A stretch of 64,000 nt of DNA from Jiangella muralis (GTDB lineage Bacteria > Actinomycetota > Actinomycetes > Jiangellales > Jiangellaceae). Position numbers and translations under genes: made by a program. This document shows positions 1 to 64,000 of the stretch, piece by piece. The stretch spans positions 238,279 to 302,278 of the forward strand of contig NZ_KQ434758.1 of the NCBI RefSeq assembly GCF_001270745.1. The letters run 5' to 3'. Positions within the stretch are counted from its first letter, which is position 1, and each line of letters begins with the position of its first letter. The notes beneath the pieces were generated by a model. That model had not been told where the DNA came from and searched no databases. It saw nothing but the letters and a program-made list of their open reading frames with translations.

Positions 1-205
1 GGGTGCCGGGCGCGTTCACCCGCACCTGCACGGCCCGCTCGTCCGTCAACAACGAACCGACGCCGGCCCGCGCCGCGTCCTTCGCCGACGGCGCCACGGC
101 GTCCTCCAGGTCGAGGATCACGACGTCCGCCGCCGACGCGAGCGCCTTCGCCGCGCGGTCCGGCCGGTCGGCGGGCACGTAGAGCAGCGTCAGCACCAGG
201 CTCAC
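1..205 (-). CDS. CitE-like / HpcH-HpaI aldolase family protein (5' part only)
   Basis: Only the first 68 codons are in the window; the gene runs off the left edge. The visible N-terminus reads LYVPADRPDRAAKALA followed by VVILDLEDAV, the typical first beta strand and acidic metal-site region of citrate-lyase beta subunit / malyl-CoA lyase type TIM-barrel enzymes, which cleave or form beta-hydroxyacyl-CoA thioesters. The GTG start at 205 overlaps the stop of the CoA-transferase by 4 bp (GTGA), so the two are translationally coupled. Next to a CoA-transferase, a role in splitting an activated acid into acetyl-CoA or pyruvate plus another acyl unit is plausible. The substrate cannot be inferred and the C-terminus is unseen. 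Confidence 0.82.
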   Translation of the reverse strand, partial: MSLVLTLLYVPADRPDRAAKALASAADVVILDLEDAVAPSAKDAARAGVGSLLTDERAVQVRVNAPGT

Positions 206-1389
206 ACGACCCCCTCCGCCCGCAACGACGAGATGTCGCCGGCCGAGTACCCGAGCGACCCCAGCACCGCCGCGGTGTCGGCGCCGTGCGCCCGCCCGGT
301 CCACCGCACCGATCCGGGCGTCTCGGAGAGCCGGAACAGCACGTTCTGCATCGCGACCTCGCCGAGGTCGTCGTCGGGCATCCGCAGCACCGTCCCGAGC
401 GCGTCCAGCTGCGGGTCGGCGGCGATGTCGGACGCGTCGTAGACGGGCGCCACCGCGGCCTGCGCCTCCTCGAACTCCGCCACCACCTCGGACCGCGTCC
501 GCGCGGCGACCCAGGCCCCAACGGCCTCGTCCAGCTCGTCCACATGCGAAGCCCGGCCGGCGCCGGTCGCGAACCACGGCTCGTCGACGACGTCGGGCCG
601 CCCGACCAGCCGCATGACCCGCTCGGCGATGCTCTGCGAGCTGGTCGACACCGCGACCCAGCGGCCGTCCGACGTGCGGTAGGTGTTGCGCGGCGCGTTG
701 TTCGCCGACCGGTTGCCGGTGCGCGGCTGCACCGTCCCCAACTGGTCCCAGCGGGTCAGCTGCGGCCCGAGCACGGACAGCATCGGCTCGACGATCGCGA
801 GGTCGACCACCTGCCCGCGGCCGCTCGACGCCCGGGCGTGCAGCGCCGACGTCACCGCGAACGCCGTCGCCAGCGCCGTGATGCCGTCGGCCAGCCCGAA
901 CGGCGGCAGCGTCGGCGGGCCGTCCGGCTCACCGGTCATCGCGGCGAACCCGCTCATCGCCTCGGCCAGCGTGCCGAACCCGGGCCGCCGCCGGTACGGG
1001 CCGACCTGGCCGAACCCGGTGACGCGGGCGAGGATCAGGCCCGGATTGTCGGCCGCCAGCGTGGAGTACCCGAGGTTCCACCGCTCCAGCGTGTCCGGCC
1101 GGAAGTTCTCGATGACGACGTCCGCCTCGCGGGCCAGCCGCCGGAACACCTCCTGGCCGCGCTCGTGCGACAGGTCCAGCGTCATCGTCTGCTTGTTCCG
1201 GCCGAGCGTCTTCCACCACAGGTTCTGCCCGTCCTTCGCCGGCCCGTGCCCGCGCGACGGGTCCGGGCGGCGCGGGTGCTCGACCTTGACGACGTCGGCG
1301 CCCATGTCGCCGAGGTGCATCGCGGCGATCGGCCCGGCGAACAGCGTCGCGGCGTCGACGACGCGCAGACCCGCCAGCGGCCCGCTCAC
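202..1389 (-). CDS. CaiB/BaiF-type class III CoA-transferase
   Basis: 395 residues, the usual length for formyl-CoA/succinyl-CoA:carboxylate CoA-transferases, which move CoA from one thioester to a carboxylic acid. The N-terminus ([17 protein letters not shown], then [10 protein letters not shown]) is the family signature. [25 protein letters not shown] and the Asp-containing [10 protein letters not shown] region follow in the expected order. The start is GTG at 1389, overlapping the stop of the upstream gene by 4 bp. An open frame continues far upstream, but that part is a shadow of the next gene. As penultimate gene of the LacI-headed run it probably activates an acid released by the pathway for the CitE-like lyase. 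The acid is unknown. Confidence 0.9.
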
Positions 1390-3302
1390 GCCGTCACCCC
1401 CACGGCGCAGCGGAACCCGACGGACGGCGAGCGGTCCAGCCCCGCACCCATGAGCAGGTACTTCGCCGAGAAGTCGGGTGTGCGGCGGCCGCCGTCGAAG
1501 TACCAGTCCGAGCCGGTCGGCACCCAGTCGGAGCCGCCCTTGAGGACGACGAACCGGGTGCGGCCGTCGGCGTGCTCGCTCTCGGTCAGGTTCCAGACGG
1601 CGGGCGCGCCGCGCTCCAGCAGCCCGGCCTCGCCCGCGACCTGCCACTCGTCCTCGGTCGGCAGCCGCAGCCCGGCCCACGCGGCGTACGCGCGGGCGTC
1701 GGCGAGGTCGACGTACGTGACGGGGTCGGCGCCGCGCTGCTTCCCGTCGCGCCAGTGCGCGAGGAACCGCTCCGGGCGCACCGGCCGGTACCCGGTCGCG
1801 GCGAGGAACGCGGCGAACTCCTCGTTGGTCACCTCGGTGCGGCCGACGGCGAACGGCGGCACCTCCACGCGGCGGTGCGCGGTGCCGTCTGCGTGCAGCC
1901 GGGGCGGCAGCGGCTTCCACTCGTCGACGTACGGAGCCTCGTCGTACAGGCCGGTCTCCCGGATCCGGTACCGGACGACGAGGTCGTGCCGGCCGCCCTC
2001 CACCCTGGCCAGGCCGGGCGGCGTTTCGGCGACGGCCGCCGACGGCGCCGGCACCCGCACGGCCGGCCGCCGCGGGAACATCGCGTCGTCGTCCACGACC
2101 ACGGCACCCGGCGCCGCCGCCGCTGCGACGACCGCTGCCACGCCGCCGGCCGGCAGCCGCCCGCCGATCACCGTCCGCCCGTCCTCGTCCTTCGTCACCG
2201 ACAGCGCGGTGCCGGTGGTCAGCTCGGTGAACGCGCCCGTCGCTTCCACCGCCAGCCACGGGCCGTCCCACTCGGCGTCGCTCCGGTTCACGACGGTCCA
2301 CAGCGGCACGCCGTCGTGCACCCACCGCGACGCGTACACCGGTGCGCCGTCGCCGGGGTGGTCGGCCAGCGGCGTCCAGTCATCGCCCTGGAGCCAGTCG
2401 CGGTACTCGCGCTGCACGCGGCGCATCGAGCGCAGCAGCGACCGGTCGCGCGCGCTCCAGCCCACCCACACCCCGAACACCGTCTCCCACACCAGCAGCC
2501 CGGAGCCGTTCAGCCAGGCCGACTGCAGCTCCTCCAGGTGGCTGTGGTTCCAGCGGCGGGTGTGGTGCAGTACGTGCCGCCGCTCGAACCAGGTCGCGCG
2601 CAGCACGCCCGGCACCGGCGAGTCGGCGAACCACTGCGCCCACGACATCGTGTGGTCGTGCACGCGGGCCAGCGGCAGCCGCGACTCGCCCTCCATCGAC
2701 AGCCCCGGCCGCAGCGCGTCCAGCCCGGCCCGGACCTCGGCCGAGCCCTCCTTCGAGCTGTCCAGGAAGACGCCGTCGGCGCCGAGCCGCTCGACCAGCG
2801 CGACGACGGCCGCGGGGTCGGACGACTCCCACGGGTAGTAGGAGACGAACACCCGCACGCCGGCGGCCTGGAAGGCGGCGACGACGGACGGCAGCTCGGG
2901 CACGTCGAAGAAGGCGAACTGGTCGCGCCCGTCGATGCCCTCGTTCGGGTACGCGTGCCAGAGCACGACCCCGTCGAAGCCGCCGAACTCGCGCGCCGCC
3001 GCGGCCAGGTAGCCGTCGACGTCGAACCGGCCGGTCGCGTGGTCGTACAGCAGCTCGTCCCAGAGCCAGGCCAGCGCGACGACGAAGCCGTCGGTCCGCT
3101 CGACGTCGTAGCGCGACCCGTCGTAGCCGGCCCGGGCGCCGTCGCGCCAGCGGGTGAGCGCCGCCCGCCAGGCCGGCCAGTCGGCCGGGTCGTCCGGCGC
3201 GGCGAAGATCTTCGCCTCGTCCAGCACCGCCAGGTCGGCGTCCGGCGCCAGCGGCACCGCCGCCGGCCGGTCGATCGGGCGCGGCACGTACGGGTTCAGC
3301 AT
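1386..3302 (-). CDS. Glycosidase-like TIM-barrel protein with C-terminal formylglycine-generating-enzyme-like domain
   Basis: 638 residues. Residues about 1-300 look like a glycoside-hydrolase-type barrel ([38 protein letters not shown]), followed by a beta-rich stretch. From about 470 to the end is a sulfatase-modifying-factor/FGE fold ([53 protein letters not shown]). True FGE uses a Cys pair; only one Cys is obvious near the C-terminus, so sulfatase activation is unlikely. There is no signal peptide, so it is probably cytoplasmic. The ATG overlaps the kinase stop by 1 bp. It may open or bind a sugar conjugate; exact function unknown. Confidence 0.72.
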
Positions 3303-4189
3303 CAGCCCTCCGTGAGGAATGCGTCGATCTCGGCTCGGTCCGGCATCGACGACGACGCGCCGGCCCGCCGCACCGACAGCGCGGCCGCCGCCGACGCCCG
3401 TCGCAGCGCGTCGTCCCAGTCCAGGCCCTCGGCCAGGCCGACGGCGAGCACCCCGGCGAAGGTGTCGCCGGCCGCCGTCGTGTCGACCGCCTCGACCTCG
3501 AACGCGGGCACCCGCGTCTCCGTGCCGCCGCCGACCCGCAGCGCGCCCCGTCCGCCCAGCGTCACGACGACGTCGCCGCCGCCCGCCGCCAGCGATCGAG
3601 CCGCCTCGACCGGGTCCGCGAAGCCGGCCAGCAGCGCCGCCTCGTGCTCGTTCGGCACCAGGACGTCGACCGCGGCCAGCAGCTCCGCGGGCAGCGGCAC
3701 CGCGGGCGCCGGGGTCAGCACCACCCGCACGCCGCGCGACCGTGCGTACCGCGCCGCGGCCGTGACCAGCGGCAACGGCAGCTCCAGCTGCATCATGACG
3801 AGCTGCGCCCGGTCCAGCACGGCCCGGTGCGCGTCGGTCAGCTCCGTCACCGTCCCGTTCGCGCCCGGCACGACGACGATCGAGTTGTCGCCGGTCGCGT
3901 CGACGGTGATGTGCGCGGTCCCGGTCGGCCGGTCGCCTACCGCCAGCCCGGACACGTCGATCCCCGCGTCGGCCAGCAGCGTCGTGATGCGCCGGCCGAA
4001 GTCGTCGTCGCCCACGGCGCCGAGGAACGCGACGTCGCCGCCGGCCCGCGCGGCCGCGAGCGCCTGGTTCGCGCCCTTGCCGCCGGGGACCGTGGTGAAG
4101 GTGTGGCCGGTGACGGTCTCGCCGCGGCCCGGCGCGCGGTCGACGGTCGCGACGAGGTCCATGTTGGCGCTGCCCAGGACGGCGATCAC
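3302..4189 (-). CDS. rbsK: PfkB-family sugar kinase, ribokinase-like
   Basis: 295 residues, standard ribokinase length. It has the N-terminal [20 protein letters not shown], the [17 protein letters not shown] loop that binds ribose, and the catalytic anion-hole motif [12 protein letters not shown] near the C-terminus. Ribokinase phosphorylates D-ribose to ribose 5-phosphate with ATP in the cytoplasm. The start is GTG at 4189 ([11 protein letters not shown]), overlapping the ADP-ribosylglycohydrolase stop by 4 bp; longer upstream reading is a shadow. Lying directly after three glycohydrolases that would liberate a ribose-like sugar, it probably feeds the product into the pentose phosphate pathway. 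A different pentose or a nucleoside is possible. Confidence 0.88.
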
Positions 4190-5520
4190 GGCGCGCTCAC
4201 CGCCACCGTCCGGGCCGCGAGCACGTCGAAGCCGATGCCGTCGAACCCGGCCAGCGTCGTGCCGACCCGGTTGCGCAGCGGCGCGATCCACCGCTCGGGC
4301 AGCGCGGCGGCGCCGGTCAGCCCGCCGACGACCGAGCCGACGGTGGCGCCGTTGGAGTCGGTGTCCCAGCCGCCGCTGACGACGGCCGTGATCGACCGCT
4401 CGTAGTCGCCGCCACCGTGCACCAGCGCGGCCACGACCAGCGCGGCGTTGTTCAGGACGTGCACCCAGTGCAGGTGCCCGTAGCGCGCCTCGATCGCGTC
4501 GACGACGGCCTCCCAGTCAGGCTCCTTCTCGGCGGTCGCACGCGCGAACCGGACCGCCTCGGCGTAGCGCGACGACGCCGGGACGACGGACAGCCCGGCG
4601 TCGATCACGTCGTCCACCGTCGCCGCGACCAGCGACGCGGCGCACGCCGCGGCCGCGAACAGCTCGCCGTACACGCCGTTGCGGGTGTGGCTGAGCACGG
4701 CGTCGCGCCAGGCCAGCCCGGCCGCTCCGGCGGGGTCCCCGGGCCGGGCCCAGCCGAACACGTCGCCGCGGATCTGCGCGCCGATCCAGTCCCGGAACGG
4801 GTTGCGCACCGTCGCCGTGGCCGGCGGCAGGTGGCCGAGCAGCAGGTTGCGGTAGGCGACCCGCTCGGCGGTGAACACCCGCCCGGCCGGCAGCTCTGCC
4901 AGCCAGCGCTGCGCGACGTCCACGGTGGTGAACCCGGCGCCGTGGGTCTCCAGCAGCGCGAGGTTGAGCATCGGGAAGTTGAGGTCGTCGTCCTCGGGCA
5001 TGCCGTCGATGTTCTCGGCCAGGCTGGTCGCCGCGCTCCGGCGGTTCCACGGATGGCGGGCCGCGACGTCGGCGGGCAGGCCCACCGCGGTGAACCAGTC
5101 GGTCAGCGGCCAGCGGCCGGTCGCCTCCAGGATCTCCCGGATCCCGGCCCGCGAGATCTTCTCCACCGGCTTGCCGAGCAGGCACCCGGCGGCGCGGCCG
5201 AGCCAGGCGCCGTGCAGGCGGTCGAGGTCGGCGGCCTCGCGTCGAGCGTTCGCCGGCCAGCCCGCCTCGATCGAGGCCAGGTCCGTCGGCTCCAGAGCGT
5301 CGTACGGCGACGGCCGCGTGTCGAGCTCGTCCAGCAGCCGCGCGGCCAGCGCCCGCAGCTCCGGCGCAGGGACGTCCGAGGCCCCCGTCCGCACCGGCGC
5401 GTCGTCACCACCGGCCGCGACCCACCGGGCCCGCAGGTCCGCGACGTCGACGCCGTCCTCGTCGGCCTGCGCGAACGCGTGCCCGGCCAGGTCCTCCGGC
5501 TGGATCCAGGTGAGCCGCAT
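4186..5520 (-). CDS. ADP-ribosylglycohydrolase family protein (paralogue D, with N-terminal extension)
   Basis: 444 residues, longer than the roughly 300-350 of simple family members because of about 100 extra N-terminal residues. The core starts near [20 protein letters not shown]. The N-terminal acidic metal site is present as [13 protein letters not shown] and the C-terminal one as [18 protein letters not shown]. The family hydrolyses N- or O-glycosidic bonds to ADP-ribose or related ribosyl groups using two divalent metal ions. The ATG overlaps the upstream paralogue by 1 bp (TGATG) and its end overlaps the kinase start. [22 protein letters not shown] and the D-x-D-S site match distant, probably metabolic members better than protein de-ADP-ribosylases. 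Substrate unknown. Confidence 0.88.
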
Positions 5521-6665
5521 CAGGCCAGCCCGCCGAAGGCGGCGTCGACGGCCGCCCGCCGGGCCGCGTCCGCAGCCCGCACCGACGCCGTCACCGCCGC
5601 CAGCCGCTCCCCCGGCCCGGTGATGTCGACCTTGCTGGCCGCCGCGACCGCCGTCACCAGGTCGGCCGGCACCGCGGCGCGCCCGCCGAGGGCACCGGCG
5701 ATGGCCCCGGCCATCGACGCGATCGAGTCGGAGTCGCGACCGTAGTTGACGCCGCCGACGACCGCGTCGCGCCAGTCGCCGCCGGCGATGGCCAGGAACC
5801 CCAGCGCGACCGGCAGCTCCTCGATGGTGTGCACGCGGCTCGGGCGGCGGGCGCCGAGGCCCTGGTTGCGGTAGTCGTCGCCGACGGTGTCGTACGGGCC
5901 GACGGCGGCGCGCAGCTTGCCCGACTCGACCGCCTCGGTCCAGTGCCCGATCGACGCCGCCGTCTCCAGCACCGCCTCGATGCCGGCCCTCGTCCCGTCC
6001 TTGGCCAGCCGCACCGCCGTCGCCAGCACGTCGTCGACCGTCGCCCCAGGCGCCGCGGCCGCGGCCACGCAGGCCGCCATGACACCGGCCGCCTCGCGCC
6101 CGTAGGACGACTGGTGCGCGCCCGCGACGTCGATGGCCTCGGCGTAGGCGGCGTCCGGGTCGGCGGCGTTGACGATGCCGACCGGCGCGATGTACATGGC
6201 CGCGCCGCAGTTCACCGCGTTGCCGACGCCGGCCTCACGCGGGTCGGCGTGCCCCCAGTGCAGCCGCAGCGCCATGAACTTCTCCGCGAGGAAGACCCGC
6301 TGCAGCGGCAGCGCCTCGGCCTCCAGCTCGGGGATCCAGACCTTGCGGCCGATCATCAGCGGCACCAGCCGCTCGGCGACGTCGTACGCGGTCAGGTGTG
6401 CCCCGGCCTGCTCATACACGTCGACCACCAGGTGCGTCATGAGGGTGTCGTCGGTGACGTGGCCGTCGCCCTTGTGGTACGGCGCGATGGGCCGCGCGGT
6501 GCGCCAGTCCTCGTAGTACGGCGGGACGATGCCCTCGACCCAGCCGCCCCACCGGTCCCGGATCTGCTGCGGCGACCAGCCCTCCGTCGCACCACCGAGC
6601 GCGTCGCCGACAGCGGCTCCCGTCAGGCATCCGACCGCGGTATCGATGAGTGCGTCGTTGCTCAA
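5520..6665 (-). CDS. ADP-ribosylglycohydrolase family protein (paralogue C)
   Basis: 381 residues with the family order GCLTGAAVGDALGGATEGW near the start, the first metal site as GHVTDDTLMTH, and the second as YGRDSDSIASMAGAIAGALG. All metal-binding acidic residues expected for a two-magnesium hydrolase are in place, so it should be active. The chosen start is TTG at 6665: it overlaps the preceding stop by 4 bp (TTGA) and has GGAAAGGA at the right distance, whereas the open frame upstream has no family similarity. It lies in a tightly coupled run of paralogues and is inferred to cleave a ribosyl linkage of an imported compound. Confidence 0.88.
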   Translation of the reverse strand: MSNDALIDTAVGCLTGAAVGDALGGATEGWSPQQIRDRWGGWVEGIVPPYYEDWRTARPIAPYHKGDGHVTDDTLMTHLVVDVYEQAGAHLTAYDVAERLVPLMIGRKVWIPELEAEALPLQRVFLAEKFMALRLHWGHADPREAGVGNAVNCGAAMYIAPVGIVNAADPDAAYAEAIDVAGAHQSSYGREAAGVMAACVAAAAAPGATVDDVLATAVRLAKDGTRAGIEAVLETAASIGHWTEAVESGKLRAAVGPYDTVGDDYRNQGLGARRPSRVHTIEELPVALGFLAIAGGDWRDAVVGGVNYGRDSDSIASMAGAIAGALGGRAAVPADLVTAVAAASKVDITGPGERLAAVTASVRAADAARRAAVDAAFGGLA

Positions 6666-7708
6666 AGGATCGTCCTTTCCTCGATGGAGCCCGCCAGCTC
6701 GACCAGGTCGAGTCCGGCCAGATCGGGCGCGCAGCAGCCGGCGAGTCGCCGGCACCGCTCGGCCCAGGTCGTGGGGAGTGCGCTCAGGCCGTGCGCCGCG
6801 CCGGCGAGGGCTCCCGTCAGTGGCGGCGCGCTGTCGGCCAGGGTGGGCAGGCAGGCGGCGGCGGTGACCGCGGCGATGGGTGGTTCCCCGCCGCGCTCCG
6901 CGGCCAGCGCCAGCGCGACGGCGACCGGCAGCGTCTGCGCCGCGGCGACGCCGTAGCTGTAGACGTGACCGGCCGGCTCGTCCAGCAGCGGGACGGCGTC
7001 GGCGGCGGTGGTGACCCCGGCCGTCGCCACTTGCGCCCGGGCGAGGTTGTCCGCCAGCAGGGTGTCCGGTGGGACGTGCTCGGCGGCGGCCGCCGCCCAT
7101 GCCGTGGCCAGCGGTTCGCCGCGGACCAGCCGCGCGATCGTCGCGGCCACCGCCCGCGCCGCGGACACCCCGTCACCGGCGTTCGTCACCTCGGCGTCCC
7201 AGCCGGCCAGCGTGGCCGCCGTGCCGCTGCCGTCGGCCACCAGCCCGGCCGCGACCGCCCGCACCGCCGCGGCGTCGTCGAAGTGGTGCGGGTTGTCGTG
7301 CCCCGTCACCGGCGGATCGACGTCTCTGCGCAGCGCGTCGGCCGCGGCGGCGACGCTGATCCGGCCGCGCGGCAGTGTCCCGTTCGTGGCCGCCGTCCGC
7401 CACCGCTCGTGGACGTCGCCGCGCGTCAGCGGCTTGCTCGCGGCGCCGAGCCAGGTCAGCGTCCACGCCACCCACTCCGCGTCGTCGGACGGGCCCAGCC
7501 GCAGCGGCGCCGTCGGCTGATTCAGCGCGAACGGCACCGGCAGGGACGTCACCTGCTCGGTCTCGGCGAACGCGTCCAGCTCGCGGTGCAGCCGCCGGGT
7601 CCACGGCGGCAGCAGCGCCGCCCGGTGCCGCGCCGACGGCCACCCCGCGGCGTCGCCGATGGCGAGCCCGAGCAGCGCCCCGGCGATCAGGTCCTGCCGT
7701 TCCCTCAC
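6662..7708 (-). CDS. ADP-ribosylglycohydrolase family protein (paralogue B, altered metal site)
   Basis: 348 residues. The N-terminal signature GALLGLAIGDAAGWP and the first acidic site (PSDDAEW) are recognisable. Near the C-terminus the usual G-R-D-x-D-T followed by AxIAGAxxGA is replaced by TLADSAPPLTGALAGAAHG: the first Asp of D-x-D has become Leu. Metal binding is probably weakened, so this copy may be a regulatory or specificity variant or on the way to decay, although the frame is fully open. The start is GTG at 7708 with GGAGGACG 5 bp upstream. It begins the second half of the minus run after a 172-bp gap holding an unrelated plus-strand promoter-like repeat. Confidence 0.78.
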   Translation of the reverse strand: MRERQDLIAGALLGLAIGDAAGWPSARHRAALLPPWTRRLHRELDAFAETEQVTSLPVPFALNQPTAPLRLGPSDDAEWVAWTLTWLGAASKPLTRGDVHERWRTAATNGTLPRGRISVAAAADALRRDVDPPVTGHDNPHHFDDAAAVRAVAAGLVADGSGTAATLAGWDAEVTNAGDGVSAARAVAATIARLVRGEPLATAWAAAAAEHVPPDTLLADNLARAQVATAGVTTAADAVPLLDEPAGHVYSYGVAAAQTLPVAVALALAAERGGEPPIAAVTAAACLPTLADSAPPLTGALAGAAHGLSALPTTWAERCRRLAGCCAPDLAGLDLVELAGSIEERTIL

Positions 7709-7759
7709 GAACCGTCCTCCCGCCGTGCACCGCACCCCGCCGGCCGCGCGTGTCGAACG

Positions 7760-7828
7760 TTGTCGGTGCCCGCCCCTAGGGTGGGCCCCACCCGGGCCGG
7801 GAGGGGTCGACCTACCACCTCGCGTGGC
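7760..7828 (+). promoter_or_regulatory. Orphan DNA-damage-type promoter element, copy 1
   Basis: TTGTCGGTG at 7760-7768, 8 bases, then TAGGGT at 7777-7782. This matches the layout I know for RecA-NDp/PafBC-dependent promoters of actinobacteria (TTGTC-GTG, N8, TAnnnT). A ribosome-site-like GGGAGGGG follows near 7800. The whole 69 bp is about 84 percent identical to 19319-19387. No coding sequence follows on the plus strand here, and the ATG present in copy 2 is lost. It is probably the leftover 5' end of a lost gene; antisense activity is possible. Confidence 0.55.
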
Positions 7829-7880
7829 ACACAACGCACCGGACGCGAGCTCCGCGGCGCCGTCCGCCCCAGCCGTCCCG

Positions 7881-8834
7881 TCACTCGTCCTCCAGGTGAT
7901 CGGCCAGCCGGTCGGCCAGGTCGAGCGGATGCAGCCCCGCCACCACCTCGCCCAGGCAGCGGCCGGTGACCGGCCCGATCTGCTCCCGCCACCGCGCCGG
8001 CACCGCGTCCAGGCCGCCGAGCGCCCCGGCCAGCGCCCCGGCGATGGCGGCGGTGGTGTCGGCGTCGCGGCCCATCGACACCGCCCCCGTGACGGCGTCG
8101 GCGAACCCGCCGCCCGCCGCGAGGAACGCGCCGAACGCCAGCGCGACCGCCTCCGGCGCCAGGTCCGTCCACGGATACGACCGGACGACGACGGCGTCCA
8201 GCAGCGCGGGCACGTCCCCCGCGTGGACCAGCGCCGACCGCAGCGACCGCGCCGTCCACGAGTCGGCCGGGACGGCGGCCAGCGCGGCGGCGCCGACCTC
8301 GGCGGCGGAGGCGTTCCCCGTCATCGCGACGGCGACCGCGGCGGCCACCGCGACCCCGGCGTGCACGCCCTCGCCGTCGTGGCTGACCGCGCCGTCGACG
8401 GTGGCCAGGCGAGCGGCCAGCAGCGGGTCGCCGGCCGCGTACACGCCGTGCACCGCGGCCCGCATCGCCAGCCCGTCGCTCCAGGAATGCAGGTGCCGCC
8501 CGCTGGCCGGCGGCCGCAGTCCGGCCCGCAGGTTCTCGATGGTGCCCAACTCGCTGAACCCGGCGCCGGAGAACCCGCCGGACTGCCCAGCCAGGTGCGT
8601 GATCCACGCGTCGGCCACGTGCTCGCTGGTCAGCCTGGCGCCGTGGTCGAGCAGCAGCAGCGCGCTGAACGCGGCGTACTCGGTGTCGTCGGTCCCCGAC
8701 GGCCGGTCGGTGAGGAACCCCGTCACCGTGCCCCAGCGGGCCGCGATCTGCTCGGCCGTCAGGTTCTCCGCGGGGGCGCCCATGGCGTCGCCGATGGCGA
8801 GCCCGAGCAGGCACCCTCGCGCGCGGTCCCTCAT
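7881..8834 (-). CDS. ADP-ribosylglycohydrolase family protein (paralogue A)
   Basis: 317 residues, close to a minimal family member. It starts MRDRARGCLLGLAIGDAMGA, has the first metal site in PSGTDDTEYAAFS, and the second in MGRDADTTAAIAGALAGALG, so all canonical acidic ligands are present. It is the best-preserved of the four paralogues and lies immediately after the solute-binding protein, 34 bp downstream of its stop, suggesting that it acts first on the imported compound. The frame ends at 7881, and the next paralogue starts 172 bp further on. Expected activity is hydrolysis of a ribosyl glycosidic bond; the aglycone is unknown. Confidence 0.9.
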   Translation of the reverse strand: MRDRARGCLLGLAIGDAMGAPAENLTAEQIAARWGTVTGFLTDRPSGTDDTEYAAFSALLLLDHGARLTSEHVADAWITHLAGQSGGFSGAGFSELGTIENLRAGLRPPASGRHLHSWSDGLAMRAAVHGVYAAGDPLLAARLATVDGAVSHDGEGVHAGVAVAAAVAVAMTGNASAAEVGAAALAAVPADSWTARSLRSALVHAGDVPALLDAVVVRSYPWTDLAPEAVALAFGAFLAAGGGFADAVTGAVSMGRDADTTAAIAGALAGALGGLDAVPARWREQIGPVTGRCLGEVVAGLHPLDLADRLADHLEDE

Positions 8835-8868
8835 CGACTACTCCTCCGAACTCGCCGCGCCACCGCCG

Positions 8869-10173
8869 TCAGCGGTTGTAGCGCTCCAGGATCTCGTTGC
8901 CGTCCTCGGTCAGCCGGGTGCCGAGCTCGTCCAGCGAGATCGCGTTGGCGAAGAACTCCTCGATCGACGGGTTGGCGACCTTGTTCTTCCACTCCTCGTA
9001 GCCGCGGACCCGCTGGAACGGCGCCTGCTCGAGGAACGTCCCGGACGCGGCCGCGACGGGCCAGTCCGGCGTCTCGGTCAGGACGGGGTCCTCGGCGGCC
9101 GCGGAGCTCGCCGGGATCATCCAGTCGCCCTTCGCCAGCAGCGCCTGGTTCTCCGGGTTGAGCATGTACTCGAGGAAGGCCATCGCCTCCTCGGGGTGCT
9201 CGGACTCGGCCGCGACCGAGATCGTCTGCGGCGCCGCCGCCTGCGCCTGCGAGTCGCCCTCCAGCGCCGGGATGGTCACCCACTCGAAGCCCTCGGGGGC
9301 CTGGTCGATGATCTGCTGACGGAACCAGATGCCCTTCGGGAGCATGGCGTACTGGCCGGCGAAGAAGCCCGGCAGCGGGTCGGAGCCGCCCATGCCGATG
9401 GCGTCGGTCGCGGCGCTCTTGTCCACGTAGAGCTGGTCGTAGATGCGCTGGAACGCCTCCTTCTCCGGGTCGCCGAAGATCGCCGTGCTGGCGCCGTCGG
9501 ACTCCTCGAAGAACCCGCCGCCGAAGTTCATGGCGAGGTTGAGCATCCGGTTGGCCGGGTCCTTCAACGTCCACGCCACGCCGAACGTGTCGGCGTCGGT
9601 GAGCTGCGTCGAGATGTCGGCGAACTCGTCCCACGTCCACGGGTCGTCCGGCGTGGGCACCGCGATGCCGGCCGCGTCGAGCAGCGTCTTGTTGGCGAAG
9701 ATCACCTGCGCGTCCAGCAGGAACGGCACCGCGTAGACGGAGTCGTCGAACGTGACCGCCTCCCACGCGCCGTCGAGGATGTCGTCGGTCAGCGTCTCCG
9801 GGACGAGGTCCGTGAGGTCGAGGATCCAGCCGCGGTCGGCGAAGTCCTGCAGGTAGGACGCCTCGTAGTGGACGAGGTCCGGAGCGGTGCCGCCCTCGAA
9901 CGCCGTCACCAGCTGGTCCTGCACCGAGGCCCAGTCACCCTGCAGGTACTCGACCTGGATGTCGGGGTTGTCGGCGTTCCACTGCTCGATGATCTGCTGG
10001 TTCGCCGCGATGGACTCCGGCTGGAAGGCCAGGCTCTGGAAGGTCAGCGTCACCGGGTCGCCGCCGCTGCCCGTCCCGGCGCCGTCGCCGTCTCCGTCGC
10101 CGGAGCCGCAGCCGGCCAGCACGAGGCCGGCGCTGAGGACGCCGGCGGACACGATCGTTGCTGCTCTGCGCAC
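8869..10173 (-). CDS. ABC transporter sugar-binding lipoprotein (CUT1 family)
   Basis: 434 residues. A signal peptide ends in the lipobox LVLAGC, so the mature protein is a membrane-anchored lipoprotein; a Gly-Asp linker follows. The body is a family 1 extracellular solute-binding protein (IEQWNADNPDIQVEYLQG, YAVPFLLDAQVIFANKTLL, EAMAFLEYMLNPENQALLA). The start is GTG at 10173 with AGGAGGG upstream; the longer frame beyond it is not protein-like. It follows the two permeases and would deliver the sugar conjugate degraded by the downstream enzymes. No ATPase is encoded nearby, which is normal for CUT1 systems that share an MsmK-type ATPase. Confidence 0.92.
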   Translation of the reverse strand: MRRAATIVSAGVLSAGLVLAGCGSGDGDGDGAGTGSGGDPVTLTFQSLAFQPESIAANQQIIEQWNADNPDIQVEYLQGDWASVQDQLVTAFEGGTAPDLVHYEASYLQDFADRGWILDLTDLVPETLTDDILDGAWEAVTFDDSVYAVPFLLDAQVIFANKTLLDAAGIAVPTPDDPWTWDEFADISTQLTDADTFGVAWTLKDPANRMLNLAMNFGGGFFEESDGASTAIFGDPEKEAFQRIYDQLYVDKSAATDAIGMGGSDPLPGFFAGQYAMLPKGIWFRQQIIDQAPEGFEWVTIPALEGDSQAQAAAPQTISVAAESEHPEEAMAFLEYMLNPENQALLAKGDWMIPASSAAAEDPVLTETPDWPVAAASGTFLEQAPFQRVRGYEEWKNKVANPSIEEFFANAISLDELGTRLTEDGNEILERYNR

Positions 10174-10199
10174 GATCCCTCCTGGGGTGATGTGGGTGG

Positions 10200-11036
10200 T
10201 CAGGACTTCACCGCGCCGCCGAGCATGCCCCCGACGAGACGGCGTTGGATGATGGCGAAGAAGACGAGGCTCGGGATGGTGGCGACGAGCGCGGCGGCCG
10301 CCAGCGGGCCCAGCCGCGCCACCCCCTCCGCCCCGATGAACTTCACCAGCGTCAGTGAGATGGTCTGCAGCTCCGGCGTGCGGAGCAGGACCAGGGCGAA
10401 CAGGAACTCGTTCCACGCCGAGACGAACGCGAACAGCGCGGCCGCGACGACACCGGGCACCAGCAGCGGCGCGACGATGTCCTTGAGCGTGCGGAGCTTG
10501 CCGGCACCGTCCATCGCGGCGGCCTCCTCCAACTCGACCGGGATGCCGACGACGTAGCTGCGCAGCATCCACAGCGCGAACGGCATGCTCCAGACGACGT
10601 AGACGATGATCAGGCCGAGCTGCGTGTCGTAGAGCCCGGCGTCGCGCAGCAGCAGGAACAACGGGATGATCACCAGGATGAACGGGAACATCTGGCTCAG
10701 CAGCACCCAGAGCATCGTCATCCGGCTCAGCGCCGAGCGGTAGCGCGCCATCACGTAGGCCGCCGGGATCGACAGCAGCACCGTCACCAGCGCCGAGGTG
10801 CCGGCGATGATCAGCGTGTTGAGCAGCGCCCGGGCCAGCGGCTGCTGCTCGAACGCGAGCCGGAAGTTGTCCAGCGTCGGCTCGGCCGGGATGATCGTCG
10901 GATCGATCAGCGCCATCTCCTGCGGCGGCTTGAACGCCGTCGAGATCAGCCAGAGCAGCGGGAAGGCCAGGAACACCAGGTACGCGACCAGCGCCACGTA
11001 CTTCGCCGGCGTCGCCAGCGTGCGGAAGCCGCGCAT
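10200..11036 (-). CDS. ABC sugar transporter permease (MalG type)
   Basis: 278 residues with about six hydrophobic membrane segments. The cytoplasmic EAA loop (ELEEAAAMDGAGKLRTLKDI) that contacts the ATPase lies around residue 190. The N-terminal YVALVAYLVFLAFPLLWLI and the C-terminal LVGGMLGGAVKS are typical of MalG-like carbohydrate permeases. The ATG at 11036 has a strong GGGAGGAGGG site 7 bp upstream and lies 2 bp after the partner permease. It forms the inner-membrane channel with the next gene for the importer of the LacI-controlled locus. Confidence 0.93.
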   Translation of the reverse strand: MRGFRTLATPAKYVALVAYLVFLAFPLLWLISTAFKPPQEMALIDPTIIPAEPTLDNFRLAFEQQPLARALLNTLIIAGTSALVTVLLSIPAAYVMARYRSALSRMTMLWVLLSQMFPFILVIIPLFLLLRDAGLYDTQLGLIIVYVVWSMPFALWMLRSYVVGIPVELEEAAAMDGAGKLRTLKDIVAPLLVPGVVAAALFAFVSAWNEFLFALVLLRTPELQTISLTLVKFIGAEGVARLGPLAAAALVATIPSLVFFAIIQRRLVGGMLGGAVKS

Positions 11037-11038
11037 GA

Positions 11039-11974
11039 TCAGCCCTCCTCCCGGTAGCGCCGTCGTAGGTAGAACACGACGAACACGGCGATCACCAGCA
11101 CCATCGCGTTGCCCAGCGCGGCCGCGTAGCCGTAGTTGCCGTAGCGGAAGGCCTCCTCGTACGCGAACAGCATCGGCAGCCGGGTCGAGCCGCCCGGCCC
11201 GCCCTCGGTGAGCACGTACACGAGGCTGAAGGAGTTGAAGTTCCAGATGAAGTCGAGCGTCGTCATCGCCGTGACGATGGGGCGCAGCGCCGGCCACGTC
11301 ACATTACGGAACCGCTGCCACGGTCCCGCGCCGTCGACCGCGGCCGCCTCCTTCAGCTCCTCGGACACGCTCTGCAGGCCGGCCAGCAGCACCACCGTCG
11401 TCTGCGGCATGCCCGACCACACGCCGACGACGATGACGGCGGGCAGTGCCAGCGACAGCGAGCTGAGCCATTCGACGTTGGAGTCGATGATCCCGAGATC
11501 CTTGAGCGTGCTGTTCAGGATGCCCGCGTTGGGGTGGTACACCAGCCGCCACATGATGCCGATGACGACCGGCGGCATCGCCCACGGCACCAGCGCCAGC
11601 GTGCGGGCCAGCCAGCGCAGCCGCAGCTTCTGGTTGAGCAGCAGCGCGAGGCCGAGGCTGGCGAAGAACTGCAGGACCGTGACGCAGAACGCCCAGATCA
11701 GCCCGATGCGGAAGGAGTCCCAGAAGTACGAGTCGCCGAGCAGCTGGGTGTAGTTGTCGAAGCCGGTGAACGACGTCTGGCTGTTGCGCCCGGCCTCGGC
11801 GTCGGTGAACCCCAGGTAGATGCCGCGCAGCAGCGGGTACATGCTGAACAGCACGACCGGGATCAGCGCCGGCACGGCGAGCAGCAGCCCGTCGCGGTCC
11901 AGCCCGAGGAAGCCCTTGCGCTTCGGCTCCGTGGGCCGGGTCGCGGGTCGTCGCGCGGTGGCGGTGGCGCTCAT
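11039..11974 (-). CDS. ABC sugar transporter permease (MalF type)
   Basis: 311 residues. A short basic, Pro-rich N-terminus precedes six or so membrane segments beginning with GLLLAVPALIPVVLFSMYPL, the usual start of MalF/UgpA-type permeases. The EAA loop is LKEAAAVDGAGPWQRFRNV. The ATG at 11974 overlaps the LacI stop by 4 bp (ATGA), coupling regulator and transporter. It pairs with the downstream MalG-type permease. Specificity cannot be read from the sequence, but the neighbouring glycohydrolases and kinase argue for a pentosyl compound. Confidence 0.93.
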   Translation of the reverse strand: MSATATARRPATRPTEPKRKGFLGLDRDGLLLAVPALIPVVLFSMYPLLRGIYLGFTDAEAGRNSQTSFTGFDNYTQLLGDSYFWDSFRIGLIWAFCVTVLQFFASLGLALLLNQKLRLRWLARTLALVPWAMPPVVIGIMWRLVYHPNAGILNSTLKDLGIIDSNVEWLSSLSLALPAVIVVGVWSGMPQTTVVLLAGLQSVSEELKEAAAVDGAGPWQRFRNVTWPALRPIVTAMTTLDFIWNFNSFSLVYVLTEGGPGGSTRLPMLFAYEEAFRYGNYGYAAALGNAMVLVIAVFVVFYLRRRYREEG

Positions 11975-12975
11975 CGGCTGCTCTCCCGGACGGTCAGCGA
12001 CGGCGGGACGGTGACCCGCTCGGGCGGCGCGTCGTCGCCGTCGAGCCGGCGCAGCAGCAGCTCCGCGGCGATGCGGCCACGGTCGGCCGAGCCGAGGGAG
12101 ACGCTGGACAGCGGCGGGAAGCTGGTGGCGGCCAGCGGGGTGTCGTCCATGCCGACCACCCGCACGTCGCCGGGGACGTCGCGGCCGAGTTCGCGCAGCG
12201 CGTGCAGGGCGCCCATCGCGATGAGATCGTTGGCGCCGAACACGGCGTCGACGTCCGGGTGTTCGGTGAGCAGCTCGCGCGCCGTCTGGCGGCCGGCGTC
12301 GAACCGGAAGTCGGTGAACCGGATCAGCGCGTCGTCCGTCTCCCGGCCGGCCGCCGCGAGCCCCATGCGGTAGCCGTCGTAGCGGGCCCGGCCGGGGACG
12401 GTGTCCAGCGGGCCGTCGATGAACGCGATGCGGCGGGCGCCGGCCTCGGCCAGGTGCTGGACCGCCAGCTGCGCACCCACCCGCGAGTCGGCCCGCACGT
12501 TGTCCACCGGTACGTCGTCCGGCAGCAGGCCGATCACCACGACCGGGACGGCGGTCTGCCGCAGCGCCTCGACGTGCCGGTCGGTGACGCGCAGCGGGCA
12601 CAGGATCAGCCCGTCGACGTAGTTCTGGCTGAGGCTGGCCAGCACCCCCAGCTCATCCTCGACGTCGGCGCCGGTGCTGTGCAGCAGCAGCCGGTAGCCC
12701 TCGTCCCGCAGCGTCGGCTGGATGCGGCGGACCATCTCGAGGTATGCGGCGTTGCCGATGTCCTCCATCGCGAACGCGATCTGCCCCGTGTGCCGCGTCT
12801 TCAGCGACTGCGCGACGACGCTCGGGACGTAGCCGACCTCCCGGACCGCGGCGTTCACCCGGGCGACCATGTCGGCGTTGGAGGTGTTGCCGTTGAGCGC
12901 GCGCGACACCGAGGAGATCGAGACCCCGGCGACCTTGGCCACCTCGTGAATCGTCGGCCGACGGCGCTGCGACAC
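11971..12975 (-). CDS. LacI-family transcriptional regulator
   Basis: 334 residues. An N-terminal helix-turn-helix (TIHEVAKVAGVSISSVSRAL) is followed by a periplasmic-binding-protein-like sugar sensor domain ending in the usual dimer region (VRVVGMDDTPLAATSFPPLS). The GTG at 12975 is chosen because GAGGAGGT lies 9 bp upstream and the protein then begins directly at the DNA-binding domain; a longer in-frame start at 13068 would add basic residues unlike the family. It heads the minus-strand run and overlaps the first permease. Three GGAAACGTTTCC-type palindromes at 13005, 13041 and 13347 are its likely operators, giving autoregulation and control of the divergent esterase. Confidence 0.93.
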   Translation of the reverse strand: MSQRRRPTIHEVAKVAGVSISSVSRALNGNTSNADMVARVNAAVREVGYVPSVVAQSLKTRHTGQIAFAMEDIGNAAYLEMVRRIQPTLRDEGYRLLLHSTGADVEDELGVLASLSQNYVDGLILCPLRVTDRHVEALRQTAVPVVVIGLLPDDVPVDNVRADSRVGAQLAVQHLAEAGARRIAFIDGPLDTVPGRARYDGYRMGLAAAGRETDDALIRFTDFRFDAGRQTARELLTEHPDVDAVFGANDLIAMGALHALRELGRDVPGDVRVVGMDDTPLAATSFPPLSSVSLGSADRGRIAAELLLRRLDGDDAPPERVTVPPSLTVRESSR

Positions 12976-13004
12976 GTGCGTCCACCTCCTCGTGGATCGG
13001 GGCC

Positions 13005-13016
13005 GGAACCGTTTCC
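13005..13016. promoter_or_regulatory. LacI operator, site 1 (imperfect)
   Basis: GGAACCGTTTCC lies 30 bp upstream of the lacI-type GTG start. It differs at one base from the perfect palindrome GGAAACGTTTCC found twice nearby. Its place between likely promoter and start suits autorepression. Confidence 0.65.
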
Positions 13017-13040
13017 GAGCGACCTTGCAGTGATGGGCGG

Positions 13041-13052
13041 GGAAACGTTTCC
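13041..13052. promoter_or_regulatory. LacI operator, site 2 (perfect palindrome)
   Basis: GGAAACGTTTCC is a perfect 12-bp palindrome with the central CG typical of LacI/GalR-family operators. It lies 66 bp upstream of the regulator start and 36 bp from site 1, so the two may be bound together. Confidence 0.75.
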
Positions 13053-13109
13053 GGGATGTGGTGGACATTGGATCGCGCCGCCCCCGGTCCCGTCAAGTCG
13101 CCGATACGA

Positions 13110-13265
13110 ACCCGTGACCCGAACCCCGCGCACGCCCGTCGCCCCGGCCCCGCCGCCGGCCCCGCCCCCACCCGACCCACCCGCGCCGCCGCACCCCGCG
13201 GCCCCGCCGCTCACCCCGGCGCCGCCACCCCACCCACCCCGCCCACGCCCGGCGCAGGCGGCGGG
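13110..13265. other. Strand-biased C-rich stretch inside the 408-bp lacI-esterase intergenic region
   Basis: Intergenic region 12976-13383 holds the three LacI operators plus this stretch. The plus strand here is almost entirely C with scattered G and A, in runs of CCCC and CCGCC, making the minus strand G-rich. It reads as Pro-rich peptide in one frame but has no credible start, ribosome site or similarity to known proteins. The G-rich strand could form quadruplex structures. Nothing else was recognised between 13060 and 13340. Confidence 0.5.
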
Positions 13266-13346
13266 GTCTTGACGCGTCGCCGGGAGGCGTGCTGGAGTAG
13301 CGCCGACCTCCCGGAATCGCCGAATCCAGCCACCCCGGCCGTCGGC

Positions 13347-13358
13347 GGAAACGTTTCC
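13347..13358. promoter_or_regulatory. LacI operator, site 3 (perfect palindrome) before the esterase gene
   Basis: GGAAACGTTTCC again, 26 bp upstream of the ATG of the secreted esterase on the plus strand and identical to site 2. It links this gene to the divergent LacI operon. Confidence 0.75.
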
Positions 13359-13383
13359 GATCCACGGCGCGAAGGAGCGGCGG

Positions 13384-15600
13384 ATGGCGGCATTGAACCG
13401 GGCGACGACAGTGGCGGCGGCATCCTTGCTGCTCGCAGCCCTGCACGTCGCCACGTCGGGCTCGGGGTCGGGGCCGGAGTCCGGCACCGAACCGGCCGCG
13501 GGCACCGTCGTGACCGGGACGGCGCCCGCCGGGGCCGCCGGCGTGGCCGTCGAGTACGCCGCCTACCTGCCCGCCGGCTACGAGGACGGCGACGACGAGT
13601 ACGCCACGATCTACCTGCTGCACGGCCGCGGCGACACGATGGCCGCCTGGCAGCAGGTGAGCGCCGACCTCGACCGCCTGATCGCCGACGGGACGGTGCC
13701 GCCGCTGATCGCGGTCATGCCGGACGCGCCGTGGAGCGACCGCGGCAACTGGTACGTCGACTCCCTGCACACCGGCGGCGCGGCGGTCGAGACGGCGATC
13801 ACGCAGGACCTGGTCGCCCACGTCGACGATACCTACCGGACGGTCGCGGACCGCGACGCGAGGGCCGTCGGCGGGTACTCGATGGGCGGGTACGGGGCGC
13901 TCCGCTACGCCCTCGCCCACCAGGACGTCTTCGCCGCCGGCCTGGTGCTCAGCCCGGCCGCCTACGTGCCGCTGCCGCCGGCCGACTCGTCGGCGCGCGA
14001 GTTCGGCGGCTTCGGCCGCGGTGACGCCGCCTTCGACGACGCCAGGTACACCGAGCTGAACTACCCGGCGCTGCTCGGCGCCGTCGACCCGGAGCTCCCG
14101 ACGCACCTGTACATCGCGGTCGGCGACGACGAGTGGGCGAACCCGGCGCCCGAGGACGCCCAGCACGACATCGACTTCGAGTCCGCCCGGCTGTACAACG
14201 CGGCCAGGCGCGTGGACGGCGTGACGGCGGAGCTGCGCGTGCTCGACGGCGGGCACGACTGGGACGTCTGGCGCCCGGCGTTCCGCGACGGTCTCGCCGA
14301 CGTCGCCGGCCGGCTGCGCACCACCGACCCGATCCCGCTGCCCGGCGCCATCACCGGCACCGGCGGCGACGACCGCGCGGGCGGCGTCGCGGTCACGGCC
14401 GACGGCGGCACCGTCACCGCGGTCAACGAGGGCGGCGCCGGCCCCGTCCTCAGCAGCGACGACGGCTGGACGCTGCGGCTCGTCCCCGCCGGCCGGGTCT
14501 ACGGCCCGCGCACCGGCCCGGGCGGTGACCTCTACACAGCCGGCTACTCCGGCGGCGACGCGTTCGGAGCGCGGGTGACGCCCGCCGGCGAGACGGCCTG
14601 GCTGACGCGGTTCGGCCACCCGGCCGCGGCCGACCGCGCCTACGCGAGCGTCCCGGCGCCGGACGGCGGGCTCTACGTCGCCGGCTACACCAGCGGCAGC
14701 GTCGGCGGCACCCCGAACGCCGGCGACAAGGACGCACTGCTGGCCCGGTTCGACGCGGCCGGCGAGCTGCTCTGGACCCGCCAGGTCGGCGGCCCCGGCG
14801 AGGACAAGGCGCTGGACGTCACGATCGGCGCCGACCGCCGCGTCTACGTCGCGGGCGTCACGTCGCAGGCGATGCCCGGTGCGACGGCGCACGGCGGCCT
14901 GGACGCGTGGGTCGCCCGGTTCACCGACGCCGGCCAGCAGGACTGGCTCAGCCAGTTCGGCACCACCGAGAACGACCAGTTCAGCGCACTCGCGCCGCTA
15001 CCGACGCAGGGCGTGGTCGCCGTCGGCCACACCGGCGGAACCCTGGGCGCGGCGAGCTCAGGCGGCAACGACCAGCTCGCCGTCGCCGTGACGTCGTCGG
15101 GCCGGGCCCGCTGGATCACCCAGGACGGCACCGGCGGCGACGACCGCACGGCCGCCGTGCACGTCGGGACGGACGGGACCATCACCGTCGCCGCCCACAC
15201 CGACGGGCGGGCCGGCGTCAGCGCGGGCGGCGTGGACGTCGTCGTCAGCACGCTCGGCAGCCGCGGCCAGGGTGTGTCTCCCGGGTCTCGGCCGTCGCGA
15301 GCGGCGTCCAGGTGGATGCCTCGCAAGGCCGAGGAAGGAGACATAGCGGTGCCTATGGCGACTGACGAGAACGCAGCGAGGCGCCGCCTGGGCGTCGCGC
15401 AGCAGGCCACGGACCCGGGAGACACACCCTGGGTGCGCGAGCGCACCCAGTTCGGCACGCCGGAGCGCGACGGCGCCGACGAGTGGGACGAGGCCAACCT
15501 CTACCTCGACGCGACCGGCACCCTGATCACCGGCCTGACGTTCGGCGGCGGCCGCGGGCTCGGTGACGTGTTCACCGGCCCGCTGCCGTCACGCCGCTAG
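13384..15600 (+). CDS. Secreted esterase with C-terminal propeller-like repeats, interrupted in frame by a palindromic element
   Basis: 738 residues. A hydrophobic N-terminus (about 1-25) looks like a signal peptide. Residues about 35-320 are an esterase D/feruloyl-esterase type alpha/beta hydrolase, with nucleophile motif GGYSMGGYG and His in LDGGHDWDVW. From about 325 come SBBP-type beta-propeller repeats (TRFGHPAAADRAYAS, TRQVGGPGEDKALDV, SQFGTTENDQFSAL, TQFGTPERDGADE). About 54 residues between SRGQ and WVRERTQFG are encoded by a palindromic DNA element (15267-15432) and fit no propeller motif; the frame is kept. The upstream LacI operator suggests co-control with the sugar-conjugate operon, perhaps to deacylate extracellular substrate. 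The stop overlaps the convergent thioredoxin-domain gene. Confidence 0.82.
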   Translation: MAALNRATTVAAASLLLAALHVATSGSGSGPESGTEPAAGTVVTGTAPAGAAGVAVEYAAYLPAGYEDGDDEYATIYLLHGRGDTMAAWQQVSADLDRLIADGTVPPLIAVMPDAPWSDRGNWYVDSLHTGGAAVETAITQDLVAHVDDTYRTVADRDARAVGGYSMGGYGALRYALAHQDVFAAGLVLSPAAYVPLPPADSSAREFGGFGRGDAAFDDARYTELNYPALLGAVDPELPTHLYIAVGDDEWANPAPEDAQHDIDFESARLYNAARRVDGVTAELRVLDGGHDWDVWRPAFRDGLADVAGRLRTTDPIPLPGAITGTGGDDRAGGVAVTADGGTVTAVNEGGAGPVLSSDDGWTLRLVPAGRVYGPRTGPGGDLYTAGYSGGDAFGARVTPAGETAWLTRFGHPAAADRAYASVPAPDGGLYVAGYTSGSVGGTPNAGDKDALLARFDAAGELLWTRQVGGPGEDKALDVTIGADRRVYVAGVTSQAMPGATAHGGLDAWVARFTDAGQQDWLSQFGTTENDQFSALAPLPTQGVVAVGHTGGTLGAASSGGNDQLAVAVTSSGRARWITQDGTGGDDRTAAVHVGTDGTITVAAHTDGRAGVSAGGVDVVVSTLGSRGQGVSPGSRPSRAASRWMPRKAEEGDIAVPMATDENAARRRLGVAQQATDPGDTPWVRERTQFGTPERDGADEWDEANLYLDATGTLITGLTFGGGRGLGDVFTGPLPSRR
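15267..15432. repeat. Structured palindromic element, copy 1 (inside the esterase gene)
   Basis: A perfect 21-bp inverted repeat (15267-15287 and 15412-15432) encloses 124 bp. The interior shares blocks with the 54661-54823 copy: GGCGTCCAG, GCAAGGC-GAGGA, an internal hairpin CATAG-CGGTGC-CTATG, AACGCAGC and CTGGGCGTC. GGCGTCCAG can pair with CTGGGCGTC, giving a second stem. The outer stem sequence is unrelated to that of the other copy although both are perfectly self-complementary, which implies selection on structure. No transposase is nearby. It is translated in frame as part of the esterase. Confidence 0.8.
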
Positions 15601-16535
15601 AACAGCGCGCTGGCCAGCGCCGACCGCGCCTTGGCGACGCGCGGGTCGGCGCCGCCGACGATGTCGAACAGCTCGACGACCCGAGCCCGGACGAGCTCGC
15701 GGTCGTCGCCGAAGACGCGCCGGACGGTGCCGATGAGGCGGTCGAACGCTTGGTCGACCCGGCCCGACACGACCTCGATGTCGGCGGCCAGCAACTGCGC
15801 GCCGACGTCGGTGGGGTCGGCGTCGGCGGCCGCGACGGCCCCCGCCGGGTCGGCGCCCGCGGTGCGGCGCAGCAGCTCGACCTGGGCCAGCCCGGCCTTC
15901 GCCTCGGCGTCGGCCGGCGCCTCGGCCAGCACCTGCTGGTAGGCCTGGGCGGCCCGGTCGAAGTCGCCGGCGTTGATGGCGTCGTAGGCGGCCTCGAACC
16001 GGGGGTCGATCGGCTCTTCCTCGGCCTCCGCCTCGCCCTCGGCCGGTTCGGCGCCGGCGGCGCCCGGAATCGGGTCGGCCCGCCCGGCGACCCCGTTGGC
16101 GACGGCCATCTGCAGCAGCTGGTCGATGACCTGCTGGGCCTGTGCCTCGGGGATGGCGCCCTGGAACATCGGGACCAGCTGCCCGCGCACCACGGCGACG
16201 ACGGTGGGGATGCTCTGCACCTGCGCGGCCTGCGCGATGGCCTGGTTGGCGTCGACGTCGATCTTGGCGAGGACGAACCGGCCCTCATGCTGCGCGGCCA
16301 GGCGCTCGAGGATGGGCGAGAGCGTCTTGCACGGCTCGCACCAGGTGGCCCAGAAGTCGATGACGACGGGCACGGTCATGGACCGGGTGAGCACCTCGGA
16401 CTGGAATGTCTCCTCGGTGACGTCGATGACGTAACCACCGCCGGAGGCGCCCGGCGTGGCCTGCTGCGGCGTCCCGCCGCCGTTCAGGGCGGACAGGTCG
16501 ACGGCGCCGGGGCGGCTGAAACTCTGCGAGCTCAT
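15597..16535 (-). CDS. Thioredoxin-domain protein with TPR-like C-terminus (CnoX/YbbN type)
   Basis: 312 residues. After a flexible N-terminus, residues about 35-145 form a thioredoxin fold with active site WATWCEPCK (WCxPC) and the cis-Pro region SIPTVVAVVRG. An acidic linker rich in Glu and Ala leads to a helical repeat region (AAYDAINAGDFDRAAQAYQQ). Such fusions act as redox-linked holdases or chaperedoxins in the cytoplasm. It is convergent with the esterase gene, the stops overlapping at 15597-15600. From memory a similar gene lies near icmA in Streptomyces, so this is probably backbone. Confidence 0.9.
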   Translation of the reverse strand: MSSQSFSRPGAVDLSALNGGGTPQQATPGASGGGYVIDVTEETFQSEVLTRSMTVPVVIDFWATWCEPCKTLSPILERLAAQHEGRFVLAKIDVDANQAIAQAAQVQSIPTVVAVVRGQLVPMFQGAIPEAQAQQVIDQLLQMAVANGVAGRADPIPGAAGAEPAEGEAEAEEEPIDPRFEAAYDAINAGDFDRAAQAYQQVLAEAPADAEAKAGLAQVELLRRTAGADPAGAVAAADADPTDVGAQLLAADIEVVSGRVDQAFDRLIGTVRRVFGDDRELVRARVVELFDIVGGADPRVAKARSALASALF

Positions 16536-16581
16536 GGCCCTATCCTCCCCCGATCAGCCGCCCGGCTGCCACACGGGTCCG

Positions 16582-16758
16582 TCAGTCCCAGTAGGCGCTG
16601 TTCCAGTGTCGGGCATCGACGGCGTGCGCGCGAGGCAGCGGGGCGAGCGGCACGGACGCGGTTCGGCGGACGGGCTCGGCGGCGGCGCGGCGGCGCAACG
16701 GGTAGGCATGCGCGAGCAGAATGGCGATCATCGCGGCCAGCAGGATCGGTACCAGCAT
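16582..16758 (-). CDS. Small single-pass membrane protein, function unknown
   Basis: 58 residues: MLVPILLAAMIAILLAHAYP is one hydrophobic segment, followed by a basic, Arg/Ala-rich tail ending HWNSAYWD. The ATG at 16758 is chosen because GGGAGGT lies 5 bp upstream; the longer frame to 16857 lacks a ribosome site and would put the membrane segment in the middle. It lies between the thioredoxin-domain gene and icmA in the same orientation. No family recognised. Confidence 0.6.
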   Translation of the reverse strand: MLVPILLAAMIAILLAHAYPLRRRAAAEPVRRTASVPLAPLPRAHAVDARHWNSAYWD

Positions 16759-16823
16759 GCGACCTCCCTGGTCGGAGCGCTGTTGCCCGCATGGTGACAG
16801 ATCACCGGCGGGCCGTCCACCCG

Positions 16824-18533
16824 TCAGAACCGGGCCGGCTCGGAGTACACCCCCCATTCCGCGCGCAGCGCGTCGCAGATCTCGCCCAGCGTCGCCTCGG
16901 CCCGGGCGGCGTCGAGTATGGCGGGGACGAGGTTGGCGTCGGTGCGCGCGACCTCGACCATGGTGGCCAGCGCGGCCCGGACGGCGGCGTCGTCGCGCGC
17001 CGCCCGCCGCCGCGCCAGCACCTGCCGCTGCTCGTCCTCGACCTCGTGCGACACCCGCAGGATGTCGAGCTCGCCGGTGACGGTGTCGGTGTGGACGTTG
17101 ACGCCGACGACTCGCTTGTCGCCCTTCTCGACCCGCTGCTGGTGCTGGAACGCCGACTCGGCGATCTCACCGGTGAACCAGCCGTTGTCGATGCCGTGCA
17201 GGATGCCGGCGGTCATCGGCCCGTACTCGCGGATCCAGCGGGTGTCGGCGGCGCCCATGTCGCGGATGCGGGCGAAGATCGCCTCGGCCTCGGCCTCGAG
17301 CCGGTCGGTCAGCGCCTCGACGTACCAGGAGCCGCCGAGCGGGTCGGCGACGTTGGCGACGCCGGTCTCCTCCATGAGCACCTGCTGGGTGCGCAGCGCG
17401 ATCTCGGCCGACGACTCCGTCGGCAGCGCCAGCACCTCGTCGAGCGCGTTGGTGTGCAGCGAGTTGGTGCCGCCGAGCACCGCGGCGAGCGCCTCGACCG
17501 CCGTGCGGACGACGTTGTTGTACGGCTGCTGCCCGGTGAGCGAGACGCCGGCCGTCTGGGTGTGGAAGCGCAGCCACTGCGCCTTCTCGGTCTTCGCGCC
17601 GTAGACGTCGCGCAGCCAGCGGGCCCAGATGCGGCGGGCGGCGCGGAACTTGGCGATCTCCTCGAAAAAGTCGACGTGGGCGTCGAAGAAGAAGGACAGC
17701 CCGGGCGCGAACACGTCGACGTCGAGGCCGCGCGACAGCCCCAGCTCGACGTAGCCGAAGCCGTCGGCCAGCGTGAACGCCAGCTCCTGCGCGGCCGTCG
17801 AGCCGGCCTCGCGGATGTGGTAGCCCGACACCGACAGCGGCTTGTACGCAGGCACGTCGGCCGCGCAGTACTCCATCAGGTCGCCGATGAGGCGCAGGTG
17901 CGGCTCGGGCTCGAACAGCCACTCCTTCTGCGCGATGTACTCCTTGAAGATGTCCGTCTGCAGCGTGCCGTTGAGGTCGCCGACGGCGACGCCCTGCCGC
18001 TCGGCGGCGACGATGTACATACAGAAGATCGGCACGGCCGGCCCGCTGATCGTCATGGACGTGGTGACGTCGCCCAGCGGGATGCCGGCGAACAGCTCGT
18101 CCATGTCGGCTGCCGAGTCGATGGCGACGCCGCAGTGCCCGACCTCGCCGAGGCTGCGCGCGTCGTCGGAGTCGCGGCCCATGAGCGTCGGCATGTCGAA
18201 CGCGACGGACAGCCCGCCGCCGCCGGAGCGCAGGATCATCTTGTAGCGCTCGTTGGTCTGCTGCGCGTTGCCGAACCCGGCGAACTGCCGGATCGTCCAC
18301 GCCCGGCCGCGGTACCCCGTCGGGTAGAGGCCGCGGGTGAACGGGTACTCGCCGGGCCAGCCGATGCGCTCGAACCGCGGATCGTCGACGCCGTCGGGCG
18401 GCCCGTAGACGGGGTCGACCTCGGTGCCGGACAGCGTGGTGAAGTCGGTGTCGCGGACCTTGCCGGCCGCGATGGCGGCGTCGAGCCTCGCCTGCCAGCG
18501 CCGGCGGCCGGCTTCGATTTCGCGGGCATCCAT
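16824..18533 (-). CDS. icmA: B12-dependent acyl-CoA mutase large subunit (isobutyryl-CoA mutase IcmA type)
   Basis: 569 residues, the size of stand-alone catalytic subunits that pair with a separate cobalamin-binding small subunit; no B12-binding domain (DxHxxG) is present. Family marks are [58 protein letters not shown] with the conserved His, [19 protein letters not shown] and [13 protein letters not shown]. By recollection it is very close to Streptomyces IcmA, which interconverts isobutyryl- and n-butyryl-CoA in valine and fatty acid metabolism. The meaB chaperone gene and mce lie about 5-7 kb away on the same strand. No small subunit gene is in the window. A methylmalonyl-CoA substrate is less likely but not excluded. 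Confidence 0.9.
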
Positions 18534-18549
18534 GATGGGGTCTCCATTT

Positions 18550-18570
18550 TAGTTGGACGTCCTAGTAACT
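18550..18570. promoter_or_regulatory. Palindromic site in the icmA / Rrf2 divergent promoter
   Basis: The 72-bp divergent gap contains GGACGTCC (18555-18562), a perfect 8-bp palindrome with weaker flanking symmetry, 17-22 bp upstream of the icmA ATG in an AT-richer patch. It is a candidate operator for the adjacent Rrf2 regulator or another fatty-acid regulator; not proven. Confidence 0.4.
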
Positions 18571-18605
18571 GGCTCCATCGTACCCGCAGTGGAATGATCG
18601 GGCAC

Positions 18606-19061
18606 GTGCACATCACAGCGCGCGCCGACTACGCCGTCCGGGCGGTGGTCCAGCTCGCCTCCCTGCAGCCGTCGTCGGCCACCCGGCAGCAACTGGCGGA
18701 GGCGCAGGACATCCCCGGCAAGTTCCTCGAGACCATCCTCGGCGACCTGCGCCGGGCCGGCATCCTCGACGCCCAGCGCGGCGCGACGGGCGGCTACCGC
18801 CTCACCAGACCGGCGGCCGAGATCACCCTCGCCGACATCGTCCGGGCCACCGAGGGCCCGCTGGCCGCGGTGCGCGGCATGCCGCCCGAGGACACCATCT
18901 ACCCCGGGCCGGCGCAGCCGCTCACCCGCGTGTGGGTAGCGGTCCGGGCCAGCCTGCGCGACGTGCTGGAGCACACCACCGTCGCCGACGTCATCGCCGA
19001 CCGCCTGCCGGACCACGTCATCGAACTGCAGAAACGCCCCGACTCCTGGACCCGCCGCTGA
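18606..19061 (+). CDS. Rrf2-family transcriptional regulator
   Basis: 151 residues: HITARADYAVRAVVQLA is the classic Rrf2 N-terminus, followed by the winged helix (QQLAEAQDIPGKFLETILGDLRRAG, GATGGYRLTRPAAEITLADIV). No cluster of three Cys is present, so it probably does not bind an iron-sulfur cluster and senses something else. GTG at 18606 is chosen because family members begin M-x-I-T-x-x-x-D-Y; an ATG at 18594 would add four residues. Neither start has a good ribosome site. Divergent from icmA, which it may control. Confidence 0.88.
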   Translation: MHITARADYAVRAVVQLASLQPSSATRQQLAEAQDIPGKFLETILGDLRRAGILDAQRGATGGYRLTRPAAEITLADIVRATEGPLAAVRGMPPEDTIYPGPAQPLTRVWVAVRASLRDVLEHTTVADVIADRLPDHVIELQKRPDSWTRR

Positions 19062-19072
19062 CCCGGCAGCCT

Positions 19073-19120
19073 GATCATCCATGATCCGACCCCCTATGGA
19101 TGGTCGGATCCTGGATGATC
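19073..19120. repeat. GATCATCC-arm hairpin 1, downstream of the Rrf2 gene
   Basis: Arms 19073-19091 and 19102-19120 pair at 18 of 19 positions around a 10-base loop, starting 11 bp after the Rrf2 stop. No T-tract follows, so it may be a non-canonical terminator or a REP-like sequence. The rest of the 19062-19417 gap holds hairpin 2 and the promoter-like repeat. Confidence 0.6.
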
Positions 19121-19166
19121 GCGCCAGCTCGAGCGGACCAGCGGACGGCACGGGTTCGACGTCCAT

Positions 19167-19220
19167 CATGATCATCCGACTTTTGGGCTGCTCTGACACC
19201 CCAGAAGTTGGATGATCATG
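19167..19220. repeat. GATCATCC-arm hairpin 2
   Basis: Arms 19167-19187 and 19200-19220 match at 19 of 21 positions. The outer ends CATGATCATCC share the GATCATCC core of hairpin 1, 47 bp away, and resemble the GATCATCGGC arm at 26840. This suggests a dispersed family of intergenic palindromes. Confidence 0.6.
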
Positions 19221-19318
19221 GCCGACCGTTCGAGTGGCGCCCTCCGGGTGTCGAACGGGTGGGGACGACCGGCACGTTGATCACGCGGTCGGCAGGTCGA
19301 CGGTTCGCGCGCGCTGGT

Positions 19319-19387
19319 CTGTCGGTGCCCGCCCATAGGGTGGGCCCCATCCGGGCCGGGAGGGTCATGCCTACCGCCACACGTGGC
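19319..19387 (+). promoter_or_regulatory. Orphan DNA-damage-type promoter element, copy 2
   Basis: CTGTCGGTG, 8 bases, TAGGGT (19336-19341), then GGGAGGG and an ATG at 19367. The architecture and about 84 percent of bases match 7760-7828. The reading frame from the ATG (MPTATRGARQGG) runs antisense into the membrane-protein gene and shows no family similarity, so the original gene appears lost. Resemblance to PafBC/RecA-NDp promoters is by recollection of that consensus. Confidence 0.55.
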
Positions 19388-19417
19388 GCCCGGCAAGGGG
19401 GCAGGCGCCAACGTGCT

Positions 19418-20407
19418 TCACCGGGCCAACGTGGCCGCACCAACGGTGGCAGTCTCCGAGGCCACCGGAGCATCACGCCGCGCACCTACCGCCGCCAACA
19501 CGAGACCCACGAGCAGCCAGCCGCTCAGCACGAGCACCGGCTGCAGCGCCGCCGCCCCGTCGAAGTAGGACGTCGACCGCAGCAGCGTCCCACCGGCGCC
19601 CGGCGGCAGGTACTGGCCGAGCGTCCCCCACCCGGACGGCAGCAGCTCTGGCGCGGACGTCACGCCTGATAGCGGGTTCCCCAGCAGCAGCATGGTCGCG
19701 GCACCGAGCGCCGCGCCGGCATGCCCCAGCGCGGCGTTCAGGCCGATCAGCGTGAACGAGGTCGCAGCGAGGATGAACGCGTACACGCCGGCGTTCGCCC
19801 ACCAGTTGCCGTCGAGGACGCCGAGCCAGCTCTGCATGACCAGCACGGCCACCGCGCCGCCGCCGATCGCCGCCATCGTCGCGCCGGCGACCCGGCGCCA
19901 GACCCCGGCGACGACGAAGCTCATCGCCGCGCCGATCGCGATACCGCCGAACACCATGGGCAGCGCACCCGCGCTGAAGCCGGTGCCGCGCGGGTCGCCG
20001 GACGGCAGTGGCGCGGCGTCCTCGACCACCGGACCTGACGGCGCCTCCCCGGACGACGCCGCCATCGACGTCGCCACGCCCTGCAGCAGTTGCGCCACGA
20101 CCGGGCTGGCCGCGGACGCCGTCAGGACGGACGGCGGGCCGGACGGCGACAGGACGATCGCCCCGTACACGTCCCGGTCCGCGATGGCCGACCGGGCCTC
20201 CTCCTCTGACGACACGGCGTCGACCGCGAAGCCGTCCGGCACCGCCTGGTCGAGTTGCTCGGAAACGGCGGCGACGGCGTCAGGCGGTCCGGCGACGGCG
20301 ATGGGCACGTCGCGCGGGGCGATCTCGGAGCTCGGCCACACGAACGCGGTGACGAGCACACCGATGACGACGGACAGGCCCAGCGCGATGCCGATGACCC
20401 TGCGCAT
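19418..20407 (-). CDS. Multi-pass membrane protein, ABC-2/YhgE-like
   Basis: 329 residues. One N-terminal membrane segment (IGIALGLSVVIGVLVTAFVW) precedes an extracytoplasmic domain of about 120 residues and then five or so membrane segments (GGIAIGAAMSFVVAGVW, GVYAFILAATSFTLIGL, VLVLSGWLLVGLVLAAVG). This layout fits the YhgE/Pip or ABC-2 permease group involved in export or phage/drug response, but no ATPase is adjacent. It is divergent from a TetR gene, with matching palindromes between them (20423 and 20480), so it is probably the TetR target and may act in efflux. Specific function unknown. Confidence 0.72.
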   Translation of the reverse strand: MRRVIGIALGLSVVIGVLVTAFVWPSSEIAPRDVPIAVAGPPDAVAAVSEQLDQAVPDGFAVDAVSSEEEARSAIADRDVYGAIVLSPSGPPSVLTASAASPVVAQLLQGVATSMAASSGEAPSGPVVEDAAPLPSGDPRGTGFSAGALPMVFGGIAIGAAMSFVVAGVWRRVAGATMAAIGGGAVAVLVMQSWLGVLDGNWWANAGVYAFILAATSFTLIGLNAALGHAGAALGAATMLLLGNPLSGVTSAPELLPSGWGTLGQYLPPGAGGTLLRSTSYFDGAAALQPVLVLSGWLLVGLVLAAVGARRDAPVASETATVGAATLAR

Positions 20408-20422
20408 GGTTCCTCCAGAGCT

Positions 20423-20440
20423 AAAACGAACGATCGTTCT
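20423..20440. promoter_or_regulatory. TetR operator, membrane-protein side
   Basis: AAAACGAACGATCGTTCT contains the perfect palindrome GAACGATCGTTC (20428-20439), 16 bp upstream of the membrane-protein ATG. Its reverse complement differs at one base from the site at 20480. Confidence 0.7.
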
Positions 20441-20479
20441 CCAAGAACCAACTCTGCTCCCGGCCCGCGTCGCGTGTCA

Positions 20480-20497
20480 AGAACGACCGTTCGTTTT
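20480..20497. promoter_or_regulatory. TetR operator, regulator side
   Basis: AGAACGACCGTTCGTTTT lies 11 bp before the tetR-type ATG. It is the near-exact inverse of the site at 20423, so one regulator probably binds both and represses both divergent genes. Confidence 0.7.
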
Positions 20498-20508
20498 ATG
20501 ATGAATCC

Positions 20509-21099
20509 ATGCCCCGTGTCTCCGAAGCCCACCTTGCCGCCCGGCGCCAGCAGATCCTCGAGGCCGCCTGGCGGTGCTTCAGCCGCCAGGGCTTCCACGC
20601 CACGTCCATGCAGGACGTCTTCGCCGAGTCGGGGTTGTCCGCCGGCGCGGTCTACCGGTACTTCCCCAGCAAGGCCGACCTCGTCCGGACGACGGCCGAG
20701 GGCATCGCGGGTACCGCCGAGGACGCGTTCCAGGAGCTGCTGGGCGAAGATCCGGTCCCGCGGCCGGACGAGGCGCTGCGACGAGCGCTCATCCACATCA
20801 CCCAGCACGTCACCGCCGGCGAGGTCGACCGGACGAGGATGGCGCTGCACGTGTGGTCCGAGGCGGTCCGCGACGAAGAGATCCGCGGCATCGTCACCAC
20901 CATCGCCGACCGCATCATCGGCCTGTGGTCAGAGCTGGCCGTGCGCTGGCTCGACGCCGGCTACCTCCGGCCGGGCAGCGACCCGCGGCAGGTCGCGAGC
21001 GCCATGTACGGCGTCATGATCGGCTTCGTCGCACAGCGGCACCTGCTCGGCATCGAGACCGACGACTACCTCGACGGCTTCAGCGCGATCAGTCGCTGA
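20509..21099 (+). CDS. TetR/AcrR-family transcriptional regulator
   Basis: 196 residues. The N-terminal TetR DNA-binding domain reads RRQQILEAAWRCFSRQGFHA then SGLSAGAVYRYFPSKADLVR. The C-terminal ligand domain is all-helical (ALHVWSEAVRDEEIRGIV). It is divergent from the membrane-protein gene, with two matching palindromes between them. The ligand is unknown. The last 11 bp overlap the end of the convergent MarR gene. Confidence 0.93.
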   Translation: MPRVSEAHLAARRQQILEAAWRCFSRQGFHATSMQDVFAESGLSAGAVYRYFPSKADLVRTTAEGIAGTAEDAFQELLGEDPVPRPDEALRRALIHITQHVTAGEVDRTRMALHVWSEAVRDEEIRGIVTTIADRIIGLWSELAVRWLDAGYLRPGSDPRQVASAMYGVMIGFVAQRHLLGIETDDYLDGFSAISR

Positions 21100-21595
21100 A
21101 GTCGCCGGCCGCCACGCGCAGCCCGCGCAGGATGTCGAACACCTGCTTGCGGTCGTCGCCGCCGAGGGCGCGCAGGCCGAACTCGGCCTCCATCAGCTCG
21201 GTGGTGACGCGGCCGACGGCGTCGCGGCCGGACTGCGTGATGCGGGCCAGCGTGCCGCGGCCGTCGCGCGGGTTGGGTTCGCGGGTGACGAAGCCGGCCC
21301 CCTCGAGCCGCTGGATGGTGTTGGTGACGCTGGTGGGGTGCACCATCAGCCGCTCGCCGATCTTCGCCATCGGCAGCGCACCTGTGCGGCTGAAGCTGAG
21401 CAGCACCAGCGCCTCGTAGCGGGCGAAGGTGAGGCCGTAGGGCCGGCAGATGCGGTCGAACTCACCGATCAACAGCTGCTGTACCCGCATGATCGAGGTG
21501 GCCGCGGCCATGGCCTCGGACGGGCCGAACCGCTCCCGCCAGATCGACGCGGCGCGCTCGATCGGGTCGAAGTCCAGGTCCAATGGCTCGGCCAT
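21089..21595 (-). CDS. MarR-family transcriptional regulator
   Basis: 168 residues with a winged helix-turn-helix: ALVLLSFSRTGALPMAKIGE, RLMVHPTSVTNTIQRLEGAG, REPNPRDGRGTLARITQSGR. The ATG at 21595 begins MAEPLDLDFDPIERA; a frame open further upstream is a shadow. By position between icmA and meaB/mce it may correspond to the Streptomyces regulator AbsC, known for zinc-dependent control; this is from remembered gene order, not alignment. It is convergent with the TetR gene. Confidence 0.9.
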   Translation of the reverse strand: MAEPLDLDFDPIERAASIWRERFGPSEAMAAATSIMRVQQLLIGEFDRICRPYGLTFARYEALVLLSFSRTGALPMAKIGERLMVHPTSVTNTIQRLEGAGFVTREPNPRDGRGTLARITQSGRDAVGRVTTELMEAEFGLRALGGDDRKQVFDILRGLRVAAGDFSD

Positions 21596-21606
21596 GAGCC
21601 CCCAAC

Positions 21607-22305
21607 CTAGTAGACGCCCTGCCGGCGACGGGCGGAGGCCGGTCCCGGGTTGCGCGGATGGTCCGGCCGCCGCGGGTTCTTCTTCTTGGGTTCCTCGGCC
21701 GCCGGTGCCGACGCGCCGGTGGCCTCGCGGCGCAGCGCATGGATGACCCGGGCGACGTCGTTGGGCCGCGGGATGAAGTGGATGTCGCGCACGCCCTGCT
21801 CCTGGGCCGCGTTCTCGAGCACCAGGTGGCCGGAGCGGAACGGCCGCAGCCACCACGGCCGCACGACGGTGATGTCGAGCAGCCGGACGATCTCCATCTC
21901 GGCCTCGTTGAGGGAGAACAGCCCCCACACGCGGAACACCCGGGAGTCGGTGACGACGAAGCGGTCGCGGGCGATGTACAGCGACTTGATCAGCGCGTAC
22001 CCGAGCAGCCCGGCCGCGCCGGCCAGCGGCAGCCAGGCGGTGCGGGCCTGCATGAACGGCGCGACGGCGAGCAGCAGGACGCCGCCCAGCGCGGCCAGTG
22101 CCGGCAGGCCGTACAGGATCGCGCTGTGCTTGCACTCGGCGACGATCTCTTCGCCGGCGACCAGCTTCCGCTTGACCAGCCGGTGCCCGAACCACGACGT
22201 GAAGTTGCGCCAGAACAGCCGGATCAGGCCGTCCTCGGCGACCCGGTCGAGCCACCGGACGAACCCGTCGGTCAGCCCGTCGACGGTCCTTCTGGGCGTC
22301 CACAT
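21607..22305 (-). CDS. Membrane protein with bacterial PH domain
   Basis: 232 residues. An amphipathic N-terminal part (LIRLFWRNFTSWFGHRLVKR) is followed by two membrane segments (ILYGLPALAALGGVLLLAVA, WLPLAGAAGLLGYALIKSLY), then a bPH-type beta domain (DRFVVTDSRVFRVWGLFSLNEAEMEI split by short loops) and a basic, disordered C-terminus. PH-like domains of this type are common in actinobacteria; role unknown. ATG at 22305 has a poor ribosome site. Downstream of the small membrane-protein gene by 10 bp. Confidence 0.82.
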   Translation of the reverse strand: MWTPRRTVDGLTDGFVRWLDRVAEDGLIRLFWRNFTSWFGHRLVKRKLVAGEEIVAECKHSAILYGLPALAALGGVLLLAVAPFMQARTAWLPLAGAAGLLGYALIKSLYIARDRFVVTDSRVFRVWGLFSLNEAEMEIVRLLDITVVRPWWLRPFRSGHLVLENAAQEQGVRDIHFIPRPNDVARVIHALRREATGASAPAAEEPKKKNPRRPDHPRNPGPASARRRQGVY

Positions 22306-22315
22306 GGCCCGGGGC

Positions 22316-22468
22316 TCAGAACAACTCGGTGAAGAACGTCATCACGGCGTCGAAGAAGTCGGCGATGCCGTTGCCGATCTCGCCGAGCAGATCGGCCAGT
22401 CCCTCGGGCTCGGTGAGCACGAAGTACACCAGAAACGCGATACCCAGGATGATGAGCGCTTTCCTCAC
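22316..22468 (-). CDS. Small membrane protein, function unknown
   Basis: 50 residues. It starts at GTG 22468 after the ribosome site AAAGGA: VRKALIILGIAFLVYFVLT is one membrane segment, followed by an acidic amphipathic helix (LLGEIGNGIADFFDAVMTFF). The reading upstream of the GTG lacks any ribosome site. It is probably co-transcribed with the PH-domain membrane protein. No family assigned. Confidence 0.62.
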   Translation of the reverse strand: MRKALIILGIAFLVYFVLTEPEGLADLLGEIGNGIADFFDAVMTFFTELF

Positions 22469-22570
22469 TGCATCATCCTTTCGTACCGGGGCACGCGGAC
22501 GAGGGCCGCCACGCGCTGCTTCCTGACTTTGTACCTCACGTTGGGCCAAAGACCCCAGCGCCACGCCGGA

Positions 22571-23527
22571 TCATGACACGGCGTCGACGATCTTCTCGGC
22601 GGCGGCGTACGGATCGAGCTCGCCGGCCAGGACCGCGCGGGCGAGGTCGTCGAGCCGCTCGTCGCCGTGCAGGCCGGCGAAACGGCGGCGGAGGTCGGTG
22701 ACGGCGATGGCCTCGATCTCGTCGCGGGCGCGGCGGACCCGGCGCCGCTCGGCCTCGCCACTGCCGGCCGCCCAGGTGCGGTGCGCGGCGATGGCCTCGA
22801 CGACGTCGTCGATGCCCTCGCCGCGGGAAGCGACGGTGCTGACGATCGGCTGCCGCCAGTCGCCCGGCGCGCGCTCGGCCAGCCGGACGGTGCCGCGGAG
22901 GTCGCGGACGACCTGGTCGGCGCCGTCGCGGTCGGCCTTGTTGACGACGTAGACGTCGCCGACCTCGAGGATGCCGGCCTTGGCCGCCTGGACGCCGTCG
23001 CCCATGCCAGGCGCGAGCAGCACCAGCGTGGTGTCGGCCAGCGCGGCGACGTCGATCTCGGACTGGCCGACGCCGACGGTCTCGATGAGCACGATGTCGC
23101 AGCCGGCGGCGTCGAGCACCCGGACCGCCTGCGGCGTGGCCCACGCCAGCCCGCCGAGGTGCCCGCGCGTCGCCATGGACCGGATGAACACGCCGCGGTC
23201 GGTCGCGTGGTCCTGCATGCGGACGCGGTCGCCGAGCAGCGCGCCGCCGGTGAACGGCGAGGACGGGTCGACGGCCAGCACGCCGACCCGCAGGCCCTGG
23301 GCGCGGTACGCCCCGACCAGCGCCGCCGTGACGGTGGACTTACCGACGCCGGGCGAGCCGGTGATGCCGACGACGGCCGCGGACCCGGCGTGTGCCACCA
23401 GCTCGGCGGTCAGCTCGCGCAGCCCGGACGCGCCGTTCTCGACCAGCGTGACCAGCCGGGCGACGGCGCGCGGGTCGCCGCCGATCGCCCGTTCGACCAG
23501 GCCGGCGCCGGCCACGGAGGCCGTCAC
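22571..23527 (-). CDS. meaB: Acyl-CoA mutase-associated GTPase MeaB (ArgK family)
   Basis: 318 residues with P-loop [12 protein letters not shown], the [20 protein letters not shown] segment, Walker B-like [13 protein letters not shown] and specificity motif VVNKAD. MeaB chaperones adenosylcobalamin loading and protects B12-dependent acyl-CoA mutases, here probably IcmA or a methylmalonyl-CoA mutase encoded elsewhere. GTG at 23527 overlaps the thiolase stop by 4 bp. The order mce-thiolase-meaB makes one operon. Confidence 0.95.
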
Positions 23528-24693
23528 GGCACCCGCAGCACCAGCGCGTCGCCCTGGCCGCCGCCTCCGCACAGCCCGGCCGCGCCCACGCCGCCGCCGC
23601 GACGGCCCAGCTCGAGCGCCAGGTGCAGCACCAGCCGCGCGCCGGACATGCCGATGGGGTGGCCCATCGCGATGGCGCCGCCGTTGACGTTGACCTTCGC
23701 CGGATCGACGCCCAGCTCGCGGGTGCTGGCGATGCCCACGGCCGCGAACGCCTCGTTGATCTCGACGAGGTCGAGGCCGGCGGGGTCGATGCCCTCCTTG
23801 GCGCAGGCGGCCCGGATGGCGTTGGCCGGCTGGCTCTGCAGCGTGGAGTCGGGGCCGGCGACGACGCCGTGCGCGCCGACGTGGGCGATCGGGGTGACGC
23901 CCAGCTCGGCCGCCTTCTCCTCGCTCATGACGACGACCGCGGCGGCGCCGTCGGACAGCTGCGACGCCGAGCCGGCGGTGATGGTGCCGTCGGGCCGGAA
24001 GCTCGGCCTCAGCCGGGCCAGCGTCTCGGCCGTGGTGTCGGCGCGGATGCCTTCGTCGCGATCGACGACCAGCGGGTCGCCCTTGCGCTGCGGCACCTCG
24101 ACCGGCACGACCTCGTCGGCGAACAGTCCGTTCTTCCAGGCGGCGGCCGCCCGCTGGTGCGACGCGGCGGCGAACTCGTCCTGCTCCTCGCGGGTCAGCG
24201 TTCGGTTCGCCGTCTCCGTCAGCGCGCCCATGGCCTGGTCGGTGAAGACGTCGTACAGGCCGTCGTAGGACATGTGGTCGAGCAGCGTGACGTCGCCGAA
24301 CTTGAAGCCCTGCCGCGACTTCGGCAGCAGGTGCGGCGCGTTGGACATCGACTCCATGCCGCCGGCGACGACGACGTCGAACTCGCCGGCCCGGATCAGC
24401 TGCGCGGCCAGCGCGATGGCGTCGAGCCCGGACAGGCACACCTTGTTGACGGTGAGCGCGGGCACGGTCATCGGGATGCCGCCCTTGACCGCGGCCTGGC
24501 GGGCCGGGATCTGGCCGGCGCCGGCCTGCAGTACCTGGCCCATGATGACGTAGTCGACCTGGCCGGGCGCGACGCCGGACCGCGTCAGCGCCGCCTCGAT
24601 GGCGAGCCCGCCGAGGTCGGTGCCGGAGAACCCGGACAGCGAGCCCAGCAGCTTCCCGATCGGCGTACGCGCTCCACCGGCGATGACGGCCAT
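23524..24693 (-). CDS. Acetyl-CoA acetyltransferase (biosynthetic-type thiolase)
   Basis: 389 residues. The acyl-accepting Cys is in [17 protein letters not shown] (near residue 90). The C-terminal catalytic set is [19 protein letters not shown] (His) and [13 protein letters not shown] (Cys). Thiolases condense or cleave acetyl-CoA and acetoacetyl-CoA. It starts at ATG 24693, 19 bp after the epimerase stop, and is coupled to meaB by overlap. In Streptomyces the equivalent gene also lies between mce and meaB (recollection). Role: short-chain acyl-CoA metabolism and precursor supply. Confidence 0.95.
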
Positions 24694-24712
24694 GCGTCCT
24701 CCTCGACTCGTG

Positions 24713-25138
24713 TTACACCGAGCGTAGCTGGACGAGTTCGACCAGCACCCCGCCGGCGTCCTTCGGGTGCACGAAGTTCACCAGCGACCCGGACGTGCCG
24801 CGGCGGGCGGTGTCGTAGAGCAGCCGCAGCCCCCGCTCGCGCAGCGTCGCGGCCGCCGCCTCGACGTCGTCGACGCGGTACGCCAGCTGCTGGATGCCGG
24901 GCCCGCGGGTGTCGAGGAACCTCGCGATGGCGGAGTCCGGCGTCAGCGGCGCGAGCAGTTGCAGCCGCGGCCCGTCGTCGCCGTCGGACACCCGCAGCAT
25001 CGCCTCGCGCACACCTTGTTCCTCGTTGCGCTCCTCGTGCTCGAGCACCATGCCGAAGTGCTCGCGGTACCACTCGACGGCGGCGTCGAGGTCGGCGACG
25101 GCCACCCCGACGTGGTCGATCGTCGTGAACAGCCCCAT
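24713..25138 (-). CDS. mce: Methylmalonyl-CoA epimerase
   Basis: 141 residues, a single vicinal-oxygen-chelate module pair: [20 protein letters not shown] with a metal His, [20 protein letters not shown] with a second, and the final VLVELVQL Glu. This matches epimerases that interconvert (2R)- and (2S)-methylmalonyl-CoA using a divalent metal. It is the first gene of the mce-thiolase-meaB operon and divergent from the coiled-coil protein gene, the arrangement recalled for Streptomyces mce and scy. Confidence 0.93.
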
Positions 25139-25484
25139 GTCCAGAACATTACGGCGGTGGGCGTCGGGACGAGAATTCGGCGGATCTGTCCCAACCGGTG
25201 GTGAGTTCGCATCTGGACAACTAACGTGTGCTGCTTGGAGGCCATAAGTCGACCTCCGGAGGGATGCCCAGCCCGACTCACCCCACCGATCCCCATCGAG
25301 CCGACAGCCCGCGGTGTGCGGACGTCCACCGCCATCGGCACAGGCGCAGTTTCGGAGTACTCTGCGTTGCTATCCGAGGGGCTCGGCGTCCGTGACGGGG
25401 AAGACCCGGGCAAGCACCTCGACGGATTTCGACTACCAGTGACGTGTGCCTGCCCCGCGGGGTGGCACCCCGATGAGGGAGAAC
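25139..25484 (+). other. 346-bp divergent promoter and leader region between mce and the DivIVA-like gene
   Basis: Non-coding. Just before the ATG, CCCCGCGGGG overlaps GGGGTGGCACCCC around 25455-25471; these two hairpins exclude each other and end 3 bp before the ribosome site GAGGGAG, so the leader could tune translation. AT-richer patches around 25210-25225 and 25350-25375 are possible promoters but no consensus is convincing. No ORF with support. Confidence 0.4.
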
Positions 25485-26756
25485 ATGAGCGAGGTAAGGG
25501 AAGTGGCGGTCAGGGAGACGGGCGCGGACGGCCTGTCGATCTTCGACGGCTCGCCAACGGGCGGGTTCACGATCGCGATGCGTGGCTACGACCGGGTCCA
25601 GGTCGAGCAGCACGTACGGCAACTGGAGGCGACGCTCGCGCAGACGCGCGGCCGCGCCAACGATCTCGACAAGCAGGTCGTCCGGCTCCGCCAGGAGCTG
25701 GCCGAGGCCAGCACCGAGCTCCGCGAGGTCGAGCGCCCGACCTACTCCGGGCTCGGTGCCCGGATCGAGCAGCTTCTCCGCCTCGCCGAAGAGCAGGCCA
25801 GCGAGCTGATCGCGCAGGCCGACGCCGAGGCCAGCGAGACCCGCGCCGAGGCGCAGGTCATCGCTTCGGAGTTGCGCACCGCGGCCGAGAACGAGGTCAG
25901 CGAGCTGCAGGCCAACGCCAAGCGGTCCGCCGACGAGCTCATCGACGAGGCCCGCATCGAGGCCGAGGAGGTCCGCTCGGCGGCCAACCGCGAGGCGTCG
26001 AACCTCGTCGAGACCGCCAAGCGCGAGGCCGCCAAGGTCCGCTCGGCCATCGACCACGAGACCAGCGAGCGCCGGGCGCAGGCCGAGCGCGAGCTGAGCC
26101 GGCTCCGTGCGGTCGCCGAGCGCGAGGTCACCGAGCTGCGCGCCACGGCGAAGCGCGAGGTCGACGACCAGCGCACCACCGCCAAGCGCGAGGCCGAGGC
26201 CATGCGCGCCAAGGCCCAGGCGATCCTCGACGAGGCGCAGCTGAAGGCCGAGAAGGAGAACACCGAGCACGAGCTGCGCCTGGTCGCCAAGCGCGAAGAG
26301 CTCGAGCGCGAGATCAACGAGCGCTACGAGGCCTCCGTCGCCGAGACGCAGAAGCTGGTGCACGACGCCGAGAACCGCGCCACCGACGCCGAGGCCCGCG
26401 CGGCCGCCGCGCACGAGCGCGCCGAGAAGGTCCGCCGCGAGGCCGACGAGCAGGCCAAGGCCCTGGTCGCCGGCGCCAAGCGCAACGCCGAGCAGCTGGT
26501 CTCCGAGGCCAAGGCGCACGCCGAGAACACCGTCGGCGAGGCCAAGTCCGAGGCGACGTCCACGCTGACCGCCGCGAAGCGCGAGGTGGCCGAGCTGAAC
26601 CGCCAGCGCGACAGCATCACCGCGCACCTCAGCCAGCTGCGCAGCCTGCTGGGCGGCCTGGCTCCGGTCGACCCGACCCCCGCGGTCGGCGGCTCCGGCA
26701 AGTCCGACGACGTCGTCGACGCCGAACTGGTCGACGACCCCGGCTCGGACAAGTAA
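25485..26756 (+). CDS. DivIVA-domain coiled-coil protein, Scy/FilP-like polarity or cytoskeletal factor
   Basis: 423 residues. An N-terminal DivIVA-like patch (FTIAMRGYDRVQVEQHVRQL) precedes a very long Ala/Glu/Arg-rich coiled coil (about 45-385) and an acidic tail (DDVVDAELVDDPGSDK). In Streptomyces, Scy and FilP organise polar growth and form filaments; the position beside mce matches scy by recollection. The length lies between FilP (about 310) and Scy (over 1300), so it may be the single or fused counterpart in a less filamentous genus. ATG 25485 is preferred for its GAGGGAG site; an ATG at 25473 is the alternative. A strong terminator follows. Confidence 0.88.
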   Translation: MSEVREVAVRETGADGLSIFDGSPTGGFTIAMRGYDRVQVEQHVRQLEATLAQTRGRANDLDKQVVRLRQELAEASTELREVERPTYSGLGARIEQLLRLAEEQASELIAQADAEASETRAEAQVIASELRTAAENEVSELQANAKRSADELIDEARIEAEEVRSAANREASNLVETAKREAAKVRSAIDHETSERRAQAERELSRLRAVAEREVTELRATAKREVDDQRTTAKREAEAMRAKAQAILDEAQLKAEKENTEHELRLVAKREELEREINERYEASVAETQKLVHDAENRATDAEARAAAAHERAEKVRREADEQAKALVAGAKRNAEQLVSEAKAHAENTVGEAKSEATSTLTAAKREVAELNRQRDSITAHLSQLRSLLGGLAPVDPTPAVGGSGKSDDVVDAELVDDPGSDK

Positions 26757-26780
26757 GACAAGTCACCAGTACGACCACCG

Positions 26781-26825
26781 ACGGCCGGGCGCGTCCTCAT
26801 TTCGAGGCAGGACGCGACCGGCCGT
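26781..26825. terminator. Hairpin terminator after the DivIVA-like gene
   Basis: Arms 26781-26797 and 26809-26825 pair at 16 of 17 positions around an 11-base loop, starting 24 bp after the stop. There is no T-run, as is common in high-GC actinobacteria. Confidence 0.75.
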
Positions 26826-26839
26826 CGTGCTGTATCCCA

Positions 26840-26889
26840 TGATCATCGGCGATCACCGGTGCCAGGACAACAGCGATCGCCGATGATCA
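26840..26889. terminator. Second convergent hairpin with GATCATC arms
   Basis: Perfect 15-bp arms (26840-26854, 26875-26889) with a 20-base loop lie between convergent genes, so it can terminate both directions. The outer GATCATC resembles the hairpins at 19073 and 19167. Confidence 0.7.
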
Positions 26890-26907
26890 CGGGTATCCGT
26901 GCGTCGG

Positions 26908-28686
26908 TCAGAGCAGTAGGGCGGAGGCCCACTCGAAGCCGGAGCCGGCCGGCTGGCGGGCCGTCCACGGGTCGGTCGTCGTCGAGCCGTCGTGCGGGTG
27001 CAGCCACAGGTCGCCGGCCGCGTCGCGGCTGACGAGGTCGGGCCGGCCGTCGCCGGTGACGTCGCCGGTGGCGAGCACGTCCGAGGCCGCCCAGTCGCCG
27101 CCGATCTGGATCGTCGCCACGCCGCTGGTCGGGTAGACCCACAGCGTGCCGTCGTCCTCGTGGTCGACGAGGTCGAGTCGGCCGTCGCCGTCGACGTCGG
27201 CCAGCTTCAGGGTCGTCGCGGTGGCCCAGCCGCTGCCGGCCCAGCGCCGCGACACCGTCCACGGGTTCGACGAGGTCTGGCCGCCGTGCGGGTAGATCCA
27301 CAGCTCGCCGCGGCGGTCCCGGGCCAGGATGTCCGGCCGGCCGTCGCCGGTGAGGTCGCCCAGCGTCAGTTCGGTGACGGTGTTCCAGCCGGTCCCGGCG
27401 AAGTACCGCGGCGCCGTCCACGGGTTCGACGACGTCGCGCCGGTGTGCGGGTACACCCAGAGCGTGCCGTTGGTCGCGGCGCGGTCCCGTGCCACCAGGT
27501 CCGGCCGCCCGTCGCCGGTAAGGTCGCCGAGCAGCAGCGCGTTCTCGAACGCCCACGTCGAACCGGCCGCGAACCGCGCCGACCACGGCCCGGCGGCGGC
27601 CGTCGGGTACACCCACAGGTCGCCGGCGTGCGCCCGGCCGAGCACGTCGTCGCGGCCGTCGCCGGTGACGTCGCCGGCCAGCAGCGCGTCGGAGCTGTCC
27701 CAGCCGGTCCCGGCGGCGTACGGGGCGACGGTGTACGGGTTGCTCCCGGCGGCCGCGCCGTTGTGCCGGTACACCAGCAGCCCGCCGCTGGCGTTGCGCG
27801 CGACGACGTCCGGCCGCCCGTCGCCGGTCGCGTCGGCGGTGATCAGCAGCGTCACCAGGTTCCAGCCGGTCCCGGCGCCGTAGCGCGAGGTGTACGGGTT
27901 GGTGCTGGTGTTGCCGTTGTGCGGGTAGACCCAGAGCGCTCCCCCGCCGTCGCGCACCAGCATGTCGGCGTTGCCGTCGCCGGTGATGTCGGCCGCGGTC
28001 ATGACGGTGGCGAGGTTCCAGCCGGTGCCGGCCCAGTACCGCGGCAGGGTCCACGGGTTCCCGGTGGTCGTGCCGTTGTGCGCGTGCAGCCACAGCGTGC
28101 CCGAGGCGGCGCCGGGCTCGCGGGTGAGCAGGTCCGGCCGGCCGTCGCCGGTGACGTCGCCGAGCACGATCTGGTCGTAGATGTTCCAGTTGCGCCCGGC
28201 CGACACCCGGGTGGGCCACGGGTCGGCCCCGCCGGAGCCATCGTTCGGGTAGATCCAGAGCGTGCCGTTGTCCACGTCGGGGTCGCGGGCGACGACGTCG
28301 GGCAGCCCGTCACCGGTGACGTCGGCGAGTTGCAGGACGTCGGCGAAGTCCCAGTCACCGGTCGCCACGGTGAACGACGGCCACGGGTTGGTGCCGGCGG
28401 CACTGCCGTCGTGGGCGTAGACGCGCAGGCTGCCGCTGTCCGGGCCGGGGTCGCGGACGACGGCGTCGGCCCGGCCGTCGCCGGTGACGTCACCGGGGAC
28501 GGCGGCGGCGAGCGTCCGCGACGACTGCGGACGGGCGGCGCGCGACCACGCGACGTCGAGGTCGAGGACGCGAGGCCCGACCGCCGGGCCGCGCTCGGAG
28601 GGCCGCCCCGCCGAGGCGGGCGCGGCGGCGGCGCCGAGGCCTGCGATCAGGACCGCGGCGAGGGCTAACGGGAGGGAACGTCTCAT
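26908..28686 (-). CDS. Secreted FG-GAP/VCBS-type repeat protein
   Basis: 592 residues. The signal peptide LPLALAAVLIAGLGAAAAPASA is followed by ten repeats of about 55 residues, each with a calcium-binding D-x-T-G-D-G-x-x-D core (for example DVTGDGRPDLVSRD) plus LWVYPHNG and Trp-rich strands. This makes a beta-propeller or calcium-stabilised surface protein. No catalytic domain is seen, so it may bind polysaccharide or stabilise partners. The gene lies 9 bp downstream of the six-hairpin glycosidase gene, so it probably shares its IclR-type operator. The repeats are also visible as DNA repeats within the gene. Confidence 0.88.
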   Translation of the reverse strand: MRRSLPLALAAVLIAGLGAAAAPASAGRPSERGPAVGPRVLDLDVAWSRAARPQSSRTLAAAVPGDVTGDGRADAVVRDPGPDSGSLRVYAHDGSAAGTNPWPSFTVATGDWDFADVLQLADVTGDGLPDVVARDPDVDNGTLWIYPNDGSGGADPWPTRVSAGRNWNIYDQIVLGDVTGDGRPDLLTREPGAASGTLWLHAHNGTTTGNPWTLPRYWAGTGWNLATVMTAADITGDGNADMLVRDGGGALWVYPHNGNTSTNPYTSRYGAGTGWNLVTLLITADATGDGRPDVVARNASGGLLVYRHNGAAAGSNPYTVAPYAAGTGWDSSDALLAGDVTGDGRDDVLGRAHAGDLWVYPTAAAGPWSARFAAGSTWAFENALLLGDLTGDGRPDLVARDRAATNGTLWVYPHTGATSSNPWTAPRYFAGTGWNTVTELTLGDLTGDGRPDILARDRRGELWIYPHGGQTSSNPWTVSRRWAGSGWATATTLKLADVDGDGRLDLVDHEDDGTLWVYPTSGVATIQIGGDWAASDVLATGDVTGDGRPDLVSRDAAGDLWLHPHDGSTTTDPWTARQPAGSGFEWASALLL

Positions 28687-28695
28687 CGGGAGCTC

Positions 28696-31203
28696 CTATC
28701 GGCCGGGCTTGAGGACGATGACGTCATCGGCGGCGTAGCGCTGCCGATTGACCAGAACCCACTTCAGGCCGGGCAGCGCCGGCGGGTGCAGCAGCGTCCG
28801 GCGCGGACCGCGGTCCACCCAGTCGCCGTCGTAGCTGACGGTGAGCGACGTGCCGTCCCCGGACAGCTGGAACCGCAGCGACACCGGGCCGTGCAGCGTC
28901 GGCATCCGCTCGAACGTGGTCTCGTGGTCCGCGCTGACCCACGCCAGCGGGCACAGCCGCAGCAGGTGGATCTCGTCGTCGACCAGGCTGTCGTCGATGA
29001 CGGCGTGCCGCGCGGTCCAGGTGATCATCGGCTGCACGAACAGCGACCCGTACATCGCGTTGCGGTGCTCGCAGGCGATGTAGGTGTCCGGTGAGACGGC
29101 GCCGCTGATCAGGCCGTACATGCCTTCGAGGTAGCGGTCGCGGTCGCCGAGCTGCCAGCTGTGGAACAGGTTCCAGCTGTAGCAGGGCTCGCCGCTGCTC
29201 TGCTCGTGGTCGAGGACCACGCGGTCGAGCGCGGTGTGGTGATTCGGGTCGAAGAGGCGGGTGTTCGGGCCGACCCGGAAGAAGTCGGCGTACGAGCGCA
29301 TCAGCGGGTCGTCGGCGGGCAGCAGGCCGGCCCAGACCGCCGTCAGGGCACCGGTGTCGAACGCCTCCAGGAACGGCCACGGGCTGGCCGGACCGAAGAA
29401 CTTGGTGGGCAGGATCGGGTGCTCGTCGCCGTCCGGATCGGTCCAGGTCGGCGCGTCCGCGGCGGCGGCCCGCAGCGCGTCGGCGAACGCCGTCCGGAAC
29501 GCGTCGGCGGCGCCGCCGAACTCCTCCGCCCGCGGGTGCCCGAGCCGGCGCAGCAACTGAACGGAGCTGGCCAGCGCCTTGTAGTTCCACGCCTGGATCC
29601 AGATCGACTGCTGCTCGACGCCGGTGTCGTTGGACGCCGCCGCCGGCATCAGCCCGGGCACGCCGTCGTGCTCGGTGTACTCGCAGGCCCGCACGATGAA
29701 GTCGCAGCCCGCGATGATCGGGTCCAGCCAGCGCTCCAGGAACGCGTCGTCGTGGCTGAGCAGCGCGTGCCGGGCGGCGCCCTCCAGGATCGCGCCGTGG
29801 TCGCCGAGCCAGTCGAAGGACTGCAGCGACAGTGGCGTCGCGAAGAACCCGTCGATGGGCAGCTCGCGGTAGGCCACGCCGGGCGGCTTCCGCACGCCCT
29901 GCACCGCGCGGAACAGGTCGGTGTGCCGGTCGACCACCTCATGCTGCCCGAGCAGGTCGAGGAACATGTGGCTGATCATCGACGTCGGCGTGCTCCACAG
30001 CAGGTCGTAGCCGAACGACCCGGTGAGGAAGGTGAACTGACCGCTGTCCGGGCTCTTCTCGGCGATGATCTCGGCCAGTTGGACGCTGCGCCGGAAGAAC
30101 TGGTCGACCTGGTGTTCCCCGGTCGAGATGACGGACGCCGTCTCCGGCCGCGGCGACCAGAACTCCTCGCACTCGCCCAGCGCGCCGTCCCAGCCCAGCG
30201 CCCATTCGGCGTCGGCGTCGGCGACCGGCTGCGGCAGCATCGGCAGCAGCACGTCGAGGTGGGTGCCTTCCACCGCGGGGACGGCCAGCCGCAGGTCGTA
30301 GACGCCGGGGTGGCCCTCGTCTTCGACCAGCGCGATGGTGGCGCCGGCCGGTGTGCCGACGACCATCCGGACGGCGCCGGTCTCGTCGTAGACGCGGACG
30401 GTGAGCGGGCGGCCGTCCGGGTTCCAGATCCGGTCGGTGCGCAGCGACCCGGCCAGCGGCGCGGCGGCCGGCGTCGCCTGGATCGTGACGAACGCCTCCT
30501 GCTGCTCCGGCGGCCCGATGTGGTGCTGCAGGTAGACCCGGCTCAGGCGCAGCGCGAACTGGAAGGTGTCCGGCTTGTCGTGCGCGTCGGCCCACTCGAC
30601 GGCGTAGCGCTGCCACGCGTAGATGGGGCCACCGGGCTCGTCGATCGGCTGCCCGCCCGGCACGTGCGCGAACGCGTACTGGCGCAGCACCAGGCCGGCC
30701 TGGCGGCGCCACTCGGTCCACAGGACGGGTGTCTCGACGTCCTCACGCCAGCCCTGGATGCCGACACCGAAGTCGGAGCGGTGCAGGTAGAACGGCTCCG
30801 CGGGCAGCGGCGGGAAGCCGCCGCCCTGCGGCATGACCGGCGTGACCTGGAAGTCCTTGCCGCGGTACTGCGCGAGGTACGGCTTCAGCGTCGGTGCGCC
30901 GCTGGGCGGCAGCGCGATGGCCGGCTGGCACACCGTCGTGCCGTTGTAGAACATGTCGAACCGGAAGAGGTGTCCCTTCCAGCCGATCGGGGTCCAGACC
31001 TGACGCTGCGGCGTCCACCAGGTCTTCGCCTCCTCGGCGGTCGGCTCGCCGGAGCCGTACGGCCCGGCGGCCGGCCCTGCGGCGGCGGCCGTCCGCAGGG
31101 CCGGTCCAGGTGCGGCCGCGGCCGCACCTGGATTCGCGATCAGCCCACCGGCGAGCGCGCCGCCGAGGGTCAGTGCCGTTCTTCGGGTCAGGTGTGGCGA
31201 CAC
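28696..31203 (-). CDS. Secreted six-hairpin glycosidase-like protein (Tat exported)
   Basis: 835 residues. The N-terminus MSPHLTRRTALTLGGALAGG is a twin-arginine signal. A beta-sandwich region (about 60-330) precedes an alpha/alpha-barrel-like domain (DQFFRRSVQLAEIIAEKSPD, TGSFGYDLLWSTPTSMISHM, GLMPAAASNDTGVEQQSIW, LGDRDRYLEGMYGLISGAV) resembling glycosidase families built on six helical hairpins. A C-terminal beta domain closes it. It probably cleaves an extracellular glycan and supplies sugar to the importer encoded at 39083-42254. GTG 31203 has GAGGAG upstream. A TTCG-N6-CGAA operator lies 24 bp before the start, linking it to the IclR regulon. The exact family is not assigned. Confidence 0.72.
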   Translation of the reverse strand: MSPHLTRRTALTLGGALAGGLIANPGAAAAAPGPALRTAAAAGPAAGPYGSGEPTAEEAKTWWTPQRQVWTPIGWKGHLFRFDMFYNGTTVCQPAIALPPSGAPTLKPYLAQYRGKDFQVTPVMPQGGGFPPLPAEPFYLHRSDFGVGIQGWREDVETPVLWTEWRRQAGLVLRQYAFAHVPGGQPIDEPGGPIYAWQRYAVEWADAHDKPDTFQFALRLSRVYLQHHIGPPEQQEAFVTIQATPAAAPLAGSLRTDRIWNPDGRPLTVRVYDETGAVRMVVGTPAGATIALVEDEGHPGVYDLRLAVPAVEGTHLDVLLPMLPQPVADADAEWALGWDGALGECEEFWSPRPETASVISTGEHQVDQFFRRSVQLAEIIAEKSPDSGQFTFLTGSFGYDLLWSTPTSMISHMFLDLLGQHEVVDRHTDLFRAVQGVRKPPGVAYRELPIDGFFATPLSLQSFDWLGDHGAILEGAARHALLSHDDAFLERWLDPIIAGCDFIVRACEYTEHDGVPGLMPAAASNDTGVEQQSIWIQAWNYKALASSVQLLRRLGHPRAEEFGGAADAFRTAFADALRAAAADAPTWTDPDGDEHPILPTKFFGPASPWPFLEAFDTGALTAVWAGLLPADDPLMRSYADFFRVGPNTRLFDPNHHTALDRVVLDHEQSSGEPCYSWNLFHSWQLGDRDRYLEGMYGLISGAVSPDTYIACEHRNAMYGSLFVQPMITWTARHAVIDDSLVDDEIHLLRLCPLAWVSADHETTFERMPTLHGPVSLRFQLSGDGTSLTVSYDGDWVDRGPRRTLLHPPALPGLKWVLVNRQRYAADDVIVLKPGR

Positions 31204-31226
31204 GGCGTCTCCTCAGAAGTTGATTT

Positions 31227-31240
31227 TTCGATATTTCGAA
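31227..31240. promoter_or_regulatory. IclR-type operator A (glycosidase gene)
   Basis: TTCGATATTTCGAA is a near-perfect palindrome in a markedly AT-rich patch, followed on the same side by TATCTTCTGAATA. Read on the minus strand, the 31224-31258 block is nearly the same as the block at 37993-38027, in the same order relative to the gene start. Confidence 0.7.
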
Positions 31241-31302
31241 GTTATCTTCTGAATAACCGAGACGATAGCGGTGAACCAATGGACCCGACAAGAGGTCGGC
31301 GG

Positions 31303-31767
31303 TCAGCGCACGCGGACCAGCGCCTCCACCTCCACCGGGCTGCCGGTGGGCAGTTCGGCGACGCCGATGGCCGAGCGGGCGTGCTGGCCGGCGTCCGGGC
31401 CGAGCACGTGCTGGACGTAGGCGGTGGCGGCGTCGGCGACGAGGTGCTGCTCGATGAAGCCCGGCGCGCTCGCGACGAAGACGGTCAGCTTGACGACCTC
31501 CGCCACCCGCTCCAAGCTGCCGAGTTCGTCGCGGACGGCGTCGAGCACGTTGGCGGCGCACTGCCACGCGCACTGCCGTCCGGTCTCGAGGTCGACCTGG
31601 TCGCCGAGCCGGCCGGACGCGATCAGCGCGCCGTCCGGCCCGTTGGCGGTCTTGCCGGACGTGGCGAGCAGGTCGCCGTACCGGCGCATGGTCGCGATGG
31701 ACGGGCGCTGCGGTCCGGCCGGCGGCGGGACGGCGGGCGCGGACGCGTGACGGTCGTCGCTGGTCAC
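31303..31767 (-). CDS. RidA family protein (enamine/imine deaminase-like)
   Basis: 154 residues, RidA/YjgF fold with a somewhat long N-terminus. The conserved end ARSAIGVAELPTGSPVEVEA carries the Arg that binds carboxylate in active RidA proteins, and LGDQVDLETGRQCAWQCAANVL is the usual middle. RidA enzymes hydrolyse reactive enamines made by PLP enzymes or, in catabolic clusters, related intermediates. GTG 31767 has AAGGAG upstream. It is divergent from the IclR gene and likely belongs to the same catabolic programme. Confidence 0.88.
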   Translation of the reverse strand: MTSDDRHASAPAVPPPAGPQRPSIATMRRYGDLLATSGKTANGPDGALIASGRLGDQVDLETGRQCAWQCAANVLDAVRDELGSLERVAEVVKLTVFVASAPGFIEQHLVADAATAYVQHVLGPDAGQHARSAIGVAELPTGSPVEVEALVRVR

Positions 31768-31870
31768 GTGGGAGCTCCTTCGGACTATCGAACGTGGCTA
31801 CGGCAAACAGAAGATAGAGTGACACAGGTGAGATCCCGTAGGCTCGGGGCCTCGGATGCAGGGAGCACGA

Positions 31871-32683
31871 ATGCCGGGCAATGACGTCAACGAGGGCAGT
31901 GCGGGCCAGGACCGCGCACCGTCGCCGGCGGTCGCGCGGGCGTTGACCGTGCTGGAGACGCTGGTCGAGGCCGACGACGGCATGACCCTCACCGCACTGG
32001 CCAAGCGCACGAACATCCCGCTGGCCACCTGCGCCTCCATCGTCTACACGCTGGAGCAGCGCGGCTACGCGCAGCGGCGGGTGGTCGGGCGCAGCCACTT
32101 CTGGCGGCCGACGCTGCGGCTCTACGGCCTGGCCACCCAGCTGGTGCGCAAGGTCGACCTCTCGTCGGTGGCGCAACGCGAGCTGCGCGAGCTGGCCGAC
32201 GTGGTCGGCATGCCGGTGCACATCGGCGTCCTCACCGGCGACTCCGTGGTCTACGTCGCGAAGGCGGCCACGCCCGGGTTCATCCAGTTCGACACCTACC
32301 CGGGCAAGGTCGCGCCGTACAACCTCACCGCGCTGGGCAAGGCCATCTCGGCCTACCTGCCCGAGCGCGACCTCGAGCCGCTGCTGGGCCACCTGACGCC
32401 GGGCCGCGGCCCGCGCGCCGCCGAGCCGACCCGCGAGGCGTTCCTCGCCGAGCTGGCCGGCGTGCGCAAGCGCGGCTACGCACTGGAGGACGAGGAGGAG
32501 CAGGCCGAGATCGCCTGCGTCGCCGCACCGTTCTTCGACGCCGGCGGGCTGGTCGCCGGCGCCGTCGGCGTCACCGGGTTCTCCCGCGACCTCGCCGGCC
32601 AGCGCCGCAAGGAGGCCATCGCCGGCGTCGTCGAGATCGGCAAGACGGTCTCGCGGAAGCTGGGCTTCGACGACCTGCGCTGA
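31871..32683 (+). CDS. IclR-family transcriptional regulator
   Basis: 270 residues. The winged helix (VARALTVLETLVEADDGMTL, LAKRTNIPLATCASIVYTLE) precedes an effector domain with GDSVVYVAKAATPGF and PYNLTALGKAISAYLPE. The ATG at 31871 is chosen for GGGAG 8 bp upstream; an ATG at 31856 would add five residues. It lies in the centre of the catabolic block. Four TTCG-N6-CGAA palindromes in front of the surrounding units (31227, 32743, 38012, 39047) are the likely targets. The effector is probably a pathway intermediate. Confidence 0.93.
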   Translation: MPGNDVNEGSAGQDRAPSPAVARALTVLETLVEADDGMTLTALAKRTNIPLATCASIVYTLEQRGYAQRRVVGRSHFWRPTLRLYGLATQLVRKVDLSSVAQRELRELADVVGMPVHIGVLTGDSVVYVAKAATPGFIQFDTYPGKVAPYNLTALGKAISAYLPERDLEPLLGHLTPGRGPRAAEPTREAFLAELAGVRKRGYALEDEEEQAEIACVAAPFFDAGGLVAGAVGVTGFSRDLAGQRRKEAIAGVVEIGKTVSRKLGFDDLR

Positions 32684-32742
32684 CGTCCCGGCCTCTTGCG
32701 GGGCGCGGCATGGTGCCTTATCTTCGTATTCGCGTTTCTAAT

Positions 32743-32756
32743 TTCGATATAACGAA
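32743..32756. promoter_or_regulatory. IclR-type operator B (dehydrogenase operon)
   Basis: TTCGATATAACGAA, 15 bp before the dehydrogenase ATG, preceded by TTATCTTCG in an AT-rich leader. Same half-sites and spacing as the other three sites. Confidence 0.7.
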
Positions 32757-32770
32757 ACTTGGGGGACGGG

Positions 32771-33757
32771 ATGGTCGCGGTCGCGCTGGTCGGCCTCGGT
32801 GACATCGGCTGTGGCGCCCACCTGCCCGCCCTGCTGCGCTCCCCCGACGTCCGCCTGGTCGCCGTCGCCGACCCGGTCGCCGCGCACCGTGCCGCGGTCG
32901 CGCCGCTGGTGGGCGACGGTGTCGCCGTCGGGGCGAGCCTCGATGACGTCCTCGCGGCCGGGCCGGACGGCGTCGTGTTCGCGACGCCGCCGTGGGCGAC
33001 GCCGGAGCTGGCGATCACCGCGCTGCGGGCCGGCCGGTTCGTCCTCGCCGAGAAGCCCGTCGCAACGTCGGTGGCGGCCGCCGCCGTGTACGCGGCGCTC
33101 ACCGACGCCGAGCGCGCGCGGCTGCAGATCGGCCTCACCTACCGGCACGACCCCGCGCTCGCGCGGCTCAAGGCGTGGATCGACGACGGCGTGCTCGGCG
33201 GGCCGCTGCTGGTGCGGGCGCACGTGTACGACGAGCCGCGGGTGGCCGGTGATGCCGAGCACCTGGCGCGGATGCTGCGGACGCTGGAGCACGGGACGCC
33301 GGTCGTGCACGAGGGCGCGCACGTGTTCGACTGGCTGGCGTACCTCCTCGGGCCCGGCGCCCTCGCCGTCGACGACGCGTGGGCGCTGCGCACCGACCCC
33401 GGCCTGCCGGCGCCGAACCTCACCGGCGCGCGGCTGCGGCACTCCGGCGGGCATCAGGTGCTGGTGGAGTTCGGCTGGCTGACCGACGCGCTGCCGCGGT
33501 GCGAGCTGACCTTCCTCGGGCCGCGCGGGCTGGCCACTCTGGACGGGACGACGTTCGCGCTGCACCTGGCCACGGCCGACGGTTCGGAGACGGTGGAGTT
33601 TCCCGGCGACCGGATGGCCCGCGACTTCGACCTGCAGGTGGCCCGCTTCGCCGCCCTCGTCCGTGGCGAGTCGGACCGGCCGGACCCGGACCTCGCCGCC
33701 GGCCTCGCCGCACTCGCCCTGGCCGAACAGGTCGCCACGCAAGGAGCCACCGCATGA
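32771..33757 (+). CDS. Gfo/Idh/MocA-family NAD(P)-dependent sugar dehydrogenase
   Basis: 328 residues. The N-terminal Rossmann strand is ALVGLGDIGCGAHLPALL; the family active-site EKPVATS follows near residue 97 and the substrate domain has HEGAHVFDWLAYLLGPG with conserved His. These enzymes oxidise or reduce sugars and cyclitols. ATG 32771 is chosen; a TTG four codons upstream is possible. First gene of a seven-gene unit (to 37960) behind operator B, with end-to-start overlaps throughout. It is inferred to make the first oxidation of the imported sugar. Confidence 0.87.
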   Translation: MVAVALVGLGDIGCGAHLPALLRSPDVRLVAVADPVAAHRAAVAPLVGDGVAVGASLDDVLAAGPDGVVFATPPWATPELAITALRAGRFVLAEKPVATSVAAAAVYAALTDAERARLQIGLTYRHDPALARLKAWIDDGVLGGPLLVRAHVYDEPRVAGDAEHLARMLRTLEHGTPVVHEGAHVFDWLAYLLGPGALAVDDAWALRTDPGLPAPNLTGARLRHSGGHQVLVEFGWLTDALPRCELTFLGPRGLATLDGTTFALHLATADGSETVEFPGDRMARDFDLQVARFAALVRGESDRPDPDLAAGLAALALAEQVATQGATA

Positions 33758-34488
33758 CGCTGCTGCACTGGGCCGACGTGTCCCGCGAGACGCTGAACGA
33801 GGTGCTGCCGGAGGCGCTCGTCGTCCTCCCGGTCGGCGCGATCGAGCAGCACGGCCGGCACCTCGCCACCGGCACCGACGCGCTGCTGGCGACGACGGCG
33901 GCCGAGCGGGCCGCCGTCCTCGCCGCCGAACGGGCCGGGCGCCCACTCGTCCTCGCGCCCACCCTCCAGTTCGGCGCGTCCGACCACCACCTGCCGTTCG
34001 GCGGCACCCTGTCGCTGACGCCGGAGACGCTGCTGGCGGTGCTGCTCGACCTGCTGCGCTCGGTCGCGGCGGACGGCGGGCGCCGGGTGGTGCTGATCAA
34101 CGGGCACGGCGGCAACGTCGGCGTCTGCCACGCCGCCGCGGCGGCCGCGTCGAGCCGGCACCGGCTGGCCGTCGCGCACGTGGACTACTGGCGCTTCGCC
34201 TCCGAGGACCCCGCGGGCAGCGTCCCCGGGCACGCCGGCGAGTTCGAGACCTCCCTGGTCAGCGCGGTCCGCCCGGACGCCGCCGGCCCGGTCGAGCCGC
34301 GCACGTACCCGCTGCCCGACATCAGCGCCACCCGCGGCGTTACCGTCCACGATGCCGCATTCTGGACGTCGATCGACGGCTACACCGACCACCCCGAGCG
34401 GGCCACCGCCGACGACGGCGCCGCGCGCCTGGACACCGTCGTCGCCGGCCTGGCCGCCTGCCTCGCCGACCTGACCGAGACCCTGTGA
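33754..34488 (+). CDS. Creatininase-family amidohydrolase
   Basis: 244 residues with the family metal motifs VLPVGAIEQHGRHLATGTD (Glu, His, Asp), INGHGGN and HAGEFETSL. The family hydrolyses cyclic amides such as creatinine, formamides in riboflavin/F420 synthesis and small lactams, with two divalent metals. ATG overlaps the dehydrogenase stop by 4 bp, with AAGGAG upstream. In this cluster it may open a lactam or lactone. The true substrate is unknown. Confidence 0.9.
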   Translation: MTLLHWADVSRETLNEVLPEALVVLPVGAIEQHGRHLATGTDALLATTAAERAAVLAAERAGRPLVLAPTLQFGASDHHLPFGGTLSLTPETLLAVLLDLLRSVAADGGRRVVLINGHGGNVGVCHAAAAAASSRHRLAVAHVDYWRFASEDPAGSVPGHAGEFETSLVSAVRPDAAGPVEPRTYPLPDISATRGVTVHDAAFWTSIDGYTDHPERATADDGAARLDTVVAGLAACLADLTETL

Positions 34489-34495
34489 GGACCGT

Positions 34496-35254
34496 GTGAT
34501 CGACTTCCACACCCACACGCCGGCGTGGAACACCGTCAGTTGGCTGGGCGGCGCGACGTTCGGCGCGGACGAGTTCGTCGAGTTCATGGACGCGACCGGC
34601 ATCGACCGCGCCGTCGTCCTCAGCCACGACGGCCTGTTCAACCCGACGCCGCAGGCGAACGACGAGCTCGCGGCCTTCGTCCGCAAGCACCCGGACCGGC
34701 TGACCGGCTTCGGCACCGTCACCCCGCGCGACCCGAACGCCGTCGCCGAGACCGAGCGGATGTTCGGTGAGCTGGGGCTGAAGGGCATGAAGCTGCACCC
34801 GTGGCTGCAGGGGTTCAGCCTGCACGAGCCGGCGCTGGACCCGATCTGCGAGGTCGTCCAGGGCGCCGGCGGCGTGCTGCTCAGCCACGACGGCACCCCG
34901 CCGTACTCGACGCCGTCGCAGCTCGCGGCGCTGGCCCGGCGGCACCCGCGGCTGCCGGTGGTGCTCGGCCACGGCGGCCTGCACGACCTGTGGCGCGAGG
35001 CGCTGGCGATGATCCAGGAGACGCCGAACCTGTACCTGTGCATCTGCGGCACGCCGCCGTACGCCGCCCGGACCATCCTGGCCGAGGCGCCGCCGCACAA
35101 GGTGCTGTTCGGCACCGACGCCGGGCTGTCCGACAAGGCCAGCCAGGACTACGCGGTCGCGCGGGTGCGCGAGATCGACGGCTGGGGCATCACGCCGGAG
35201 CAGCGGCACGCGATGCTGGTCGAGAACCCCGCGCGGCTGCTGGACGCCGCATGA
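34496..35254 (+). CDS. Amidohydrolase family 2 protein (ACMSD/lactonase-like), copy 1
   Basis: 252 residues. MIDFHTHTP gives the HxH metal motif; later HDGTPPYSTP, VVLGHGGLHDLW and KVLFGTDAGLSD supply the remaining His and the catalytic Asp of a TIM-barrel amidohydrolase. All ligands are present, so it should be active as a hydrolase or decarboxylase; sugar lactonases of oxidative pathways are in this group. GTG 34496 follows GAGG by 6 bp. Second-best guess is a decarboxylase. Confidence 0.86.
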   Translation: MIDFHTHTPAWNTVSWLGGATFGADEFVEFMDATGIDRAVVLSHDGLFNPTPQANDELAAFVRKHPDRLTGFGTVTPRDPNAVAETERMFGELGLKGMKLHPWLQGFSLHEPALDPICEVVQGAGGVLLSHDGTPPYSTPSQLAALARRHPRLPVVLGHGGLHDLWREALAMIQETPNLYLCICGTPPYAARTILAEAPPHKVLFGTDAGLSDKASQDYAVARVREIDGWGITPEQRHAMLVENPARLLDAA

Positions 35255-36354
35255 GCGTCACCGTCGCGGCCGTCCAGACCGCCGCCGTCAGCCTGCCCGC
35301 GCATCCGGACCTGGTGGTCCACGGCGCCCGCGGCGCGCACGACCGCTCCGACTTCCTGCTGGTCAAGGTCGTCACGAGCGACGGCGTCGAGGGCTTCGGC
35401 GAGGTCAGCGCCACCCCGATCTGGAGCGGCGAGGACGGCGTCAGCGCGCGGCACTTCATCACGACGATCCTCGCGCCGGCGCTGGTGGGCCGGCCGCTGA
35501 CGCCGGTCGGCGGGCTCGAGCAGCTGATGGACGTCGTGCTGGCCGGCAACCCGTTCACCAAGGCCGGTGTGTCGATCGCGCTGTGGGACGCGTGGGCGCG
35601 CACGCTCGGCGTCCCGCTGGCGGTCGCGCTGGGCGGGCCGTACCGGACGGAGGTGCCGGTCAAGCTGTCGCTGTCCGGCGACGGCGAGAAGCTGGAGCGG
35701 GCGCACGCGGCCGCCGTCGCCGCCGGGTTCGGGGCGTTCAAGGTCAAGGTCGGGCTGGGCGTCGACGGCGACGTCGAGCGGTTCGCGCACGCGCGGTCCC
35801 TGGTGGGCGACAAGGCGTTCCTCGGCATGGACGCGAACGGCGGCTGGTCCCGCTCCGGCGCGGCCCGGGCGATCCGCGCGCTGACGCCGTACGCACCCGC
35901 GTTCACGGAGCAGCCGGTGCGCCCCGACGACCTCGCGGGGATGCGGTCGCTCCGCGACCTCGGGCTGCCGGTGGTCGCGGACGAGTCGGTGTTCGGCGCC
36001 GCCGATCTCACCCGGGTGATCGACGCGGGCGCGGCGGACGTCGTCAGCCTGTACGTCGGCAAGAGCGGCGGCCCGGGCCGGGCGGTCGCGATGGCCGGGC
36101 TGGCCGACGCGGCCGGACTGGACGTGCTGATCGGGTCGAACGGCGAGCTGGGCCTCGGCGCGGCCGCGCAACTGCACGTCGCCGCCGCGCTGCCCCGGCT
36201 GTCGGCGATCCCGTCGGACATCATCGGCGCCCACTACTACGCCGAGGACATCCTGGCCGAGCCGCTGGCCGGCGACGGCGCCGTCGTGCGGCTCGGGACC
36301 GCGCCCGGCCTCGGCGTCACCCTCCGAGACGACCTGCTGCGGGAGTTCCGATGA
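35251..36354 (+). CDS. Enolase-superfamily enzyme (mandelate racemase / acid-sugar dehydratase type)
   Basis: 367 residues. The capping domain (1-130) is followed by a barrel with catalytic Lys in GAFKVKVG, metal ligands in GMDANGG, FTEQPV and VADESVF, and a late Lys in LYVGKSGG. This K-x-K plus second Lys layout is the muconate-lactonising/epimerase pattern as much as the acid-sugar dehydratase one, so either isomerisation or dehydration is possible. ATG overlaps the upstream stop by 4 bp. In the proposed pathway it handles the sugar acid made by dehydrogenase and lactonase. Confidence 0.87.
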   Translation: MSVTVAAVQTAAVSLPAHPDLVVHGARGAHDRSDFLLVKVVTSDGVEGFGEVSATPIWSGEDGVSARHFITTILAPALVGRPLTPVGGLEQLMDVVLAGNPFTKAGVSIALWDAWARTLGVPLAVALGGPYRTEVPVKLSLSGDGEKLERAHAAAVAAGFGAFKVKVGLGVDGDVERFAHARSLVGDKAFLGMDANGGWSRSGAARAIRALTPYAPAFTEQPVRPDDLAGMRSLRDLGLPVVADESVFGAADLTRVIDAGAADVVSLYVGKSGGPGRAVAMAGLADAAGLDVLIGSNGELGLGAAAQLHVAAALPRLSAIPSDIIGAHYYAEDILAEPLAGDGAVVRLGTAPGLGVTLRDDLLREFR

Positions 36355-37232
36355 TCGTCGACGTGCACGCGCACACGCCCACGCACCGCGACGCCGTCCC
36401 CGACGACGAGCGGCGGGTCTACGAGGGCTGGCGCACCGACCGGCCGGTCACGACGACGAACTCGTGGGCCGACTACGACGAGGCGATGGCCGACGCCGAC
36501 GTCTCGATCGTCTTCAACATCGCCGTCGACGACCCCGAGGCGGCCACCGGGCTGCCGTACCGGCCGGAGGACACCAACACTTCCACCGCGGCGTTCGTCG
36601 CCGCCGACCCGGCCCGGCGCATCGGCTTCATGTCCGTCGACCCGACCCGCGCGGACGCCGTCGAGGAGGCCGAACGCTGCCGCGAGCTGGGCCTCGTCGG
36701 CGTCAAGCTCGGCCCGAACTACCAGGACTTCGACCCGCTCTCGCCGCGCGCCACCGCGTTCTACGGCTACTGCCAGCGCGAAGGGCTGCCGATCGTGTTC
36801 CACCAGGGCGCCTCCCCCATCCGGCACGCGCCGCTGCGGTACACGTACCCGCTGGTCACGGACGAGATCGCGCTCGCCTTCCCGGAGCTGCGCATCGTCA
36901 TGGCGCACATGGGTCACCCGTGGGGCAAGGAGACGGTGGTGACGATCCGCAAGCACCCGCACGTGTACGCCGACGTCTCGTCCATCTACCTGCGCCCATG
37001 GGTCTGCTACGAGTCGCTGCTGGCCGCGGTCGAGTGGGGTGCGGCGCACAAGCTGCTGCTCGGCTCGGACTTCCCGATCGCGAACACCGGCGAGGCGATG
37101 GCCGGGCTGCGCCGGGTCAACGCGATCACCGAGGGCACCGCGCTGCCGCGCGTCCCGGACGAGGTGGTCGAGCAGATCATCCACGCCGACGCGCTGGGCG
37201 CGCTGGGCCTGTCCATCAAGGAGACCTCGTGA
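36351..37232 (+). CDS. Amidohydrolase family 2 protein, copy 2
   Basis: 293 residues. MIVDVHAHTPTH carries HxH; FHQGASP, MAHMGHPWGKE and LLGSDFPIANTG supply the later ligands, so the metal site is complete. It is longer than copy 1, with an extra N-terminal loop (DDERRVYEGWRTDRPVTT). ATG overlaps the enolase stop by 4 bp. A lactonase or decarboxylase acting on a ring compound is likely; paralogue divergence suggests a different step from copy 1. Confidence 0.86.
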   Translation: MIVDVHAHTPTHRDAVPDDERRVYEGWRTDRPVTTTNSWADYDEAMADADVSIVFNIAVDDPEAATGLPYRPEDTNTSTAAFVAADPARRIGFMSVDPTRADAVEEAERCRELGLVGVKLGPNYQDFDPLSPRATAFYGYCQREGLPIVFHQGASPIRHAPLRYTYPLVTDEIALAFPELRIVMAHMGHPWGKETVVTIRKHPHVYADVSSIYLRPWVCYESLLAAVEWGAAHKLLLGSDFPIANTGEAMAGLRRVNAITEGTALPRVPDEVVEQIIHADALGALGLSIKETS

Positions 37233-37960
37233 TCATCGACGCGCACGTGCGCATCGGGCCCGGCCGGTCCGCCGCACTCGACGTCGCCGGACTGACCGCG
37301 ACGATGGACCGGCTCGGCGTCGACCGCGCGCTGGTCGCGCCCGGCGAGTACGCCACCGCCTGGGACAACCGCGCCGGCAACGACCTCACGACGACGGCGG
37401 CCGCGGCCTCCGGCGGGCGGCTGGTCGCGTACGCCGTCGCCAACCCGTGGGCCGGCGCCGACGCCGTCGCCGAGCTGGCCCGGGCTCGCGACCTCGGCGC
37501 CCGCGCGCTCTCCGTCGACCCCGCCCTGCAGGGCTTCGACCTGCTCGACGGCCTGGTGGACCCGCTGCTGGCATTCGCCCAGGAGTCCGGCTGGCTGGTC
37601 TACGTGCGGACGGGGACGCCGCCGCACGCGGTGCCGCTGCCGCTGGCGTCGCTGGCCAGGCGCTGGCCGGAGCTGTCGTTCGTCATGGGCCGCAGCGGCG
37701 CGACCGACTTCTGGATCGACGCCGCTCCGGCGCTGCGGCATGCGCCGAACCTGTACGGCGACACCTGCTACGCGCCGTGGGACACCGTCCTGTCGGAGTT
37801 CGCCCGCGACCCGGAGATCGGCGCCGGCCGGCTGGTGTTCTCGACCGACGCGCCCTACACGGCGCCGGAGGCGGAACTGGCCCGGATCACCGGCTGGCCG
37901 ATCCCGGACGACGACCGCGTGGCCGTGCTCGGCGGCACCCTGGCTCGCCTGCTCGGCTGA
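37229..37960 (+). CDS. Amidohydrolase family 2 protein, copy 3, metal site degraded
   Basis: 243 residues, clearly related to the two upstream genes (MIIDAHVRIGPG, LVFSTDAPYTAP), but HxH is HxR, the central HxG is MGRSGATDF and the first late His is replaced (VRTGTPPH). Only the final Asp and a few neighbours remain. It probably binds no metal and may be a pseudo-enzyme partner or regulator of the complete copies. GTG 37229 overlaps the upstream stop by 4 bp; the frame is intact. Last gene of the operator-B unit. Confidence 0.8.
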   Translation: MIIDAHVRIGPGRSAALDVAGLTATMDRLGVDRALVAPGEYATAWDNRAGNDLTTTAAAASGGRLVAYAVANPWAGADAVAELARARDLGARALSVDPALQGFDLLDGLVDPLLAFAQESGWLVYVRTGTPPHAVPLPLASLARRWPELSFVMGRSGATDFWIDAAPALRHAPNLYGDTCYAPWDTVLSEFARDPEIGAGRLVFSTDAPYTAPEAELARITGWPIPDDDRVAVLGGTLARLLG

Positions 37961-38011
37961 GCTCTCGACAGCACACCCTGCGTCATCTATTCTCTATATT
38001 CAGAAGATGAC

Positions 38012-38025
38012 TTCGAAATACCGAA
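38012..38025. promoter_or_regulatory. IclR-type operator C (aldolase gene)
   Basis: TTCGAAATACCGAA, 20 bp before the ATG, directly preceded by TATTCAGAAGATGAC. That preceding block is nearly identical in the operator-A region read on the minus strand. Confidence 0.72.
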
Positions 38026-38044
38026 ATTAACCCGAGGGAGTGGC

Positions 38045-39013
38045 ATGGTACTGGACACTCGGCCGACACCGGACGGAGGCCCGGCGACCGGCGACGCGGC
38101 GCAGCTGGTGCGTGGCGTCTCGCCGGTGCTGGAGGTGCCGTTCCACGCCGACGGAGCGGTCGACGTGGCCGGCTTCGGCCGGGTCGTCGACTACGTGCTG
38201 GGCACCGGCGTCAGCAGCGTGATGTTCCCGGGCTTCGCCTCGGAGTATCACAAGCTCTCCGAGGCCGAGCGGGCCGAGCTGACGGACGTGCTGCTGTCGC
38301 GCACCCGCGACCGCGCCGACGTCGCGGCGATCGTCGCCGTGCAGGACCACGCGACCCGGCTGGCCGCGCAGCGCGCGCGGTCCGCCGTCGACGCGGGTGC
38401 GGACCTCATCAACCTGCTCCCGCCGCACTACCTGTCGCCGTCGCGGCGGGCGATCCAGCAGCACGTCGGCGCCGTCCTGGCCGCCGTCGCGCCGACCCCG
38501 GTGGTGCTGCAGTACGCGCCGTCGGAGACCGGCACCAGCCTCGACGCGGCGACCCTGCGCGAGCTGGCCGGCGAGCACCCGAACCTGCGGCTGGTCAAGG
38601 TCGAGTCGAGCCCGCCCGGCCGGCTCATCGCCGAGCTGGCCGCCGCTGAGCCGCCGCTGCCGTCGGTCGAGGGTTACGCCGGAGTGCAACTGCCCGACGC
38701 GTTCCGGCGCGGCGCCGTCGGCACCCAGCCGGGCTGCTCGTTCACCGAGCTCTACGTGGAGATCTGGCGCCGCTTCGAGGCCGGCGACCACGCGGGCGGC
38801 GACGAACTGCACCGCCGGCTGCTGCCCTACATCTCGTACTGGATGCTCGACACCGAGCTGATCATCGCGGCCGAGAAGCTCGTCTCGGCGCGCCGCGGGT
38901 TGTTCGCCGACCCGTACTGCCGCGAGCCGGCCCACCGGCTCGATGCCGAGGAGATCCGCATGGTCGACCGGTTCCTCGCCGAGTTCGACACCATGCTTCC
39001 CCATCTCGGCTGA
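38045..39013 (+). CDS. DHDPS/NAL-family aldolase or dehydratase
   Basis: 322 residues, (beta/alpha)8 class I aldolase type. The Schiff-base Lys is in LRLVKVESSP and the catalytic Tyr in VVLQYAPSE; the pyruvate-binding motif before the barrel centre is SSVMFPGFASEYHKL, which departs from the canonical GTTGE loop. The C-terminal helical part is longer than in DapA. Such enzymes split or dehydrate 2-keto-3-deoxy sugar acids or sialic acid. Its own operator and GAGGGAG ribosome site make it a separate unit. Inferred final step to pyruvate plus an aldehyde. Confidence 0.86.
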   Translation: MVLDTRPTPDGGPATGDAAQLVRGVSPVLEVPFHADGAVDVAGFGRVVDYVLGTGVSSVMFPGFASEYHKLSEAERAELTDVLLSRTRDRADVAAIVAVQDHATRLAAQRARSAVDAGADLINLLPPHYLSPSRRAIQQHVGAVLAAVAPTPVVLQYAPSETGTSLDAATLRELAGEHPNLRLVKVESSPPGRLIAELAAAEPPLPSVEGYAGVQLPDAFRRGAVGTQPGCSFTELYVEIWRRFEAGDHAGGDELHRRLLPYISYWMLDTELIIAAEKLVSARRGLFADPYCREPAHRLDAEEIRMVDRFLAEFDTMLPHLG

Positions 39014-39046
39014 CCGGAGTACATTCTCCGAATTGACGCAACTATC

Positions 39047-39060
39047 TTCGAAATATTGGA
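39047..39060. promoter_or_regulatory. IclR-type operator D (ABC importer operon)
   Basis: TTCGAAATATTGGA, 23 bp before the binding-protein ATG and preceded by ACTATC. It is the least perfect of the four sites (right half TTGGAA instead of CGAA) but sits in the same context. Confidence 0.6.
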
Positions 39061-39082
39061 ATTACCCACGGAAGGCAGGCAC

Positions 39083-40426
39083 ATGAAGACGATACGATTC
39101 GTCGCCCCGCTCGCCGCCGGGTGCCTTGCGCTCGCCGCGTGCAGTGGTGGCGGCGACGACGACACCGCGAACACCGGCCCCGAGGCGGGGAACTGGCACG
39201 AGGAGATCGAAGGTTCCCCGCTGGAGGTCGGCGTGCTCTCGGCCGAGGGCACGCCGGGCCTGGCGATCCTGCAGGAGCTGGCCGACGGCCTGGAGGCCGA
39301 CTACGACGGCACCGACGTCACCCTGACGTTCGCCAACACCGACGCACGTCCCGGCATCGAGCAGCGCTGGCGCGCCGGCGACCCGCTCGACGTCGACTAC
39401 GGCATGTTCGACGGCACCAACCCGTCGCTGACGGTGTGGGCCGACGACGGCGCGCTGCTCGACATGACCCCGTACCTGGAGCAGAACGACCCCGAGACCG
39501 GCGCGCCGTGGCTGGACCGCTTCAGCCCGGCCGTCCGGAAGTTCATGGAGAACCCGTCCGACGGCGGCATCTACGGCATCCCGTCCGAGCTGTCGCTGCA
39601 CGTGCTGTTCTACAACGCCGGTCTCTTCACCGACCTGGGCATCGAGCCGCCGAGCACCTGGGACGACCTGCTCGCCGCGAACACGGCGCTGAAGGCCGCC
39701 GGCGTCGACCCGATCGCCGTCACCGGGCTGATCGAGCCGTACATGGGCATGTGGAGCGACCACCTGTGGCTGCGTACCGTCGGCTACGACGCCGCCCGCG
39801 CGGTGCTCACCGGCGGCGAGGGGCACATCACCGAGGACCCCGGCTTCCTCGAGGGCCTGGAGATGCTGCAGCAACTGCGCGACGACGGCGCGTTCCTCAC
39901 CGGCTTCGAAGGCACCGACTTCACCGCCAGCCAGGCGCAGTTCTTCCAGGGCGACGCCGGCATGATCCTCATGGGCACCTGGCTGGTCAGCGAGATGGCC
40001 GACGTCATTCCCCCGGACTTCCAGCTGGGCGTCGTCCCGTTCCCGACGGTCGAGGGCGGCGCGGGCGACCAGGGCGCCGTCATGGCGGCGCTGCAGGAGA
40101 TCTCCATCGCCGCGGAGAGCGAGAACATCCCGCTGGCGCTGGAGTGGTCCCGCCGGCTGACCAGCGTCGAGACGCAGACCCGGCGCGCGGAGGAGATCGG
40201 TGAGGTGTCCGCCGTCGTCGACGTGCCCAGCCCGCCCGGCATCCCCGGCATCGACCAGGTCATCGCGGACGCCGAGTCGCTGGAGCCGCGCGACTACGGC
40301 ATCCTGCAGAGCCCTGCCAACGAGGTGGTCTACCCGGAGATCGCCCGGCTGCTCTTCGGCGAGCAGGACGCCCAGCAGACGCTGGAGCGGCTCGACGAGG
40401 GTCTGCGCCGGGTGCACGGCAACTAG
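39083..40426 (+). CDS. ABC transporter sugar-binding lipoprotein
   Basis: 447 residues. Lipobox LALAAC after a basic n-region, then a Gly/Asp linker; family 1 solute-binding fold (YGIPSELSLHVLFYNAGLFT, AQFFQGDAGMILMGTWLVSE). ATG 39083 with GGAAGG upstream. First gene of the importer operon behind operator D. It presumably captures the sugar released by the secreted glycosidase. No ATPase gene follows, as usual for CUT1 systems. Confidence 0.92.
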   Translation: MKTIRFVAPLAAGCLALAACSGGGDDDTANTGPEAGNWHEEIEGSPLEVGVLSAEGTPGLAILQELADGLEADYDGTDVTLTFANTDARPGIEQRWRAGDPLDVDYGMFDGTNPSLTVWADDGALLDMTPYLEQNDPETGAPWLDRFSPAVRKFMENPSDGGIYGIPSELSLHVLFYNAGLFTDLGIEPPSTWDDLLAANTALKAAGVDPIAVTGLIEPYMGMWSDHLWLRTVGYDAARAVLTGGEGHITEDPGFLEGLEMLQQLRDDGAFLTGFEGTDFTASQAQFFQGDAGMILMGTWLVSEMADVIPPDFQLGVVPFPTVEGGAGDQGAVMAALQEISIAAESENIPLALEWSRRLTSVETQTRRAEEIGEVSAVVDVPSPPGIPGIDQVIADAESLEPRDYGILQSPANEVVYPEIARLLFGEQDAQQTLERLDEGLRRVHGN

Positions 40427-40459
40427 GATCACGCGGGCGGCAGGACGAGAGGAGTCACG

Positions 40460-41338
40460 ATGCACCGAGCCGCACAACGTCGCATCATCATCCCGTTCCT
40501 GCTGCCCGCGCTCCTGCTGCTGGGGGTGTTCTTCCTCTACCCGCTGGTCCGCACGGTCGACATCTCGTTCACCGAATGGACCCGCACGGGGAGCTCCAGC
40601 TACGTCGGCATCGAGAACTACACGCGGCTGTTCGACGACCCCGGCTACCTGAACGCGCTGAAAAACGCGTTCCTGTTCACGCTGGTCGGCGGCTGCATGC
40701 TGTTCCCGGTGGCGATCGCCATCGCGTGGTCGCTGAACCAGCGCATCCACGGGGAGAAGTTCTTCCGGTTCGTGGTGTTCGCGCCGGTGGTGCTGAGCGC
40801 GGCCGTCGTCGCGCTGATGTGGAAGTTCATCTACCACCCGACGCTCGGGCTGATCAACCCGGCGCTGGAGGGACTCGGCCTCGGCGCGCTGGCCCGCACC
40901 TGGCTCGGCGACGCGTCGACGGCGCTGCCGGCGGTCGCGTTCGTCACCGTCTGGCACGGCATCGGCATCTGGGTGGTGCTGCTGTCGGCCGGGTTCGAGC
41001 GGCTGCCGGCCGACGTGCTGGAGGCCGGGCGCATCGACGGCGCCGGCGAGTGGCGGCTGTTCCGCAGCGTCATGCTGCCGATGCTGCGCGACCTGTTCCG
41101 CATCCTGGTCGTGCTGTGGATCGTGCAGACGATGCAGGCGTTCGCGTTCGTGTTCATCATGACCAACGGCGGGCCGTACGGGTCGACCGACATCGTCGGG
41201 ACGCTGATGTACAGGGTCGCGTTCGAGCGCTACGAGTTCGGCTACGCCGCCGCCATGGGCGTCGCCCTCATCGTGATCATGCTGGTCGTGACCCAGATCG
41301 TGAACAAGGTGATGAAGCGCGATGAGCTCCAGTACTGA
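40460..41338 (+). CDS. ABC sugar transporter permease (MalF type)
   Basis: 292 residues. Membrane segments begin IIIPFLLPALLLLGVFFLYP; the EAA loop is VLEAGRIDGAGEWRLFRSVM with the central Gly kept. It ends MKRDELQY and overlaps the partner permease by 17 bp. Six predicted membrane spans. Pairs with the next gene to form the channel of the IclR-controlled importer. Confidence 0.93.
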   Translation: MHRAAQRRIIIPFLLPALLLLGVFFLYPLVRTVDISFTEWTRTGSSSYVGIENYTRLFDDPGYLNALKNAFLFTLVGGCMLFPVAIAIAWSLNQRIHGEKFFRFVVFAPVVLSAAVVALMWKFIYHPTLGLINPALEGLGLGALARTWLGDASTALPAVAFVTVWHGIGIWVVLLSAGFERLPADVLEAGRIDGAGEWRLFRSVMLPMLRDLFRILVVLWIVQTMQAFAFVFIMTNGGPYGSTDIVGTLMYRVAFERYEFGYAAAMGVALIVIMLVVTQIVNKVMKRDELQY

Positions 41339-42254
41339 CGTCCGCCCGGCGCCGCCCGCGGGCCCGCCCCCGCCGTCGTCGCGTCGTCGCCGCGGGAGCC
41401 GCCGCTCCGGCAGCGACCGCGCGCCGTTCCGCCGGTTCCACCTGATCATCTACCTGCTGCTCGGCGCGTTCGTGTTCTCGACGGCGGGCGCGTTCGCCTG
41501 GGTCTTCAACGTGTCGATGAAGACCAACAGCGAGTTCATCGGCACCCGCCCGTGGACGATCGCCGAGGACTGGCGCTGGCAGAACTACAGCGACGCGTGG
41601 TCCAGCGCCAACGTCGGCTCGTTCTTCGCCAACAGCGTCATCGTCAGCGTGTCGGCGACGGTGCTTGGCGTGGTGCTCGCGGCGTTCGCCGCCTACCCGC
41701 TGGCCCGCATCCCGTTCCGCGGCAGCGGGGCGGTGCTCAGCGTGTTCCTGCTCGGACTGATGGTGCCGTGGATGGTCACGTTCATCCCGCTGTACATGAC
41801 GATGCAGGACCTCGGGCTGCTGGACAGCCGGCTCGGGCTGGCGCTGGTGTACGCGACGTACAACCTGCCGTTCAACGTGTTCGTGCTGGTCGGGTTCATG
41901 AAGACGCTGCCGGGCGAGCTGGAGGAGGCCGCGGCCGTCGACGGCGCCGGCCCGGTGCGGACGTTCCTGCGGGTGATCGTGCCGCTGATGGGGCCCGGGC
42001 TGGCGTCGGTGTCGATCATCAGCTTCCTGCAGAACTGGAACGAGTTCTTCTACGCGCTGGTGCTGATCCACTCGCCGGACCGCATGACGCTGCCGCTCGG
42101 CCTGTTCCAGCTCGGCCAGGCCGCCGACTACGGCACCAACTGGGTGACGCTGTTCGCCGGCATGATGATCACGGTGGTGCCGGTGCTGCTGGTGTTCGCG
42201 CTGCTGCAGAACCAGGTGACGAAGGGGCTGACGGCGGGCGCGATCAAGGGCTGA
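41322..42254 (+). CDS. ABC sugar transporter permease (MalG type)
   Basis: 310 residues. A Pro/Ser/Arg-rich N-terminal tail of about 40 residues is longer than usual for MalG-type permeases. Membrane spans follow (LIIYLLLGAFVFSTAGAF onward); EAA loop ELEEAAAVDGAGPVRTFLRV; C-terminus KGLTAGAIKG. ATG 41322 lies inside the upstream gene's last codons. The stop overlaps the convergent alpha/beta hydrolase by 11 bp. Confidence 0.93.
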   Translation: MSSSTDVRPAPPAGPPPPSSRRRRGSRRSGSDRAPFRRFHLIIYLLLGAFVFSTAGAFAWVFNVSMKTNSEFIGTRPWTIAEDWRWQNYSDAWSSANVGSFFANSVIVSVSATVLGVVLAAFAAYPLARIPFRGSGAVLSVFLLGLMVPWMVTFIPLYMTMQDLGLLDSRLGLALVYATYNLPFNVFVLVGFMKTLPGELEEAAAVDGAGPVRTFLRVIVPLMGPGLASVSIISFLQNWNEFFYALVLIHSPDRMTLPLGLFQLGQAADYGTNWVTLFAGMMITVVPVLLVFALLQNQVTKGLTAGAIKG

Positions 42255-42987
42255 CGACCGTCTCCCGCACGATCTCGGCGACGGCGTCCGGGCGCTCCAG
42301 CGGGCTGAGGTGCCCGGCGCCGTCGACCACGTGCACCGTCACCCCGCCGAGGGCCGCGGCCATCGCGCCGGCCTCGTCGACGCCGGTGAGAGTGTCCTCG
42401 GCGCCGACGATGACGGTGCCCGGTGCCAGGCCGCGGGCGGCCGCCTCGCGCAGGGTGTCGAACGACGGCGGGCGCGCGGCCATCGCGCGCTGCGCCCAGG
42501 CGACACCGTCCGGCGGGGCGGCGTCCAGCCACGCCGTCACCCGCGCGACGACGTCCGGCCGGTCGCGCCGCGTCGTCTCGCCCAGCAGTGTGTCGAGCAT
42601 CGGCCGCAGCGCCCGGCTGCCGTGCCGCTCTACCGCGTCGGCCACGCGCAACCGGTTCGCCCTGGCCTCGTCGGTGTCCTCGCTCGCCTTGGTGTCGGCC
42701 AGGACGACCCCGGCGACGAGGTCCGGGTGGCGGCGCAGCAGCGCCATCGTCACGTACCCGCCCAGCGACAGCCCGCCGACGATCGCCCGCTCGACACCGG
42801 CCGCCGCCAGCCCGGCGGCGACGTCGTCGGCGTAGGTGTCCATGGATGGTTCGCCTGTTGGATCCGGGCCGCCGAAGCCGCGCAGCGCCGGACGGACCAG
42901 CGTCGTGCCGGGCAGCCGCTCGGCGAGGTCGTCGAAGACCGCCGGCGTGAGCGGGAACGCGTGGAGCAGGACGAGCGGCAGGCTCAT
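42244..42987 (-). CDS. Alpha/beta-fold hydrolase
   Basis: 247 residues. Oxyanion region LVLLHAFPLTPAVFDDLAE, nucleophile elbow GGLSLGGYV (Ser), acid in VGAEDTLTG (Asp) and His in VDGAGHLSPLERPD give a complete triad. It resembles the small hydrolases near 3-oxoadipate enol-lactonase and haloperoxidase-like groups, but the substrate is unknown. ATG 42987. It lies convergent to the importer operon and before the non-coding hairpin region, so it is probably an independent unit. Confidence 0.88.
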   Translation of the reverse strand: MSLPLVLLHAFPLTPAVFDDLAERLPGTTLVRPALRGFGGPDPTGEPSMDTYADDVAAGLAAAGVERAIVGGLSLGGYVTMALLRRHPDLVAGVVLADTKASEDTDEARANRLRVADAVERHGSRALRPMLDTLLGETTRRDRPDVVARVTAWLDAAPPDGVAWAQRAMAARPPSFDTLREAAARGLAPGTVIVGAEDTLTGVDEAGAMAAALGGVTVHVVDGAGHLSPLERPDAVAEIVRETVVSP

Positions 42988-43168
42988 GGCCCGACCCTAG
43001 CGGCGGCTCGCGTTCGCCGCTTTGCGGCAGGGGGACGGGGGAAGTGTGGCGACGGTCCGCCGGGGTGGGTCCTGGTCTGGGGTGACGTCGTGGTCTGTGG
43101 TCGCGCTTTATGGCGGGTTCGGGGCTGGTGGCGTGACTGGGGACCAGGACGTGACGGCAGACCTGGGG

Positions 43169-43250
43169 GTGAGGCGCGTCCTGGGGGTGAGGCGCGCTTT
43201 CGGGCTCGAAATGGGTGTTCGGCGCGCGTGAGACCCAGGACGCGCCTCAC
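43169..43250. repeat. Inverted repeat with internal direct repeat
   Basis: GTGAGGCGCGTCCTGGG (43169-43185) pairs perfectly with 43234-43250. CTGGGGGTGAGGCGCG occurs twice in tandem (about 43163 and 43181), so the left arm can pair in two registers. The loop is AT-richer (TTTCGGGCTCGAAATGGG). Confidence 0.7.
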
Positions 43251-43299
43251 ACCCAGGAAGCCCACGGCGCATCGGGCGCGGGCTGGGCCCAGACTCCCC

Positions 43300-43430
43300 C
43301 CGTCCCCCTGATAAGTGCCCGTTCTTGGCCGGGAGTGCGCGGGTCAAGCGGACACCCGTCGCGCGAAGCGCCCCATGGGTCCGCTTGAGGCGCGCGCACG
43401 CGGCTAAGAAAATGGGCGCCAGGGGGACGG
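43300..43430. repeat. 131-bp imperfect palindrome
   Basis: Outer arms CCGTCCCCCTG (43300-43310) and CAGGGGGACGG (43420-43430) are perfect complements. Inner arms TCAAGCGGAC (43344-43353) and GTCCGCTTGA (43379-43388) also pair, and between them CCCGTTCTTGGCCG pairs loosely with CGGCTAAGAAAATGGG. The centre is asymmetric. It resembles a decayed element or a large cruciform. Confidence 0.65.
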
Positions 43431-43523
43431 CCAACCGGCGGACGGACGGCGCACGGCAGCAACACAGCCAACGTCGGCCTGCCATGGGCGACTCGGCGCA
43501 GTTCGTCGCCGGACAGCCCGGCC

Positions 43524-43775
43524 CTAGCGGCGGCGGGTCGTGCGGGACCGCCAGCAGCCGGTGTGCCAGTGCCGCCGCTCGTCGATGCCCTCGCCGGTGA
43601 ACGACAGGCTGACCGTCGGCCACGCCACGATGTGCGGGGTGGCCGGGCGGATCAGCTGGTCGCAGCCCGGGCAGCGGTACGCCTTCGTCGACGCGCTGCC
43701 GGTGATGCGGCGGACCACCCACTCGCCGTCGGGCCCGGACTCGATGCTCTCGTGCACGAGTCCATGGTCGTACAC
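43524..43775 (-). CDS. Small zinc-finger-like protein, function unknown
   Basis: 83 residues. CPGC (CPGCDQLIRP) and a later HWHTGCW could form a Cys/His zinc site, and the middle AYRCPGCDQLIRPATPHIV has the look of an HNH-adjacent zinc knuckle found in a short conserved actinobacterial protein often annotated ATP/GTP-binding. GTG 43775 gives the full frame (VYDHGLVHESIESGPDGEW). Only 7 bp after the sortase stop, so probably co-transcribed. Role unknown. Confidence 0.62.
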   Translation of the reverse strand: MYDHGLVHESIESGPDGEWVVRRITGSASTKAYRCPGCDQLIRPATPHIVAWPTVSLSFTGEGIDERRHWHTGCWRSRTTRRR

Positions 43776-43782
43776 GCGCGGC

Positions 43783-44502
43783 TCACAGCGGCGCGGCGGT
43801 CACGACCACGTTGGAGCGAAACGCCGTCCCGTCCCAGTCCGCGCAGGTCACGAGCGCGAGCCGGCCGGGTACGTCCTGGGCGAACAGGTCGTCGGCGCGG
43901 GCGGCGAGCTGTTCCGGCGACATCGTCTCGACCGAGCCGACCCGGTACCACCGGTTCAGTCCTTCGCCGCTGACGAGGAGCGCGCTGCCGGGAGCGAGGT
44001 CCGCGAGGTCGTTGAAGACGGCTTCGCCACCCTCGACGGCGTGGCCGACGATGACGGCGGTGCCGGTCTCGGCGCCCGGCGCCGCGCCGTCGCGCCACCA
44101 GCCGGCCAGCAGCGGGTCCTTCGGCGGCAGCAGCACGCGGTCGTCGGTGCTGCCGATCTCGATCACCGGCGCCTGCGCCCCGGACCGCGGCAGCATCAGG
44201 TCGTAGCGGCCCTCGGCCCGGCCGACCGGCTCACCGGGGACGGCGGACTGCTCGTACGGGTCGTATTCGCCGGACGAGTCCGGTGTGCTCGCCGCGGCCG
44301 GCCGCTCGCCGCCGTCGAGCTGGCTGAGGCCCCACCACGCGGCCAGCGCCAGTAGCACCGGCGCGGCCAGCCACGGCAGCAGCCGGGGCCGCGGGCGCCG
44401 GTGCTTGGGCGGCGTGCGGGCCGAGCCGGGATCGGCGGGGGTGCCGCCGGACGGAGGCGGCGGTGGCGGCGGTGGCGGTGGAGGCGGCGGGTCAGACGGC
44501 AC
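43783..44502 (-). CDS. Class E/F sortase
   Basis: 239 residues. N-terminal tail of 13 consecutive Pro, a membrane segment (LLPWLAAPVLLALAAWWGL), then a sortase barrel with catalytic His in AVIVGHAVEGG, Cys in ALVTCADWDG and Arg in FRSNVVVTA. Sortases join surface proteins covalently to peptidoglycan or each other. GTG 44502 is chosen for AGGAGG at 5 bp and overlaps the surface-protein stop by 11 bp. The upstream Thr-Pro stalk protein is its obvious partner, although no LPxTG motif is seen. Confidence 0.88.
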   Translation of the reverse strand: MPSDPPPPPPPPPPPPPSGGTPADPGSARTPPKHRRPRPRLLPWLAAPVLLALAAWWGLSQLDGGERPAAASTPDSSGEYDPYEQSAVPGEPVGRAEGRYDLMLPRSGAQAPVIEIGSTDDRVLLPPKDPLLAGWWRDGAAPGAETGTAVIVGHAVEGGEAVFNDLADLAPGSALLVSGEGLNRWYRVGSVETMSPEQLAARADDLFAQDVPGRLALVTCADWDGTAFRSNVVVTAAPL

Positions 44503-45151
44503 GCCGCCTCCTGCTGAGCGCCCATCCGGCCGCGGCCAGCCCGATGCCCGCACCCAGGACGGCGTACGGCAGCGGCCCGCCGCGATCATCCGGCCCGGCC
44601 GCCGATCCGCCGGCAGGGATCGCCGTCGGCACCGGGACCGCCGGGGTCGTCGGCGTCGCGGTCTCGGTCGGTGTCGGGGTGGGCGTCGGGGTCGGCGTCC
44701 GGGTGGGCGTCGGCGTGGGCGTGGGCGTCGGGGTCGGCGACGGGGTCGCGGTCGGGGTCGGCGTGCCGGTCGGCGTCGGCACGACCCAGTCGTCGTCCGG
44801 CGGCTCCGGTTCGTCCGCGACGCGGGCGGCGCAGACGAACCAGTCGTCGATCTCGCTCGGCCGGTCGTTCGGCCGTGGCTCGGCCGTCAGCCCGGTGAAC
44901 GGCGCCGCCGTGTAGACGACGTAGTCGCCCCAGCCGCGCACGCCGACCGCTGTGATCCGGTACCGCTGGTCACGCGCCGTCACGCTGAGCTGCGTATCGC
45001 CGCGAGAGAGCGACACGCGGATCGCGTCGCTGCTGGTGACGTCCGATCCGCCCAGGTCGGCGCAGCCCGCGCGGCCCTCGGCCGCTGCCGGCAGGACGGC
45101 CAGCAGCAGCGCCGCCACGGCCATGGCCGGCAGCATCCGCAGTACTCGCAC
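44492..45151 (-). CDS. Surface protein with Thr-Pro stalk and C-terminal anchor
   Basis: 219 residues. Signal peptide (MLPAMAVAALLLAVLPAAA), a small N-terminal domain of about 100 residues with two Cys, then an uninterrupted TPTPTPTP stalk (about 125-165), and a C-terminal hydrophobic segment plus RRRR tail (YAVLGAGIGLAAAGWALSRR). This is the layout of a sortase substrate or membrane-anchored protein; the residues before the membrane segment (GGPLPYAV) do not match LPxTG. Immediately upstream of and overlapping the sortase gene. GTG start 45151. Confidence 0.8.
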   Translation of the reverse strand: MRVLRMLPAMAVAALLLAVLPAAAEGRAGCADLGGSDVTSSDAIRVSLSRGDTQLSVTARDQRYRITAVGVRGWGDYVVYTAAPFTGLTAEPRPNDRPSEIDDWFVCAARVADEPEPPDDDWVVPTPTGTPTPTATPSPTPTPTPTPTPTRTPTPTPTPTPTETATPTTPAVPVPTAIPAGGSAAGPDDRGGPLPYAVLGAGIGLAAAGWALSRRRRAV

Positions 45152-45229
45152 GACGCCCCCCGACGTGACGATTCCCGGCCGCTGACGAGAGCACGGCCCA
45201 CAGTGTTATAGCGCGATTGACCTGGATTG

Positions 45230-45850
45230 TCAGCAGGTGCCCAGCATGTCGCGCAACGCCGACTTCTCCGCGCTGGTGATCGTGAGGTCCCAGTCGTACT
45301 TCACGTCGGTCCAGTGCCGGGCGTAGTAGCACCACCAGCCGCGGTTCGCCGGCTTCCACTCGGACGGGTCGCTGTCGCTCTTGGAGCTGTTGCTGGACGC
45401 GGTGACGGCGATCAGCTGGCCGCGGGCGAGGTCGTTGGCGAAGTCCTCACGCCGGTCCTCGGTCCACGAGCTGGCGCCGGAGCGCCAGGCGTTGGCCAGC
45501 GGCACCATGTGGTCGACGGAGACGTCGCTCGGCTGCTCGATCCAGACCTGGTCGTAGACGCTGTACCAGCGGCCGTCGGTCGGGTAGCAGTCGGCGCCGG
45601 TCTCGACGCCTGAGCCGTCCCTGACGAGGACCATCTCGCGGGTGTTGCAGCTGCCTTCGGCCGGGCTCCAGTGCGGGAACCGGTCGCGCGAGTAGCCGTC
45701 GCTGGAGCCGGGCGCGGCGACGGTGAGCTGGTCGAGCTGGGCGGCCGACTCCGACGGCGGCGGCGGGTCCGGCGGGTAGGCGTGGGCCGCGGTGACCAGC
45801 CCGACGAGGACGGCGAGGGTGGCGAGGAGGGTGAGGACGGCTCGGCGCAT
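45230..45850 (-). CDS. Secreted HNH-family nuclease (DUF1524-type)
   Basis: 206 residues. Signal peptide ends near AHAYP. Two Cys (GSCNTREMVL, GADCYPTDG) lie before DVSVDHMVPLANAWRSGASS, the D-H-x-V-P motif of DUF1524/GmrSD C-terminal-like HNH nucleases; NSSKSDSDPSEWKPAN and the final YARHWTDVKYDWDLTIT complete the fold. Secreted members are common in actinobacteria and are thought to be extracellular DNases. ATG 45850. Independent of the sortase unit by a 78-bp gap. Confidence 0.88.
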   Translation of the reverse strand: MRRAVLTLLATLAVLVGLVTAAHAYPPDPPPPSESAAQLDQLTVAAPGSSDGYSRDRFPHWSPAEGSCNTREMVLVRDGSGVETGADCYPTDGRWYSVYDQVWIEQPSDVSVDHMVPLANAWRSGASSWTEDRREDFANDLARGQLIAVTASSNSSKSDSDPSEWKPANRGWWCYYARHWTDVKYDWDLTITSAEKSALRDMLGTC

Positions 45851-45952
45851 GACGGTGACCTCCTGGTTGGCCGGGGGTCACCCAGACTGTCAAGAATGTC
45901 CCGCATGTGCCAGGGTGCGCCGCCACCCCTTCACCCGGATTTCACCCCGCCG

Positions 45953-47512
45953 TCAGAGGTCGGCGAACCGCAGGCCGGCCGTCACCAGCTGGCTGAGCAG
46001 CGACGACGGCGCCAGGCCCGGCTCGCGGACCTCGGCCTGCAGCCGCTCCAGCGTGGCCAGCGCGGCCGCCGGCCCGAGCGCGTCCAGCAGCTCGAACGGT
46101 CCCGCGGGCAGCCGGCAGCCCAGCCGCATCGCGGTGTCGACGTCGGCCGCCGACGCGTACCCCGTCTCCAGCATCGCGACGGCGTCGTTGAGGTACGGCA
46201 CCAGCAGCGCGTCGACGACGAAGCCGGCGCGGTCGGCGCAGACGACGGGCGTGAACCCGGCGGACGCGGCGACGGCGGCGACCGTGGCCACGGCGGACGG
46301 CGCCGACACGACCGTGCGGACGACCTCGGCGACGGCGCCGTCCGGGCCGGCCAGGTGCAGCCCGACGACGTCGGCCGGGCGGCCGCTGGCGGCGGCACTG
46401 GCGACGACCGGCCCGGTACCGGTGGCCACGAGGACGGCGCCGGCCGGTGCGTCGGCGGCGATGCGGGCGAACGTGTCCGGGTCGCCGGGCGCGACGACGA
46501 GGTCGGCACCGTCGCGGGCGTCGCGGCGGACGTCGTGCCCGGCCTTCGCGAGCGCGTCGGCGAGCGGACCGGGCGACGGGTCGGGGAACGCGACGCGGCG
46601 GACCCGGCTGTCTTCGGGGGTGACCACAGCGGAGCTTGCGCCGATACCGTCAATCCCCGAATAGTCGTAGAAGCCGCGACCGGCCTTGCGGCCCAGGAAC
46701 CCCAGCGTCACCAGTTCGCCCAGCACGGGCGCCGGTGCGTGCAGCCGGTTACGCCCCTGCCGGTACATCGTCCCCAGGATCTCGTGTGCGGTGTCCAGCC
46801 CGATCAGGTCGAGCAGCGCCAGCGGCCCCATCGGGTAGCCGAGCCCCGCCGTCATCGCCGCGTCGATGTCCTCGCGGCTGGCGTGCCCGCTCTCGTACAT
46901 CGCGGCGGCCCGGTTGAGGTAGCCGAACAGCAGCGCGTTCGTGATGAAGCCGGGGCGGTCGCCGCACCCGACCGGCGTCTTGCCCAGCCGGCGCGCGAGG
47001 CCGGTGACGGCGTCGACGACCTCGGGCGCGGTGACGACGGTGCGGACGACCTCGATCAGCTCCTGCACCGGCGCCGGGTTGAAGAAGTGCAGGCCGACGA
47101 CCCGCTCCGGGCGCGACACCGCGACGCTGATCGCCGTCACCGACAGCGACGACGTGTTGGTCGCGAGAATCGTGCCGGCGCCGACGACGCCGTCCAGCCG
47201 GCCGAACAGGTCGCGCTTGAGCTCCAGCCGCTCCGGCACGGCCTCGACGACGAGGTCGGCGGCGGCCAGCGCGGCGAGGTCGGTGCTGAACTCGATCCGC
47301 CCGACCAGCGCGGCCTGCTCGTCGGCGGTCAGCTTGCCGCGCTTCACGGCCCGCCCCGTCGACGTGTCGAGGTGCCCGCGCCCGGCGGCGAGCGCCGCGT
47401 CGTCCCGCTCCACCCCGACGACGTCGAGGCCGGCCCGCGCGAACACCTCCGCGATACCTGCCCCCATGGTCCCCAGCCCGACGACGCCCACTCTGGCGAT
47501 CTGCGCACCCAT
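45953..47512 (-). CDS. 3-hydroxyacyl-CoA dehydrogenase, duplicated-domain form
   Basis: 519 residues. NAD-binding GLGTMGAGIAEVFARAG, catalytic GLHFFNPAPVQELIEVV (His-Glu) and GDRPGFITNALLFGYLNRA in the first 290 residues make a complete enzyme. A second, degenerate copy follows (VVGLHLAGPDGAVAEVV, CADRAGFVVDALLVPYLNDA), with the FNP motif lost. Such proteins (PaaH/FadB-like) oxidise 3-hydroxyacyl-CoA in beta-oxidation or aromatic degradation. ATG 47512 begins MGAQIARVGVVG. By recollection a homologue lies near nucS and scy in Streptomyces. Confidence 0.92.
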   Translation of the reverse strand: MGAQIARVGVVGLGTMGAGIAEVFARAGLDVVGVERDDAALAAGRGHLDTSTGRAVKRGKLTADEQAALVGRIEFSTDLAALAAADLVVEAVPERLELKRDLFGRLDGVVGAGTILATNTSSLSVTAISVAVSRPERVVGLHFFNPAPVQELIEVVRTVVTAPEVVDAVTGLARRLGKTPVGCGDRPGFITNALLFGYLNRAAAMYESGHASREDIDAAMTAGLGYPMGPLALLDLIGLDTAHEILGTMYRQGRNRLHAPAPVLGELVTLGFLGRKAGRGFYDYSGIDGIGASSAVVTPEDSRVRRVAFPDPSPGPLADALAKAGHDVRRDARDGADLVVAPGDPDTFARIAADAPAGAVLVATGTGPVVASAAASGRPADVVGLHLAGPDGAVAEVVRTVVSAPSAVATVAAVAASAGFTPVVCADRAGFVVDALLVPYLNDAVAMLETGYASAADVDTAMRLGCRLPAGPFELLDALGPAAALATLERLQAEVREPGLAPSSLLSQLVTAGLRFADL

Positions 47513-47570
47513 GCGCCGCAGTCTAGAGTCCCGCCGACGTGACGAATCAGCCAGAATCATGGCTTGCGAA

Positions 47571-47589
47571 TTAGCTTAGGCGTACCTTA
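47571..47589. promoter_or_regulatory. IdeR/DmdR iron box before the siderophore uptake operon
   Basis: TTAGCTTAGGCGTACCTTA agrees at 15 of 19 positions with the DtxR/IdeR box I know (TTAGGTTAGGCTAACCTAA). It ends 10 bp before the GTG of the ATPase gene, so iron-loaded IdeR would block transcription. Confidence 0.8.
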
Positions 47590-47599
47590 CGTTGGCGCC

Positions 47600-48433
47600 G
47601 TGACCATTTCGTCTGCTCTGCCCGACGGGCTCGCCGCGCGTGGCGTCGACCTCGCGTACGGGCGCGACGTCGTGGTGCGGGCGGCGTCGATCGAGCTGCG
47701 GCCCGGGCTGGTCACGGCGCTGATCGGGCCGAACGGCAGCGGCAAGTCGACGCTGCTGCGGGCGCTGGCCCGGCTGCACCACCCCACCACGGGCGCGATC
47801 AGCTTCGACGACGGCACGGACGTGCTCAGCCTGGACCCGCGCGAGCTGGCCCGCCGCGTCACGCTGCTGGCGCAGAGCCGCAGCACGCCGGGCGGACTCA
47901 GCGTGCGCGAACTGGTCGAGTACGGCCGGCACCCGCACCGCGCCCGCTGGAGCGGCCGCGACCCCGGCGCCGAGCAGGCCATCGCCCGCGCCATGTCCCT
48001 CACCGGCATCGAGGCGCTGGCCGACCGGCCGGTGCAGGCGCTGTCCGGCGGGCAGGCGCAGCGGGTCTGGCTGGCCAGCTGCCTCGCCCAGGACACCGGC
48101 CTGCTGCTGCTGGACGAGCCGACGACCTTCCTCGACCTGCGCTACCAGATCGAGATCCTCGACGTCGTGCGCGAGCTGGCCGACGACCACGGCATCGGCG
48201 TGGGCCTGGTGCTGCACGACCTCGACCAGGCGGCCGCCATCGCCGACCGCGTCCTGCTGCTCGAGGGCGGGACGATCACCGCCGACGGCGCACCGCACGA
48301 GGTGCTGACCCCCGAGAACCTGAGCCGCGCGTACGGCATCCGCGTCGATGTCGACGTCGATCCGGTCGACGGGCGCATCTCCACCCGCGCCGTGGGCCGG
48401 CACAACGACGTCCGCCCGCGCGCCACCGTCTGA
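47600..48433 (+). CDS. Iron-siderophore ABC transporter ATP-binding protein
   Basis: 277 residues: Walker A LIGPNGSGKSTLL, signature ALSGGQAQRVWLA, Walker B LLLLDEPTTFLD and the switch His in GLVLHDLDQAA. Closest to FepC/FecE-type ATPases that power ferric-siderophore import. GTG 47600 follows the iron box by 10 bp without a ribosome site, and TACCTT could serve as -10, so the mRNA is probably leaderless. First gene of a three-gene unit with the lipoprotein and the fused permease. Confidence 0.93.
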   Translation: MTISSALPDGLAARGVDLAYGRDVVVRAASIELRPGLVTALIGPNGSGKSTLLRALARLHHPTTGAISFDDGTDVLSLDPRELARRVTLLAQSRSTPGGLSVRELVEYGRHPHRARWSGRDPGAEQAIARAMSLTGIEALADRPVQALSGGQAQRVWLASCLAQDTGLLLLDEPTTFLDLRYQIEILDVVRELADDHGIGVGLVLHDLDQAAAIADRVLLLEGGTITADGAPHEVLTPENLSRAYGIRVDVDVDPVDGRISTRAVGRHNDVRPRATV

Positions 48434-48467
48434 CCCACTCGAACCCACCGATCACGAGGTATCCCTG

Positions 48468-49472
48468 ATGAGAAGAGTGCGCGCCCTCGCGGGCCTGTCC
48501 GTCGCGTTCGTGCTGCTCGCCACCGCCTGCGGCACGACGGAGGACTCGTCCGACGACCCCACGGAGGCCGGGTCCACCAGCGAGGAGACCACCGGCGACG
48601 GCGGGCCGATCACCGTCACCGACGCCCGCGGCGTGGAGGTCACGCTGGACCAGCCCGCCGTGCGGGTCGCCGGCACCGAGTGGAACTCGATCGAGAACCT
48701 CGTCTCGCTCGGCGTCATGCCGGTCGGCGTGTCCGACATCAAGGGCTACAACACGTGGGTCAGCAGCGCGCCGCTCGACGACACCGTCACCGACATCGGC
48801 ACCCGCGGCGAGCCGAGCATGGACACCCTCGCCACCCTCGACGTCGACCTCGTCGTGGTCACCGACAGCCTGATCGAGGGCGCCGTCGAGCAGATCGAGG
48901 CGACCACGCCGGTCGTCGTCATCCCCGGCGGTGACTCGCAGGACAACATCAACCAGATGTTCGCGAACCTCGACCTGATCGCCGAGCTCACCGGCACCCA
49001 GGACCGCGCCCAGGAGCTGCGCGACGAGTTCGACGCGAAGGTCGAGGAGGGCAAGGCGGCGGTCGACGAGGCCGGCGCCACCGGCGACCCGGTCGCGTTC
49101 GCCGACGGCTGGGCCGACGCCGGCACCGTCAACGTCCGGCCGTTCGCGCAGGGCTCGCTGGTCTCCGACGTGTTCGAGGAGATCGGTCTGGAGAACCCGT
49201 GGGGGCTGGAGGGCGACCCCGCCTACGGGCTGGCGCAGTCCGACGTCGAGGGCCTGACGGCGCTGCCCGAGGACACCCGCTTCTGGTACATGGCCAACTC
49301 CAGCGACGGCGGCGACCCGTACGCCGACGTCCTGGCCGGCAACGCCATCTGGGACTCGCTGCCGTTCGTGCAGGCCGGCAACGTGGTCCGGTTCCCCGAC
49401 TCGCTGTGGATGTTCGGCGGCCCGACGTCGATGATGCAGTTCGTCGACGCCGCCGTCGACGCGCTCGGCTAG
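48468..49472 (+). CDS. Iron-siderophore-binding lipoprotein
   Basis: 334 residues. Lipobox ATAC after VRALAGLSVAFVLLATAC, an acidic linker, then a FepB/FecB-type fold (ITVTDARGVEVTLDQPAVRV, VTDIGTRGEPSMDTLATLDV, LVVVTDSLIEGAVEQI). ATG 48468 with GAGGT at 8 bp. It binds ferric siderophore outside the membrane and passes it to the permease. The siderophore is not predictable. Confidence 0.92.
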   Translation: MRRVRALAGLSVAFVLLATACGTTEDSSDDPTEAGSTSEETTGDGGPITVTDARGVEVTLDQPAVRVAGTEWNSIENLVSLGVMPVGVSDIKGYNTWVSSAPLDDTVTDIGTRGEPSMDTLATLDVDLVVVTDSLIEGAVEQIEATTPVVVIPGGDSQDNINQMFANLDLIAELTGTQDRAQELRDEFDAKVEEGKAAVDEAGATGDPVAFADGWADAGTVNVRPFAQGSLVSDVFEEIGLENPWGLEGDPAYGLAQSDVEGLTALPEDTRFWYMANSSDGGDPYADVLAGNAIWDSLPFVQAGNVVRFPDSLWMFGGPTSMMQFVDAAVDALG

Positions 49473-49485
49473 GGCGGTCCGCCTC

Positions 49486-51594
49486 GTGAGGTCCGGCCGC
49501 CTGGGGCTGGTCGCCGCCGGGCTCGCGGTGCTCATCGCGGGCCTGGCGGTGGTCCATCTCATGCAGGGCACCGCGCAGGTCGGCGCCGGTGACGTGCTGC
49601 GCTGGGCGGCCGGTCAGGGCGATGACGAGGCCGGCGCGGTCGTGCTGGCCTCCCGGCTGCCGCGGCTGCTCGCCGCGGTCGTCGTCGGCGTCGCGCTCGG
49701 CGCGGCCGGCGCCGTCATGCAGTCGGTGTCGCGCAACGTCATGGCCTCGCCGGACACGCTGGCCGTCAACGCCGGCGCGCACCTGACGCTGGTCGTGGCC
49801 GCGACGGCCGGGTTCACGCTGCCGCTGCTCGGCGCGGCCGGGCTGGCGTTCGCCGGCGGGCTCGCCGCGGCGGCGCTGGTGCTGGCGCTGTCCGGGCTCG
49901 GCGGCACCGGCGCGGTGCGGCTGGTGCTGGCCGGCACCGCCATCGCGCTGGCGCTCCAGTCGCTGACCAGCGCGTTCATCATCCTGTTCTCCGAGGAGAC
50001 GCGCGGCCTGTTCGCGTGGGGCGAGGGCTCGCTCGGGCAGAACGGGCTCGACGGCATCCGCACCATCGCCCCGGTGGTCGCCGTCGTCCTGGCCGCGCTG
50101 CTGCTGCTCGGCCGCAAGCTGGACCTCGTCTTCATCGGCGACGACCACGCCCGCATGCTGGGCGTCAACGTGCGCCGCGTGCGCGCGGGCTCGATCGTCC
50201 TGGCCGTCCTGCTCGCCGCCTGCGCCGTCACGCTGGCCGGCCCGGTCGGGTTCGTCGGCCTGGCCGCGCCCGCCGTCGTCCGGCTGGCCACCCCCGTGGT
50301 GCCGGGTCTGCACCGGCACGCCGTCCTGCTGCCGGTGTCGGCCGCGACCGGCGTGCTCATGCTGCTCGCGGCGGACGTCGGGCTGCGGGCGGCGATCGGG
50401 TCGCAGGGCGCGCTCGAGGTGCCCACCGGCGTCATCACCACGATCCTCGGCGCGATCTTCCTCATCACGCTGGCGCGGCGGATCCGCGTGTCCGACACCG
50501 TCGGCGAGCCGCCGGCCGCGGGGGTGCGCGGCGGCGTGACGCGGCTGCGGTTCGGCGCCGTGCTGACCACCGTGGCGATGGTGACGGTGGCGGTCGCCGC
50601 CGGCGCCACCCTGCTCGGCGACTCCGTGCTGCTGCTCGGCGACGTCGTCAACTGGCTGTCCGGGCAGGCCGGGCCGATCGTCAGCACCGTCATGGACACC
50701 CGGCTCCCCCGCGTCGCCGCCGGGCTGCTGGCCGGTGCCGCGCTGGCGCTGGCCGGCGCGATCATCCAGGCGGTCGCGCGCAACCCGCTGGCCGAGCCGG
50801 GCATCATCGGCGTGGCCGGCGGCGCCGGCGTCGGCGCCGTCACGATGATCACGCTGGTGCCGATCGCGAGCTTCTGGGCGCTGGCCGGCGCGGCCGGTCT
50901 CGGCGCCGGACTGGCCGCGACGCTGGTGTTCGCGCTGGCCGCGCGGGGCGGCTTCGCCAGCGACCGGCTGGTGCTGATCGGCGTCGCGGTGTCGGCGGCC
51001 GCGCAGTCGCTGATCGTCGTGATGATCACGATGACCGACCCGTTCAACGAGACCAAGGCGCTGACCTGGCTGGCCGGATCGACGTACGGGCGCTCGTTCG
51101 AGCACCTGGTGCCGATGGCGCTGGCCGTCGTGCTGGCCGTCCCGCTGCTCTACGGCATGCGGCACACGATGGACCTGCTCTCCGTCGACGACCACACGCC
51201 GCGGATCCTGGGCGTGCACGTCCCGAAGGCCCGGCTCGCGCTGCTGGCCGGCGCCGTCGTGCTGACCGGCGCCGCCGTCGCCGGGGTCGGCGTCATCGGG
51301 TTCGTCGGGCTGGTCGCGCCGCACGCCGCCCGGGCCCTCGTCGGCCGGCGGCACGGGCGGATGCTGCCGGTGGCCGCCCTGCTCGGAGCGTCGCTGGTCT
51401 GCCTGGCCGACGCGCTGGGCCGGACGGTTATCGCGCCGGCCCAGCTGCCGGCCGGACTGGTCACCGCGATCGTCGGCGCCCCGTACTTCGTCTGGCTGCT
51501 GTACCGCTCCCGGACCAGGGGGAATACCGCGCCACGGCGACCGGGTTGGCGTGGACATGCCCCTCACCGGAGAGTACGAACCGAGCACGTCTGA
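49486..51594 (+). CDS. Fused double FecCD-type siderophore permease (FhuB-like)
   Basis: 702 residues, twice the length of one FecCD permease. First half about 1-335 ([48 protein letters not shown]) and second half about 350-690 ([55 protein letters not shown]). Each half has about ten membrane spans and its own ATPase-contact Gly loop. One polypeptide forms the entire channel. GTG 49486, 13 bp after the lipoprotein stop. The 3' end overlaps the next gene by 38 bp. Confidence 0.94.
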
Positions 51595-51997
51595 CTGGGC
51601 CCGCAAGCAGGCGGAACAGTACGAGCAGTCCGGCGGCACCACCGCCACCACGCTGCGCGGCAAGCCCGTCATCATCCTCACGTCCGTCGGCGCCAAGACC
51701 GGCAAGCTGCGCAAGACCGCCCTCATGCGGGTCGAGCACGAGGGTGAGTACGCCGTCGTGGCCTCGCTCGGCGGAGCGCCCCAGCACCCCGTCTGGTACC
51801 ACAACCTCACCGCCAACTCGCACGTCGAGCTGCAGGACGGCGACGCGAAGCACGACTACCTCGCCCGCGAGGTCCACGGCGACGAGCGCGACCTCTGGTG
51901 GGAGCGGGCCGTCGCCGTCTGGCCCGACTACGCGACCTACCAGACCAAGACCACCCGGGTGATCCCGGTCTTCGTCCTCACCCGTCTCACCGACTGA
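51557..51997 (+). CDS. Deazaflavin (F420)-dependent nitroreductase-family protein
   Basis: 146 residues: [60 protein letters not shown] and [10 protein letters not shown] are hallmarks of the Ddn/F420H2-dependent reductase group in actinobacteria. ATG 51557 is chosen; GTG 51551 is two codons upstream. The start lies 38 bp inside the permease gene, so coupling is possible though functions differ. Cytoplasmic; reduces quinones or xenobiotics with F420H2. Terminator follows. Confidence 0.9.
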
Positions 51998-52026
51998 CGC
52001 CCTTCCCCGTGGTGTGGGCGCGCCAC

Positions 52027-52057
52027 AGCGCCGGCGAGTGGGGGGCTCGCCGGCGCT
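52027..52057. terminator. Bidirectional hairpin terminator
   Basis: Perfect 12-bp stem AGCGCCGGCGAG / CTCGCCGGCGCT with a 7-base loop between convergent genes ending at 51997 and 52073. Confidence 0.85.
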
Positions 52058-52072
52058 GCCGGGGGGACGGGG

Positions 52073-52579
52073 TCAGTCGCGGTCGCCGCCCCTGTCGTCG
52101 TCGTGGTCGTCGTCATCGTGGTCGTCACGGTCGTCGTGGTCGTCGCGGTCGTCGTCATCCCGGTCGTCGTCGACGTCGACGCGGGTGATGTCGCCGGACG
52201 CCGCGTCCACACGGACGTCGTGCTCGACGCCGTCGAGGTGGATCTCGACCTTCCACTCCAGCCGGCCGTGCTCCCACTCGCGCTCGAGCTCGGTGACCGT
52301 GCCGCCACCGACGTGCGCCAGCGCGATCTGCTCGGCCTCGCCGCTGCCCATCTCGTCGCCGCTGGGCGGCGCGGGAGCGCTGGTGGCCGAGTCGTCCGGG
52401 GCCGGCGCGGACGTGTTCGAGTCGTCCGGCGTGAGGTCGCTGAGCGACGGGTTGTCGTCGACGACCGACGAGCGGGGTGCGTCGCCGTCGTCGGAGGCCG
52501 TGACGGCGTACGCGACGCCGCCGGTGAGGAGCAGGGCGGCCGCGGCAGCGGCGGCGGAGATCAGTCGGTTGCGGTTCAT
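52073..52579 (-). CDS. PepSY-domain membrane-associated protein with Asp/His-rich tail
   Basis: 168 residues. Signal or anchor (SAAAAAAALLLTGGVAYAV), a Pro/Ser/Asp linker, PepSY module (AEQIALAHVGGGTVTELERE, WKVEIHLDGVEHDVRVDAAS) and a tail of mostly Asp, His and Arg that could bind metal. PepSY proteins often accompany two-component systems and modulate proteases or sensing. ATG 52579. The kinase and regulator genes lie just upstream, and a direct-repeat site (52651-52670) precedes it, implying activation by that regulator. Confidence 0.82.
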   Translation of the reverse strand: MNRNRLISAAAAAAALLLTGGVAYAVTASDDGDAPRSSVVDDNPSLSDLTPDDSNTSAPAPDDSATSAPAPPSGDEMGSGEAEQIALAHVGGGTVTELEREWEHGRLEWKVEIHLDGVEHDVRVDAASGDITRVDVDDDRDDDDRDDHDDRDDHDDDDHDDDRGGDRD

Positions 52580-52650
52580 GGTGGCGTTCCTCCAGTTCGA
52601 GTGCGTAGCCTCCACGTTGCCGCCGGCCGCCCTAGCGCCGCGCTGGGCGA

Positions 52651-52670
52651 GGGTTAACGCCCGGCTAAGG
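52651..52670 (-). promoter_or_regulatory. Response-regulator direct-repeat site 1 (PepSY gene)
   Basis: Read on the minus strand: CCTTAGCCGGGCGTTAACCC. CTTA and GTTA are 11 bp apart, as in OmpR-family regulator sites. Sixteen of 20 bases match the site at 56222-56249. A TAGGGC about 17 bp downstream could be the -10 of the PepSY promoter. The site overlaps the kinase stop codon. Confidence 0.6.
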
Positions 52671-53960
52671 GGTGTCCGGCCCGGTCCCGAGCTCGACGAC
52701 GACGGTGAGGCCGCCGCCCGCGGGGCCGTCCAGCCGGACGCCGCCGCCGGACTGCTCGGCCGTCCGGCGGACGATGTCCAGGCCCAGGCCGCTCGACCCG
52801 GACCCGCTGACGCCGCGCCGCAGCGCGCCGGTGGCCTGGCCGGACGGCAGCCCGGGCCCTTCGTCGGCGACGACCAGCCGGGCGCCGCCGCCGTCGCGCG
52901 GCTCCAGCCGCACCGTGAACGCCGTCCCGTTGGGGGTGTGCGCGAAGACGTTGCCGAGCAGCGCATCGACGCACGCTTCGAGGTCGCCGCGGGCCAGCGC
53001 GACCGGCAGCGGCCCGGGCGCGACGTCGACCGTCAGCTCGCGGTCGGTGTCCTCGGCGAGCACCGCCCAGAACGCGGCCCGCTCGCGCACCACGTCCGCC
53101 GCGTCCACCGTCACCGCCGACGGCGCCGCGCCGCGCCGCCGGGACTGCTGGATGACGTCGGTGACCGCCCGATCGACCGCGTCGACGTCGGCGACGATGC
53201 GCTCGGACTGCTCGCCGGCCGGCAGCGCCTCGGCGTCCATCCGCAAGGTCGTCAGCGGCGTCCGGACGCGGTGCGAGAGGTCGGCGATGGTCTCGCGCTC
53301 CTCGCGCAGCAGGTCGGTGATGCGACCGGCCAGCCCGTTCAGCGCCGTCGCGACGACGCCCAGCTCGCCCGGCGCGGACGGGTCGGCGCGCGCGTCCAGC
53401 TCACCGCGCCCGAGCCGATGCGAGACCGCCGCGAGATCGGTCGCGCCGCGCACCAGCCGCCGGCCGAGGCGGTCCGCGACCACCAGCCCGACCAGCAGCA
53501 ACGCGATGCCCAGCGCGGCCAGCGCCAGCCACGCGCGGGCGACGCCCTGGCGCAGCTCGGCGTCCGGGACGAAGGTGCGGATGACGCCGGCGCTGCCGTC
53601 CGGCCCGTCGACGGCGAACACGATCTCGCGGCCGCCGTCGGCCTCGGCGGAGGCGCTGGTGCTGCGTTCGGCCAGCTCGACCAGCGGCGACCGGTCCGCC
53701 TCGGCGCCGAGCCGCTCGCCGTCCGGCAGGAACACCGTCACGTCGAACCGGGACGTCGCGTCGACCTGGTCGACGGTGAGCGCCAGCGGGTCGCCCTGGG
53801 TGGTCGCGACCACCGAGGTCAGCGCCTGCGCCTCGACGGTGGCCGCCTGGACGGCGCGGTCGGCGGCGACGTTGCGGATCAGGAGCGCGAGCGGCACCAG
53901 GAACGCCACCAGGACCAGCGTCGTGGTGGCGGCGACGAGGACGAGGAGCCGGCGGCGCAC
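52665..53960 (-). CDS. Sensor histidine kinase
   Basis: 431 residues. Two membrane spans (LLVLVAATTTLVLVAFLVPL; WLALAALGIALLLVGLVVAD) flank an extracytoplasmic domain of about 100 residues; HAMP follows. The phosphoacceptor is in IADLSHRVRTPLTTLRMD, N box in ALLGNVFAHTPNGT, G boxes in VVADEGPGLPSG and GSSGLGLDIVRRT. GTG 53960, 4 bp after the regulator stop, so the pair is co-transcribed. Signal unknown; with the PepSY gene it resembles envelope-sensing systems. Confidence 0.93.
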   Translation of the reverse strand: MRRRLLVLVAATTTLVLVAFLVPLALLIRNVAADRAVQAATVEAQALTSVVATTQGDPLALTVDQVDATSRFDVTVFLPDGERLGAEADRSPLVELAERSTSASAEADGGREIVFAVDGPDGSAGVIRTFVPDAELRQGVARAWLALAALGIALLLVGLVVADRLGRRLVRGATDLAAVSHRLGRGELDARADPSAPGELGVVATALNGLAGRITDLLREERETIADLSHRVRTPLTTLRMDAEALPAGEQSERIVADVDAVDRAVTDVIQQSRRRGAAPSAVTVDAADVVRERAAFWAVLAEDTDRELTVDVAPGPLPVALARGDLEACVDALLGNVFAHTPNGTAFTVRLEPRDGGGARLVVADEGPGLPSGQATGALRRGVSGSGSSGLGLDIVRRTAEQSGGGVRLDGPAGGGLTVVVELGTGPDTP

Positions 53961-53964
53961 GCAT

Positions 53965-54648
53965 TCACCTTTCGGGCGCGGCCAGCCGCACCCCGACGCC
54001 GCGGACGGCGTGCAGGTAGCGGGGGTCCTGCGCGGTCTCGCCGAGCTTGCGGCGCAGCCAGGACAGGTGCACGTCGACGGTCTTGTCGGCGCCGCCGTAG
54101 GGGAGCTGCCAGACCTCCGTCAGCAGCTCGCGTTTGCTGACCACCTCGCCGGGGCGGGCGGCCAGGTAGTGCAGCAGGTCGAACTCGCGCGGCGTCAGGT
54201 CGAGCGCGTCGTCGTCGAGGGTGGCCTGCCGCGAGCGCGGGTCGATGCGCAGCCCGCCGACGGTGACCGCCTGGTCGCGCTGCTCCTCGGCGCCGCGCCG
54301 CAGCACCGCCCGGATGCGCGCGTCCAGCTGCGCGACGCCGAACGGCTTCGTCACGTAGTCGTCCGCCCCCGCGTCGAGGACGGCGACCACCTCACTCTCG
54401 TCGTCGCGCGCCGTCGCCACGATGACGGGGACGTCGCTGACGCCGCGGAGCATCCGCAGCATCGCCGTCCCGTCGAGATCCGGCAGCCCCAGATCCAGCA
54501 CGACGACGTCCGGCCGGTCGCCGACCGCCTGCTCCAGCCCCGTCATCGCCGTCGGCGCCGACCGCACGGCGTGGCCGCGCTCGGTCAGCCCGCGGATCAG
54601 CGCGGACCTGATCGTCGCATCGTCCTCGACGACGAGCACCTGGGCCAT
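53965..54648 (-). CDS. OmpR-family response regulator
   Basis: 227 residues. Receiver: acidic pocket EDDATIR, phosphoacceptor Asp in VVVLDLGLPDLDG, Thr in VIVATARDD and Lys in DYVTKPF. C-terminal winged helix: LTPREFDLLHYLAARPGEVV, TVDVHLSWLRRKLGE, LHAVRGVGVRL. ATG 54648. CTTA-type 11-bp direct repeats at 52651, 54863 and 56222 are likely targets. A palindromic element (54661-54823) lies 12 bp upstream of the ATG, inside what would be the leader. Confidence 0.94.
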   Translation of the reverse strand: MAQVLVVEDDATIRSALIRGLTERGHAVRSAPTAMTGLEQAVGDRPDVVVLDLGLPDLDGTAMLRMLRGVSDVPVIVATARDDESEVVAVLDAGADDYVTKPFGVAQLDARIRAVLRRGAEEQRDQAVTVGGLRIDPRSRQATLDDDALDLTPREFDLLHYLAARPGEVVSKRELLTEVWQLPYGGADKTVDVHLSWLRRKLGETAQDPRYLHAVRGVGVRLAAPER

Positions 54649-54660
54649 GCCGACGACCCT

Positions 54661-54823
54661 AGGGGGTGGCTGACGGATATTGGTGGATGCGGGCGGCGTC
54701 CAGTCGTCGGTCCAGCAAGGCGGAGGAGGAGTTCGATGCGGAGCCATCGAGCGACGACGACAACGCAGCTGGTCGGCGTCTGGGCGTCGATCCGCGCCGC
54801 CGAAGATCCGTCAGCCACCCCCT
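54661..54823. repeat. Structured palindromic element, copy 2 (leader of the response regulator)
   Basis: Perfect 18-bp outer arms (54661-54678, 54806-54823) enclose 127 bp that share conserved blocks with copy 1: GGCGTCCAG, GCAAGGCGGAGGAGGAG, AACGCAGC and CTGGGCGTC, with GGCGTCCAG able to pair with CTGGGCGTC. The internal hairpin is CGATG-CGGAGC-CATCG, against CATAG-CGGTGC-CTATG in copy 1, so both sides changed together. The outer stem has no similarity to copy 1. It lies 3' of the pyruvyltransferase gene and 5' of the regulator gene. Confidence 0.8.
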
Positions 54824-54862
54824 GGGGCACCGGCCCCGTCACTCCGGCCCGATTGCCCGTCC

Positions 54863-54890
54863 GTTGAGGTCGCCTTAGGCGTCCCTTAAC
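54863..54890. promoter_or_regulatory. Response-regulator direct-repeat site 2
   Basis: Contains CCTTAG-N5-CCTTAAC; 25 of its 28 bases match 56222-56249. CTTA repeats are 11 bp apart. It overlaps the stop codon of the pyruvyltransferase gene and lies about 215 bp upstream of the response regulator, facing away from it. Autoregulation is possible, or an antisense promoter. Confidence 0.5.
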
Positions 54891-56064
54891 CGCCGAGGGC
54901 GCGCTCCAGGAAGCGGCGGGACCGGTCGCGCTCGCGGCCGAGCACCTCGTCGACCTTGGTCCAGTCGATACCGTCGGCGAGCCTCTCGTCGCTCAGCTCG
55001 CTGGACGACGTGATCAGCCGGTCCTCCAGCCCGAACAGGCCCAGCAGCGACTTGAACCTCGTCAGCCCGCGGTTGCCGTTCGCGTACACGACGAACGGCT
55101 TGCGGAAGAGGATGGCGAAGACGCTGCCGTGGAAGGAGTCGGTCACGACGAAGCTCGCGTCGCGGAATCCGCGCAACCACGACTCGACCGGAGGAACCAC
55201 GATCGAATCGAGGGTCGTCCGGTTCGGCCCGTCCGTCTCGATGCCGATGGGGACGGCGTAGTTCAGCCGCTCGGCGACCTTGCCGATCTCGATGCCGGCG
55301 ACCTCCGTACCGGTGAGCGCCGCTGCCTTCCCGACCACCCGGTTCTTGTCGTCGTCGGGGTCGAGGACATAGGTGAAGACCCGCCCCTCACCCGGCACCG
55401 CGTCGTCGCCCATGACGTCCGCGTAATCCGGCGGGTCGAGCAGCATCGTCGGGTCGAGCACCTGCTCGGCGCCCACCCCCAGGTGATCGCGGCACAGGGC
55501 GACCCCGCTCTGCTCGCGCACCGACACGCCGTCGAAGCGCTGGAGCAACTCGGCACAGCGCCGGGTCTGGCTGTCGGAGAACTCCCACTCGTCGACGCCG
55601 AAGGACGGGGCGTAGGACAACCGCTTCACGTCCCAGTGCTCCGCGAACGAGAAGAAGACACTGTCGAACGAGTGCGCCGCCACGATCTCGTAGGCGGGCC
55701 GCCAGATCTGGTCGCTCCCGACCAGCAGCGCGTCGAACCCGTCCGACGCACGCAGCTCGGACATCGCCACCGTCTGTCCGACGAACCGGTCGACGAATCG
55801 CTGCGTGTTCTCGCGCGTCCGGCGCACGAGGTCGTCGCGCGCCGTCATGCCACGCGCGGAGAACGTCCCCTTCAGCCGGTACGACGTGCGCATGCCGTCG
55901 ACGTAGCCGAGCGGCTTGCGTGCGGGCGGAAATCTCGGCCAGCCGTCCCGGTCGATGAACCAGACCTCGTGGCCCTGCCGTTCCAGCACCCGCTTCAGCG
56001 CGAACGCCTGAACCATTCCGCCGTAGTTGACGTTCAGCGGAAGGGTGATGATCCCGACCTTCAT
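54886..56064 (-). CDS. Polysaccharide pyruvyl transferase family protein
   Basis: 392 residues: MKVGIITLPLNVNYGGMVQA is the family start, with LLVGSDQIWRPAYE, SYAPSFGVDEW and the C-terminal SFVVTDSFHGSVFAILFRKP, giving the two-domain GT-B-like fold. The family adds pyruvate ketals from PEP to sugars of capsular or cell-wall glycans, although distant members have other roles. ATG 56064 with AGAGGAG upstream. No other glycan genes are adjacent and GC is lower than in neighbours, so it may be a transferred gene. Confidence 0.87.
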   Translation of the reverse strand: MKVGIITLPLNVNYGGMVQAFALKRVLERQGHEVWFIDRDGWPRFPPARKPLGYVDGMRTSYRLKGTFSARGMTARDDLVRRTRENTQRFVDRFVGQTVAMSELRASDGFDALLVGSDQIWRPAYEIVAAHSFDSVFFSFAEHWDVKRLSYAPSFGVDEWEFSDSQTRRCAELLQRFDGVSVREQSGVALCRDHLGVGAEQVLDPTMLLDPPDYADVMGDDAVPGEGRVFTYVLDPDDDKNRVVGKAAALTGTEVAGIEIGKVAERLNYAVPIGIETDGPNRTTLDSIVVPPVESWLRGFRDASFVVTDSFHGSVFAILFRKPFVVYANGNRGLTRFKSLLGLFGLEDRLITSSSELSDERLADGIDWTKVDEVLGRERDRSRRFLERALGG

Positions 56065-56162
56065 GGCGCTCCTCTTCGATTCCGCCGAACCGATGGTCGT
56101 GCGAACCTAGCAAGCGCGGTGCCGGGCGGGGAGTTGGCTTGTTCAGCCGCCCGGCCCAGCGA

Positions 56163-56180
56163 ATGAAACGCAGGTTTCAT
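56163..56180. promoter_or_regulatory. Palindrome in the divergent promoter of the pyruvyltransferase gene
   Basis: ATGAAAC-GCAG-GTTTCAT: perfect 7-bp arms in an AT-rich patch, 99 bp upstream of the pyruvyltransferase start. Possible operator of an unknown regulator. Confidence 0.4.
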
Positions 56181-56221
56181 GAATTGAATCATGGCTGCGG
56201 CGGGGTCGCCAGCATGCCCGC

Positions 56222-56249
56222 GTTGACCTCGCCTTAGCCGTCCCTTAAC
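56222..56249 (+). promoter_or_regulatory. Response-regulator direct-repeat site 3 (small membrane protein gene)
   Basis: Contains CCTTAGCCGTCCCTTAACC, two CTTA units 11 bp apart. A CATAGT 11 bp downstream is a plausible -10, placing the repeat at -35 as for an activated promoter, 24 bp before the ATG at 56274. Confidence 0.6.
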
Positions 56250-56273
56250 CCGGGCGCCGGGCATAGTGGGGCC

Positions 56274-56807
56274 ATGACGAGTCCGAGGGTCGTGCGCGTG
56301 GGCACCGGCGTGCTGCTGTGGCTCGCCGCCGCGGCCGGCGCGACGGCCGTCGGCATGGCGGCGGTCGGCATGATCGGCAGCGACATCTTCGGCTCCAGCC
56401 AGGAACCGCTCACCCAGGCGGAGGTCGAGCAGCGTCTCGCCGCACCCGCCACCGGCCCGACGACCGGCCCGACCAGCGACCCGTCGGCCGAGACGGTCGA
56501 CCCCGGCACGCCGTCCGCCGACCCGACGGCGACGCCGTCCACCACCACGACTCCCCCGCCGCAGCCCGCCCGGCGGGTCGTCGACGCGCTCAGCACCGGC
56601 ACGGTGACCGCGCAGTGCAACGCCGACGGCACCATCCAGGTCCTCGGTGTCGTCCCCGCCCAGGGCTACGAGGCGGACTTCGACGACGACGAGGCCGACG
56701 ACCACCCGAAGATCACGTTCGAGAGCGATGCCACCGAGGTCGAGGTCCGCCTGCGCTGCGTCGGCGGCGTCGTCACGGACGAGATCGAGCAGAAGACCGC
56801 GGACTGA
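56274..56807 (+). CDS. Membrane-anchored extracytoplasmic protein, function unknown
   Basis: 177 residues. One N-terminal membrane segment (VGTGVLLWLAAAAGATAVGM), a Thr/Pro/Ser linker (about 60-105), then a compact C-terminal domain with two Cys (VTAQCNADGTIQV, VRLRCVGGVVTD) and an acidic patch DFDDDEADDH. The acidic extracellular part recalls the PepSY protein encoded at 52073, and both genes carry the same upstream direct repeat. It is probably an envelope protein of the same regulon. No family assigned. Confidence 0.72.
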   Translation: MTSPRVVRVGTGVLLWLAAAAGATAVGMAAVGMIGSDIFGSSQEPLTQAEVEQRLAAPATGPTTGPTSDPSAETVDPGTPSADPTATPSTTTTPPPQPARRVVDALSTGTVTAQCNADGTIQVLGVVPAQGYEADFDDDEADDHPKITFESDATEVEVRLRCVGGVVTDEIEQKTAD

Positions 56808-56823
56808 CCGCCCGCGGTCGGCG

Positions 56824-57279
56824 TCAGCACCGAGCGTTCAGGGACGACCGCCCCGGGAGCAGGCCCAGTTGCCGCAGCTGTGCGGCGACGTCGACGACAC
56901 CCCAGCCCTCGACGATCCGGCCGTCGGCGAAGCGGAAGATGAAGATCTCGTTCCAGCTGATCGATCGACCAGTCGCCGGGATACCCATGTACTCACCGCG
57001 GTGGGTGCCCGTGACCCGCTGCCGGCTGACGACGCGGTCGCCCTCGGCGAGCACGTCCTCGGCCGAGATCTGCAGGTCGGGGTAGGCGTCGTGCAGCCGC
57101 CGGTACACCTCCTTGATCGCCTCCGCCCCGGTCACGTCGGCCGCGGGCAGCGGCGTCCCGCTGGTCACGTCCGGGTCGAACACCTCGTCGATCGTCGACG
57201 CGATCACGTCGGCGTCGCGCGTGTTGCTGGCGGCGAGCAACCGCAGGTAGCTGGCCTTGTTCGCGTCTTCGGTGGTCAT
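56824..57279 (-). CDS. SnoaL-like / ester cyclase family protein
   Basis: 151 residues of NTF2-like fold: IASTIDEVFDPDVTSGTPLP, AIKEVYRRLHDAYPDLQISA, VVSRQRVTGTHRGEYMGIPA and WNEIFIFRFADGRIVEGWGV are typical of SnoaL-like polyketide cyclase relatives. ATG 57279 is chosen because GAGGAG lies 6 bp upstream; ATG 57285 would abut the ribosome site. Many such proteins have no known substrate. Convergent with the small membrane-protein gene. Confidence 0.87.
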   Translation of the reverse strand: MTTEDANKASYLRLLAASNTRDADVIASTIDEVFDPDVTSGTPLPAADVTGAEAIKEVYRRLHDAYPDLQISAEDVLAEGDRVVSRQRVTGTHRGEYMGIPATGRSISWNEIFIFRFADGRIVEGWGVVDVAAQLRQLGLLPGRSSLNARC

Positions 57280-57377
57280 GTGCATCTCCTCGAGAAGTCC
57301 TGGCGCTCACTCAGGAGACGAACCAGTACCGGCTCAGGGGACAGCCGGGCGCCGGCCACGCCGGCGCCGAGTCGTGC

Positions 57378-58778
57378 CTAGATGTTGATCGGATGACCCG
57401 AGATGCCGTGGATCGCTTCCTTGACCGCCTCGGACAGCGTCGGGTGGGCGTGGATGTTGCGGCCGACCTCGTCGGCGGTGAGGTCCCAGAGCTGGGCCAG
57501 GGTGAGCTCGGGCAGCAGCTCCGTGACGTCCGGGCCGATCAGGTGGGCGCCGAGCAGCTCGTTGTGCTCGGCGTCGGCGATGATCTTGACGAAGCCGACG
57601 GGGTCGCCGAGGCCGTGCGCCTTGCCGTTGGCCATGAACGGGAACTTCGAGACCTTGATCTCGTGGCCGAGCTTCCTGGCCTGCTCCTCGGTGTAGCCGA
57701 AGCTGGCGACCTGCGGCTGGCAGTAGGTGGCCCGCGGGATCATGGCGTAGTCGACGGGCATGGTGTCGGCGCCGGCGATGGTCTCGGCCGCGATGATGGC
57801 CATGGCCTCGGCGGCGTGCGCGAGCAGCAGCTTGCCGGTGACGTCGCCGATGGCGTAGATGCTGGGGACGTTCGTGCGCAGGTACTCGTCGACCTCGATG
57901 GCGCCGCGCTCGGTGAGCCGGACGCCGATCTTGTCGAGGCCGTAGCCGTCGACCCGCGGGGCGAAGCCGATGGCCTGCAGGACCTTGTCGGCCTCGATGA
58001 CCTCCTGCTTGTCGCCGGACGACACCGTGACGCGCACGACGTCGCCGGAGTCGTCGATCGACTCGACCCGGGTGGAGGTGCGGACGTCGACGCCGAGCTT
58101 CTTGTACTGGCGGGCCAGTTCCTTGGAGACCTCGGGGTCCTCGAGCGGCAGCATGCGGTCGAGGAACTCGATGATGGTGACCTCGACGCCGTAGTTGGCC
58201 ATGACGTAGCCGAACTCGACGCCGATGGCGCCGGCGCCCGCGATGACGACGCGGCGGGGCAGCTCGCTCTCGAGGATCTGCTCCTCGTACGTGACGACCC
58301 GCTCGCTCAGCGACGTCCCGGGCAGGAGGCGGGTCGTGGCGCCGGCGGCGACGATGCAGTGCTCGAACGTGACCGTCTCGCTGCCGCCGTCGTTCAGGCG
58401 GACGTCGAGCGTGGTGGCGTCGGTGAACGTCCCCCACCCGTCGAACTCGGTGATCTTGTTCTTCTTCATCAGGTAGTGCACGCCCTTGACGCGGCCGTCG
58501 GCGACGGTGCGGCTGCGCTCGTACGCCTTCGAGTAGTCGGCCTTGACCTCACCCTCGAAAACCAGCCCGAAGGTGTCGGCCTGGTTCTTGACGATGTGGG
58601 CCAGCTCCGCGTTGCGCAGCAGCGCCTTGCTCGGGATGCAGCCCACGTTGAGGCAGACGCCGCCCCAGTACTTGGACTCCACGACGGCGACGGACTTGCC
58701 CAGCTGGGCCGCACGGACGGCTGCGGTGTACCCGCCGGGGCCGGCGCCCAGGACGACGACATCGAAGTGCGCACTCAT
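57378..58778 (-). CDS. lpdA: Dihydrolipoyl dehydrogenase
   Basis: 466 residues: FAD motif [20 protein letters not shown], redox disulfide [16 protein letters not shown] motif [18 protein letters not shown], second FAD site [17 protein letters not shown] and catalytic HAHPTLSEA. It regenerates lipoamide in pyruvate, 2-oxoglutarate and branched-chain 2-oxoacid dehydrogenases or the glycine cleavage system. ATG 58778. Complex partners are not in the window, so this is probably the housekeeping E3. Confidence 0.95.
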
Positions 58779-58863
58779 GATGGACAGCCTAGATGCCCCA
58801 TCGCGCTGCGATGACACAGTCGTGAAGCCGATGTGAATCCACCTCGGTATTCACTGAGATGTT

Positions 58864-59118
58864 GTGAACGACACCACTCGGGCCGACCTCGAAAGGCTGC
58901 AGATCCAGGTCGGCCGGATCATCGGCGACCTCAAGGCGGCACTCGACGCACCGCTGGCGATCATGGCGTCAGGTGAGGCGTGGACCGGGACGCGGGCCGA
59001 CGGCTTCGGGACGTCCCTGGACATCCACAAGGGCATCCTCCAGAAGGCCGCCGACACCATCGACGGCGACCTCGATGCCGCCGTGGCCGCGGCCCCCGCG
59101 GAGGAGGTGCCGGCATGA
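58864..59118 (+). CDS. WXG100-like small helical protein
   Basis: 84 residues, almost all helical. A central GEAWTGTRADGFGTSLDIHK contains W-x-G at the helical turn expected of ESX/type VII WXG100-superfamily proteins, and the length is close to 100. The start is GTG 58864. The stop overlaps the next gene by 4 bp, so the small protein and the large one are made together, as for type VII chaperone/effector pairs. No ESX machinery genes are nearby. Confidence 0.7.
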   Translation: MNDTTRADLERLQIQVGRIIGDLKAALDAPLAIMASGEAWTGTRADGFGTSLDIHKGILQKAADTIDGDLDAAVAAAPAEEVPA

Positions 59119-61040
59119 CGACGTTCTCCTCCGTCTCGGTGACCGGCCTCGAGGACCTCGTCGCCAAGCTCCAGATCACCCGGCGCGAGCTCGACGACTT
59201 CCTCGGCTACACCACCGAGCGTTCGGTCCGGGCGGACATGAACCGGCTGGACGTGACGTCGACCGGCTTCGACGACCTGGCCGTCGTCCACGAATGGGTC
59301 GAGTCGGCGCTGCAGCAGACGCAGCGCCGGCTGGGGCTGGCCCGCGCGCTGGAGCACCAGCAGCCGAACTCCCCCATGGTCCAGCTCGCGGAGAACGAGG
59401 TGACCGACCTCGACCCCGGACTGGCCGAGCAGCAGGGCCGCGAACTCGCCACCAAGTTCGAGGAGTCCGGCGAGGTCGACGCGGAGCTGATGGAGGAGTT
59501 CGAGCAGCTCGCGTACGACCCGGACGCGATGGCCGCGTTCTACGCCGAGCTCGGCCCGGAGATGGCGGCGCGGCTGGCCGCGTCGATGGGCATGCCGGAG
59601 TCCGGCGTCGGCGAGAACGCCCAGCACTACCTGGAGCTGCTGAGCATCGGCCTGGGCACCGCGATGATGGACGACACCCCGCCCGAAGGCATGAGCGACT
59701 TCAGCGAGTTCGGGCTGGCGACGGACGATCCGCAGGTCGCCTGGGGCCGGCTGGCGCTGCTGCAGTACGGCGATTTCTCCGACCAGCAGGCGTTCGTCGA
59801 GCAGACCGTGAACGGGACGGCACTCGACGCGTTCGCCGACAAGGACTGGGCCGATCCCAGCAACATCTCCACCAAGACCCTCGGCAGCGGCGACACCGCG
59901 GTCGGCCTGACGGAGGACATCGGCGCGCTGGCGTTCGACACGCTCGCCCGGTATCCCGAGCTGGCCACGAAGGTGCTGTCGGAGCAGGACATCTCGGTCA
60001 AGGAGATGACGCACCGCGTCTATGCGGCGGCGGGCGACCCCGCTCAGCGCGCCGACCTGGCCGACAGCTTCGGCCTGGCCATCGAGGCCGCCACCGGATC
60101 GCAGGGCGACCCGCCGAACACCGAGCACACGCCGGAGCAGGCGGCGCTGGCGTTCGAGTTCATCACCGGCTCGGCCGACCACGAGCAGATCCCGCCGGTG
60201 ATCAAGGACACGACCGCCCGCGTCGCGGCGGCGTACGTGGACGAGATGGTGTCCGGCTCGTTCATCGACGGCGGCGAGATGTCCGGCGACCGGGGCTCGT
60301 CGATGACCGGGATACCGGAGGACTTCCCGCAGGGCACCGGCCTGAGCCCGGACTTCTACCTCAGCCCGAGGGCCGTGCACCGCTTCCTCGGCGGCTTCCA
60401 GGACCAGATCGAGTACTCCGCGCCATTCGAGGTCGCGGTCGAGTCGCTCTACAACAGCTCCCTCGCCGACGCGATCGCCGCCGACCAGGCCGACGGCGGC
60501 GACCGGGTGAACGACGTCATGAGCCTGTTCGGCGCCGCTGCCACGCTGTACTTCGAGGGCCAGCGGGAGCACGCCGCCGACTTCGACGCGCGGGAGGAGG
60601 CGCGCAAGGGCGCCGTCGCGAAGATCTTCACCGAGGGCGCCGGCGTGGTGTTGCCCCCCGGCGTCGGCTTCTGGCTGCTCCACCAGGGCGTCGGCGGGAA
60701 GCTCGACGAGTGGGCGAAGAGCACGAACACCGAGGGCGCAGTGATCGCCGAGAGCACCGACGCGGCGCAGCTGCGCTGGTACATGACGGTGCACGCGATG
60801 ATCGGCAACGGTGTCGGCTCCACGCCCGAGGCGCACGTGATGGACTCCGCGCCGGCGTCGATCAAGGGACCGTACGGAGAACTGCTGCCGATGGACCAGA
60901 TCTACGGCGACCCGGAACTGCGCCGGCAGTTCATGGACTGGGTCCAGAGCGTCCCCGCCCTGGACGACATGTCCGACGCCGGAACGGACGCCTGGGACAG
61001 CGGCTGGCAGGGGGCGCAGACGTTCCTCGGCCGGACCTGA
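59115..61040 (+). CDS. Large helical protein, putative type VII-linked substrate
   Basis: 641 residues, no signal peptide. The N-terminal about 100 residues are helical (VTGLEDLVAKLQITRRELDD, VVHEWVESALQQTQRRL); the middle is acidic and helical, with segments such as YDPDAMAAFYAELGPEMAAR and LFGAAATLYFEGQREHAADF; a short hydrophobic patch VVLPPGVGFWLLHQGVGG is near 540. No catalytic motif recognised. The arrangement with a WXG100-like partner suggests an exported or toxin-type protein, but this is inference. Convergent with nucS. Confidence 0.75.
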   Translation: MTTFSSVSVTGLEDLVAKLQITRRELDDFLGYTTERSVRADMNRLDVTSTGFDDLAVVHEWVESALQQTQRRLGLARALEHQQPNSPMVQLAENEVTDLDPGLAEQQGRELATKFEESGEVDAELMEEFEQLAYDPDAMAAFYAELGPEMAARLAASMGMPESGVGENAQHYLELLSIGLGTAMMDDTPPEGMSDFSEFGLATDDPQVAWGRLALLQYGDFSDQQAFVEQTVNGTALDAFADKDWADPSNISTKTLGSGDTAVGLTEDIGALAFDTLARYPELATKVLSEQDISVKEMTHRVYAAAGDPAQRADLADSFGLAIEAATGSQGDPPNTEHTPEQAALAFEFITGSADHEQIPPVIKDTTARVAAAYVDEMVSGSFIDGGEMSGDRGSSMTGIPEDFPQGTGLSPDFYLSPRAVHRFLGGFQDQIEYSAPFEVAVESLYNSSLADAIAADQADGGDRVNDVMSLFGAAATLYFEGQREHAADFDAREEARKGAVAKIFTEGAGVVLPPGVGFWLLHQGVGGKLDEWAKSTNTEGAVIAESTDAAQLRWYMTVHAMIGNGVGSTPEAHVMDSAPASIKGPYGELLPMDQIYGDPELRRQFMDWVQSVPALDDMSDAGTDAWDSGWQGAQTFLGRT

Positions 61041-61049
61041 CCGCGGCCG

Positions 61050-61739
61050 TCAGAACAGCCGCGACGTGGGGTCGTCGACGCCGCGGAGGGCGTCGTAGTC
61101 GACGGTGAGGCAGGTGATGCCGCGGTCGACGGCGAGGGTGCGGGCCTGCGGTTTGATCTCCTGCGCCGCGAACACGCCGCGCACCGGTGCGAGCAGCGGG
61201 TCGCGGTTGAGCAGGTCGAGGTAGCGGGTGAGCTGCTCGACGCCGTCGATCTCGCCGCGCCGTTTGACCTCGACGGCGACGGCGACGCCCTGCTCGTCGC
61301 GGCAGAGGAGGTCGACCGGGCCGATCGGCGTCGGGTACTCCCGGCGCACCAGCCGCCAGCCGGACCCGAACGTCTCGACCTGCTCGGCCAGCAGCACCTG
61401 CAGGTGCGCCTCGACGCCGTCCTTGACCAGGCCGGGGTCGACGCCGAGGTCGTGGCTGGAGTCGTGCAGGACCTCGTGCAGGCTGATCACCAGGCGGTCG
61501 TCGGTCTTGCCGTTCTGCACCGTCCACACCGCCTCGATGCCGTCCTCGTCCGGCTCGGGGTCGCGGACGGTGAGCGTGCAGGGCGGGCTCATCCAGTTCA
61601 GCGGCTTGTACGAGCCGCCGTCGGAGTGCACCAGCACGCTGCCGTCGGCCTTCACCATGATGACGCGGGTGGCGGGCGGGAGGTGGGCGGTCAACCGGCC
61701 GGCGTAGTCGACCTGGCAGCGCGCGATGACGATCCTCAC
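61050..61739 (-). CDS. nucS: Mismatch-specific endonuclease NucS
   Basis: 229 residues. The N-terminal dimerisation domain starts [20 protein letters not shown]. The C-terminal nuclease domain has [20 protein letters not shown] then VKRRG, containing the D, E-x-K catalytic residues of RecB-like enzymes; [14 protein letters not shown] and [16 protein letters not shown] follow. NucS performs the non-canonical mismatch repair of actinobacteria that lack MutS/MutL, working with the sliding clamp. GTG 61739. A few C-terminal residues (DDPTSRLF) resemble the clamp-binding tail. Confidence 0.95.
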
Positions 61740-61801
61740 CGCCCGAACTCTAGACGGCGTAGCGTGCTGAACACACGCACAACGACGTGCGGAGGGCCCT
61801 C

Positions 61802-62122
61802 ATGAATCGGATTGCGCTGATCGCGATGGGCCTCGCGCTGCTGGCCGTCATCGGTCTGGGCGGGGTCGTCATCCAGCGGCAGGGCGAGCGGATCGACGGG
61901 CTGGAGGCCACCGTCGGCGAGCTGCGGGCAGTCTCCGACCAGGTCAACGCGCGGCGTGATGTCGACGACGCGACGCGACTGGAGGAGATCGAGGCGCAGC
62001 TCGGCTTCGACGCGCCCTCGTGGCCGGCCGAGAACTTCGCCGAACGGATCACCCAGCTCGAGTGGGACCTCGCCCTGATCTGCGGCTACCTGCACCGCAC
62101 CGGCGCCGAACTGTTCTGCTGA
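61802..62122 (+). CDS. Small membrane-anchored protein with coiled coil, function unknown
   Basis: 106 residues. One membrane segment (RIALIAMGLALLAVIGLGGV) then a helical domain (RIDGLEATVGELRAVSDQVN) and a C-terminus with two Cys (LALICGYLHRTGAELFC). ATG 61802 follows GGAGG by 7 bp; a GTG at 61787 is less suitable. Divergent from nucS, 62 bp apart. No family recognised. Confidence 0.7.
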   Translation: MNRIALIAMGLALLAVIGLGGVVIQRQGERIDGLEATVGELRAVSDQVNARRDVDDATRLEEIEAQLGFDAPSWPAENFAERITQLEWDLALICGYLHRTGAELFC

Positions 62123-62128
62123 CGACCT

Positions 62129-63772
62129 TCAGCCCAGCAGCGCCGCGGCGAGCACCGGCCGCTCGGCGCGGAACCAGGCGTGCGCCCGCCTGATGGTGTC
62201 GCCGGCGCCGTCGGCCCACATGCGCGCCCACCCGCCGCCGTCGGTCTCGGCGCGGTACTTCATGACGTGCCAGACGCGGGTGTAGCGGCGGTCGGCGACG
62301 TCGAGGAGGGCGGCGCGCCGGCCGGCGTCGAGCCCGTAGGCGTCGGCGAAGATCCGCAGGCGGCGGCCGGCGTCGGCGTCGCGCAGGGCGGGGTCGCGGT
62401 CGGCGGGATCGGCCAGGGGCGCCCAGTACCGCAGAGTCGTGACGACGTCGAGCAGCCGGGTGGTCGGCCCGGCGAGGTCGAAGTCGATGATCCCGACCGG
62501 GCGGCCGTCGACGAAGATCGTGTTCTCGAAGGTGAGGTCGTTGTGCCCGACGACGTCCGGTGCGTCGAACAGGGACGGCACGCCGGGCAGCTCGACCCCC
62601 GCCGGCCAGTCGACCCCGTCGGGCAGCCTGAAGCGGGCCGAGTCGTCGTGCAGGCGGCGCTGGATGACGGCGATCTCGCGCAGCGCCTCCTCGGTGACGG
62701 CCCACGGCGCCAGCGGCCGCCCGCCCATCTCGCCGTCGAGGAAGGTGAGGATCTCGCGGCCGCGCTGGTCGAACCCGAGGAAGCGCGGCGCGTACGGGAA
62801 CCCGGCCGCCTCCAGGTGCAACAGGTAGGCGTGGACGGCGGCCGCGCCGCGCGCCGGGTGCCGCCGGACGGTCCCGCCGACGCGGACGACGCCGTCGCTG
62901 ACGTCGCCGCCGAGCAGCGGGACCTCGACGACGTCGTCCAGGAAGGCGTCGACGGCGGCGCGGAACTCGGCCGGCCGCTCGACCCACGGGTAGTGGCCGC
63001 AGTCCTCGACGACGGCCAGGCGGCCGGACGGGAACCGCTCGGCCAGCGCGGCGACCGGCGCGAACCCGGTCAGGGCGTCGTCGGCGCACGCGACCACGAG
63101 GACGGGCGCCGGGACGGACCCGAGCCGCGCGGCGAGGTCGGCGGGCGGATCGACGCTGAAGTAGGCGCGGCCGGCGGCGAGGTCCCAGCGGCCTTGCGTC
63201 GCGTGCCGCCGCTCGGCCGGGCCCCAGTGGGCGTAGCCGGCCGGCGCGACCCGCCGCTGCCAGTCGTCGAACCCGTCGTCGTCGAGGACGGACGGGCCGG
63301 CCTGCAGTGCGACCCACGCCCCTTGGAAAGCGTCGTCGGTGCGGCGGGTGGCGATGGCCCCGGCGTCCGGCGCCACGTCGACGAGGTGCGTGGACGGCGG
63401 CGTGACCAGCAGCAACGCCGCCAGCCGCTCCGGGTACCGCACGGCGTACGAGACGGCCAGCCGGGTGCCGGCGGAGTGCCCGGCGACCAGCAGGCGGTCG
63501 TGACCGAGATGCCGGCGCAGCGCCTCGACGTCGTCGGCCTGCCACCAGTACGAGCCCGCCTCCGGGTCGTCCGGCGCCGGCGACGCCCCGACGCCGCGCA
63601 GGTGCGGGATCACCAGCGGGTGCCGCTCGGCCAGCCCGGCGAGGTCGCCCAGGTACTCCGGGTGCCGGGCCGCTCCCCCGGCGAGGACGACGATCGGCGG
63701 GCCGGCCGCGTCCGGCCCGGCCAGCTCGTCGTAGTGCAGGGACGTGTCGTCGGCGGCGCGGTAGGCAGGCAC
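62129..63772 (-). CDS. Fusion of alpha/beta hydrolase and aminoglycoside-phosphotransferase-like kinase
   Basis: 547 residues. Residues about 1-265 are a proline-iminopeptidase-like hydrolase: VVLAGGAARHPEYLGDLAGL, nucleophile LVAGHSAGTRLAV, acid VACADDALTGF, His VEDCGHYPWVERP. Residues about 270-547 are an APH fold: VVGHNDLTFENTIFVDG (H-x-D-x5-N) and GIIDFDLAGPTTRLLDV. Both active sites look intact, in one uninterrupted frame. The start is GTG 63772 (VPAYRAADDTSLHYDE), with a weak ribosome site; upstream reading is Pro/Arg-rich and not family-like. It may modify and hydrolyse one substrate. Function unknown. Confidence 0.82.
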   Translation of the reverse strand: MPAYRAADDTSLHYDELAGPDAAGPPIVVLAGGAARHPEYLGDLAGLAERHPLVIPHLRGVGASPAPDDPEAGSYWWQADDVEALRRHLGHDRLLVAGHSAGTRLAVSYAVRYPERLAALLLVTPPSTHLVDVAPDAGAIATRRTDDAFQGAWVALQAGPSVLDDDGFDDWQRRVAPAGYAHWGPAERRHATQGRWDLAAGRAYFSVDPPADLAARLGSVPAPVLVVACADDALTGFAPVAALAERFPSGRLAVVEDCGHYPWVERPAEFRAAVDAFLDDVVEVPLLGGDVSDGVVRVGGTVRRHPARGAAAVHAYLLHLEAAGFPYAPRFLGFDQRGREILTFLDGEMGGRPLAPWAVTEEALREIAVIQRRLHDDSARFRLPDGVDWPAGVELPGVPSLFDAPDVVGHNDLTFENTIFVDGRPVGIIDFDLAGPTTRLLDVVTTLRYWAPLADPADRDPALRDADAGRRLRIFADAYGLDAGRRAALLDVADRRYTRVWHVMKYRAETDGGGWARMWADGAGDTIRRAHAWFRAERPVLAAALLG

Positions 63773-63862
63773 GGCCAGGACGCTACCGCGCCGCCGCCGG
63801 CCGGGGCCCGGCGACGGCCTGGTCGCCGCGGGCCGGGGCGGCGATGGCCTGGTCGCCGCGCT

Positions 63863-63940
63863 GGAGGTCTGCCGTCGGATAAGACTGCAGACCTCCATCG
63901 CGCGATGGAGGTCTGCAGTCGAATGAGACGGCAGACCTCC
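63863..63940. repeat. Tandem twin hairpins upstream of the fusion gene
   Basis: Two 34-bp hairpins (63863-63896 and 63907-63940) each have arms GGAGGTCTGC / GCAGACCTCC, an inner GTC/GAC pair and a six-base loop (GGATAA, GAATGA). Between them lies the palindrome ATCGCGCGAT. They lie 91-168 bp upstream of the fusion-gene start on its leader side. The rest of 63773-64000 shows no gene. Confidence 0.75.
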
Positions 63941-64000
63941 AGCGGGCCGGGCCGACTCCGGGCGGGCCGCGATCGGCGGGGGGCGGGCGACGGCGGCACA

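Follow-up and report, generated by a model that had tools for sequence, protein, structure and literature searches.

Two loci in the 64-kb window, by which we mean the whole stretch of Jiangella muralis DNA that was analysed, are subtypes A and B of one dispersed element of ~163 bp (Table 1). Copy A lies within a long reading frame and copy B lies 12 bp upstream of an apparent start codon. The interior blocks that the original prediction had described as common to both loci are present, and so is the reported change on both sides of a hairpin, from CATAG/CTATG in one copy to CGATG/CATCG in the other. The span first proposed for copy A, 15267..15432, does contain the element, together with two flanking bases too many on each side. 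The outer stems are perfectly paired over 18-19 bp, much as described; the statement that they have no sequence similarity was overstated, since copy A starts AGGGTGTGTCTCCC and copy B starts AGGGGGTGKCTGAC. Each copy is predicted to fold into one long hairpin, with minimum free energies of -120.5 and -119.1 kcal/mol and z-scores of -9.5 and -11.4 for copies A and B respectively, and none of 200 shuffled sequences folded equally well.

Table 1. Positions within the window of the two element copies, their parts and the reading frame that hosts copy A.
Feature	Positions	Strand	Remarks
Reading frame, 738 aa	13384..15600	+	copy A inside, in frame: 54 added codons, without a stop
Element copy A	15269..15430	+	162 bp, AGGG...CCCT; empty counterpart in 8/11 congeners
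Left terminal inverted repeat, copy A, AGGGTGTGTCTCCCGGGTC	15269..15287	+	
Inner stem and core, copy A (model R1 region)	15297..15401	+	
Core left strand, copy A, GCAAGGCCGAGGA, conserved internal loop	15323..15335	+	tandem G.A predicted, pairing geometry inferred
Apical hairpin, copy A, CATAG...CTATG	15342..15357	+	two-sided changes in 7/7 apical pairs
Core right strand, copy A, GACGAGAACGCAGC	15364..15377	+	
Right terminal inverted repeat, copy A	15412..15430	-	
Element copy B	54661..54823	+	163 bp, AGGGGG...CCCCCT; empty site CCCT^AGGG in G004, G010
Left terminal inverted repeat, copy B, AGGGGGTGGCTGACGGAT	54661..54678	+	
Inner stem and core, copy B	54689..54793	+	
Core left strand, copy B, GCAAGGCGGAGGAGGAG	54715..54731	+	
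Apical hairpin, copy B, CGATG...CATCG	54734..54749	+	
Core right strand, copy B, CGACGACGACAACGCAGC	54752..54769	+	
Right terminal inverted repeat, copy B	54806..54823	-	

The two loci had been proposed as members of a family, and further copies are indeed found in the same genome. A covariance model trained on subtypes A and B locates 24 near-full copies among the best matches listed, accompanied by variants and deletion copies, and BLAST searches with the two window copies recover near-full copies of both subtypes, ~12 of each, as well as partial ones. The ends are of one type in the A copies and of a second type in the B copies, and differences within a type are mostly small and compensated; one B copy (L047) has an end that differs more from its subtype than those of the other copies. 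The outer stem, predicted to be specific to each copy, is in this genome specific to the subtype, with about 12 copies for each; the prediction nearly holds between the copies of another actinobacterium, G054, which is described below. Sites that match the end patterns with at most three mismatches number 36 for B and 62 for A; the same patterns reversed, as a control, give 4 and 1. Nine A copies (L028-L036) have had their centre swapped for further GATCAGGTGAC-type palindromes, and short copies that retain the ends alone are also present.

The element is found well beyond its own genome. The core model, R1, matches 23/60 genomes of the class, own included, and 9/40 genera, with often at least twelve and up to 58 copies per genome; this search lists best matches only, and among these there are none from three of the 11 congeners. 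An exact core pattern occurs in at least 118 stretches of genome contigs, and the hosts of the 80 such stretches that are listed presumably all belong to the Actinomycetota. Among the matches listed the hosts include Nocardia, Micromonospora, Microbispora, Kribbella, Streptomyces, Pseudonocardia, Rathayibacter and an Acidimicrobiales bin. From 80 named loci we kept the 47 with clean ends, dropping 33, and these together with the 24 own copies make up the set of 71 elements used in the counts that follow. The 71 elements are 159-172 bp in length and carry no transposase gene. As possible vectors, phages were rejected, with no exact pattern in viral contigs and no match in phage records, and so were plasmids, with partial matches alone, in three Streptomyces plasmids.

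Filled and empty sites were compared among relatives, a check suggested with the original prediction. The site of copy A is uninterrupted in 8/11 congeners, where it reads ..GGCCAGGTG.. or close to it, and in the remaining three the alignment covers one side only. The insertion comprises 162 bp, outer stem included. With empty sites sought in three congeners, G010, G004 and G009 (and in eight for copy A), 18 of the 24 own copies have at least one aligned empty counterpart and six have none; the alignments are poor for L018, L020 and L046. It had been suggested that the outer stem may come from the target. Wherever this could be checked in the genus it did not hold up, as the aligned empty sites lack the stem. 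In one case, the G004 site of L022, five bases are retained.

The bases that follow the junction of the empty site are AG in about 12 of the 18 cases. A TA is found at the junction in 4/18 (the copy at 54661, L037, L039 and L044) and many others have CA or GA, so no clean 2- or 4-bp duplication is seen in the genus. Among the Micromonospora-type copies 10/11 are flanked by a 3-bp direct TNA duplication (TCA, TGA, TTA or TAA), the exception being L142. Two further ideas about the flanks and the location of copies were rejected. The CA..TG flanks of copy A had raised the idea of a palindrome correction that reaches into the host flanks, and by eye the flank pairs other than T.A are mostly non-complementary. 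A replication-strand bias was also considered: the GC skew is weak in the G010 and G009 samples, and a hand count of the best matches listed for G009 gives ~7 leading- and ~12 lagging-aligned copies, one near the guessed terminus being omitted, which is no clear bias.

A candidate for the enzyme that moves the element comes from the genus itself, where five genomes hold 21 loci with the PF01609 domain. G010 has five copies of a ~1.02-kb transposon, each flanked by CTAG, with ends AGGGAGTGTCTGACGGATC that show 1/18 mismatches to the subtype B pattern. Its transposase carries DDE_Tnp_1 and belongs to the IS5 family (NCBIfam NF033580, 159 bits against a cut-off of 110), and in one B copy of the same genome (L421) one arm equals one end of this transposon over 20 bases. 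Less complete matches are found elsewhere: in G005 an IS5-type gene scoring 122 bits is accompanied by one A-like end, which lies at CTAG and has 3/19 mismatches, and the own genome has a decayed, frame-broken IS5-type relative with a looser A-like end. An IS5-type gene of Microbispora has candidate ends AGGGyGTGTATCG. No gene lies between matching ends in the own genome (at most three mismatches) or in the 0.8 of 4.0 Mb of G054 that were searched. In seven other carrier genomes, six of which hold 27 PF01609 loci, no end pair resembles those of the resident elements (at most 5/20 mismatches), and these loci have single weak end-like matches only. On these sequence comparisons there is support for a candidate mover of one end type, that of subtype B.

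These results also bear on the argument that the element is not a conventional transposon with fixed ends. We cannot uphold it: in this genome the ends are fixed within each subtype, L047 departing more, the B end matches an IS5 transposon at 17/18 positions, and the Micromonospora-type copies have 3-bp duplications. Two other transposon affiliations were rejected. A REP/RAYT or IS200/IS605-type element would involve a Y1 (HUH) transposase, and PF01797 is found in none of the 12 genomes of the genus (control genomes were positive in 5/14 cases). The DDE_5 transposase, which we take to be the link to IS701, fares no better as support for an IS701-derived element, with PF13546 in 0/12 genus genomes and in 2/14 control genomes.

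The original prediction argued from two changed stems for a folded RNA or single-stranded DNA intermediate, and the alignment supports a folded single strand. Among 84 aligned members (83 distinct) two-sided changes are found in 27/31 pairs, and 93.6% of cells pair. The covariation score is 0.588, compared with 0.173 +/- 0.008 for shuffles and at most 0.102 for slid structures, and none of 500 shuffles attained it. Between the inner stem and the apex lies an internal loop with the consensus GCAAGGCgGAGGAGGAG / CGACGACGACAACGC, and alternate positions of this loop would pair as tandem G.A. Since loci L107-L186 were found by a pattern that fixes the core, its conservation is judged only on the 15 divergent loci found by the model, in which the loop is largely retained. 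A protein-coding core was rejected, because the spacing between the two conserved core strands falls into all three classes modulo 3 (0/1/2 in 20/30/30 of 80 elements) and no reading frame is kept. The two window copies have a similar peptide in one frame.

The two strands of the element differ in how well they fold. In all 71 elements, and in 15/15 clusters, the core strand has a more stable predicted fold than the reverse complement, with a mean gap of -20.4 kcal/mol for the inner part, and with DNA parameters the core strand is the more stable in 70/71. This comparison of energies is independent of the alignment and of the chosen pairs. Wobble pairs point the same way. In the own A and B copies, G.T outnumbers A.C by 104 to 2 in the inner stem and core, and the outer arms have five of each; these counts were made on a MAFFT alignment with pairs from RNAalifold, which accepts G-U in inner and outer parts alike. 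Counted once per cluster and position, the core has 144 versus 13 such events in the model-based alignment A4, which was made against the model and so favours G-U. This strand bias is our main ground for supposing that the inner part functions in single-stranded form.

The outer arms complicate this picture. Over the 71 elements they show 24 versus 11 wobble events (p 0.04, counted once per cluster and position), and when the arms are folded alone the core strand is stabler in 53 elements and less stable in 10, and stabler in 11/15 clusters. The reading of the element as two separate layers is for this reason not clean. Outside the genus, some single-strand constraint may act on the outer arms as well.

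The ends of the element change between lineages and yet remain matched. In a comparison of 19 end types, first arms agree with their own partners at 16.6/20 positions and with the partners of other types at only 6.0. The turnover is most marked in G054, where ten copies were found in 0.8 Mb, one of them (L403) without matching arms. For the other nine, comparison in a register fixed by the core gives the outer arms 38% identity between copies and 91% complementarity within a copy, with 398 two-sided versus 62 one-sided differences; the inner arms have 79% identity between copies. Two copies, L388 in G054 and L422 in G010, proved to be out of register, and the comparison was repeated with shifts: the best shift gives 50% identity for the outer arms of G054, compared with 43% for shuffled letters. 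A search for an autonomous partner that started from the ends, in G054 and G031, was given up, since it traced the one end type tried to a single G054 copy and one relative. Two pairs of the nine copies have related or equal arms, which leaves seven or eight end types in this genome. The turnover is milder in G028 (60-63% between copies, 91% within), and there is hardly any in G037 (92% between, 78% within) or among the B copies of G010 (89% between after register correction, 89% within). Copy-specific ends are a trait of some genomes and not of the genus to which the Jiangella copies belong.

The reading that we favour, and hold to be reasonably probable, is that of an IS5-type MITE, likely moved in trans by IS5 enzymes, that has changing ends and a conserved inner strand predicted to be folded, as RNA or single-stranded DNA. 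Judging from the matching ends, IS5-family transposases likely act in trans on the terminal inverted repeats of non-autonomous copies. The outer arms of ~18-22 bp would behave like transposon ends, variable between lineages and in G054 between copies, and still paired. The inner stem, the internal loop with its predicted tandem G.A and the apical hairpin would hold their fold, and this model predicts that one defined strand of the inner stem and core functions in a single-stranded, folded form. Since the nine A copies with an interrupted core are multi-copy, the core is probably dispensable for each move, and may serve longer-term persistence. Mobility and fold both have good support. It is hard to reconcile the seven or eight end types of G054 with a single sequence-specific transposase.

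It is this turnover that raises the possibility of a different route, in which the element moves as a folded strand, its arms are re-made on each other with each move, for example by a self-primed hairpin, and the fold or core is recognised instead of the ends. The arms of G054, so dissimilar between copies and so complementary within them, around an inner part that is kept, are what such a route would leave behind, and the bias of folding towards one strand, which extends to the outer arms, is in keeping with it. Several results speak against it. No Y1 (HUH) transposase is found in the 12 genus genomes, the ends of subtype B match those of a transposon, and the copies with an interrupted core have still spread. 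Furthermore, the outer arms in the genus lack a wobble bias, at 5 versus 5, and the B arms of G010 are nearly constant. Taken together, we consider movement as a folded strand unlikely.

The pairing of the arms could also be kept without any function for the fold, if the element were an ordinary MITE in which the DNA polymerase switches templates between the arms and thereby carries changes from one arm over to the other. RNA hairpins can reportedly arise and persist through such switching (PMC8794818), and long palindromes of the kind seen here would be suitable substrates. Yet template switching, like ends that act only as double strands, should make G.T and A.C equally common and predicts no strand preference, contrary to the 71/71 elements with a stabler core strand and the 104 versus 2 inner wobbles of the A and B copies. 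It should also erase the mismatches of the internal loop, and the divergent loci retain them. Template switching is already disfavoured on these grounds, and we would give it a small chance at best.

Using a simple gene finder, we found that the TAG stop of a neighbouring gene is formed exactly at the junction in 25/71 elements (9/24 own and 16/47 named copies). CTAG-like targets often overlap TAG stops, so insertion would spare the stops of neighbours. Relative to the genes around them, elements in tandem contexts point either way about equally often (17 versus 16), and the element is therefore not behaving as a cis element of one gene. No promoter-like site is present at 15200-15500, and together with the even orientation this leaves no direct sign of transcription. 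A host-beneficial 3'-end element, either a terminator or an mRNA stabiliser, whose spread as a repeat is incidental, would account for the excess of convergent over divergent contexts among the 71 elements (19 versus 5) and for the 25 that start at a stop codon, but is very improbable given the even orientation, the rarity of TTTT near the stem (no more than 15 nt away in just 1/47 named copies), the position of copy A inside a reading frame and of copy B shortly before an apparent start, and the fact that stop codons are also expected merely as CTAG targets.

We return to the IS5-type MITE as the best account of the element. A bolder reading would be a mobile RNA or single-stranded DNA fold found throughout the phylum, which keeps its core while its ends are exchanged or re-made as matched pairs, in some genomes nearly with each copy. 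We offer this only tentatively, and would sooner expect it to fail than to hold.

Why does this matter? The usual view of MITEs is that they are deletion derivatives, dead and with ends that do not change. The MITE-like element described here retains an elaborate one-strand fold across a very wide range of hosts, and its ends turn over. Two questions follow: what purpose the fold has, and in what way paired ends change jointly. Both can be tested directly, given the filled and empty sites, the asymmetry of the wobble pairs and a multi-copy transposon with matching ends. For the annotation of actinobacteria the work contributes an abundant repeat that our searches did not find in Rfam 15. The element can lengthen reading frames, as in the case of copy A, and probably breaks short-read assemblies.

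The original prediction could not assign the element to a known family, and our database searches led to the same result. At gathering scores Rfam 15 has no match in the 64-kb window, HEARO and other mobile RNAs included. When three copies were searched by E-value the best matches were to eukaryotic hairpin models far below gathering, such as MIR3454 for a Nocardia copy (50.5 of 142 bits, E 5e-10) and MIR1858 for copy B (29.7 of 137 bits). One chance Rfam match adjoins copy A. We found no published description of the element, although the 250 'mobile/repeat' candidates of PMC11109978, mostly in its supplement, may list it, and it is absent from the available parts of PMC8632094, PMC2864571 and PMC2267715. 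None of the papers we found gives an account of what we take to be a structured and widespread form of IS5-type MITE.

Several known systems resemble the element in part. REP and BIME sequences, which are mobilised by RAYT, resemble our element as hairpins that are dispersed and have a conserved short foot. They differ in their need for a Y1 transposase, which 0/12 genus genomes have. RUP, Correia and ERIC are, like this element, palindromic MITEs of ~100-170 bp. RUP is tied to IS630-Spn1, not IS5, through a common terminal inverted repeat and TA targets (PMC2229807). All three have hosts other than those of this element. We know of no case among them in which the arms change around a kept core.

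A further likeness is to MITEPsy1 of Pseudomonas syringae, a small IS5-related MITE of 100 nt with an 18-nt terminal inverted repeat that duplicates CTAG or YTAA; it is proteobacterial, and the available part of its description mentions neither a folded core nor a strand bias (PMC3189936). MRSC-65-2 is the nearest published description that we found. In the available text it is one long covarying stem, often with dozens of copies per genome and sometimes with a transposase near, and its authors leave undecided whether its form is RNA or DNA (PMC11109978). Its UYCCGG repeat is found on the core strand of 7/71 elements and never twice, and an internal loop such as the one described here is not mentioned in the part of its text available. 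What the two have in common is a single covarying stem that is present in many copies (PMC11109978).

Nine A-type copies of the element in the Jiangella muralis genome (L028-L036) lack the usual apical hairpin, and their core holds one or two extra palindromes, ACGATCAGGTGAC...GTCACCTGATCAT, which are a separate nested repeat family. Other copies in this genome (L048, L050-L055 and L068) are short, with just both ends left; their internal breakpoints vary, as expected of independent deletions within a hairpin.

At one site (L022), the element is present in Jiangella muralis and in the congener G010 (L252), and the congener G004 (L268) carries only five extra bases, AGGGT, possibly an excision scar. 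The start of copy B lies 12 bp ahead of a minus-strand response-regulator gene, counted from that gene's apparent ATG, and the copy supplies an alternative upstream ATG from which the protein would gain 33 residues.

Since contigs C7 (both ends), C36 (start) and C39 (start) of the G000 assembly terminate inside copies of the element or within about 65 bases of one, this assembly was probably interrupted by the repeat. Another repeat, with similar flanks at three places in G000, has an A-like start, AGGGTGCGTCTCCCGAGGC, but is a different element.

Two further multi-copy transposons of the congeners are located in CTAG, which also flanks the five-copy IS5-family transposon of G010. Their ends differ (CTAGATGACC.. 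and CTAGATGAGTGAGTCC..), and one copy, L296 in G004, is inserted right where an A element ends.

Locations of the transposons, gene and repeat described in the text
Feature	Genome	Location
Two further multi-copy transposons, ~1.0 kb	G004	L280, L283, L286, L289, L291, L292, L294-L297
	G010	L293
Response-regulator gene, apparent ATG	Jiangella muralis	window 54648, minus strand
Stretch from this ATG to the start of copy B	Jiangella muralis	window 54646-54661
Repeat with A-like start	G000	C41:620, C43:23632, C18:85677
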